In this document: positions 1 to 64,000 of the stretch, one piece after another
Position numbering within the stretch: position 1 is the stretch's first letter
How the letters are laid out: every line of letters begins with the position of its first letter
Assembly (NCBI RefSeq): GCF_048128805.1
Contig: NC_136006.1
Location: 8,408,179-8,472,178, forward strand
Origin: Centroberyx gerrardi
Taxonomy: Eukaryota; Chordata; Actinopteri; Beryciformes; Berycidae
Direction: 5' to 3'
Length of the DNA stretch: 64,000 nucleotides
Notes under the pieces: generated by a model
Told to the model about the DNA's origin: nothing
The model's database searches: none
Seen by the model: the letters and a program-made list of their open reading frames with translations, nothing else
Program-made: the position numbers and the translations under genes

Positions 1-3000
1 AATTGAGCGAGATGAGCTCAGAGACGAGGTGGTCAAGCTGAAAGATATTCTGAAGGTACTGAGTCAGTGTGAAGTCATTATTTCTCTCTTTCAATTATGG
101 TCTTATACTCGCTGCTGCATTCCTTTTAGGACTGTACATTCAAGCTGCTGTGTGTAGTTTTAGGAAGTAAATTTGAACCTTTAAAATGTCCAAAAAAAAG
201 CTTATGATATAGCTGTAGTGCTGAATAAAGTTTTCAAAGAGGAAAACTTGATCCTGGAACATAGTTTGAAGCTAGAAAGTAATTGATAAGTAATTATTTG
301 GTCCTATCCTCCCACTATGCTTATAATACAAAGATCTTCCAGTTTTACCTTTTTTGCCTCACATTGTTTTCGAAAGGCATTTTTTTTGGATATGTGATGA
401 TTTTCTTTTATTACCAAAACCAAATAGTGCAGCTTTAATTCTGGACTCAGTTTCAAGGTGTACGACAGAGCTAATGTTTGCTTTCTTGTTTTCTCTAGAA
501 ACATGGAATAGTGTTGGGACCCGATCTGAACATCAACGGGGACGTGGTTGAGGCAGAAACTGAGGGGTCGTCCAGTGGAGAGCCTGCCACCCGCCTGGCT
601 CAGGATTCACAGACTTCCCCGACGGAAGGGAACAGCATGCTCGGTAAAACACATTGTGGAAAAATTGATCAATGCATGCTTTCTTCATGCATAGCTCAGC
701 ACAAAACTAGCCTAAGGGGTTCATTCCAAAATGCTATATACAGTGTCCATTCTGAAAAACAAAAGGGTTACCTCTTTGCTCAATTATTAAAAAAATACAG
801 ATGATTGAATGCTCTAAAATGTCACTATTTAGTAAATAAAGGGCTCAAAATAAGGAATAACAAATAATATTGAGTAGTGTCAGTTGTTTCATATGCTGGA
901 TATCTCCTTTTGGAATGAACTCTTCCGTCCTAATACTGTTCAGTAGTGTTATGCTCCTACAGTGTTTAGACCTGCTGTGATTTGCACTGACCTTAAGCCT
1001 GCACGTTGCACATCTTGCGCTCAATCTTACATTTCACTGAAAAAGCCATTTCTTGCCTTCAAAACTGTGTCTTCATTACTAACTTTTTTTCTGTCATTAT
1101 TTTCTCTTGCACCATTTTCATTATTTCAACTCATCTCCTACATTTCATTTCCAAACCCAAGCGCACATTGTGTGTACATTAAGGTTTTCTTAGTGTGAAA
1201 ATGCTGACAGGTATCTAGTGTTATATTGACAGGGTTGAATGACAGGTCTGTGCAGGTTTTGGGGTCTGGAAAGAGATTTATTTGTAGCATAATTTGGCTT
1301 GTTTGATTTGGTGTAGTAAATTCAGATAGTAGTAGCTGTATAGACTAGTGATGAGATTTTAATTGAACTATTCCATATACATATTTCCCTCTAAAACTGG
1401 CATCAGCATTGTAGTGCTTTACCTCTTTGCTTATTGACGATCAGTAACCTAAATGACACACACACTGATTCTCAAACACCGTACAACACCACTGCAGTGA
1501 TTTCAAGACTAAGAGTTTTAGATTTTGTCAAAGGATCGGCCTCTCCTCTATCTTTCTGATGCATCGGGGATCAAGGATTTCATTTCGGTGCTCTTCTCTT
1601 CGTCCTCCTTTTCTTCTTCTTGTTTTTTGGCTTTTCTTGGCCATCCTCCTCGTCTTTTTCCTTCTCTTTCTTGCTGCTGAATCAGTCTAGAGTGTCCTGC
1701 CTCTTCTTGACTTCTGCTGTTGCGCTTTTTGGTCAAGGTTAAAAAGATTACACTTTTGAAAATCATGTATCAAGTCATCATTTTTCGGCCTTTTATCACC
1801 GTCTGCTTTTCATGATCTCTCAGGCAGCGCACAAGAGACTCAATTGAGAAGTAGTGGAGAGGAAGAGGTGGATCCAGATCAGCATCAAGAAAGGCTCGAG
1901 GAAGCTAAAGAGAAAGACTTGAGCTCTGCTACACCCTGTAATCTCGCTAGTGCTTCCACACTGGAAACATCTAGGGAAGAACAACAGGCATACCTGCACA
2001 CAGTGGAGAGCAGTGTTGGAGAAAGTGGCCTCAGCAATGATATTGCCAATAATAATTACTTTCCAATCACAGATGCCAAAAATACAACAATTTGCAACTC
2101 TGAGTTTCAAGAGATTGTAACAAGTCCTGAGGAAAAAGATACAGGGGCAGAAGAGGTTGAGTTGAGAGATGTAGGAGAGACAAGTAAAGTAGAGATAGGA
2201 GCTGAAAAAGTTAGTATTGGGGATTCAGAAACCTTACTCATCGAGTGTAGTGAAGACGTTAGAGAGGCATGTAACGATCTCTCTGAAGAGCAAGTAAACG
2301 CACCGGAGGAAGTTGAGGGAAGTCAATCAGCTAGAGGCAGCACAGACTCATGTTCACAGGAAGAAGTCGTAGAGAATATTATGAAAGTCAGCTTACCTGA
2401 CGATTCAACCCCAGCCACATCAAACACAGAACCTCAACATGAGCCGGAGAATGCAGAAGAGGCAGAGAACGAGGAGTTAGAGGAAATCTCCAGCAAATCT
2501 CAGCCTCAGGGTGCTGCTGCTACAGGCAAGAAGAAGAAAAAGAAGAGGAAAGGCAAGAAGAAGAAGGGAGGGAGTCGGGAGGATGAAAAGCAGAAAAACG
2601 ACGCAAAGGAAAAAGGTATAACGGAGAAGGAAAATGGCAAAACAGAGAAAGATTTAGAAACGGAGAAAGATTTAGAGTCGGCTACAAGAGATAATGGTCC
2701 TGCAACAGAACCTGCAATTGCCGATTCTCCCGTTGAAACCCTGAAGGAATCAAGGATGGATCAAGTTAAGGATGAGCAGGACAAGCAACATATTTTGCAC
2801 ACCGAGGAAGTAGAAGCAGTTGAATCTGTAGTGACTCCCAATACAGAGTCCAACCTCAGTACGACTAATCTTATCGACAACTCCAAAAGTACTGAGAGCA
2901 CCGATGACCATGATGGAGAATGTACTTCAAATGTAGATAACTCTAAAGATGGAACAGACGTCCCAACTAAGACTGGTGTTGTTCAGGTTGAATCAGAAAT

Positions 3001-6000
3001 TATTGATAGCGCAACGGATGAAGCCGGGTCTGTTAATGAGGTTGAATTAGAATGCACAACTAATAACGCTGAAAACAGCTTTGAAACCGCAAGCACTATG
3101 GCAACCACTGAGGCTGAATCACAAGATCCAAGCAATGCTGATGCAGCCACGGACAAATCTGAATCCACAAACAACTCTGAGAGGAAGGAAAACAAGTCGG
3201 AGGCCTCATCAAACACTGATATCTTCTTTGATTGTCTTGAGAGCTCACCTGGCTCAGAAGTGCCAGTGGAGTCCAATCAATCCACAACCGTGAACTCAGG
3301 CAGCGACGATGCCATCACGGTTTCTGTCGGAGGACCTTTGGAGGAAACGGAGACGGTCAAGGATGAGGAGGAGCCAGTAGTAGAGGTGGAACAGAAATCC
3401 TCTTCTTGCATTGTCGCTGCTGCCGATCATGATGATCATGATCATTCCGAGCCAAGACTAGAAGAGGCAGGAAAGGAGGAGCTGAATGGAGAATTGAGGG
3501 AACCTGAAGATTCACTGCAACCTGACAACTCCTCAGTGCCATTTTCAACAGATGGAGACAAAAGTGACAATGAATCATCAGTGAACTACTGTGATGCATT
3601 TGTTGCTGAAAAGAGCGTTTCAGAGACTGTAATCCAAGCTGAACATTTTGATGATGTATCTAGCTGTCCAGTAGAAAGCCAAGATTTGAACTCACCACTC
3701 ATTCAAAATGATGAATCAAATGATGAAGTTTCCTTAGAAACAGAAGAGAGCGATACCATCACAATTTTGCAGACAACAGACTCTGCAAAAGAAGTTGTTG
3801 AGATTGGTTCCTTTGTCGAGCAGGACGACGGCGATGGAGAACCGGCTATTGCAGAAGATCCTGAACATCAAAACAGTCAAGACGAGCAGGAAAGTGCGAC
3901 ATCTCCTTGTCTGATGGAAAAGCAGCAGCACGAATCCAACAAAGATGAGCCAGAGGATAAGAATTCATCTCAACCCCCCCAGCAGGACAGCGATGAAGAG
4001 GACGATGAAGATGAGGAAGGGCAGTCGTTTGACTTTGATGACGTAGATATGGAGGCGGCTGTAGCCGTAAATGTCGCTTTAAAAACGCCACAGGAAGAAG
4101 TTGAGAAGGGAGTGGAAAGCATGTCAGAGGAAGACGACAATGGTAATTCAGTGCCGTCCCAATGTGATATCGAGGCAAATGAAGACACAGAGCCACAGCT
4201 GCAAACACAAGAGGAGCCGGTGGAGAGCAATGAAGAGAAGTGTAGAGTTGATGAGGGTAGCAAGGTAAACACACAAGATGAGGAGTTGGGTAGTGAGTCT
4301 CAGGACGCCCCAACAAGGGATAAAGAGGAATCCACATCTGAAAAGGGGGGAGATGAGTGTGAGGAACAGCAAAACACAGCGGAGAAAGAAATAGGTGTTG
4401 TAGATGAACCAAAGCACATTTTAGAGGGAGGAGAAGTTGGGAATGTGGGAGAGCTGGGTGTTGTAGAGAGCAACAGTGTTGAGGAAGTAAACCGGGAATT
4501 GTCTTTACGGGTGGAGGAAGGAGAAGATGCCATTAAGCAAGAGTTGCAGGGTGAAAAATTGGTCACTCAAAATCCTGAGGACCAAGTGGGCAGCAACGTA
4601 GAGCCACCACTATCGGGGAAAGATTCTAAAAAGAACGGCAAGAAAGGCAAAAGTAAGGGCAAAGAAGAGTGTAAGATGTCTTAGTTTATAGCTTTCAAGG
4701 TTTGATCTGCCCTGATGTGTTCTTTTGCTTTAGCTGTTTACACTTTTGTAAGAAAAAAACATATTCAAGTGCAAAGTATTTCATCACTTTTATACAGCCC
4801 AAAGTCACAGGTGTATATTGTTTTAATTAAACACACAGTCCAAATACCAACTTTCATTTAGGTCAAATGAGTAGAAAAATTTGTTGAGAGATGGTAATGT
4901 GTAAACTGCTAGATAGAACTAGATTTCACTATTAGACTTGATGACACGCCATGGAGATAAAACTGCACTTGATGTATCGGACAACATATTTATTTTGATA
5001 TTGATGCACATTTTTCATGCTGCTTGTAATGTTTCATGAGTATTTGTTAACATTGTCTTTGTCGCTCTGCAAGAGCATCACAAAACTGTTTTCTTATACT
5101 AAACTGGTTAAGAAATAATCCCTCCAGGAACTCATTTATATGACCATATGATTTATGTTTTCAATCGAGGCAAAACTGTTAATTGAAAGTAACTGATTGT
5201 GAATCTTTATAGTGAAATGGCTGTTACATGTTCTAGCTGATATGTTATGCTCATGGTTAAAATGAACAATCTTTGAAAAACCTTTCCTGTTTGCAATTAC
5301 TAGTAGGACTGTTGTTTTATTTAAACAAAGCCAATTTAATCTACAGGAGCTATAAACTCTGACACACGCAAAATATTGTCTGATGTTGAAACTGCATTTT
5401 GTTGCACTTAATGGGAAGGATGGTTGTGATGCAACTACAGTTAAACGACCATAAATACCTTGCCATTACCCATTTGAAATGTTGATCTAAATGCATTTTT
5501 GCAATGAAATTACTTGTATGACATGCCCATAATTAAAAAAAAAAAGTTTCAGCTCTTGGCAAGAAATGTTGCAACAAATTTCTGATCAAAATCAAACTCC
5601 ATTAATGGTTTACAGTCTGTTCAGCTCAGCACATTGACACGTAGAGGTTCATATCTCCATATTGTGTCATGATGTGGTGTGGATGAAGCCCTGGTGTCTG
5701 TGTGCCCTTGCATTGACTTCCTCTCCACAGTTTCTGCATGCTAACTTTCCCCTCACACCACGCTCCATCACTTCCCCACGGATGCCTGCTCTGTTGCATG
5801 CATCAAGTGATTAAAACGCCTCCCACCCCGACCCAGCCCCCCTCCCTCCATCTCCCTGGCTCCTCCCACCCCTGGTATGTTAACAACTTTTTTTAAGATG
5901 GACTGTAGCAATTATGACTGTTGTTGGTAAAGGAGTATTAAGGCATTGTGGTGCATGATACCAGCTGCATTCGTGATATGATATTACCAAGACTGGAATG

Positions 6001-7831
6001 TCAAATAAGACTGTTATGAGCTTTGCAGATACATGAATTGTTGGTTTTTCAAACACCTCTGGTTTATCTTGCAGAGATCCGCCTGAGGAAACTGGTGGAT
6101 GAGCGCGAAAAAATGATAGAACAGGTGGGTCAGTGATGCATCCATTATCTCAAACAGTAATATGGCAGTTGACAATGTTTTCCCCCAGCTAAACTGTCTT
6201 ACATCAGTAGAAATTAAATTTAAAATCAGATGCAAAAGACAGACAAATGTGCCAGTGGCTATATATAGCAGGAGATGCAGTATGTACAGTATGAACAAAG
6301 CACAGAGGACACTGCAGTTTGACTTTTTTTCTTTTTCTTTTAGTCTGGATGCTTTTCTTCAGTGTGCAGCTCAGTTCAAATGCTGCAAACTTGCCTTATT
6401 AGAAGAAGTTTTATAATTGTTTAGTGAGGAGAGCCAATCAAGACCAAGTCCAGTTGTGATGTGTTGACTGTTGTTAGTTTTGCAATAGTCTGCAATAACT
6501 TTAAATTTAACCACTGAAACAAAAATCAAATTTAACAAAGTCTACATTGAACATCTTTGATCATGCATGTAGCCTCCCCTTGGGCCAATCAGTAACAAGT
6601 AAAGAAACATTGTAGCGCCCCCCTAAGGCCAATTAGTGTAATTTTGAAAATACTGGAATGACGCAATGGCATGCATCGTTCTCCGAAGTTTTGTCAAAAT
6701 CCAATCAGTGGTGTCCGAGATATTGTGTGTGACAGACAGACGGACTTGGGCCGATCCATAGTCACTCCCCCGATTTCATTGTGGGGGACAAAAACCTGAA
6801 TTCCTATAGTAGAGCCATTTAAATGTAGCATTACGGTATTCCCAATCAGGACAATGATGTTACATGATTTCATTGGCCTACAAAAATGTCTCAGGCTGCG
6901 TGGGTAGGGAGACCAACATCATACACACATAAAAAACATGACAAGAACAATTCCTCATCTAGGCCCTTGTAAGTGATGAGTTGTCATATATTCTTTGTGG
7001 ATTTTTATATGGAGGATTGAGCCGCGCATTGGAAGTTGTGGTTGTGTTGTTTATCAGTTGATGTCTTATGTGTCCCGGATGCTTCCATTAACAGGTGAAG
7101 AAACTAAAAGCCCAACTGGAACAGAAGACACAGAGAAATGGCACAGAGAGCGCTTCAAGCCCAGATGGTGAAATTCTGGAGAACGGCACAGATCCCAACA
7201 TACTAGAACTGCAGAGTAAGTTGTGTATTTATTTATATACATGAAAACTAGCAGTCCATTCACTGCGATATTCTATATGTTCTACTTTTACATTTGTGTA
7301 TCTCATACTCAAGAATGTTTTTCCTAAATCTTTGCAGGAGATGCCAACAGGCACATAAGTGACATGAAGTTCAAACTTGTGAAGGCGGAGCAAGAAGTCA
7401 CCGCTTTGGAACAAAACGTAAGCAGAGAAGGCCATATGAATCCATAGCGTATTTGGAAACACGACAGTATTCTCAATTCAGATGACTTTTTTTTTGTCTT
7501 CCAGGTGACCAGACTCGAGGGTCAGGTGACACGCTACAAGTCTGCATCAGAGAACGCAGAGAAAGTGGAGGACGAGCTAAAGGCAGAGAAACGCAAGCTA
7601 CAGAGAGAGGTACGATGTGTTTTTTTTTCTTTCTTACATTACAAACATCAGGAATTCAGAACACCGGCTTGTTTAAGAGGCTCTGTTTCAATGTCTTTTA
7701 TCTCTCCCTGTGTGAAATAACAGTTGCGGTCAGCACTGGACAAGATAGACGAACTCGAGTCAAACAACAGCCACCTATCCAAAAGACTGGAGAAGATGAA
7801 GACTAATCGCGGCACTGCACAGACTCCGTAG
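1..7831 (+). CDS. lrrfip1: LRRFIP1, 3' part, coiled-coil isoform (5' partial)
   Basis: Leucine-rich repeat Flightless-interacting protein 1, a cytoplasmic/nuclear coiled-coil protein that in mammals binds Flightless-I and nucleic acids and acts in transcription and innate signalling (family knowledge). Coding exons in this isoform: 1-55 (partial; frame starts at base 2), 499-643, 6075-6124, 7095-7215, 7338-7417, 7505-7609, 7724-7831, with TAG at 7829-7831. All junctions are GT/AG and stay in frame. The first exons give the family signature [17 protein letters not shown] followed by [14 protein letters not shown]. The last five give a heptad-rich coiled coil ([30 protein letters not shown]) as in LRRFIP1 and LRRFIP2. 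This isoform skips the large exon at 1824-4684, since both 1824 and 6075 are phase-compatible with the donor at 643. The N-terminal exons are outside the window. LRRFIP1 is chosen over LRRFIP2 because of that large acidic exon. Confidence 0.92.
644..1823 (+). other. LRRFIP1 intron before the large exon
   Basis: This is an AT-rich intron running from the donor at 644 to the acceptor at 1822-1823. No exon or RNA gene is recognised. Bases 1548-1766 are pyrimidine-rich on the plus strand and give a Lys/Glu-rich antisense reading frame of 72 residues, treated here as a composition effect. Confidence 0.6.
1824..4684 (+). CDS. lrrfip1: LRRFIP1 large acidic terminal exon (long isoform)
   Basis: A single 2.86-kb exon with acceptor at 1822-1823. 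It joins the donor at 643 in frame and ends at TAG 4682-4684, adding about 953 residues. It corresponds to the large 3' exon of mammalian LRRFIP1 that defines the GCF2/TRIP long isoform. It is dominated by Glu, Ser, Asp, Asn and Thr and looks intrinsically disordered. A lysine block ([16 protein letters not shown]) lies at about 2526-2570, a second Lys/Gly cluster ([14 protein letters not shown]) at the extreme C terminus, a pure acidic stretch ([12 protein letters not shown]) near 3988-4022, and a small Asp/His run near 3425-3445. The basic patches are the likely nucleic-acid contact sites by analogy with human; this was not tested. The conserved coiled coil is absent from this isoform because the stop comes first. 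Antisense reading frames across the exon are composition shadows. Confidence 0.88.
4685..6074 (+). other. 3' UTR of LRRFIP1 long isoform and/or intron
   Basis: This AT-rich non-coding stretch follows the stop of the large exon and precedes the next coiled-coil exon. In the long isoform its first part should be 3' UTR. An AATTAAA sequence occurs near 4824 and an AATTAAA followed by an A-tract near 5531, but neither can be assigned as the used poly(A) signal. In the coiled-coil isoform the whole stretch is intronic. A C-rich tract lies at about 5816-5872. Confidence 0.5.
6590..6795. repeat. Probable dispersed repeat in LRRFIP1 intron
   Basis: The segment starts with a GC-rich block (GTAGCGCCCCCCTAAGGCCA), contains GACAGACAGACGGAC, and ends in GGGGGACAAAAA. 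This layout resembles interspersed repeats I recall from other fish genomes. No second copy is present in the window, so the call rests on memory of the pattern. Confidence 0.35.
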
Positions 7832-9140
7832 CATCGAATTTGCTGATTAACTCCACCTTCTCTCTGTCCAGCACTGGCTGATCACTTGGAAAAAAAAGAG
7901 TAACCCTGCATTTTTGGGTTACTCTCTTTTTGTCTGCCTATTAGCAACATTAAGAAAAAGGAAAAAAAATAGTTATAACCACAGAAACACAGATCACAAA
8001 CACGCAACGTGCCATTTCTTTTTGTCTGTTTTGTTTTTGTCCGATGAGAATTCTTCATAGCGTTACATACACACCCAGAAATCCCTCAGGTAGTACATGT
8101 AAGTGGGAAAGCGGATGTTTGTGTGCCTCACGACTTGAGACATTATTTGATCCATTGCGATAACACAAGTTAGCAGTAGGGCCACGTGGAGTGTGTTGGG
8201 ACAGGACGGCGTCGAGAGGAATCCATCCTCCTCCTCCTTTGGGGCGACATGACTATTCGGTTCTCCAGTGTAGCGAGAGACAAATATTGCACTGCCCTTT
8301 TCTTCCAGAACCTCCTGCTGCCTCTCACCAAGATTCAAGATATTTATTTGCCTTGCACACGCTTGGAGTACAGAAGAAATGCTTCCTTGCCCAGTTCAGT
8401 CTGTCAACCGAAGACAAGAGTACCTGAACACAACACAGTAAACGGAACCAACACGCTGTTTAATGCCCATGACCCCAAGAATTATGACTGTTATTTGCCT
8501 GTCAGGACATGTCTCAGACCGGTGTGCGTGTTGTGGATGAGAGGGCAAATTTGTGTGTGTTATTTCTCCTTTCCTGTTCTCATTTGCATCCAAAGCCAAA
8601 ATAATAAAAAAAAAAAAAATCAATTGTGTTTGGGTGTGTATGCCAATCCACGATTCTCTACTTTTTTGTTAGCCGTTGTCTACAAAAGGGTTTATAAGTA
8701 ACAGTCCCAACACAATCTAATGATAATCGTCATCACAATCAAAAATGCACTTGCAAGTCACCAGCTTTCAAATATCTGTTCCTTTATTAACATAGTAGCC
8801 TGATACAGGTCAGAGGTCGTTTTGAATGTACAGGTTGAACGGTTGATGCTTACAAACAGATCAGCTTGACCCGTAGTGTGTAACCTCCCTTCTGATAAGA
8901 TAGTACCTCTAAGCTTATTTCTGTTTCATATAGTAAGTCACTGGTTGGCTCTTGTGCACACACACTTAGTTGCTGAGACTTACGGAGGAAATGTGACGAC
9001 GAGGACTCAAAGGGGCGTTGATAGGAGACGCTGTGCACACCGGGGAGATGCTGCTTCACTGTTTACAAAGCTTTAAAATGTTTGTAAGGAAACTTAAAAG
9101 AACTGTAATCTTTGTGCAATAAAATGTCAAACCACGCTGA
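7832..9140 (+). other. lrrfip1: LRRFIP1 3' UTR
   Basis: Non-coding sequence follows the coiled-coil stop. A local inverted repeat (AGAGTAACCC and GGGTTACTCT) at 7897-7928 makes a short hairpin early in the UTR. Candidate AATAAA signals lie at 8603-8608, followed by an A-tract and GT-rich sequence, and at 9118-9123, followed by GTGTGAGTG. The second is a plausible distal end. The reading frames in this stretch have no recognisable product. Confidence 0.6.
9118..9123 (+). terminator. Candidate poly(A) signal of LRRFIP1
   Basis: A canonical AATAAA is followed within 30 bases by a GT-rich tract. It sits 1.3 kb past the coiled-coil stop and before the TYW5 coding region on the other strand. The alternative is the AATAAA at 8603. 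Confidence 0.5.
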
Positions 9141-9456
9141 GTGTGAGTGGCAGATGTGTGTTTCAATCCTAGAGTTCTTATGAATTTGTGTGGCCATAAG
9201 CCGTTTTGCAGTAAACTGTTTATGTTCCTTCCAGTCGCTCCTGGGGAAATATTTGAGCAAAAGTAGAACAGTTACATAGCCTGAATATCTCCTCCAAATA
9301 AGTATTTGGAAGTCCATAAGGTCAACAAATATTTTTCCACAAAAGGAAAAGTAAGCCAGTTATGAAAAAGAAAACTCTACAATGATCACAAAGAAGGAGT
9401 GCTGCTTTGGCTTGAACACTGTGTAGAGGGGAGAGAAGCTGTTTTGGAAGCAGGGT

Positions 9457-9640
9457 AGAGAAATAAAGATCCAAAGAGGCAGGCTTTCATTAAGAAATTA
9501 AAAAGCCTTTATGGTTTTGGCTAATGCATAGCAAAAGGATTGATGATATTTTAATCTTTTTGCTGTGCATTTGCCAAAATAAAGGCTTTTTAATTCTCTA
9601 AGAGAGTGTGCCTGAGGATTCTTTGGATCTATATTTCTCT
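9457..9640. mobile_element. Imperfect palindromic element (MITE-like)
   Basis: Two arms of roughly 65-80 bases face each other. The left arm contains GAAATAAAGATCCAAAGA and AATTAAAAAGCCTTTAT; the right arm contains ATAAAGGCTTTTTAATT and TCTTTGGATCTATATTTC, in complementary order around a centre near 9540. It lies in the 3' region of TYW5, just downstream of its stop. Foldback and miniature inverted-repeat elements have this form. No target duplication was recognised. Confidence 0.55.
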
Positions 9641-9764
9641 ACAGAAAACTCTCTCTTTTCAAAAATCTTAAGTTACATGTATTATGCACAGCATAGGAAC
9701 AGCATCATGTAGAAGCATCACAGAGGCTTCATTGGTTACTCCACATTTCTCTGTAGACAGAGAC

Positions 9765-12700
9765 TCATCCAGGTTTGGTGAATGGACTGCTGGGTAATGT
9801 ACTTTCAGAGTCTTCCTGTGCAGTTGTGCCTGACAGATTGACGGAGTACGTCCGCTTTTGGATGCGCTGAATCATACGGCGGCCATAGAAGTCCCGATAG
9901 TCCTGTGGGAGCTCATCCAGAGTGTGTAGTGCCCTCTCCAGCGCCTGAAGGGCCCGAGTTGCAGCCAAGGGGTCTTTATTACCGTAGGGGTCTTTTTTAT
10001 CATAGCTTTCTGCAGGTAGATGGCGCCAGAACACATTAACTCCCACACCAAACTGCAGCGCGAGGGTGTTATGGAACCACAGAGCTGGAGGGAGAATTAC
10101 TGAATTAATAACACAAGTCTGAGGTTCAAAAAGGATGGCAGTGGGAAATATTTACACTGAACTTAGTAATGATCAAGAACATATAGCAAAAATATGCTTG
10201 ATGGCGATCTTTACTGTGATTTTGGGTATGACTGTGATGCAGCAGGTATGACAGGCGGCCAAGTACCATCGGCTTCAGAGTAAAGTACATCCTGAATGCT
10301 ATTATGGCTTTAATACAACAATTACCAAAGCATAGTTGCTATTGGAAAGGTTTTCTACATAGTAATGTACCTACATAAGAATAATAAACAACAGAGAGCA
10401 AGAAATTATCAGGCAGTCAATCCCTGGTTACCTCAAGAACCAGCATAGCAATCAAGTTAATTTTTTAAGTGTTTTATTTTGATATTAAAGTTAAAACACT
10501 TGATGGACAATCATTTCCTGAGACCCAGGAGTTTGATTTGAGAGAAGTACGTGAAAACATGCTTAGAAATGAGTGTCATAATAATGATAAGGAGTTTAAA
10601 AAAGAAGAAAGGTCCAAGGCACTCTTCTGGCAAAAAGTTTAAAAGCCTTTATTCAGATGGCTATTTCATGGTGAAATTCTTAAAAACATAGACAAAGCTT
10701 GTGCATGTTAAAATAGAACAGCCTTCTTCAGAAGAAGAAGGCTATTTGTGCCGCTACGCGTGGGTTGTAACCCAGTTCTATTTTAACATGCACAAGCTTT
10801 GTCTATGTTTTTAAGAATTTCACCATGAAATAGCCATCTGAATAAAGGCTTTTAAACTTTTTGCCAGAAGAGTGCCTTGGACCTTTCTTCTTTTTTGAAC
10901 TTTTGTGTTCCCTACCAAAGAGCACCTTCATCACACCTGTTTGAACTTCCGAGCACTCCGGACCTTTTCTTTCTGAATGATAAGGAGTTTAGTTGATTTG
11001 CTGATAGAGTTGGATGATACAGACAGTTTTCCTTACCAGGGATGAAAAGCAAATCTCCAGGCTCCAGCACACACTCAAATCTCTGTGCCTTCACAAAGTC
11101 AGGAAACTGTTTCAAGTCTGGGGAGTCGATGTCCAGGACCTCAGATTTATCACCTGATGGTCCAACAAACCACGAAAAAGGGACATTGTACTACTATACC
11201 AAGCTAGAATAATTGCCTGATGTATTTCAACATGAGAACACACTTCCTTCAGTGATACCTTCAGTTATTCTGGAGATGTGCAATATTAGTTTGGCCAAAC
11301 TGCACTTAAAATACATTTATCTGTGTATCCCAATAGTGATATTGCTAAAATAACAGCAGTTCTAGTTAGGTGTTTGTCATGTTTCAAATTCCATACTGCA
11401 TATTATCTACTAAATAGTACGCCATTAAAAAAAGACAGAAAAACCATCACATTCATCCCAATAAATGACACAAATCATTTCAATATCTGCACTTGGTATT
11501 ACATTTCTAAATGTTCTAAACTAATATATTCAAACTGCCCTGTACATAGAAATCAGTATGAGCATTCAAACACACAGCCACTGTCATTTTTCCAAATACC
11601 GGTGCTTCTTACCTGACAGGTAGAGGTGCAATGCATCCTGGGGGCTGTAGAGAACCACGCGCTTCCTCCCAGTCACCTGAGCCAGCAGGTTATCCATCAC
11701 CTGAACAAATAAGCACACAGACCAGGTAGAAGAGGGAGAGACGGTCAGTTATTTCAAAAGCTTCATTTTCCATCAGACAGGAACCGGAATAAAACTGTTT
11801 TTATTTGGACTCGGGGTCTTTCTATCTTCTGGGCCATCTTGCCACTCCAAACACCATTTCACCAAACATGCCAACACTCACATCATAGTGTGTCCACAGC
11901 TGCAGACCACAGGAGCTGATACGGAAGACACTGGAGAAAAACTGATCAGGTTCAAAGAACTGTGGGATATGGAAATCCTCTGCCAGGTCAGGAAACTGTT
12001 TACTCAGATCAGCAGGTTCCTGCGGGAGAGGAGGTACTTGTGTTATAAATCATTTTGACATTTAAACACCCAATCCAGAACGGGTGTCATGCGCCTCCTG
12101 TTGACTCACTGCTGGCTGTGCTTCTGTTTTTATATCATTATCATTTTTTTTTTTTCCCCACTTTATCTTATGAATCTACAAATGAGTTTACTGTTTGCAA
12201 ACGCTGAACCTGTATTTTGAGTTGCAGCATGATCTTAAAGTTACAAAAAGATTATGTGCCATCAGCAAGTACTATTTAATAGCAGATGCACTCAAACGTT
12301 TCTATGGTATACTGAGATATTTGACGTGATCATAGAATACTACACACAACCTCATATAATACTCTGCAGGTTTAGTATGTAAGATGGAGTCTTCTAGATA
12401 CCTTTCGAACGTCCTCTCCCAGGGATCGCAGATAATAGCTCTCATCCTGATACAAAACAACACATTGGATCAGTACAGAGTTTTGTGTCATCAAATAAAA
12501 ATAGCATACAGTAGCCTATAAACTACATAACATCATTTCAAGATGGGTCTTACTTACCTCACACAGGAAGAAATCAGAGTGTTTTTCTTCAGATGCCCTT
12601 TTCACAAATTCATTAAATGGCAGAGTCCTATGAATAATGAGAGGTACCTGATGAAGAGGAGTACCTATTTGGGTGTGTGTGAGTGTGAGAGAGCGAGAGA

Positions 12701-13581
12701 TAGAGAGAGACTCACTCACCTGTACGCAAAGTTTTTGTGAAGGAAGTCCATCTGCGGCACAGTAGATACATGGACCTTGACTTCCTTGTCACCTCCTTTC
12801 TGTCCAAGGTATTCAACGGTCCACTTCTCCAGGCACGGTCCAAGATTCACGCCTCTCAACACAGCTGGTCGTCGCTTTAAAATTTTATTGAAATAGAATA
12901 AATTGCTGCTTCCTCGTGGCAGCAGGTAGAATGCTGGGGGGCAGCCCAGATAACGTCCTGTTCTTTTGTATGGCGAATGGCGAGAACGTCACACCAATCT
13001 ATTTTAAAAATCTGGCAATTTATATGGTCTTGTTCCGTGGCAAATGTAATGTAATAGGACATAACTTAAGACACTGTACGAATTATTAGGATATTATTCG
13101 ATTCGGCAAGCAGCAATTTATTCTATTTCAATAAAATTTAAAATTTTAGAATTGGTTCACCTGTTATTCCCACAATCTTTTCCCACCAAATTACACAGCA
13201 GAGGCCGCTAGCGAGCAATAATCAATTCAAAATTTTTTAGATTTTATGAAAATTAAGTGCTGCTTTATACATCACTTCTATGCCGAATTTACCAGCAGAC
13301 GCCAATGATTTACAAAATGTCTTAAGTCGTTTTATAGCTTATATGTACATTTGCGGAGAAGCAAGGCAATTTTAAAGTGCCAGGTTTTTTAATGCACTTC
13401 GGCATGCATCCTCCATACGAGAACGGCTAGCAGGGGCTAGCATTTGAAGAACTGACAACTTGCAAAGGAAGACCAACGTCAGGTAGCTGCTTTATCTTAC
13501 CTTTGGATAAATCTCTCGCACAAAAACGTCCCTGTCTACTTCGGTGAATATCGGCACAACGACCTTTTCCTGGAGCTCCAT
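9765..13581 (-). CDS. tyw5: TYW5, JmjC tRNA wybutosine-synthesizing protein 5 (complete)
   Basis: TYW5 is an Fe(II)/2-oxoglutarate JmjC dioxygenase that hydroxylates wybutosine precursors at position 37 of tRNA-Phe. Coding exons in transcription order on the minus strand: 13581-13501, 12874-12720, 12627-12558, 12446-12402, 12019-11882, 11700-11613, 11153-11037, 10084-9765. All borders are GT/AG, and the sum is 1014 bases (337 residues; human is 315 as I recall). The iron-binding triad is visible: His161 and Asp163 in WTHYD at the end of exon 5, and His236 in ALWFHN at the start of exon 8. These sit one residue later than the human ligands as I recall them. Other conserved strings are [54 protein letters not shown] and YGNKDP. 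The start was chosen at 13581 (MELQEKVV), read in frame into the conserved [11 protein letters not shown] segment. The gene is tail-to-tail with LRRFIP1 and head-to-head with MAIP1. Confidence 0.95.
10599..10975. mobile_element. Palindromic insertion with 16-bp target duplication
   Basis: A long near-perfect inverted repeat has arms at about 10599-10723 and 10775-10896; GCAAAAAGTTTAAAAGCC pairs with GGCTTTTAAACTTTTTGC. The spacer contains CTTCTTCAGAAGAAGAAGG and CGCTACGCGTGGG. The right side carries about 80 further bases outside the palindrome. The 16-base word AATGATAAGGAGTTTA occurs at 10583-10598 and again at 10976-10991, immediately flanking the insert, as expected for a target-site duplication. 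It lies in the last intron of TYW5. Family not identified. Confidence 0.75.
12876..13145. mobile_element. Inverted-repeat element abutting TYW5 exon 2 acceptor
   Basis: The arms at about 12876-12912 and 13107-13145 are complementary over about 36 bases; TTGAAATAGAATAAATTGC pairs with GCAATTTATTCTATTTCAA. They enclose about 195 bases of unrelated sequence. The left end touches the minus-strand splice acceptor of TYW5 exon 2 (exon border at 12874), so the last bases of TYW5 intron 1 are made of the repeat arm. See the matching finding. Confidence 0.65.
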
Positions 13582-13901
13582 TTAACATGATTTAATTCAA
13601 GACTTTGACAGCAGTGAAACCAGATGCAAACAGCTCCCCAACTTACAGCAGGTGTCACATTGTTTACCTTCCCCACATTAGCAACAAATGCGAGTAAAAG
13701 TAGAGTATAAAAACTGTATAGCCTATTGAATTGAAAATTATATATTCTTTCATGAATAATAAAAAATAACACCACTAACGTTATCTTAGCGATTTGGTGT
13801 AGCACAACTTTACATCTTTTGTAAACATCTAGTTTGTTCCCCGTCGGAAGATAGAAGTAGATGGACAAAAAAAAAAAAAAAAAAGGTATAAGAGAAAAAA
13901 G
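13582..13901. promoter_or_regulatory. Shared bidirectional promoter region TYW5/MAIP1
   Basis: The start codons of TYW5 (minus, 13581) and MAIP1 (plus, 13902) are only about 320 bases apart and divergent, so one region must hold both promoters. It contains an A-tract at 13867-13884 and, over the MAIP1 start codon, AAGATGGCG at 13899-13907, which resembles the YY1 site found at many TATA-less mitochondrial-gene promoters. No TATA box is obvious. The same head-to-head pair exists in human, as I recall. Confidence 0.65.
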
Positions 13902-15995
13902 ATGGCGCTGCCCATGTTAAGAGGTTGTTACTGTAGTAGGCTTTCATCGGCATTCAACATTACTCGCCTATTTAAACCAGAAACCGTTGTCCTGAGCCGG
14001 TCCAGTAGAACGCGGCTAGCTCCCCCGCTGCCTGTCGGTGTTGTGGCAGCAGCCCGGCCGTACAGCTCTGACCGGGGCGGACACAAACACAAACAGAATG
14101 TGGTGGTTGTTGGCGTCCCAAACCCTTTCATATGGTTCCGCACACGGATTTACTACTTTTTGATTAGGGCCTACTTTGACAAGGAATTTAACATTGAAGA
14201 ATTCACGGAGGGGGCGAAACAGGTCAGTGTTAAAAATATATATATATACAGTTTGGAGCCAACTAACGGTTAAAATAACATAAGTGCCATGTATGATCAG
14301 TTCATCCTCTGATTTATTGACAAACCCAAGCCAGATTTGCAGCATCTATAACGTAATCACATCATGTTGAGCTGTTGCTGATGAAAATTTTCATTTCCCT
14401 TTGCAGGCATTCTCCCATGTTTCCAGACTGCTGTCACAGTGCCAGTTTGAAGCTCTGGAAGGGCTGGTGGCAAAGGACGTGAGTATGGAAATGTATCAGT
14501 CTATAGGGTTATAAATCAATCCATAGGGTTATAGATCTGTACTTTGAACTGGTGGCTCATTTGTCCTGTGCTTAATTAAAGATAATAAGTAATGCACAAG
14601 GAGCCACAGTCACACACTACTTAAGTACTAATAAAGTATCTTGACCAGCCACTCACAATACCTCTAATACTAGTAGTGCTAAAACAATTAGTCAGTTCAT
14701 TGATTAGTTGATCACCAGAAAATTAATCAATAAATCATCTTAGGCATTAATCACATACCAAACATTTGCTTGCTTTTCTCAGTTTCATATCATTATAAAA
14801 TTAATACTTTGGGGGTTTTTTTTGGCTGCTGGTCAGACTAAGTAAGAAATTGTAAGACATCGCTTGTCATTATATTTTGACATTTTATAGACTAAATGAT
14901 TAATAGATTAATAGAAAAGTAATCAATAAGTCAATCGATAATGAAAGTAATCGTTAGCTGCAGCCCTAAATACTGTGATGCTTTCTGTACGGGGCGGCAG
15001 TGTGAGTTGGGGGCACTAACACTAGAAAATGCCACTGTCCAAATTTTAAATGATGTAAAGACAAAATAAACTTGTTTGCTTCTTTACCTATGACTGCTCC
15101 CACCTACCATTGAATATTAATCACAAAGTCATTTTTTTTGTCTTTGGAGTGGTATCGTACTGCTTGGTATCGAGACACCCAGTCTAGTCTTGTACTGAAG
15201 GGTAAATTATCTTGACACCACTATAATGAGTATATTCAATTTGCTCAAGCTCAACATCACCTCATTTTAATTGCCTTGCAGTTGATTGGGAAGCTGGAGG
15301 AAAAATGCAACCTTCTCCCATTAAGTCACAAGAGAGCGCTGTCTGCAGATCCTGATGAGATCATGTACACAACTCCTGGAGACGTGGGCATCTACTATGA
15401 TGATAACGGTAAGCATGAACTTATTTTACTCAGAAAATGTATTAGGATGTCAACACACAAGAGAAGAGGGCCACGTGATTTTTTTGGTGTTAATTTTGTT
15501 GCAGCCCTAATCAACATCACTTGAAATGGTGAAGTGTTTTATTTTATGTTTTCCTATGAAACTTCATTCAAACGTTTTCACAACAAGAGGGACACTTTCT
15601 GGCGTTATTATTGTTGCAGTGTTAATCGAGGTGTGTTTTTTCTTTCCAGGGAGAAAGTTTGTGAGTATTCTGATGCGTTTCTGGTATCTGACAAGCGCTC
15701 GTCTTCCTGAGGACTCCTTGGAGGGAACTCGTGTCTTCAAGGTGGCCATCGGTGAAGAGGGAGAGGCGGAAACTAAGAGACTGCTATCAGCCAATTACGA
15801 GTGAGTATATTTTCCTGTGCAAGTAAGAACAAATCTGTCATACTTGGGCTTTGGAGCTTTATGAGTGTTTCATTACTAAGAAAATGCTCCTTTTTTTTTG
15901 GCTTGGATTTCTTCAGATTCCAAAGGGAGTTTACTAAAGGAGTGCCACCTGACTGGACCATTACGAGGATAGAGCACTCCAAACTGTTGGATTAA
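13902..15995 (+). CDS. maip1: MAIP1, matrix AAA-peptidase-interacting protein 1 (complete)
   Basis: MAIP1 (formerly C2orf47) is a mitochondrial matrix protein that associates with the m-AAA protease (AFG3L2) and helps sort the calcium-uniporter regulator EMRE (family knowledge). Coding exons: 13902-14222, 14407-14478, 15282-15408, 15650-15800, 15917-15995. All borders are GT/AG, and the sum is 750 bases (249 residues). The first about 55 residues are rich in Arg, Ser and Ala without acidic residues, and end near AARPYSS, as expected for a matrix-targeting presequence with a cleavage site. The conserved core follows: PNPFIWFRTRIYYFLIRAYF, GDVGIYYDDNG, FVSILMRFWYL, PPDWTITRIEHSKLL. There is no upstream in-window competitor start. 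The gene is head-to-head with TYW5, and transcription is away from it. Confidence 0.94.
14674..14968. mobile_element. hAT-like MITE in MAIP1 intron 2
   Basis: The right end reads TAATCGTTAGCTGCAGCCCTA and the left end TAGTGCTAAAACAATTAGTC, an inverted-repeat pair of the CTGCAACTAACGATTA type common in fish. The inner sequence is rich in ATTAATCAAT motifs. The flanking 8-mers AATACTAG and AATACTGT agree at 6 of 8 positions, compatible with a decayed hAT target duplication. It lies between exons 2 and 3 of MAIP1. Confidence 0.65.
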
Positions 15996-17115
15996 GGTGG
16001 TGTTGCTTCGAGGCTGATGCACCGCTGGAAAACTGGTCGAGGATCAGAAAATTTCCTTCGGTGTTTCCTTCCTTTTTAAATTGAGCAGGAACATCTCTCC
16101 ACCCACAGCAGTCTCCAGTTACTCCGTAGAAGGACAACAGCGGTCTTCACCTGACGAAGAAGTTCAGGGGAAACCACCAGGAAAAAAAAACTTTTAATTC
16201 ATACACAACTCACTGTAGAAAAGGCACACAAGCTGATCACATCTGTTGTTAGATGCTGACTAGAACTGTGTGCAGTATAACAGTGTTGCTGATTGTTTTT
16301 GTTTATTGTCCCAATAGTCAATGATCAGAACTTGACTATGTTTGTGAACGTCTTGCTCTGGAAGGCTGAGATTTGGCTCTTATTTGTACAGTCAGGAATA
16401 GGTTTGGGGTATGCAGCAGACCTGGATCAAACATTATTTAGAAAGAATTAATAGTATTTTCTACCCAGCCTGCAATATGACATGGGTGGGTTTGCTACTT
16501 AAGACACTAAAATAAGTGCCAGAAGGTTTAGGTGATCACAGAAGAATATTTGAATGTGAATTTTTTTATACTTTTCTGTGTTTGACGTCTCACCTGACAC
16601 TCTCTGAATCGTCCTGATGCAGTAAGCCCCTCCCATCTGTCACTCCAGGCAAACACTAATAACTGTTTGCAGATACTGTTTGACCCGAGTCTGATGGTGT
16701 GAATGAAAACCAACTGAGGTCTGTGCTGAGATTATTTTGTCAGTCTTAGATCTGCTGCTGCACACACTTTCATGTCTTGATGTAGAATGTGCAAAAACAC
16801 AGACAAAGACTTTTTTTCTGAATTCATAAACAAAATGTGAAATCATTCCTGAGATCATGTGGGGGGGGTGGCACTCGTTCCGTGAAACTCCCACATCTTG
16901 TTTTTATTTTTGAAAGGATTGACTGGAGTCCAGCGTTTCCAACAATTGTAATCTGTAGTAGAGAACAGATTCTTCTCTACAGTATGTAGGTCTGCTTGGT
17001 TTAAACGCTCCTGTCAGCATTTAATGTGCCAGATTTTAACAACTGTGTTTCTCCTTTCCTCAAATGTATGACCTGTTGCAATCACCTGGCTCTGATGCAC
17101 AAGATATATACAGTA

Positions 17116-17155
<40 letters not shown>

Positions 17156-17985
17156 GGTCAGCGGTTAAGGCAGCTTCAAGCAGCAGACCTTTGATTGACA
17201 CATTAAAGATTTGAGAGAAAAAATGTTTTTCCCCACTTGATGGCATTTCCTGTGCATGTATATCTGGGATTCCTGTCTAATGTATACCTGGGAAATGATA
17301 ATTCTGCAGTCCATAGCAGCTCTTTTTTTTTTTTTTTTTTTTGAAGACAAGACAAAGATGTTCTCTCTATTATCAGAATACAAGAAAACATGTTTTAATT
17401 GGAAAATGCAAATGTATAAATTACAAGTGTATTTACATACTTATAAATTAAGTATGTAAATAATATATAATATATAAACATTATAATAATATAAATCAAT
17501 ATAAAATAAAATAATAGTGCTCATTGGACTGGTAATCCATAGCACCTGAACGTTTTTGTGTTTTTCACTTCAATTTTTGAATATTAACAACATACAGAAT
17601 TCACAAGCAAATTAATTCAAATATATTTATATGTAATATAGTATATATATATCAATGAAAATTGAATAGATACATTTTAAAATATATGAATATAATAAGC
17701 AATGCCTCCTATACAGATGACATCACTCGCTGCTTATTGATGCATTTCAAAGCTGCTCTACCATTGGTCCGCTTCCTTGCGATCTCACCGCCCATTGGCC
17801 AACCGATCTGCCAATCACTGCTGTTTGTATAGTAGGTGGTTCCTGTTATGAGCCACCACAGTCTGTGTGACAGTCAATGGTTTCTCGCTCGGCACGGAGT
17901 TTCCTGAAGGGAAAACTGAAACATGGAGATTAGACACCTGTAAAATAAAACCCCAAAGTAAAAAAAAAAAAAAAAAAAAATAAGC
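15996..17985 (+). other. MAIP1 3' UTR and MAIP1-PGAP1 intergenic region
   Basis: Non-coding. The proximal part should be the MAIP1 3' UTR. No AATAAA was found close to the stop; an ATTAAA lies near 17202. A GT microsatellite (17121-17152), a T-tract (17323-17342), and a strongly AT-rich block with TATATA motifs (about 17400-17700) follow. The last 250 bases hold the PGAP1 promoter elements. No exon recognised. Confidence 0.5.
17760..17820 (+). promoter_or_regulatory. CCAAT-box cluster upstream of PGAP1
   Basis: Three CCAAT-type boxes occur within 55 bases: inverted ATTGG at 17763-17767 and 17794-17798, and direct CCAAT at 17811-17815. They lie about 170-225 bases upstream of the PGAP1 start codon, in a local GC-rich island between AT-rich flanks. 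Clustered, spaced CCAAT boxes are typical NF-Y sites of TATA-less housekeeping and ER-gene promoters. Confidence 0.6.
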
Positions 17986-19948
17986 ATGAAATTCGCCACT
18001 GTGGCCTTTTACGGTTTGGCTCTGGGGCTTCTGGCGGTTGGCCTGCGAGAGTTGCTGACTGGCTTCGAGGAGAATAGATGCAGCATGACCTATATGTTTG
18101 AATACCCAGAGTACCGGGTGAGTTGCTCGGCTAATTATTGGCCTTAACGCTACATGAAATATCCATGAAATATCCAGTAGCCTTCCGTACGCCTTGTTTT
18201 GTGTCTACAGAGGCAGCGGTACAGAAACAGAAACATCTTGCTAAATGGTTCGCAGGCTTTCCTATTCCTAATCGCGAGAAAAATGTCATTTAAACACATT
18301 ATCATCATATAATCATGATATGATTCCAATGGCATGATAAATTATGTCAATCAAGCGCCCGTTTAATGTGTTGGGCTATTTCCTGAAAGCTGCCACCTGA
18401 CAGAACAGGTAGGTGTAGGCTATCTTGCATCTCAGCCTAGCTAAGGTATTTCCTCAATGGCTTTTAACACACAGACACACACACACACCACAATTCTCTC
18501 TGGAATTCAATACAGGACCTGTAATGTGTGTAGGGTGTGTGTGTGTGTTGGGGATACAGAGTAAGTGCTACAGGCTGAATGGAGAGTCAAATTAGCCCTA
18601 TAGTTATCCAGGTTGTGAAATCACAAATCAGCTGCTGATCCATGAATCCTCTCAGCAGGTTCAGCAGGAGATCAGCTGCTTTTAATAGCAAGATGCAGGA
18701 GCTGTTTTCACATGCAAGTCAGGTTAAGACGCCTGGAATAAGTTGGCGTTAAGAAGATGTTAGCAAAAGGCAATGTAGGTCGCCTGCCTTCTGCTCTTTG
18801 TGCTCACTAATGTGTTCATCTGTCCAGAAGTGGGGCACAGCTGGAGGCAAAACACTGTAAGGGCATCAGGCTTACCTCAGGATGGGAGTGTGTTGTGGTT
18901 TGTTATGGTACGAGGATGAGAATAATAGAGACAGTTGTTGGACTCATCAGTAGCCTCACTTTATCTAGATTACTTTTTGTTTTTGTGCTGTGACAGGAAA
19001 GAGGTCAGCTGTTTGCACCTACTGTGAATACAGGACAGATGGCAGGGGAGTATGGATGACAGCAAGGCAATAAGTATTCAATAAATATTCAATAATTAGA
19101 ATAATAAATAAGGTGGAGGAGGCGAACGGCAAGCCAGGAGCTAAAACCAAAGGGGTGTTGTCTTGTCTGATAGCTATACAGTATATTTACCACTGTCAAT
19201 AACGGAAAACAAAGTATCCTAAGGACTGGGCTTTGCTAGTTTGTCATCCATACCAGAAAATTGGTAGTATTGATTGTAAATTTAATGAGCCTTTTTAGCG
19301 TTGAAGGAGTGATATGTTACTTTTTAGGTCATGAATAGCTGCTCTGAGGATCTGAAGTCACAGACAGCAGGCTGTCAGGCTTTTTCAGGCTGTCGTTATC
19401 AATAATTAAAACCAGCAAAAATAACTTTGCACTTAAGAACAGCAATTAGAATAGTAGGGATGGACGATGTGCTTGTCTCACGATACGATTCGACACGCGA
19501 TATGGGGTTCACCATTCGATACAACCACGATATGATGTAATAAATACAAATTGACAATGACAAGAAAGTCTGACTGTGTAGAATTATGTTTATTTCTGAG
19601 ACAAATACATGTTTACATTCTAGCAAGCGTAAACAACAATTGCAAAATGTCATTAGAAAGTGCAGATAATATAACTTTATTGGTTGAGGTGATTACAACA
19701 GCAGAGTAAAAATGCAGCTAATATCATGATTCATTTTTCTGCCCCGTGATACGTATTTGTCACATTTTTATTGCGATATATTGAATTTTGATATAACCTA
19801 TATTGTCCCATCCCTAATAATTAGGCCAGGGGAGGCAAACATTGTTTTGTCTGCCAGCTGTAGAGTGGATGTAGATGCTGCTGTAGTCACTTTACAGCTC
19901 TTTTTAGTCTCATCAGTTTCATGCACAAGCATAATGAACTTTTCCTAA

Positions 19949-19984
<36 letters not shown>

Positions 19985-22900
19985 GTGTTCACAGCGCGTG
20001 GCCCTGCCTCGTCGCGTGGCCAGACTGTACCCGGCATACGGGCTCTACCTGTACGGAGAGGGTCTGTACGCTCAGGAGACCCGCGCACTTAAACTCACCG
20101 GTGCACCTGTGCTCTTCCTGCCTGGAAATGCGGGCAGCTATAAACAAGGTAAGTGCCTCTGCTAACAAAACGCAGGGTGGGCTGTTAAAGATGTAAAGTT
20201 TCACCACTAGTATTTGAATTTGGAACCAGTAAATGAAGAAAAACAGCAAGTGAATAAGCAGAGGGTTGCACAAGCAGGGAGGTGACGTAAAACGCAACTT
20301 TTTTTGGAGTGGGAGCATGTGTTGCTGAGGGCGTATGAGGACAGCGGGACGGCCTCAGGCTTTTTGTCGATTGGTTTGTACCTGATGGGCAAGCAAACTG
20401 GATTGTCCTTCACCGTTTTGCACACAAGGTAGCTGTTATTCAAGAGAGAGGGCTGGTAGAGCTTTGCCATGCCGCAGAAATTAAGTTTCAGAGTCTGTGT
20501 TGTGCGTGGGATGCTGGAAATCACATGTAAACAATGTAGAATTTAACAATCTTTGTTAGCTTAAAAATGTGCAGTTGTTTTCCAGCAGTGTAATTCTTGT
20601 AGGTAAAAAAACAAGACACAACACAACTGATTTTTAATCAGATATGTGAAAAATCTACGAGGAAATCAATGAGGAAAAGAAATAATTCCTTTCACACACA
20701 TCAGTCTTGTTTAATAAACACTGCCCATTCCCCAATTTAGTGAGCTTTATGTTTGTTAAACTGTACTTGTAGATATTAAAATATGTCTATAATTTTATAC
20801 CTACTATGTAGTTGCAGGTTCCATACTGACAACTAATTAATATGATTATTATTATTGAAAATGGTAGTGATTTAATCTTGCTCATTCTTGGGGAATCAAA
20901 CCTGGGACGTTCTGGTTGCAGGATGCTTTCTCTAACTAATAACTGTATTTAGTGTGGACTGTATTATACTCACTGTGATGCAGATAAATCCTCAACTGCT
21001 GAAGGCCTGCTTGTTCTTGCTATGGGTTGTGTGTAGGAGGAGAACGCCCACTGTTTTATTCTTGTGAAGACAAACACATTTTGCAGTTACACTGTGCTGT
21101 ATCCGATGTGTTTCATGATAAATTCATGCTCTCTCTTCCTTACACGTCTTGTCCTGCACTTAAACTCTTAAGGCCTCAAGATATTTTCAGCAACAGCTAA
21201 CTGCACTGTTGTTTAATAAGCTACTCAACTTCACAAATTATAACAACTTGATATGGTGCCATTGTCGCTAAGGAAAGAGTATCCTGAGGTCGGGGCGTTG
21301 CTTGTATCTTTCAGAGAGTCATCAATACCAGAAAATGGAAGTGTTTATGTAAATTTAATGAGCCTTTTTAGTGGTAAAGTGATACTTTACGTTTTTAGGT
21401 TATGAATAGCTGTCCTGAGGATCTGAAGTCACAGGATCAATAATCAATCAATAATCCAAACCAGAAAAATACATAAGAACAGCACATAAATAATTATAAT
21501 AGGAATTAGCGTGTATACGATGTGGACCATGTTAGAGGTGTAACTTGGACTAGGTTTCAAAATGAACGCCTTGATATTGGTGGTTGACTGTTCATTCTAG
21601 TATGCTTGCTAATGAAAGTCCACTCTGCTCCATGCACGCCTGTGGACTCTACTGGCTACAGTAAGGCTGATCTGACCATTTCCCAACCCACTGTTAGCCA
21701 AGCTTTCTGCCAAGTCTTATCCAGATATTAGTGCTAGATGAGCTTGCCTAACATTTGTTTTTTTACAGTATTTGGGAATAAGAGGATGAGATGACATGGG
21801 CATAGTGTTCATTCATCTGGAGTAAAATAGGTCTGTGTGATTTGAATCTGGCTTGTGCTGTGTTGTCACACTTCTCGCTGCACTGTACTTCTCTGTAAAA
21901 ACACCTAACCTGATCAAAACACCTGACTGGGGATGGGACGATATATCGAAATTCAATATATCAATACGTACCGTACCATTTGGCAGCAATACGTACTGTA
22001 CCATTTGGCAGAAAAATGAATTGCAATATTAGCTCCATTTTATTTTGCTGTAGTAATCACAAATGAGACGGCTTGATCATCACAGTTTCACAAGCTCTCC
22101 ATCCAAATTATATTATTTGCGTCTTGTAAAGCCAATGCCATTGGTAGAAAGATTTGTGGCTCTGAAATGAACATAATTTTGCACAGTCATACTTTATTGA
22201 CTGTGCAATTTTTATTTATTACATCATATTGTGGTTGTATCAAAGCTTGAACCCCCATATCATGTATCAAATCGTATCGTGAGATAAGCATGTCGTCCCA
22301 TCCCTACACCTGACGTAACCGGACGTCCTGTCTCTCCCCTGCAGCTCGCTCCCTGGGCTCGGTGGCCTTGAGGAAGGCTGAAAACATGGAGGCAGGGTTC
22401 CACCTCAACGTCTTCACCGTGGACTTCAACGAGGAGCTGGTGGCCTTATACGGCGGCAGCCTGCGCAGGCAGACACACTTCCTGCACGAGAGCATAAAGG
22501 CCATCCTGCGGCTCTACAAGGTCAGGCCTCAAATATCATCTAGTGGTCACACAGGATTACTCGATATGAAGGATCTTGCTGGTGGAGTGTTGTTTCACTG
22601 AAGTGGGGTTACTTTTTCTATCTTCTGCCCCATATCACATTCCTTTCCCTTCTACATTTACAGTTTAGCCATTTAGTTGATGCTCGACTTCTCCAGTACA
22701 ACTCGCAGTAATATAGTAGAACAGTGCCGAAGTAGAATAAGCTTAAATTCCTAAATTGCCAACATTACAAGCAGCCAATAGTAAGGAGTGCAAGGGTCAA
22801 AACCATAGCACCCAAATATTAGACCTAGCAAATATTCAACTGTCCATAAAATATTATAGTGTGTAATTTGCTTTCAAAGTACATGAAAATGTTGCATGTT

Positions 22901-25900
22901 ATTATTAAACCTTTCATTTGTCCAACACTACACTTTGTCAAATATTTGAAAAATAAACCTAAGCCTAGGGCTGGGCAATAATTCAATATTATAATATATT
23001 ACATTTATAGTCTTTCATTGGAATCATATATAATCATATATGATTATATGATGATATTGTGATACACAATTCTGTTGTCTAAATTGATGATAACATGCAA
23101 ATTACTTTAAAAACGTATATATAAAATGAGGTACGAAATATTTTAAGGAATATCATAAGAAAATTTCTGCCTTTTGTTTGGCATCACACTTAACATTACT
23201 ATGCAGTTCAATGCGACGAACATCAATTGTATTATTTAACATGTAATTTTGCATACGTAAGCCATAACGTCATATGTATCGATAATCTAAAAAAAATCCT
23301 CACGATTATTATGATATTGATTTCAACCATATCGCCCAGCCCTATCTAAACCCAATAAAGGATTCCACCAATCAGCTTATCTCCCCTCCGCTCCCCTTTC
23401 CTCCTCTCAACAGGACCTTGAGGACCCGCCTCGCAGTGTGGTGCTGGTGGGACACTCCATGGGAGGAGTGGTGGCCCGGGCTTTGTTCACCTTGCCCCGC
23501 TTCAGCCCCCATCTGGTCAGCCTCATCATCACCCAGGCCTCGCCCCACCTGGCCCCCGTGCTGGCCCTCGACACGTACCTGCTGGGTAAGGAGAACACAC
23601 ACATTAAAGTGATGTTGAACTTTGGTAGTAGCTTGGGTTGTGTAGCTTCCTGGACATGATCTAACCCCCAAATCATTGATTCTCTGTTATCTGTTGCTCC
23701 GGTAGAGGGGATTGGAGAATTGTGTGTTTTTTTTCTCTCTCCATTCACTGCCATTGTATGGAGAAACAGGTCTGAAAATCACACTTGTAGCACATAATGG
23801 AAAACACTAGTCATGCTGCTGAATTGTTTTTAAGTGAATTGCTTTCTTTATGTTTATTAAACCTTTCTGTTTGAACAAGTGTAACACCGAAATCTGGTCA
23901 GAGAAAACTTAAACCGATGGAACGAAGAAAAAAATACGTTTACCAATAATTGTAAATAGGTGGAAAAAAAGTGAGACTCGTTTTTTTATATATTGGCAGA
24001 ATCTGCATTGTCCAAGTCCTGTCTCACACCTTTTTTTTGCCTATTTATAATTATTGATAAACATACTAATTTCTTTGTTCCATCGGCATAAGCTTCCTAC
24101 GACCAGATTTTGGTGTTAACACTTATTCATACTGAAAGGTGTAATAAACATGAAGAAAGCGATTTTCACAGTTTTTTTTCTCTCTGTCACCACTCTGTGT
24201 AGATTTCTACTCTGCAGTGAGACAGAGGTGGGTGAACCAGGCGGACGACCTCAGGAACGTCACAGTGCTCTCTGTCGGGGGCGGTTACCGTGACTACCAG
24301 GTCCGCTCCGGCCTGACGTCCCTGCCTTGTCCCCCAGGAGACCCCAGCAAGTTGTCACTGGTGGTAAGACTCACCCGCTGCATTATGGGAGTCGCAGTTC
24401 TGCAGTGAACGCTTGTAAATCGCTCGAGTGGCGCTTGAGCTGATCACATTCACTCAAATCCATAGGCTGCATACAAAAAAAAAAATCAAGTCGCAGTGTG
24501 TTGACAGCAGTTTGCATTTGTTCCAACTCTGGTCTTCACATCATGTTTCATGTCTTCTTGTTTTTGCCAAGGCAACTGCAGTTCCCAGGACATGGGTGTC
24601 CACCGACCATCTATCCATCGTTTGGTAAAAAGACTGACTCCTTTATCTACAACCATTTTGAAATATTGCTGAGATCATCAGTATGCAGTATGTACAGTAT
24701 GTCTTTGTGTTGCAGGTGCAAAGAGCTTGTTCTCGCTACTGTCAGGGCTTTCTTTGACCTCATCGAACCTGAAACCAGACAGGTCAGAATGAGGTTTTTT
24801 AACATTACTTCTCCCTCTGCTAAAACTGCAGGGAAAAAATCAGGAGAGTAATTTCCAAAGTAGAAGCAAATGGGAGTTGTGTGCCCTCCAGAAAAAGCCT
24901 GAAAAGTCACATCTCTGATAAGCATGAACTGCGAGCACATCCCATCTATTTCCAAGCTAATCAGTGTGTCGTTATTAGTTCTCAGAGGACCCAGAGAGGA
25001 GAATGACCGTCCTGAACCATCACTTCATCAGACACCCAGTCAGGATGTTGGATGAAACTCAAGAGACCTCCATCTCCCTCTTAGGTTAGTGGATAACACC
25101 TGATCATGTCACAGAGACGCCGGGCTAAACAGGACAAACATGCACGTAGAGTTCACATTCATCTCCTGCTCACAGATTACCATCCCATCCATGTATCTAT
25201 CTTGATATTAGCCATGTCTGCTTGTACATATTTGGTTCTCTCCACTGTCAACAGACGGTAAAATGTTTAAAATGAATAACTTTGTAAAGCCATCAGGCAT
25301 TAAAAACAAACATCACTAGCATTATGGGGGAGTTTGCTGTAGATGTACCCAAATTGCCCATGTCATGCATGTAGAAAAGAGGGAGTCGTGGTGATGGGGT
25401 GATACTTGTTTAGGAACCACTCACTTTAGTTCTCCTGTATTTCCCACTTTGAAATTTTCCAGATTCTCCTGAAGCGTGGAGTGAAGTTAACACACTGCGT
25501 CTGACTTACAGCACCCCAAAGGTACTGTACTCTATATCAATATAATACATTATATTCATCTATGTAGTTAGAGAAAGATGGTATAGTTGGGAATGTTGGG
25601 ATAGAATAGTTTAGGCTGCACTTGCAACTATTATACTCAAATAGTCCTTGGAAAAATCTGTAAAATTGCTTTCCCACCTCATTCTCTCTCTTACAAATAA
25701 GTACAATCATGCAAATTGATGTTTAGTCCAGTTATTTGACTAGTCAACCAAGAGAGCAAAGCCCTAGTAGAGATATATATTACATATATATAAGACATGT
25801 GTTCATTAGACTAGAGTTGCTCAGTGTTGCTCTCTGCCTACAGGAGGGTCAGGCCAAATTCTTCCTGTTTGCCCTGTCCAGTCGCAGGAAAGGCTACAGC

Positions 25901-28900
25901 CACTTCTACTGCCGGAGCAACAACCTGGTGAGATCGCAGCCCTGCTGTCGGAGAGAGGGTGGTGGGGCGAAGGGCAACAGCCACACCTCCAATGTAGAAG
26001 AAACCAAAGAAAATAGAATACTTGTTAAGAAAACATTTTTTTACCAATCCTCAATTAAATGAAATAAACGAAATAAATGAATTAAGCGCTGGAAATAAGC
26101 TGCCGGTGCCTGCTCCCAAGAAAAGTACAAAAAAAGCAAAACATTTACATTCTGGGGTTCATGTTGTAATTCCCTGCACAGCCATGAGAGGGTGCACTTG
26201 AGCTTAAATCGAGGATTGCAGCTTTAAATGATGGAGATTTTATTCCAAGCCGAACTAAGAAATATAAAAAAGTGGTCTGTGCTCAAAAACTACTCAAAAA
26301 AGAAATGATCAGCAGAAGTTTTGGCATAGTCCATTCTAATGCTGTGTGTGGGAACTATTTGCAACTTTATATTATGTACTTGTGAGTGATGGGTCCCATC
26401 ACTTGCTCTTATATTGTTGACTTGACAGAAGCAGATTGGTAATGTTGATGTATATACAGTATGTACAGTGATTTATGAAGTCATGTGTCAATAGTATGTC
26501 ATTCTGATTTTGTGTTGTTGTCCAACAGGAGATGAGTAGCTGGGTGTATGGCTGCACACAGAGGAATGGGTCTTTGTGGTAAGGAGATTATTCTCATATA
26601 TCTCTCACCCCACTTTCCTTGTCCTCCATTAACAGCTTCATCTTTTATTTCGAAAAACATTTTGGAGACACCGTGTTATCACTGGATGCGTACTGCTATT
26701 ATCCTAAAATCAAATAATTAGAAGCTCATTTTCTACATTTCAATATTACAGAGAAAACGTCATTTATTTTGTGGTGGCATTAGATGATTTGTATTGTGTT
26801 CTGTGTTACTGTTCTTTTTTTTCTTTTTCTCTTTTCTTTTTCCCAGCGTGCGTGCAGTGGATCTGTCCATGGCAACTGAGCTTCTGCCACCGTACAAGGT
26901 AATTATCTGTTAAAGAGACACCATCCAATCCGGTCCCTTTATCCTGTTTGGCTGAGCTGCTGTTGGTCGCTCGTAACTGTCCATCATTCTCCTCAGGTCC
27001 TGATTCTGAGACTCAGTGACTTGTCTTCAGTTTCTCATCTGGTTGTCGGGGCCTCCAATTTCAATGGCAAACAGGTACTTTTTTAAGGAAATTAGTGCTT
27101 ATTCTTGGACAGTCGCCCTGGAAGCCTCTTTGACTGCGGGTAGTGCTCACATCCATTTAAAGTAATAATATGCCACATCTTCATATAAATAAATGTTAAT
27201 TCTATCTGCAACTGATATAGCACTATAGTAATTTAACCTATACCCAGTTCATATAAGCTTTTACATTTGCTGTTCTAAACACCCGGTGTCTGGTAGCTCT
27301 TTCCCGGGAAAAATCCTCTGGCACATAGAAAGTGATGTGTTGATTGACAGGTGATCTCTGGGAAGTGCAGTGCAGAAACACCACAGCAATGAGCGCTTGG
27401 CACCAAACATGGAGACAAAATAATAAAAAAAAACATGGATCTTGAGGATGACCACTTTAAATGTCTTACTTGTATACGCTGCATAAAAAAATAGCTTTTT
27501 CATCAATCAACCACAACAATTATTTAGAATCTCACTATCCAAATGAATTTTAGTTTTTTTTTTACCAGTCAGAGTCATTCTTCTAATAGAAAAGACTTAA
27601 GACAAGCTAGCAATCTGCTAAAGTGGCCAGAAAAACTGAGATTGAGCAGCCAAAGACAAAATTAGCCTTCATTTGGATGATCACTAGTGTTAATTTTAAA
27701 CTGTACACATGTAAATGACATGCAAAACTTGTTTTCTTCTGTTTGTTCCATAGTTCACAGTGGAGTGCGAGTGGCAGAGACAAGAATCTCAGACTGTTCC
27801 TGTCCCAGTGCCGCATGTCTTGTCCTTCGGTGAGTTCTCTTAGTCTCTTAGTCTCTGACTCTCAAGCCCACAGGTGAAAACAGAGATTTTCCCTCTCAGT
27901 AACTGTTGGTTTTCCAGGTTTGACAGTCAGCGACGTTACGGTCAACTCCTCTGGACTTCTTCACACCATCGTGCTGCAACACTTTCACCAGGTATCTTTT
28001 TGTTGTCGTTTTGTGTGCCAACTAGTCTTTCAGCATCTCTCCATTCTTACCGTGTTACTAAATTTTGAGAACCTCTACATCCTTAGGTCTATCAGGCTTT
28101 CAGAATTAATGTTGCGAGCCACTGCAAAGTACAAAAAGGTAAGTTGATTTTGTCTTTTGATACGTAGGCGTATGTGCGCAGGTTGAAATGTAATATTGAT
28201 TATTGTATTTTTATCTGCAGAAAGACTGCCCAATGTATACAGAATGAAGGTGCCATGGTTTAGGGAGGACTCCTTAACTACAGTCAGGTTAGTTAGTGTC
28301 TGTGTCTGCCTGCATGTTGTTCTGTTTGTGTCTTTGACTGCTGCTGCAGACATTCTTCTGCAACACTATTTGGGAAAAAAAAGTTCCTATAATTAGTGAA
28401 TTTGCCTATTCTTTATTGTACCATGTTCATCTGAATTGTACCTTATTTTATCCTGCACTATTGTAATATGCAACATTCAATACTATTTGATTCATTCCCA
28501 TAAAGCTTTCTCTGAATCTGAATCTATATGTCCAAGAGTCTGCACTAGAGCTGAACAATTAATCGGAAAAAAAAAAATCTAAATTGCAATATGAACTTCT
28601 GCAATTTCCAAATCGCAAAGGCTGCAATTAATTTGCTTAAGATGGACTTAAAATGGATTTCTAAACAAGGAAATCTTTGGTCCATATATCAAGTACAATT
28701 TTGATGAAAACCTTTCATCAGACTCAAACTCAGTAAATCCTGCAAACTGACATTTATTTATTTTTTGAACAAAATCGCTTTTCTTTAAACGATTTTAAAG
28801 TTCTAAAAAATGTATGTGAAAAACTAGATACTGATATGAATTGCAGTTTAAATTGCAATATTCTGTCAAATAATAGCAGTTCGATTTTTTGTTTTTTGAA

Positions 28901-31900
28901 CGTTTTCGAGTTGAGCATGCAACTTCTAAATTTGATCTCATTAACATGTCATTATGTGCGTGGATAAACACTGTTGTCCCTCATAACTTGCGGTCTGTCC
29001 TCCCTGTTCCTACCAGTACTCCATCAGTGACTGAGATCTCAGGGATGCTGCACACTGGTCATCCAGACAACACATCAGCTGTCCTCCTTCAGCTCCACAC
29101 TGCCCCCAACTGCCAGTATAAGGTACTGCTCCTCCCCCTCACCAAAAAGAATTGCAGTCTCTTTCTCTTCTTACACATCCTGATTGCAATTTATCATGAC
29201 AAATATGGGTTTATCTTCAATTAGGAGATAAAAAATATGACATCATGTGTCAAATGAATGATGTATTTACTCTCTGATCTCAACTTCAGGTGTCAGTGAG
29301 GACTTCATTCCCCAGGGTGCTGGGACAGGTAAGACACAACTTTGTTTTGTTTTTGTTTTTTCCCCAACTACTCCCTTGCTGTAACTTGGACTGTTCCACA
29401 GAAGTGCCAGAGTTTGAGTTTGAGACACTCATCCTGTACATCTCTTGTAGTTCAAACACTTTAAAGTCAAGGCAAGTTTATTTATATAGCAAAAGCATAT
29501 TTACATTACAAAAGCATGTCTAAAAGGATTTTACAGAGAACGACCCTACCTAGATCTAATCAACAATCAATCACAAAACAAAATGACGCAATACAGTATG
29601 CAACAAAATAAAACTGGCACCACCAACCTCAGTGAAGACAAGGAAAAACTCCCAAGAAGAACAACCTTATTAGAAAAAAGAAAGGGAAGAAAACTTGCGC
29701 GGGGCAATTCAAACCATTTTCAAATATAAAACACCCCCTTTCACTGTATATGAGATTGCTGTACTTTCAAAATATGTCAGTATGTAGTGTATTACTATGT
29801 AAGTTATCTGTGTGTGTATCTTGGCACAAACACCACCTAGAACAATTCCTGGACATTTATTGTACTTGGTGAATAAAGTGATTCTGATGAATGAAGTGAT
29901 TCTGATTAGTAATACTAACCTCCTCTCTCTCACCTACCAGATCCTGAGGTTCTGCGGCCCCATGGTGCCGGTGTACACAGCTGTAACTCTCCTCCTGGCC
30001 TGCGGGGGGCAGCTGTCCTCCATCCTGAGGACCGGCCGAGCCGCACACATGAGCCAGGTGGTAGGCAGAGGCCTGCAGCCTCACAAAGTCGACCTACCCG
30101 TTTACATCCTGCACCTGTTGCTTGGGTAGGCACTGCACTTCTAATGCTGAAATGCTGCTTGACAAAACTACTCCGAAACACTGCCTACATGGCCGAAACA
30201 CATCAAGATACTGCATAGCTGCTGAATTGTCAGATATTGGCTAGTTTGTACAGCAGTGTGATAGACGCAGCTTGACAACACCTGATTACTCAAAAACCCC
30301 CACATGGTTTTGCTTCCTGATCCTCCTCTCCCCCCTTTCCTCAGGTGCAGCTGGTTTCAGGAGGCCTGGTCCGCTCTCCGTCTCCCCTCTATGGATGCTC
30401 TGCCCTCCACGTTCCCTGATGGGACGCTTCCTGAGGGCGGGGCACCAGTTGAGGAATGGCCCCGCCTCCTGTCCCCACTCCTCTATATCTTAGGGGCAGC
30501 TGTGGCGTTTTGGGGCAGCACACTGCTCCGGCTCGTTCTGCGCCTGATCTCACTAATACTGGCTCCACTACATAGGTAAGATTGGTCAGTTACATGTAGG
30601 GTTACACCAATTTCATATTAGTATTGGATGTCATGCTGAGAAAAGGGAAAAAAAGGCGATTGGGATCAGAGAATTTATTCAGTACTATAAGATTAAAAGT
30701 TAGAAATTGAAGCAAAATTACTTAATTTAATGCTGTTTTTGCTTATAGGATGTCACATCTCTAATGGAGAAATTGAATTAATTTAATCATTTTTGTCCAG
30801 TGAAGATTTAAGTGTATATTGCTCAGTAAAAGCAATATATAGGCAATTAATCAAATACTTATCTTTTAGTACTCTGAATCAGTATTTGTACATTCATACT
30901 TAAATGTCTCACACAATGTTATTTTCCTCCATTTTTTTTCACCTTTATTTATCCAGGGAGCGGTACACATTTTTCAGCATCGACCTGCTTCACATTCACA
31001 CAGTTACACATATTCTCCCCTGGGACCCGCCCAGTACAACCACAGGCTTCTGCTGTCAGCCACTGAGTTGTTTCCCTTGGAGCAACGGTGTGTTAAGTGC
31101 CTGCCCCGACAGCAGCTGTTGATGGAGGGGAGAACGATAATCATTCACTTTTCCTCGACCGCATTTTCCCAGCTGGTCGAGATTCAAAAGCAAAATGACT
31201 TGATTTTCCTGTGGTGGCATAAAAGATCATTTTCTCTACGCTGATATAGCCCCCATCTGTTATAATACACTTCATCAATACGCCTTTCCTGGGAAGCGTA
31301 GGCTAACTGTGAACTTCCTCTCCACATACGGTATATTTGTTGACTGGTGGTTTTGTTTTTCCACCCAGGCCGTCTGTCTCTAGAGACTGTGGCACCCTGC
31401 GTCCACGGACCCAGCTCCTCATCATTCTGTCTCTGACCATTATGGGCGGGACTTCCTGTGGGGCCTTGTCACTCTTTACGGCCTTTCTGCTCCACCTTTA
31501 CAGGGTGAGTCTGAGGATGCTGTTGAAATCCAGTGAGGCCTTTCCCAATCACGTCATACAGTTACAGCTAAACTGCAATCAGTGTAAATAAACGATTGCC
31601 TGTATGTTTCTTCTGTATTGTCTCAAGCAGCTCAGTGGGTAGAGCATGGACTAACACTGTCAGGGTTAGGTGTTTGATTTGCAATAGGAATACGCAAACT
31701 AAAAACATATGGACTCACAGTACTTATAAGGTGCTTTGGATAGAAGCGTCCACTAAATGGCTTATGGGTATATAATTCTAAATTTTACATTGCTTTTACA
31801 TTTTAGGCGTTTAGTTGACGTGCTTATTCAGAGCAACTTAGAATAAGCAGACCAGTAGAATAAGTTTAATTCCTCCATCACAACATTACAAGCAGCCAGT

Positions 31901-32628
31901 TTCTAACAATACCCTTGCCTGTTTTTGTTTGACGTTGCATGCCCAGGTGCTGAGGCTACAGATGACAGAGAGGTCTTTGAGCCACATGCTGAATCTGGTA
32001 AGATGTTGATGTTGGACTGTATCACTGCGATCACACCGCAAGCAACTTGATAAACCACCGTCCGAGGGTGCATTCATTTTCTAGACCCAGAAAAATGACA
32101 GTCAACGTTGACCACAGTTACATCGTCTCCTCTTTGGTGCGTGGAAACGTCCGCGGCTGAACTTTGGGCAACAAGGCTCATCAGCAGCCAATCATGTATT
32201 AGCGTTACTGTATGTCCCACCCATTGTTGCAAAATCATTGGCATTACAACTAGCAATCGGCAAGCTCAAACCGGCTATCAGACAGTAGGACAGCATCGTG
32301 GTTGCTAGTGGTGTGAATGCAGATTCAGGGTTCAGAATCTAACAGAATATTACAGTTTGATCCTTTGAGAATTAGTCTTGGAAATATTCAACTCCCCCAC
32401 AATCCTTCCAGGCGCCGCAGAAGCACAAAGAGACTGAGAACGGCACAGTCGATGCCGAGGGCCTCAGCAAGCCTAAAGAATGTAACGGCGCCCCCCTGCT
32501 GTCGGAGTGTGTCCTGCAGGAGGTAAAGGATGACCTGCAGCTGCACCTCTGCCTGTCCGCACTCTTCACGCTACCCATCATGCTCAGCGCACCCTCACTC
32601 ATCCACTGGATCCGCAACCTGAGGTATT

Positions 32629-32698
<70 letters not shown>

Positions 32699-33594
32699 CA
32701 AGAATCAAGTCAGTTGCAATTTTCCAGTTAGACTACCTGAGGTGCAGCCATAGTCCCACACACTGCAGCATTGCTCTCAAGCAGCAGACAGGTGAGAGAG
32801 CAGACTGTGATTCCCTGCTGTAGCTGCCGCCTACAGACCAGCTCCAGAGGTGCTGGTCTGTAGCTGACCCTGACCTCTGACCCCCCTGTGGAGTGGGTCA
32901 AGCAAAAAGAAGAGTTTCCAAGGGATCAATAAAGTACCATATTATTATTATTAGCACTATTATTATTACATAAAAGTTATCTTCACAGTCATATGTATTA
33001 AAACATGCAGTGAAAAACACAATCTTGTCTCCAAACACAAGCTTTTCTCCATCCGAGATACTCGGTGAACATAGACAATACATACACACAGTATACATGA
33101 AACAATAGTGCAGATAAATAAGTAAATAATTTACACATATGTAAGTAAGAATGAAGGGCAGAAGGGTGTGTGTGTTTGGGTCTGTGTGTGTGTACATGTG
33201 TTTAACTTAAGTTGTGATCCTCTGCAGGTATTCCACCCAGTTGGATCCTGACCCTTGCTGGCCACACACTGTGCCTCTACTTGTTGTATACCTGCTGCTT
33301 ATTAACTGCAACACTCTGAAACTCAGCAACAGGTAGGAGCACACAGTCACACAACACACATATTCTGTAATATCTTTATTAACCACTCACTGACTTCACT
33401 TGTCAGTTGATATGCATTCTGCTTTTAATCCACTTTTTGTTTCTGTCTGTTCCAGTAAACTCCTGCCTCTGACCTCCCGCCTCCCTTTGCCCCTGACCAT
33501 CGCCATGGTGACCTTCTCCCCCCTCCACCTCTACAGAGTCACCTACTTCCTGACGGCGGCGCTGGTCCCTCTGGCTTTTTCTTGTCTGCTCTGA
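17986..33594 (+). CDS. pgap1: PGAP1, GPI inositol-deacylase (complete)
   Basis: This ER membrane enzyme removes the inositol-linked acyl chain from GPI anchors before export of GPI-anchored proteins. Coding exons: 17986-18117, 19995-20148, 22345-22520, 23414-23585, 24203-24363, 24572-24624, 24716-24782, 24979-25084, 25463-25521, 25844-25927, 26529-26578, 26847-26898, 26997-27074, 27754-27829, 27918-27991, 28087-28138, 28221-28287, 29017-29122, 29290-29328, 29941-30125, 30345-30575, 31369-31504, 31947-31997, 32412-32623, 33228-33332, 33456-33594. All phases agree; the sum is 2817 bases (938 residues; human 922 as I recall). An N-terminal membrane anchor (residues about 5-25) is followed by [24 protein letters not shown], the lipase motif VGHSMGG with nucleophile Ser169, then [13 protein letters not shown] and [14 protein letters not shown]. 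The luminal central part is less conserved. The C-terminal third (from exon 20) has six or so hydrophobic membrane segments. Confidence 0.96.
19194..19454 (+). repeat. Intronic duplicated segment, copy 1
   Basis: It aligns with 21262-21510 over about 250 bases in the same orientation. Shared words include TAAATTTAATGAGCCTTTTTA, split here as GTAAATTTAATGAGCC and GAGCCTTTTTAG, and TGAATAGCTG with GAGGATCTGAAGTCACAG. It lies in PGAP1 intron 1; the other copy is in intron 2. Confidence 0.7.
19455..19816 (-). mobile_element. Non-autonomous hAT-like element, copy 1
   Basis: The termini TAGGGATGGACGAT and ATTGTCCCATCCCTA form inverted repeats. The interior matches the copies at 21928-22306 and 59084-59447 in reverse orientation (GAGACAAATACATG-like interior and CGATACGATTCGA near the end). 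No open transposase frame. The flanking 8-mers do not match well. Confidence 0.75.
19951..19982. repeat. (TG)n microsatellite at PGAP1 exon 2 acceptor
   Basis: Sixteen TG units end 12 bases before the exon 2 start and replace the usual pyrimidine tract. Confidence 0.95.
21262..21510 (+). repeat. Intronic duplicated segment, copy 2
   Basis: It matches 19194-19454 in the same orientation, including AATACCAGAAAAT/ATACCAGAAAATTGG, TTTAATGAGCCTTTTTAG and GAGGATCTGAAGTCACAG. It could be an old tandem duplication within PGAP1 or two insertions of one unrecognised repeat family. Confidence 0.7.
21928..22306 (+). mobile_element. Non-autonomous hAT-like element, copy 2, exact TSD
   Basis: The 379-base element begins TGGGGATGGGACGA and ends TCGTCCCATCCCTA (inverted repeats of 14 bases with one mismatch). 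It is flanked on both sides by the exact 8-mer CACCTGAC (21920-21927 and 22307-22314), the target-duplication length of hAT transposons. The interior is AT-rich with no transposase. It lies in PGAP1 intron 2. Confidence 0.85.
22652..22790. repeat. SINE/LINE-tail repeat, copy in PGAP1 intron 3
   Basis: It shares the words CATTTAGTTGA(T/C)G, GTAGAATAAG, CAACATTACAAGCAGCCA and ordered neighbours with 31785-31905 in PGAP1 intron 22. The start resembles the complement of a common fish SINE/LINE tail (CGTCCACTAAATGGC type). Confidence 0.55.
22966..23344. mobile_element. hAT-like MITE with GGGCTGGGC termini
   Basis: The termini TAGGGCTGGGC and GCCCAGCCCTA are perfect inverted repeats of 11 bases, and the element is 379 bases and AT-rich. 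The flanks CCTAAGCC and TCTAAACC agree at 6 of 8 positions, compatible with an aged 8-bp duplication. It lies in PGAP1 intron 3, 69 bases before exon 4, which carries the catalytic serine. Confidence 0.75.
23834..24170. mobile_element. Long palindromic element in PGAP1 intron 4
   Basis: The two halves are complementary over more than 100 bases: ATGTTTATTAAACCTTTC pairs with GAAAGGTGTAATAAACAT, AACACCGAAATCTGGTC with GACCAGATTTTGGTGTT, and GGTGGAAAAAAAGTGAGAC with its counterpart near 24022-24040. It ends 30 bases before exon 5. No coding capacity; foldback or MITE type. Confidence 0.65.
28549..28890. mobile_element. Degraded hAT-like MITE in PGAP1 intron 17
   Basis: The start (AGAGCTGAACAATTAATCGG) resembles the CTGGGCAATTAATCG ends of fish hAT MITEs. 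The interior alternates AAATTGCAATAT motifs near both ends. The right end is not clean, so the borders are approximate. Confidence 0.45.
29464..29700. repeat. Fish dispersed repeat in PGAP1 intron 19
   Basis: It begins CAAGGCAAGTTTATTTATATAG and contains GGAAAAACTCCCAAGA, both words familiar from a widespread teleost repeat. No second copy in this window; identification is by memory only. Confidence 0.45.
30938..31125. repeat. LINE-tail-like repeat in PGAP1 intron 21
   Basis: It includes CCTTTATTTATCCAGGGAG and CCTGGGACCCGCCCAGTACAA. The CCGCCCAGTACAACCACA word recurs at 34636-34670 downstream of PGAP1, showing that it is dispersed. Confidence 0.5.
31622..31764 (+). repeat. tRNA-derived SINE in PGAP1 intron 22
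   Basis: The head has an A-box-like segment (AGCTCAGTGGGTAGAGCA) and a degenerate B-box-like region about 40 bases later (GGTGTTTGATTTGC). The tail reads GCTTTGGATAGAAGCGTCC then ACTAAATGGC, as in tRNA-headed fish SINEs. It is not a functional tRNA gene: it has no cloverleaf beyond the head. Confidence 0.7.
31785..31905. repeat. SINE/LINE-tail repeat, copy in PGAP1 intron 22
   Basis: It matches 22652-22790 (GTTTAGTTGACG, AGTAGAATAAGTTTAATTCC, ACATTACAAGCAGCCAG). It follows directly on the tRNA-derived SINE. Confidence 0.55.
32633..32696. repeat. (GT)n microsatellite at PGAP1 exon 24 donor
   Basis: About 32 GT units begin 9 bases after the donor of exon 24 (border 32623). Confidence 0.95.
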
Positions 33595-34554
33595 CGGTAT
33601 CTGGCTGGTTTCAGTCCCCAACTCTAACACAAAAAACTTCTCTAGGTGGCAGCCCGACTCACTGGAGCCGGATGAGACCGGTTCCGCTTCGGGAGCCGCG
33701 TTCGCCCCAGGAGGGACATACCCAGCTGCCGTGGAGCAGAGCCATAGACATACATAGTTTGGGGAACTGCCCGCTCAATGTTAGCACTAAAGGCTCCATG
33801 GCGATTACACTACAATTTAAGATGAGAGGGTGCAATGGCCTTGGAACATTTGGTGCGAATATGGCTCCGTTTGATTAACCTGAAACCAAGTTTGCCTTAC
33901 TCTGTATATCTATAGCTCTGCCTTCAAGGAGCGAGTACTCCGCAACCAGTGAAGCTACCGATACTAGAGGTTTTCAACAGGGTGTTACTGTTACTTAAAA
34001 TGTGATTTTTCTTTTGCTTTTGTTTTGTGGCTTTTCCTGCCTCATATTTATTTAATCATGACCACGATGATCTAACTTTGAGTATAATTGTTTTATCGGC
34101 AATATAGGGGGAATGAGCCTGGTTTTATGGACATTGGTAGATGTGTTGGCGTTTTCCATCTGTGTGTTTCCACCGTGGATTCAAAAAGAAATCTGGAGTT
34201 AGTTCTTCTGACACATGCCCATGCCACCATAGATATCGTCATGTGAGTCAACATGGAGTCACCTGATATTCTACAACATGTCTAGGTGGATTGACTGTTC
34301 TTGCAGTGCATATCAACAGTCATTCCCATCACTCGTTGGCAGTAATGCCCTGATGCTGGGACCAAGGGTTTGGTCAGTGCACTTTGTATTCCAGCATGTC
34401 TTAGTTATTTCTTAATGGGTTCAATAGGATAAGGCTTTCATGCCCAAAACTATTTCAAGAAGAAAATCTGCTTCCTGAATGGTTTGGATCACCTTGGTTG
34501 AGGCTCCAAATGTGATTATACCTAAGATGATGATGATGTTTTTCTTAGCCTTCA

Positions 34555-34860
34555 TCTATCCAGAGAAGGTTTTCCCAGCATGCATGCTGTTTCAGCTTCT
34601 TTCTGCCTCATATGTGTAAAATGAAACACATTCACACCTGGGAGCCGCCCAGTACAACCACATCCCTTGACCACAGAAGACTCCACATCATCAGTTTAGA
34701 GTTAAGTGCCTTGCTCAAAGGCACCTCAGTGGAAGTTGTTGAGTAAAAGGAGAGTGTTACTCATTCATCTTTATGCACCCAAATCTTCCTATAGCCAATC
34801 TGGGGTTCAAACCTGCAACCTTCCTGTCACAAGCCTGCTCCTGTTTATCTTTAGGTCCCA
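34555..34860. repeat. LINE-tail-like dispersed repeat
   Basis: It contains GGGAGCCGCCCAGTACAACC, GTGCCTTGCTCAAAGGCACC, GGGTTCAAACCTGCAACCTT and CCTGTCACAAGCCTGCTCC, in the order known from teleost L2-type tails. A related, shorter piece lies at about 57718-57850. Confidence 0.5.
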
Positions 34861-35858
34861 AATTGGCAGTAATGCACAAGTCCAAATGTGATTACACCTA
34901 AGGTAATGAGATGATAGTGAGATAAATATGCTAAATAGATAAATATGCATCTAGGGATGGGGAACAATCATAAATATTCATTGATGAGTTTTTATGTCAT
35001 GGACACACAGTCATGCACTTAAACTACTAACAGAGCTAGTTGTTTAGGCTGTAAACTCTCTTGTACATGTACCTACTTTGATCAAATGTGGCAAGAGAAG
35101 AAGCAGCACAGTATTAAGTAGTAATGAAAAAACTGAAAACCCCAAAACGTAATTGGAATGAATCTTATTTGCATAGCCCTCCTTCGTACATGTGCGTACA
35201 ACACTGTCATATTGCTGTTATTAACAGCACTGTTTTATATTTTATCTTATATTTCTACTCTTAAACTGCAGTGTCACTAGGCCAGGGCTACTGGTTTATT
35301 ATGGAACGGTCAGTAACTGTAACAGCAGGTGTAAAGATGTTTGTGACCAAGAAACGGCTCCACCTTTTGTCTTAATTTTTTTGTTTGTTTTTTTTTAAAT
35401 GCATTTCATCACGCAACTCATCTCAAAAGAAATATAGTGGTCTGTTTGTCACTGTTGCAAACTAGTGTCAACCACACATAGTTGTAGTATAAAAAGTCCT
35501 AAAGTTAAAAAACACTCAAATGTCTTTTGTTACCATATTATAACACCAGGACTTGGTTCCAGATTTAGCCTTTTAAGAACAACTTACTGCAAGGTGTAAC
35601 AAGGTGTGGGATATCTTGAAATTGTGAAAAGCATGAGGATTTTAAATGTAAGGAACCAGATGGGAAAATCTACTGCCACAAATTACTTTGACGCATCATA
35701 CACATTGTTGCTGTTAAGACTGTTTTGTGTGGGTGCGTGTGTGTGTGTGTTGGGGTGTGTTGTGATGGCATTTCGGCCTAGCTTTTTGATGCCATGGTTT
35801 CTCTTCAGTCTAACACAAGCAAATGTTTGTTGCCAATGATATTTAGACTAAACCAGTT

Positions 35859-35894
<36 letters not shown>

Positions 35895-37216
35895 ATGAGT
35901 GCGCAGCTACAACACTTAACTCTCCTCACCTGTTTTACAAAGCAGGATTAATGAGTAACAGTTTCATGAATTAATATAATTAACTAAATCTTAAAGGGAA
36001 AAATCCAACTTAAAACACTGACACTGCTAAAAAAAAAAAAACTATTGGTGACGTTTCTTGCATTTCTGGGTCCATTTCTATTGTTTAGTGGTGTATTCTT
36101 CTTATTCCCGTGGATAACTGGCCAAACGTAGATGACGTGAAATCACGTTGAGATACTTCCAGTGCAGCTACAGTGGAGCTTGACAGAAGGAAATGTTTCA
36201 GCGATCTAAAATATTAATGGTAAACGTCAGGTTTTGGTGTCAGTCCCTCAGATTCAAAGAGCGAGGGCTTCTTTCTAGAGCCGCCATTTTGCACCAAGAG
36301 ACGTTCAACAGTCACACAGGGAGAAATCCATCGTAGAAGAGGAGAGAGACCAATTTCTCCACCCACAGTAGCCTCAATAGACCAGAATGCAATTCAACCA
36401 CAGCTGCAGCTTTGCAGATGTGTTGCTGGCAGTGTGTAAAAATACAATGTCCTCTTCGACAGCTTTTTTTGGGCACAGTACACCGCAGCATTTTTCTCTC
36501 TCCACTCACTGTTTCTTGAGTGTAAAAATGTATTTTGCTGTTGCTCTCTCCACCTACACATATACAGAAAACACAGAAGAAAACTCCTCTCTGTGGGATG
36601 TTGAAAGTAGAAGAAGAAGAAGAAGTAGAAGAGGCAGGTTGAGGGAAAGTGGGCACACCAAAAAAATAAATTACAACACTTCATCACAAAACGACTCCTG
36701 GAATGCACTGAAAATCACAAATTGCTATATAACGATGTAAGAGAATCAGAGGGTAGATTTTTTTCTTTTAATGTTTTAGCTCCTGAGTTTTGAAAATGGC
36801 TCGTTTCTGGTCTTGCTGCTCTCTCCTGGTACTGCTCTCTCCTGTCGGCAAAGCAGCTACAGTGCCTTTCTGCCTTGTATGTAGTTTCATACCAACCTGC
36901 CAATCTACAGTAGACACCAACTTATTGGCAATAACATTATAGACCGTTCAGTCATATCTTTCAGCTGAGTGCTGCGGCATAATAGCATGTAAATGGCAAA
37001 GAACAACAGTGAATGTTCGGTGTGTTTCACTGTTTGTGTGAATGTGGTAAACGTGGTGTTATGATGTTAGATTTGAGTGACTATAATACTGTAACGTAAC
37101 AAAACAGACCGTCATTCGCTCCTGGGACCAAACACACTTGCCCCTCAGGCAAGCATAGAGTCACACATACAAAACACACGCTCTGCACTGTGAATGTACC
37201 TGCACCGAATGTCTGT

Positions 37217-37258
<42 letters not shown>

Positions 37259-39370
37259 TTATATAACACCAGTGGCGTACGTGGTAGCTTTTTCTGTGCA
37301 CTCGTCTATGTCTGGTGCGGTTTTAGTGCTTTGAGATGCACATTCTCAGCCTCGTTCCAAATGTGAATCGGTGGCATACACTACTTTTGTGGTACAAATT
37401 AGTAGAGATGGACGTTATGTTTTTCTATGAATAGAATTGTGATTTATATTGGTGTTCACTGTGACCATGTCGTAGTTCCAAAAGTCAGATTTACAAAAGT
37501 GAAGAGTTTCCTTCCAAAAATGAGAGATCCACATGTGAAAAAAGTGACATCTGTTCTGACACAATGATCGTCTTTTATAAAAGTAAAACTCACCGTGGAA
37601 TAGTTTTGAAGTTATTCGCTAATGCCTGCAGAATGGTAACTTTAGATGGTGTATCCAATTGTATTTTGAAATATTGAGCAATGAAAGTCAGGTTGTTTTG
37701 TTTTTTTCCCAAAATTGAATAGATAGTGCTTTTAGAATGAAAACCCCTCAAGTGTCTCCTCACAGAAAAACAGAAAAAGCAACCTGTTCTTCACTGTAAA
37801 CTCTCCTTGAACCTTTCACCTGACAGCAGCATCTTCCAGTCAGACGGTTCTTTCATGTGTCGTTCTTCTCTTCCTAAGCTGAGGGGAAGCGGAGAAGAAC
37901 GGTATAAAGCAGCCATATTTAATTTATTCAAAATAAACACGATAACCTTAAAGTTCGACTGAAACAAAAGTAGGGAATCAAATTATTATTCTAAAGGCAG
38001 ACAAAATTCAAAGTTTCATACTCGGTGTATGAGATACTGCTATTCTAAAACTGGGAAATCGTGTGGTAGTGCAGCTGTGGAAAATTTATCTATCTATTTA
38101 TTGTGTAACACAAGGCAGCATAGTTTGAATTCAGTAAATCAGCTGTTCACCATGAAGGTGCAAAGCCACTCAAATGATAAGGATGATGATAGGGGTAATG
38201 ATTTCCCTATATGAATATTCATGTCAGATGTGTCCTTTCCCTATTAAAATGGCTCTTGGAATAGGAAATGCATAACTTATGCAAAAATGCTTTCCTGTAA
38301 ATATTTGTAAAAATGATCAAATGCATGTTGGTAACACATGTCAGTATTCTGAACAGTAATAATAGTTGTCAAATCTCATTCCAGTCTGACTTTAACAGAA
38401 AATTATCTAATTTAATTGATTGTTAGGGACATGAATGGTTCAAGGAAAGCAGTACATGTGTTTGAAAAAGTCAGTAGTCACTGCCATGTGCTGCTGTTTA
38501 AATGCTCCTGCAAACATAGATGAAGCTCAAGAGAGTGTCTTTCATGACTTCTTTACTTTTAAGTGTCAGCATTACTTGAATAGTAAAATGTCAATGGCCA
38601 TTTTGTGAAGTCTTAAATGCCGTTCAGTGAACAGATCTCTTATTCAACAGTACCATCATTCTGGGTCCAGTGACATTCTTATCTTGATAGTAGTTAATAC
38701 CTCAGACCATTGTAGGTATCTTTTTCTATCATTGAATTATTTTGTTATCCACTGGTGCCGATTTGTCACTGTCATAGGATTTTGTGGTATCTCAAAAAGT
38801 TTACAGTTGAACACTTAACATGATGTCTCTATTTTTTGTTGTTGCATGTCTTGATCATTCATGTGCCATTTAAAAGCCCCATAGATAATTATTTAATGAA
38901 CAGGGTGTGTCCGTAGATATGTCGTTCAAATTTGCATTACCTTCTGAAATTTGAAACCTCAAATATCCTGCTGACAGAGAGCTACATTTGTCGATCTAAA
39001 GTCATAATATATCACAGTGAATTTAACTCCCTCCTTTTAATGAGCTTCCTTGTTTTTTCCAAGTTAAGTACAGTTTGAATCAAAGCACACAGGAAAAATA
39101 CATAATCTGATCCACTGCTTTGAATTGATCACTGTAAACGTGAACCATAATCCAGCAGGAAAAGGAAGAAGAGGCTCTTACTCAGATGCTGGATTATGGC
39201 ATAAAGGTTTTTGGAAAAAGTTGCCCAGTCATACCAAATTTGCAGAATCAAGCATTTCCATTGATAGTTGTGGGTTTTGTGGCGTTTTAATGTGTTTATG
39301 GTGCATTTTCAGATACACAGGAAGCCTATGCTAGTGTTGAATTGGCACGTCAGAAACAGTAGTGATGTTC

Positions 39371-39609
39371 GCTTTAAGTAACTGAACACCAAACACAAAT
39401 CTGTGTTAAGCCTGACATCTAATGGAAAAAAAGCATGCTGCTGAAATTGCCATCTGCTATTGGCTGATCTTTGGTGCCAGGTGATGTCACCACCATCACC
39501 TGGCACCAAAGATCAGCCAATAGCAGATGGAATTTCAATATCATGCTTTTTACCATTAGATATCAGACTTAACACAGATTTGGGTTTGGTGTTTAGTTTC
39601 TCTTTAAGC
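39371..39609. mobile_element. Near-perfect palindrome with TTAA ends
   Basis: The arms of about 115 bases are complementary around a centre near 39490: ATCTGCTATTGGCTGATC pairs with GATCAGCCAATAGCAGAT, and GGTGCCAGGTGATG with CATCACCTGGCACC. The tips read GCTTTAA and TTTAAGC, so TTAA is present at both ends. Foldback or MITE type inside the presumed PGAP1 3' UTR. Confidence 0.7.
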
Positions 39610-40314
39610 ACATGTGGCTTGCAGCTCAATCATTGTGGTTAATTTTAGTGCAATAATCTTTAAGAGACTAAAGAAATGGCTACTGACAGAAAATCAACAT
39701 ACAAGTCTATGAAAGCCTCTGAAATTCTGTAAGAAAGCTGAATATTATTGAAGAGTTTATCACAACCTGAATGTGGTCATGGTGTAACGTTTTTGGTTGA
39801 GACAGCAGTTAAAATCTTCTCGCGCAAGTTGTTTGTATTGACTATCATTTGTCTTGACAAGTAATGAAAACATCGTATATTTAAAAGTGTTTAGCCGGTT
39901 AAATGGAAGTGAACATCCAGTTAAGTGTTACTACTGTCTGTAAGTGCTTTATAGTCAGGTAACTTGATCTATATTTTTTTGCTTCTACCTAGAGTGACTT
40001 TAAAACCTATAACCTCCTGTCGCTAGCTGGTCCTTGTTGTGCAGAACTAGTTAGTCCTTCTCTGATCTTTGCTGATGTGTTACAATACCAGGCAGTTGAG
40101 TGAAAATGAAGTGGAAACGTACAGTATCTTGTCTGAGGGACCTATGTTTTTTTTTCTGGTGTGGACAAGAGATGGAAACCGACATATTTGATCCTCAGGT
40201 TTAAGCATTGTTGTGACAAAAGGGATTGCTTTGATGTTTTTATATTTCTCACGTTTTTATCTGATGTCATTGTAAATGGGCAAACTGTGCAATTTTAAGC
40301 ACCATTGCTGTTGC

Positions 40315-40320
40315 AATAAA
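40315..40320 (+). terminator. Candidate distal poly(A) signal of PGAP1
   Basis: AATAAA in the context GCAATAAAACTATG is followed by a GT-rich element. It is the best-formed site between PGAP1 and HECW2. Confidence 0.5.
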
Positions 40321-40505
40321 ACTATGAAAGAACGATGGTGGCTGCGTGTTTCTTCACTGTTGTGGTCATTTATAGCACGAGACGTCAGCCACAGAAGCCC
40401 AGATGTTTCTGGGTTGACTATCACCATTTGCTTTTTGATGCCAGCAGATTGCGAAAGCTTGAAAAGTGCATTTTACGATAAAGGGATGAAACTTGTAAAA
40501 ACGTG

Positions 40506-40762
40506 TTAAAGACCCCATGAAACAGCATCTTTACTTCCTTGATTTATAGTAAGGCATCATTCAACAGTGAAAGGGAGAGAAAGGCAGTTTTATTTGATGG
40601 GAGGGGCAGGATTGTTAAAAAAAAACTGGTGAATTTTATTGGTTGGAATTTGTATTTACGCTTTCTGGTGCAGCATGAGGTCACCATTAAAGATGTTGTT
40701 TTTAAAGATGTCTGTTTTCCAGGAAGTAAAAGTAATGTGAGTTCATTTCATGGGGACTTTAA
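40506..40762. mobile_element. TTAA-flanked MITE family, copy A
   Basis: The termini TTAAAGACCCCATGAAA and TTTCATGGGGACTTTAA are inverted repeats with one mismatch, with TTAA at both outer ends. The interior shares GAGAGAAAGGCAGTTTTATT, TTTTATTGGTTGGAATTTG and CAGGAAGTAAAAGTAATG with copies B, C and D. Confidence 0.85.
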
Positions 40763-41058
40763 ATTAGCATGAATCATCAGAATCAAATTACACATTGCAA
40801 TCAAAGAAGAAAGCTTAAAAGTTCAATTTATGCAGAAGTGATGAAACTTAGCCTATTAAAGTAATATACATCATCAGAATCAATTTACACATTGTAAGCT
40901 ATTATAAAACTGGTAGTTCCAGTCCTCAGTTCTGATTGGCTGAGTCACGTTCAAAGCTGTTGGAAAATACCTGCTAACACCTGTGACTGCATCACATCTC
41001 CACTCATACTGGTACTAATGTGTCGCTTAGCAACCGCTTTGCTTAGCTATTGTTAAAT

Positions 41059-41457
41059 TTAAAGTCACAATGAAACTGCATTTTGCTTCCTTAATGTGAT
41101 GTATTTCCTGTTGAAACAGGATGTTGGGGCGGGACATAAAGCAGGGAGGGATCATTCAAAAGTCTAAACCAATGGGAGCGAGAGGGAGTTAGGGAGAAAA
41201 AGGCAGTTTCATTTCAGGGGCAGAGGGGTGGGACTGTTCATTGGTTGGAATTTTTATGTCGCCTCCTGGTACATGATGAGGTCACCACTAAAGATTTAGG
41301 GTTAGGGAAGTAAAAATTTGATTTTGATATAAAAACTCAAGAAATACGTATTTTGTCTTTTTATTTTTTTTGTGGGGCATAAATTGTCAAATAGGTGGTA
41401 TGATATAGAATGAGCTAAAAAGTGAAAAAGTCATTTGTCATTTCAGTGTGACTTTAA
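41059..41457. mobile_element. TTAA-flanked MITE family, copy B
   Basis: The termini TTAAAGTCACAATGAAA and TTTCAGTGTGACTTTAA are inverted repeats flanked by TTAA. The interior shares AACAGGATGTTGGGGCGGGA and GGATCATTCAAAAGTCTAAA with copy C, and most of its length with copy D. Confidence 0.85.
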
Positions 41458-42595
41458 TATTTATTATCGATTCAAAATGAAAGGTTTAGTCTATTTAAGG
41501 TTTGCATTTTTTCTTTTCAATTACACTGGAGTTTACCAAGGTTTAATAAAAGCGATGAGCCACTGTGCTCCTCAGCGGCCTAACCAGGCCTCTAGCTTCC
41601 TAAACTCTGTAGGCTACAGCAGGACGTCCTGTGGCTTCTGGCTGAATACGACCATCTACCTGCAGTCAGCCTCTGGAGGAGCCACAGTTGCCTTAAAGGC
41701 TCTCTGGATGTCTGCTTACACAGGTTATAAGGTCGATTTGTGTTTTCTGAAACCACACACAGGACAATGTAGCCTACTGCTGAAATAGGATTTAGCTGTG
41801 GAGCTCCCTCCACCTCTAACCCCCTCGCACCGCCCCGGGAGAGGAACCGGCCCCTCATCCTCATCCTAGTGGTATAGTCTAGTCACTGCCTACTATTTCT
41901 GAACTCTTAAGTTCAATTCAAAATAAGCTTTATTGGCATGAATCGAATAGAAACGAGTTTTGCCAAAGCAAAAAATTCTAAATAACATTTTCAGTGTTCC
42001 AGTAACCGTAGCCTACTGAAGGCAAGTAGAATAAAACTCTTCATGCACTATGTTCTGGAAATATAAGACATAAATTCATAGTTAAATATAATGACCTAGC
42101 CTACTGTTTAATTCATTGTCACCCCACCTACCCACCCCCCCTCTCTCTCTCCATCCATTTCAATGCAAGTTTGAGTCTGCTGCACCTCTGCTGAGTGTCC
42201 ACCGAGGGGCTCCGTGCCTCTGCCAGCTGCAGAGTCTGCGACAGACAGACTGCTGGCTGCACAGACTGGGAACTTGCTCTACGGCTGAATATAATCCTTT
42301 ATATTTTGTGTTTTTTCTTTTGTCATTCAGTGCGTTTATTCAGAGGCCTCGTTTCACCGAGATGGAAACTGCTGAAAATGCAAATTCGATAAATCAGGGC
42401 CTTAATTAATTTAGTGTGATTGGCGTGTTGATACGGCCTATTGGTCAAGTGAAAACAGAATTGGCCTACAAATACCATAATATAGATTATTATGAAACTG
42501 CAGGGCAGGTTCATTCACCTGTGCCTTTATTGCTGAGGGAAGATGACCAGTGTGTAACGGTGTACAATAATTCTACAGGTTGCCTACATACATTG

Positions 42596-42599
<4 letters not shown>

Positions 42600-42665
<66 letters not shown>
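42600..42665. repeat. (TC)n microsatellite upstream of HECW2
   Basis: About 33 TC units lie roughly 85 bases upstream of the TATA-like element of the HECW2 promoter. GA/TC tracts in fish promoters can bind GAGA-type factors; this is an inference. Confidence 0.95.
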
Positions 42666-42666
<1 letters not shown>

Positions 42667-42699
42667 ACACACATACTCGCTCTCTGCGGGATGGGTCTA

Positions 42700-42790
42700 T
42701 CCCCTTTAAGTCACCGCCCACTCTGCCATTCTCCCACACTAATAAACCATATATAGCCTATATATTATCAGCAGAAAAGCCACAGCTCAC
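42700..42790 (+). promoter_or_regulatory. Candidate HECW2 promoter
   Basis: A TATA-like TATATAG at 42750-42756 lies about 25-30 bases before the start of a GC-rich segment that ends in a good splice donor at 43388. A TC tract lies just upstream. Confidence 0.45.
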
Positions 42791-43388
42791 GCATCACGCT
42801 CCTCTGAATAAATCGCACCGTGACCCCTGCCAGCGGAGCGACTCTGCTGCTGCAAGAACTAAATAGCCTACGCCATCTTCCGAGGTAGGTTCGGCTTGAA
42901 GACCCAAAAATTGACTTGCGGAGGGACTGAGAGCTGGAAAGCTGCTGTGCCGCCGCTCAGCCAGATTTGTGCCTCTGCCGGGACCGGAGGACGTCGGCAC
43001 GGTAGCGCATTGCGATGCAGAGGGAAGACGAGGGGAGATGCATGCTTGAGCTGCATGCCTGAGTCGACAGCGGCTGATGTGTGGAGGATGGTGGAGTTAT
43101 GCGCACACCTCTGGACGCTGCAACCGAGGAGGGCCGACGAGTCTCTGCAGCGCCGCAGCTTTAGGAGGGATACCGTCCTGATACGTGACTCGAAGCCCGG
43201 CTGTCCTGGCTCAGCATTCACAGGACTTGGGGCCCCTAGCGCGGCACCCCGCCCGTCTCGCCTCATTTGGGCTGCGGGGGGAACGACTTTAACCGCGACA
43301 TCCCGTGCGCAAGCCACAGAGCAGGTGTCGGAGGCGGCGCTGTCATCGTGCACACCGTTCTGCTCCATCCCGCACCTCTGCGCAAAAG
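42790..43388 (+). other. hecw2: HECW2 probable noncoding first exon (CpG-rich)
   Basis: A GC- and CpG-rich block unlike its AT-rich flanks ends with the donor CGCAAAAG/GTAAGCC at 43388. It lies upstream and in the same orientation as the HECW2 coding exons, whose first ATG exon needs an upstream leader. Two overlapping reading frames of 170-180 codons on opposite strands (42896-43411 plus, 42868-43407 minus) are explained by high GC content. The exact start is unknown. Confidence 0.5.
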
Positions 43389-45954
43389 GTAAGCCATCCT
43401 CGGCCACCTAATGCGCCGCCGAGGCTGGAAGCACCGTCTATAGGTGTTTATGGCTTCCAGCAGTGATGAGGATGATGATGATGATGGGGGTGATGATGCT
43501 GAAGCAATTGAATCTGTCATTAAGCCGAACCGCAGCGTCGTCTTGTTATGCGTATCGTGTTCTGCATGTGTTGTCACTTTGCATCGAAGAAGAAGAAGAA
43601 GAAGAGGAAGGGGGGAATTGATCGATTTAGGTTATAGCCTACGTGCGTCTTGTCAAGGAGATATGGGCATAAAAGAAAATGACGTAGGGAATTCCCACAG
43701 TAATCCAATAGCGAGCAATGACAGCCAGTGCGGTCCCTATATGGCCTGCTGGTGTCATGTGCGCAAAGCAGCCGTGCGCGGCCTCAGCGCCGCGGCGAGT
43801 GACTTGGGATTGTTAAACTGAGAAACCGTCGAAATGTTATGTAACGTGCTTTTACTGACGTGGTTAGGGCGCTCATTATGGTTTTGCTGTAATGGGAGTT
43901 TAGCCCAGTCCGTTTACTTTATCTTGAGATGCCCAATAGTCCAGAGGGTCTGTTTACATTCACTTATTGAAGGGTTTATCACTTCAAGTCAGTCATCTCA
44001 AGCTTCAGATCAAGCCTACAGGCAGTTTTGTGAAATTAAAGATTTTGTTTGGTCATAATTGAGGACCACTGTGCCATATATAGCCTATAGGGTACTTACT
44101 GAGGGAGGGCCCTAAAGTGTCCAGACCAAAATGTCTTTTATGGCCCTCAAGTGTAGCCTTATCTATTTAGAAATATTTCCTACTTTTACTTCACACTGCT
44201 CTGGTTTTGAAACGGGGTTTGGTTGAAATCTGCAAAACTGCAAACATATACAATTTCTTCAAAAATATGATACAGCAACTGTTGTGTTATTTGAGACAAA
44301 CTGGAACAAGCAGGAATAAAATTTGGCTTGGTTTTTTCCCTGTGTAGACTAAAACAAAAATTGCCTTCCCTAGGCAGATTCTGAACTGCTGGTGAAAGTT
44401 TGGTTATGACAGCTGATTAGCTCTATCAAAGTACTGCCCAAAACCTATAACTTCAGTCAAGGATGTGTCAGTAAATGAAGATGCGGAGGTGTGTTTGAGT
44501 TGTGGATGGGTCAACATACTGTAGATGTTTGTCACAGATGGAATAACGGTGGTTTGGGGATGAAGAGGAAAGTGGATGGGGGCCCAGAGTCTCCTCCTCT
44601 GCATAGGACCCATAATTCCTAGCTACGCCCCTGATTGAGGGAAGTGGGTAGGAAGACATAGGGATATTGTGTGTCCCACCATCTGATATATCAAGTAGGT
44701 AGTCTACACTCTAAATACCCAGAAAAAGAGCTGGGTATACCTGCACAGTCCCTCCACTACACACAACTGCCATATCTTGCCAAAGTGAGAGATTCAAGCA
44801 GTGTCAAAGTGGGTCTTTTGCGAAAAACTTGTAACTCCAGTCTCAGTGATGTTCATGTTTTAACTTCAGTTGAAGGATTCCATGCTCCTCTAAAGGGTGA
44901 GACAATTCTCCTACCCTTTGGTCAGATGAAACCCTTTCAAAACCTGTTGGATAAAGTAAAAAATGCATGGTGGCCAAGCTGAAACCAAGGCTTAGTTCCT
45001 GAAAAGTTAACGTTTTGGAGATACAAGACTTTCACTGGACGATATGCTCTCCTTATGTGAAGACCAACCTCCTGTACCTGTTTACTTTCGGAGAAGAGTG
45101 GATGTACGCAGAATAGATTAGGGCAAAATAAAATGGGATGATCCTTTTTAGAGCGTTATTAAATAGATTTGTTGAATTGTTTTGTTGTGGCCAAAGTTCT
45201 CTTTGGTCAAGACCGACGATGATCCATCATTTGCTTAATTGAGTCTGAAAACTAATCTTATTCAAATGTTTCAGCTTTGGTCAAAAAGTAAAGTGCTCAT
45301 ATGCAATCCTGATTGATCAGAAATTCTTTTGTTACAAACAGGATTGTTGGAGTATTTGCGGCACTTTTTTCCCTTCATGGGATGTAATGGATGAGTCAAG
45401 TGATATGATGAAAAATTAGAAATGGATCATCACTTATCAATAGCATCCTCATTCTGAGCTGGTTGACTTCCGAAGCCTTCATTGTGTTTACAGGCTGTAA
45501 CGCATTAGTTACGCATTTGAGTGAGCCAATGAGTCAGGAGTTAAAACGGCGTGAGTGGCATAAAGATGATGTCACTGCTTTGTAATACCTGCTCCATCCA
45601 TAGGTCATCATTAACCCTCACTCCAGCACCCACGCTGCACTGCAGGACGCATCTGGAGGACAGAACAGAGATTTCCAGGTCCTGGGCCTGAAACTAATAC
45701 GGTCGTCAGTGGATTCAGAAAACCACCAGCCTATACGATGACTTCATCTTTCTCAGAAGCCATATAGTAGTTTTCAGAATAGGAAACACTGATTTAAAAC
45801 AAGCTGGTTGCCTGCCAAAGTGGCTAGCAAAACAGAACGACCATCTACAGTCTAACTTTAACAGAAATTGGCTTGTGGTTTACAGTTCTCTGATGGATTA
45901 CTTTCGGTGATGAGACCATTGGGAGTAAAGAAACTTTTCTGGATTGGAAGAAAT

Positions 45955-46300
45955 TGCAGGCTAAAGGGACATTCCCATCAAAACAATAACTATAAAGATA
46001 ACTATAAACTATAATGATACATTGTTGTTCAAGCATTCACACTACAACCATATCTGTGATCAGTTCTTCAGTAAACGAAACGTCACTGCAGTGAGCTACC
46101 AAATTGTCCCGCCCCCTTTCTTATTACTTTAATTTGATTGGTTGAAAATGTTTTATCATTCTACTTACTACTTACGGTTCAGATCTTTTTATAGATATAG
46201 TTATCTTTAAAGTTATCATGTGTAAATAGGCCTTAAATATGTGATAAAAGAAAAGAAAACAATCAGAACATGTGACCAATGTGACAAAAGAAAAACAAAT
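45955..46300. repeat. Intronic dispersed repeat, copy 1
   Basis: It shares AATTGTCC, ACTTTAATTTGATTGG-type, GGTTGAAAATGTTTTATC, TATAGATATAGTTATCTTTA and ACATGTGACCA(A/G)TGTGAC with 47779-48051. Its left part adds ATAACTATAAAGATAACTAT, complementary to the right-hand TATAGATATAGTTATC, suggesting inverted ends. Confidence 0.65.
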
Positions 46301-46379
46301 ACTTTATTCACCAGCTCATATCCCCCAAATCAGCAAATCCACCTGTATAATTCATTTGAATGCCTCTCTCACAGACCCG

Positions 46380-46700
46380 CACACGTACCTGAACCCAGCC
46401 GCCTGTTTCTAGAAAGGTCGGCGTCCTAAACCGGAGGGGTGAGAACAGGACGTTAGCGGGAGCGCCGCTGCTTTCGAGGCGCTGAAGCCTGTCAGGGAGG
46501 CATCCCTCCCGGCGTGTGACTCATTCCAGACATGTACTCCCATGGGGCAAAGGGGCGAGAGAAATGCCGCTGACCTGGACAGCGCTGCACTTTGCTGGGA
46601 AGTGGGAACGCTCTGACACAAAGCCTGCAGCCTGTATTCCCTCAGTGTGAGTCACAACGCCACGCTGAATGATTGATTCGCTGCGTTGAGTTGTGGCCAG
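46380..46700. promoter_or_regulatory. GC-rich intronic block with two AP-1-like sites
   Basis: An isolated GC-rich stretch in AT-rich intron contains TGACTCA at 46517-46523 and TGAGTCA at 46648-46654, both exact AP-1 cores. It has no repeat character. It could be an enhancer or alternative promoter of HECW2, as an inference from composition and motifs. Confidence 0.35.
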
Positions 46701-46818
46701 GTGAACCGCTTAGTCTTCATACACCTTTATGTTCATGTTGTAGCCCAGTGACAAGGTATTTGTGTGTGTGTGTGGCATGTTTCTTTTTCTGAGTCAGCAT
46801 TACTTCCAGTCTGTTTGT

Positions 46819-46822
<4 letters not shown>

Positions 46823-46860
<38 letters not shown>

Positions 46861-46863
46861 GAG
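46823..46863. repeat. (GA)n microsatellite
   Basis: About 20 GA units with one interruption, in HECW2 intron 1. Confidence 0.95.
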
Positions 46864-46949
46864 CATAAGGATGGAGGCGAGTGTGTTTGTTTCTCCGTCA
46901 TGAGCGATGCATGTGCTTTTGTGTGCGTGCATATGTGTCTATTTAGAGT

Positions 46950-46980
<31 letters not shown>

Positions 46981-47154
46981 GCATCTTTCTCTGCGCTGGC
47001 TGTGTTTTTGCGTTCTTAACTTTATGTGTCGGTGAGGCACAATAAGATCTCAGTGCCACTCTGTGTGCCAGCACCCCAAGGTGCCCGTTCTGTCAGGCAG
47101 CAAAGTGCTGCAGTCACCTCCACAGGGGCACAGAGGGGTCCCTCTGCTGACACC

Positions 47155-47155
<1 letters not shown>

Positions 47156-47196
<41 letters not shown>
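47156..47196. repeat. (CA)n microsatellite
   Basis: About 20 CA units, followed by a second CA run at 47272-47292; a GT run lies at 46951-46978. Confidence 0.95.
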
Positions 47197-47199
<3 letters not shown>

Positions 47200-47699
47200 G
47201 GGAGGAATCCCTTCCCTGACATCACAGCAACTACAGCTCATCAAACATTACCAGTTGGTACACATACGACGACACACACACACACACACACGCACTATGA
47301 TTTATGCCGCTGCAGTATATGCTGGAGATGCATATGATGCTATATGCTCATGCTAAATCCAAAACATCCTCAACAAAACAAGATTTCACACACATCTAGC
47401 TGTGTGTTGGTGCGTCTGTCCATGCTGCAGAGCGGAGCTGTGCACGACTCCCGGGATTGTGAAGATTCAGCACTTCTTCTTGGCAAGAGGTGTGTAAGAG
47501 GAGGTGTGCGCACCCCCCACCCCCCACCCCCCTCCAGCCACCCCCCTCCCCCTCCATGTAGCCTTCAATCTACCTGACCCGAGGTTCCAGCCTGTGAGAA
47601 AGCAGAATCTCCGTTGGACAGATACATATTGACAAGATGTCAGAATGATTGGCACTTGTCAATCAGATATCACCAGTGTCAACCCATGGCAGGAGACAC

Positions 47700-48131
47700 G
47701 AGACTTTTCTAGTCCCTGCATTCATAAAACGCAGGCTGGTCTCAAAGAATGGCGTTTTCCTGATTCCCAATACCTAGAATTGTCCCACCCCCTTCTTTTT
47801 TACAACTTCAATTTGATTGGTTGAAAATGTTTTATCGTTGTCTCTGCATCCAAAAAAATCACTCTAAGATTGAATCAAAAATGTAGTTATAGTTGTGGTT
47901 GTAATAGAAACACAGACTTACTACTTATGATTTAAATATTTTTATAGATATAGTTATCTTTATAGTTATGATTCTGGATGTGAATGGGTCTTAAATATGG
48001 GATGAAAGAAAGAAAAAGATCAGAACATGTGACCAGTGTGACAAAAGACAGACTTTTTCGGTCCCTGCATTTATATAATGCATGCTGATCGCAAAGAATG
48101 CCGTTATCCTGATTCCACAATATCTAGAATA
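47700..48131. repeat. Intronic repeat copy 2 framed by 80-bp direct repeats
   Basis: Bases 47700-47777 and 48052-48131 are diverged direct repeats (both carry GTCCCTGCAT, CAAAGAATG(G/C)CGTT, CCTGATTCC, ATCTAGAAT/ACCTAGAAT). Between them, 47779-48051 matches the repeat at 45955-46300. Confidence 0.65.
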
Positions 48132-48938
48132 TATAGGGATTTATTCTGTCCTGTTCTAGAAAACGTAATTTTGATTTGACATTGGGAAGAGCCAAGAAAA
48201 CAGCAGTCCCAGCACATCCTGCCATGCTCAGTCAGATCCTCTGTTGCAGATGAGGATCTTTTTAGTATTCAGTGCACAGTAGTGCAAAGTACAAAGTATT
48301 TGGTGCACAATAACAGAATAGTACTCAAATGACTGTCTTTGCGAGACCGGTGTCAAATTCAGCATCATCCTGGAGAATGGTTAGAAGTATCCTTTGCCAT
48401 AATTAGAGTCACATACAACTTGTTCTACCATTTCAGTCCTATTTTGAGTATAGGAGTGCTTCTATAGGATCCTTCCCCCTTAGAATCAATCTCTAATCTC
48501 ACATCAGTTCAAGCTTGTGCACTGCAGTGGAATTGGGATGATCCCAAGTAGGGGGAGAGACGTTCAGAAAAAAAGTATTGGAATGAGTCCAGGTTGCTGG
48601 ATGCCCTTTCCTGAGGTCATGTTTTGGTCTCTGTGGAGCCGGTGGGCAGATTCCTCGTCCCCCCCCGCTCCACATCAGGACCGCCGATGCCAGGCAAACA
48701 TGGAAGGAATGTTTGGACCACAGGAACGCTTATGTAACGACTCAGCAGTTACATGTACACTTCTCTCTGTTTCTTCTTCAGCTGGGTGAGCTTGTGCTTG
48801 TTTACAGAAATTGCTCCTCCCTGCCGGTGCTATAGGGCCGACTGTGTGTGCGGCCGTGTGAACACGTGAGCAGGATTTACGTATTCCTGCATCTCTGATG
48901 AAGGTTTTATTCTGCCATAAATCCCTGTATGCGGTATA

Positions 48939-48969
<31 letters not shown>

Positions 48970-49103
48970 ACAGGAGACTAGCTCTGGTAATCTTGTCGAC
49001 TCAGGGACATCCAGGCTTTCCTCATGTCAAATGCAGCAGATCTTGTTTCAATATCAGCCTTGGGATATCCTGAAGGAAGCCAGGCAATCTACATGCATCA
49101 GGC

Positions 49104-49329
49104 CAGGGGTCAATTACTTTTCCATTCAATCAGTTCAAAATCTGACGTGGAACGATTCAATAGCTTATGAGTTATATAGCATATATTATCAGTTTTTTCA
49201 TTCAAGTTATGACGCATGAACCTTTTTCAGGAAAATGTTTTGTTTTGTTTTGGTTTTTCCATTTTTGCATGGTAAACAAAATCCATTTCCTCAACTGGTT
49301 GAATTGAAAGCGAATTGACCCCCAACCTG
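49104..49329. mobile_element. hAT-like MITE in HECW2 intron 1
   Basis: The ends CCAGGGGTCAATTAC and the complement of GAATTGACCCCCAACCTGG form inverted repeats, extending inward through ATTCAATCAGTTC and GGTTGAATTGAAAG. No clear target duplication. Confidence 0.6.
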
Positions 49330-50299
49330 GACATACATACACTCATGCACACACATACAAAATCTACCCAATAGCTGTCTGCATGCAAAACAATTCCAAT
49401 TTGCATATGACTGGCTGTATTAGAAGAACGTACTAAGGTCAAAATTGAAGATAGACATTACAGACCGCTGCAGACATCCCCAATAGCATGAGCCTTGTAG
49501 TTTTTATCCACCATAAAGTATTATGCCACCCTCAATTTTGGCTGTTGTTCGCCTCCCTTTGTCACTTTGAAATATGCTACAGAGCAAGTTGGTGTTGGTC
49601 TAGAACGGGAATGGCTACTTTATGATATTAGCAGTAAATAAAGTACATAAACATTTCAAAATGCTATGATGGAACGGGAGCAGCAAGTTGTGATTGTCTA
49701 TGAAAATGCAAAATAAGTCATGGGAAATGTCAGGAGTGACAGTAATGTCATTTGAACAGGATTGATGTGTATAGCTTGTTTATTTTCATTTTTAATTCAT
49801 GTTTAACCTTTGATTGCTAGTAACCGCACAATCCAAATGAAGACAATGATGGATACAGCGCACGCTATACTCTACTAAGGCTTACAGAAGAGGCACTAAT
49901 GTTTTTAAAGCATCACTGAGCAGCTCAGTTCTACTTAAATGCCAAAGATATCAGGTCTTATCTTAGACTATAGTCCAAATTTAACAAGAGAAGCCTGTTT
50001 TGCAGTGACCGGACCAGGCATTAGCTGCAACTGTTACCAAACCTTCCCCAGCTCTGTTTCCCAGCCCGTCTAAAATAAGCTCCCTTTGGCTAGATTTTCT
50101 GAAGTCACATGCCATCCTCCCTTTAAAAACAAAATGGCTCTGGTTCAGAATCTGACAGCACTCTCCCCTGACAGTTCCCAAACAGGCCTTTGCTGATTTA
50201 AGAGCTTCCTGGGAGGCAGATACTGTACAGCTGCCTGTCTCCTTTCTCTGCTTTTACTGAGGCAGCCTATACTGACAGAGAGCATAAAATCCTAGTCAG

Positions 50300-50301
<2 letters not shown>

Positions 50302-50370
<69 letters not shown>
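50302..50370. repeat. (GT)n microsatellite
   Basis: About 34 uninterrupted GT units, the longest GT run in the window, 0.6 kb upstream of the first HECW2 coding exon. Confidence 0.95.
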
Positions 50371-50373
<3 letters not shown>

Positions 50374-50662
50374 AGGGTTATTAAGAAGGAAGATGAGATA
50401 GAGATTTGTTGTTCCAGTGGACTTGTGTAGACAATGGATTTCAAATTAATTCACTTCACTCTATTCTGCTCCACAGGGGGTTGGAAGGCCTATTTGTACC
50501 ACCAAGCAGTAAATGCACCCAGACTCATAAAGTGTGTTACATTAAACATTTAGATAAATTAATATTGAGGTTTGAGCGTTATAAAAATGTTGAGCTGCTG
50601 CATAGCTACTCTTAGCGATTCCGATACATCGAGCTATAAACCTTTTTTTGTACGGTTGAAAC

Positions 50663-50700
50663 CTTCCTTCCCTCCTTCCTTCCTTCCTTCCTTCCTTCCT
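50663..50700. repeat. (CTTC)n microsatellite
   Basis: CTTC units with one early interruption, in HECW2 intron 1. Confidence 0.9.
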
Positions 50701-50906
50701 TAATTTCCTCTTGCATTAGAAGGGTTGACAGAGGAGAAAGAGCGGGGTGAAATGGTTCTGCAGGGTTATTTGTGTTGGTGACAGGTTCTTTGACAGCACA
50801 CAACCCCCCTGGTGACTAATGCTTGTTCAGGGGTCTGTTGATTGCAACTCACTGCATGCAATCATTGCTTGTGTTGTGTGTGTGGGTCATTCTGTAGCTT
50901 ACTGTA

Positions 50907-50941
<35 letters not shown>

Positions 50942-50949
50942 ACCTTTAG

Positions 50950-51363
50950 GTTCCCATTGCACGATGGATAACATCAATTTGGAGTGGCTAAGATTCTGAC
51001 TGTTGTCGAATATCTCCAACCTTCTTTTCACCTCGATGATTTATTCTTTGGCAAAAAGAAAAATTCTGTAATGACTCGAGGACCAAAAGCCACAACAACA
51101 GTGGGAGCCTCTGTGGAAAAGGAATCAACACACAATTTGTAAGACCTCCATATGTCTCCAGTCATCGCAGCCTCTGACAACCAACCCTCTACATTGTAAA
51201 AAAGCGAGAATTTCAGTTGAGTCGACAAGGTTCAGCCGTCAGAATGGGTCTTATTGACGACCAGCCCGGCCCATAAGAATCTCCCTGACTTCTCCGCCTC
51301 TTTCTGGGCCTCCTCATCCCCTGTTTCCACTTCTGGTCTTCGCCCCTCCACCGGCCGGACACC
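50950..51363 (+). other. hecw2: HECW2 5' UTR part of first coding exon
   Basis: The acceptor at 50948-50949 (CTACCTTTAG) is preceded by an exceptionally long CT tract. The sequence to the ATG has an in-frame stop at 51286-51288 and no coding similarity. The border is inferred from splice consensus only. Confidence 0.45.
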
Positions 51364-63935
<12,572 letters not shown>

Positions 63936-64000
63936 GTCAGTCTGACGAGCCTCGCCTGCTCTCTCACCTTTGACCCCTCACTCACCTTTGACCCCTCACT
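63936..64000 (+). other. HECW2 intron, cut by window end
   Basis: Begins with the donor GTCAGT after the codon for Pro in FTVLHSNP. It contains two copies of the direct word CTCACCTTTGACCCCTCA. The gene continues to the right. Confidence 0.7.

Follow-up and report, generated by a model that had tools for sequence, protein, structure and literature searches.

The TYW5 gene and the boundaries of intron 1

The window analyzed here, a 64-kb stretch of Centroberyx gerrardi DNA, carries TYW5 on its minus strand, with the exons placed by reading frames. The spliced product has 337 amino acids and matches PDB 3al5 over 308 residues, gap-free, with 478 bits; the database name of this entry is JmjC domain-containing protein C2orf60, and we take it to be human TYW5. 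The coding part of exon 1 (13501..13581, minus strand), aligned to 3al5 from residue 7, ends in IYPK. It is followed by the phase 0 intron 1 of 626 nt (12875..13500, minus strand; GTAAGA...TTTTAAAG) and by exon 2 (12720..12874, minus strand; RRPAVLRG...), which was placed by the frames and the alignment to 3al5. At the exon 1/2 junction, which this alignment backs, YPK|RRPAVL stands opposite YPQRKPLVL of 3al5 without a gap. On the minus strand the acceptor of intron 1 reads CAATAAAATTTTAAAG|CGACG, the first base of exon 2 being 12874. We also observed that TYW5 (13581) and a plus strand ORF from 13902, by human gene order presumably MAIP1/C2orf47, are arranged head to head, with about 320 bp between their starts.

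An inverted repeat at the exon 2 border

As judged from sequence and protein homology, an inverted repeat abuts this well-supported acceptor. Its arms, one adjoining exon 2 (12876..12911, plus strand) and one distal to it (13108..13143, minus strand), are 36 nt long, 97% complementary and separated by 196 nt. The sole mismatch is the pair 12879/13140, with three further matching bases beyond it, and the perfect arms are 12880-12911 and 13108-13139. On the gene strand the arm adjoining exon 2 holds a pyrimidine stretch, a TTTAT branch-point word and an AATAAA. The element 12880-13139 makes up 260 of the 626 nt of intron 1, with the GT donor about 360 nt off, and it has the terminal inverted repeats expected of a MITE.

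The preliminary description had drawn the element as 12876-13145, ending at the exon 2 border, and had taken the last intron bases to be the terminal repeat itself. The 36-nt repeat is real, but the perfect match stops at 12880/13139, and TAAAG (12879-12875), the final five bases of intron 1, lies outside the perfect arm, which supplies the sequence upstream.

A search of the 64-kb window with a 23-mer of the arm, allowing up to 3 mismatches, returned two places only, both exact, compared to 0.00 expected (100 shuffles). The window has 70 inverted pairs, and among the 25 longest only four besides the pair in intron 1 are not CA/TG repeats. A large near-perfect palindrome is found at 10593-10901 in TYW5 intron 7 (127-nt arms, 99%, with a 55-nt loop); blastn detected no similarity between it and the element of intron 1. 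At 39377-39601 we observed MITE-like nested inverted repeats, with 55-nt arms (89%) around 42-nt arms (95%) and a 7-nt loop, and at 61911-62451 an inverted repeat, not a simple repeat, with 95-nt arms (77%) set 351 nt apart.

A direct repeat at the element ends and the inferred empty site

Both ends of the element are spanned, in register, by a 12-nt direct repeat, TTTAAAATTTTA, with one copy on the exon side (12876..12887, plus strand), which holds the target-site duplication, if any, and the other at 13137..13148 (plus strand). The preliminary description does not mention this direct repeat. When random flanks were placed around the same element, a direct repeat of 12 was reached in 90 of 20000 trials. 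The TTTAAA core of the direct repeat is its own reverse complement, and if the element is taken to end at its perfect arms, the flanks have just one base in common. Because this core is self-complementary, the length (up to 12) and the place of a target duplication cannot be fixed, and a part of the apparent inverted repeat may itself be target duplication.

The joined flanks make an intron of 365 nt ending CCAATTCTAAAATTTTAAAG|CGACG, and every choice of duplication within the direct repeat gives this same sequence. On the premise that the direct repeat contains a target duplication, TAAAATTTTAAAG|CGACG was already the end of the empty site. The last 13 bases of the intron are identical in the inferred empty site and in the present intron 1; given insertion with target duplication, these bases, the AG included, would therefore predate the element, and the acceptor AG was probably not made by it.

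Diverged inverted homology within intron 1

Intron 1 also contains an older inverted homology, a diverged inverted copy of part of the element that is absent from the preliminary description. The core of its first arm is at 13003..13157 (plus strand), extended by nhmmer to about 12968, and the core of its second arm is at 13220..13392 (minus strand), extended by nhmmer to 13424 and weak or not significant beyond that point toward exon 1. The two related pieces lie tail to tail with 62 bp between them. The alignment of 12884-13157 with the inverse of 13511-13220 scored 162.5, compared to a mean of 86.4 in shuffles (sd 8.8, max 118.4, n=1000). As controls, the opposite strand gave 100.0 for 12884-13157, and 780 comparisons with stretches elsewhere in the window gave no score above 115.9, those starting near 12400-13700 being omitted. 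The interior of the homology scored 103.6 against a shuffle mean of 50.3 (sd 6.6, max 76.7, n=1000). The signal was clear in both of its parts, with 85.1 for 13000-13107 vs 13262-13395 (shuffle max 59.4, n=3000) and 55.6 for 13108-13160 vs 13215-13265 (shuffle max 48.2, n=3000). Aligned with MAFFT, the whole units were identical at 148 of 252 positions.

Searches of the 64 kb with nhmmer agreed in both directions. The element alone found 13424-13223 with an E of 4.7e-7 (next place outside intron 1, E 0.74), and the inverted unit alone found 12968-13154 with an E of 4.6e-5 (next place outside intron 1, E 1.8). The signal was not clear in the outer halves of the homology, the score of the whole outer half being reached in 211 of 3000 shuffles; for smaller outer parts the counts ran from 19 of 2000 (13470-13500, at the exon-1 end) up to 837 of 3000, with 142 of 3000 among the wider tests. 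A homology reaching both splice sites (12884-13157 / 13511-13220) was considered and dropped, given the wider outer tests (211, 837 and 142 of 3000) and the ends of the nhmmer matches at 12968 and 13424. For the inverted copy itself, the test for arms was matched by 1082 of 2000 shuffles, so it shows none. Homology past the arm into the flank, at 13140-13160, was matched by 82 of 3000 shuffles, and by 1262 of 2000 in a less well placed test.

Searches for other copies

No other copy of the element was detected in the 64-kb window outside intron 1, either by the pattern of the arm 23-mer, by blastn or by nhmmer. The blastn search of the window with 12701-13300 at E up to 1 gave no copy; as the diverged copy in intron 1 escaped it too, it is blind to old copies. 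With a two-row profile, the best nhmmer place in the window outside intron 1 had an E of 1.2. Exact searches gave 0 hits for a 23-mer in viral_contigs and 0 for a 25-mer in genome_contigs, collections of viruses, bacteria and archaea in which misses say little. For the exon 2 peptide, 191 stretches of viral_contigs fitted the pattern and none was a relative. An Rfam scan of 12500-13700 (E up to 1) yielded three matches, all below the gathering score and none within intron 1. Among the literature matches listed, the titles and abstract openings held no account of the TYW5 intron 1 locus.

Acceptor signals upstream of the AG

The fraction of pyrimidines at positions -20..-4 is 0.53 in intron 1, compared to 0.71, 0.59, 0.71, 0.71, 0.53 and 0.76 in introns 2-7 and 0.59 in the empty site. 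For positions -30..-4 the fractions are 0.59 in intron 1, 0.59-0.70 in introns 2-7 and 0.44 in the empty site. A pyrimidine stretch, TTTATTCTATTTC (12890..12902, minus strand; 11 of 13), occupies acceptor positions -28..-16 and holds the word TTTAT with its A at -25. This word, located within the arm, is the sole match to yUnAy among the final 60 bases of intron 1; the last 55 bases of the inferred empty site have none. The nearest upstream AG ends 31 bases before the end of intron 1. The base at -3 is A, which is unusual at this acceptor position.

The view that the acceptor is without a normal pyrimidine tract was overstated, given that its value at -20..-4 equals that of intron 6, even if it is below the other five (0.59-0.76), and that the 11/13 stretch is present at -28..-16. 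The acceptor had further been described as built on a transposon end. On the joined-flank reading this would not hold for the AG and would apply only to the sequence upstream of it. As to the choice offered between a co-opted end and a duplicated native intron end, the AG fits duplication better, with the same last 13 bases in both forms, while the upstream signals may fit co-option in part. As the arm is the present source of the pyrimidine stretch and of the yUnAy word, some co-option may have taken place. In its upstream part the inferred ancestral acceptor seems weak, and either later changes weakened it or the exon-side arm is the older one.

Predicted RNA folding and the AATAAA word

We predicted the fold of the RNA made of exon 1, intron 1 and exon 2, with the far arm shuffled (10 shuffles) as the control. 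The perfect arms had a predicted mean pairing probability of 0.97 and a duplex energy of -40.7 kcal/mol. The predicted probability of being unpaired was 0.00 for 12904-12892, compared to 0.53 with the far arm shuffled, and 0.20 for the last 15 bases of intron 1, compared to 0.77 in the control; for 13160-13141, beyond the far arm, it was 0.52. The bases of TAAAG had unpaired values of 0.77, 0.56, 0.57, 0.34 and 0.24, and therefore the AG is predicted to be only partly open. Pairing of the arms is thus predicted to mask the pyrimidine stretch, with TAAAG remaining partly accessible. A site predicted to be paired need not be blocked, because the 5' splice site (13502-13495), which is used, is also predicted to be paired (mean unpaired 0.14). 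The whole intron 1 fold had an energy of -151.8, compared to -136.9 (sd 5.8) in 60 shuffles. The lowest-energy fold is built on the 32-bp arms and not on the two inverted units.

One could extend this to a structure-gated 3' splice site, where intron 1 is largely a fold-back of inverted copies whose last stem covers branch point and pyrimidine tract but not the AG end, and use of the acceptor depends on RNA folding, e.g. on temperature or helicases. We consider such gating improbable.

An AATAAA does start 15 bases before exon 2, as the preliminary description had it, and the word is not rare here, with 55 occurrences on the plus and 69 on the minus strand of the 64-kb window (124 in total). 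On the gene strand intron 1 has two, both in the repeat arms. That description had also suggested premature polyadenylation, i.e. that the arm AATAAA truncates TYW5 after exon 1. A CA follows the word in exon 2, with TGTGTTG coming within about 35 bases, and a layout of AATAAA, CA and then TGTGTTG fits a poly(A) site. On the other hand, the word is common on both strands of the window, and the copy in the arm is predicted to be fully paired. Nothing supports its use, and we regard an intronic poly(A) signal as very unlikely.

Origin of the inverted repeat

The most likely explanation, held with moderate confidence, is a MITE-like insert that duplicated its target and so preserved the AG. A short non-autonomous element of about 260 bp would have ended up on the exon 2 side of TYW5 intron 1, in the final bases preceding the AG. 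The insertion would have duplicated an A/T-rich target inside TTTAAAATTTTA, which would have restored the bases beside exon 2 and left the native AG in use. Since then the repeat arm would have supplied the sequence just upstream of the AG, including the pyrimidine stretch and the consensus-like branch-point word. In the RNA the arms could form a stem some 32 bp long, hiding the pyrimidine stretch with the TAAAG end partly open. Splicing probably works either with the stem unformed, on signals borne by the arm, or across the looped-out stem, on those of the old flank. The analysis shows the junction (through protein homology), the inverted and direct repeats and the sequence given by the joined flanks, and it predicts the pairing; the transposon identity, insertion rather than local copying and the way in which splicing copes are what we infer from these. 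In favor of the insert are the 36-nt arms, which with one mismatch are far beyond chance, and the direct repeat at the ends (90/20000). Against it, repetition across the genome, the defining mark of a transposon, was unseen in the 64-kb window, where the sole homologue lies 62 bp off within intron 1. The target duplication that cannot be placed also counts against it, as does the poor upstream region of the inferred ancestral acceptor (pyrimidines 0.44 at -30..-4).

Because a diverged inverted copy is present in intron 1 and none other was found in the 64 kb, local inverted duplication without any transposon is a serious rival, which we think possible and less probable than the insert. An old event would have produced 13003-13157 / 13220-13392, and a later event of the template-switch type would have copied one arm (about 36 nt) as its reverse complement, with the exon 2 border as either destination or source. 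Template switching is reported to yield perfect reverse-complement repeats (PMC8794818), and the only homologue found in the window is the inverted neighbor in the same intron (nhmmer E 4.7e-7). However, two adjacent MITE copies in an intron would look the same, there is only a weak hint that the homology continues from the arm into the flank (82/3000; 1262/2000 in the less well placed test), and the 12-nt direct repeat at both ends fits insertion better. Clustering with no copy found elsewhere in the window speaks for inverse duplication, while the direct repeat speaks for two MITE copies landing together. It is also conceivable, though we find it unlikely, that the original end of the intron, with its pyrimidine stretch, survives in the arm beside exon 2 and was copied to give the far arm, so that the acceptor has nothing new. 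The better upstream region of the present acceptor (0.59 vs 0.44 at -30..-4) and its yUnAy word, absent from the empty site, would agree with this, but the empty site does not fall behind at -20..-4 (0.59 vs 0.53) and the direct repeat is left unexplained.

Relation to known systems and significance

The element is like a MITE in size (about 260 bp), in the terminal inverted repeats of 32-36 nt, in the short A/T-rich direct repeat at the ends and in the location in a gene intron. The element differs from MITEs in having no second intact copy in the 64-kb window, a superfamily that is not assignable and a duplication that cannot be placed. Introners are DNA transposons that create introns, and some of their families bring along one splice site and recruit the other (PMC9860276). 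The intron 1 element resembles the introners of that text in its inverted repeats and putative target duplication beside a splice site; unlike them, it would lie inside a larger intron and supply neither the GT nor, on the joined-flank reading, the AG. An introner constitutes the intron and bears the splice sites in or at its termini, and this is not the case here. In yeast, a hairpin in the segment from branch point to AG reportedly makes the effective distance shorter (PMC12350175). The stem just upstream of the AG in intron 1 could likewise bring an upstream branch point close; in contrast to the hairpins of that text, it is only predicted, from one sequence, and holds the likely pyrimidine tract itself.

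As a single locus, the observation is modest alone. If the reading is right, it would be a clear-cut example from nature in which an inverted-repeat insert a few bases from the AG did not destroy the gene, which would survive because the duplicated target kept the acceptor. It would also provide a testable pair, the same AG with different upstream signals, with and without the 32-bp stem. A structure-gated 3' splice site, if true, would be one in a vertebrate gene for a tRNA-modifying enzyme.
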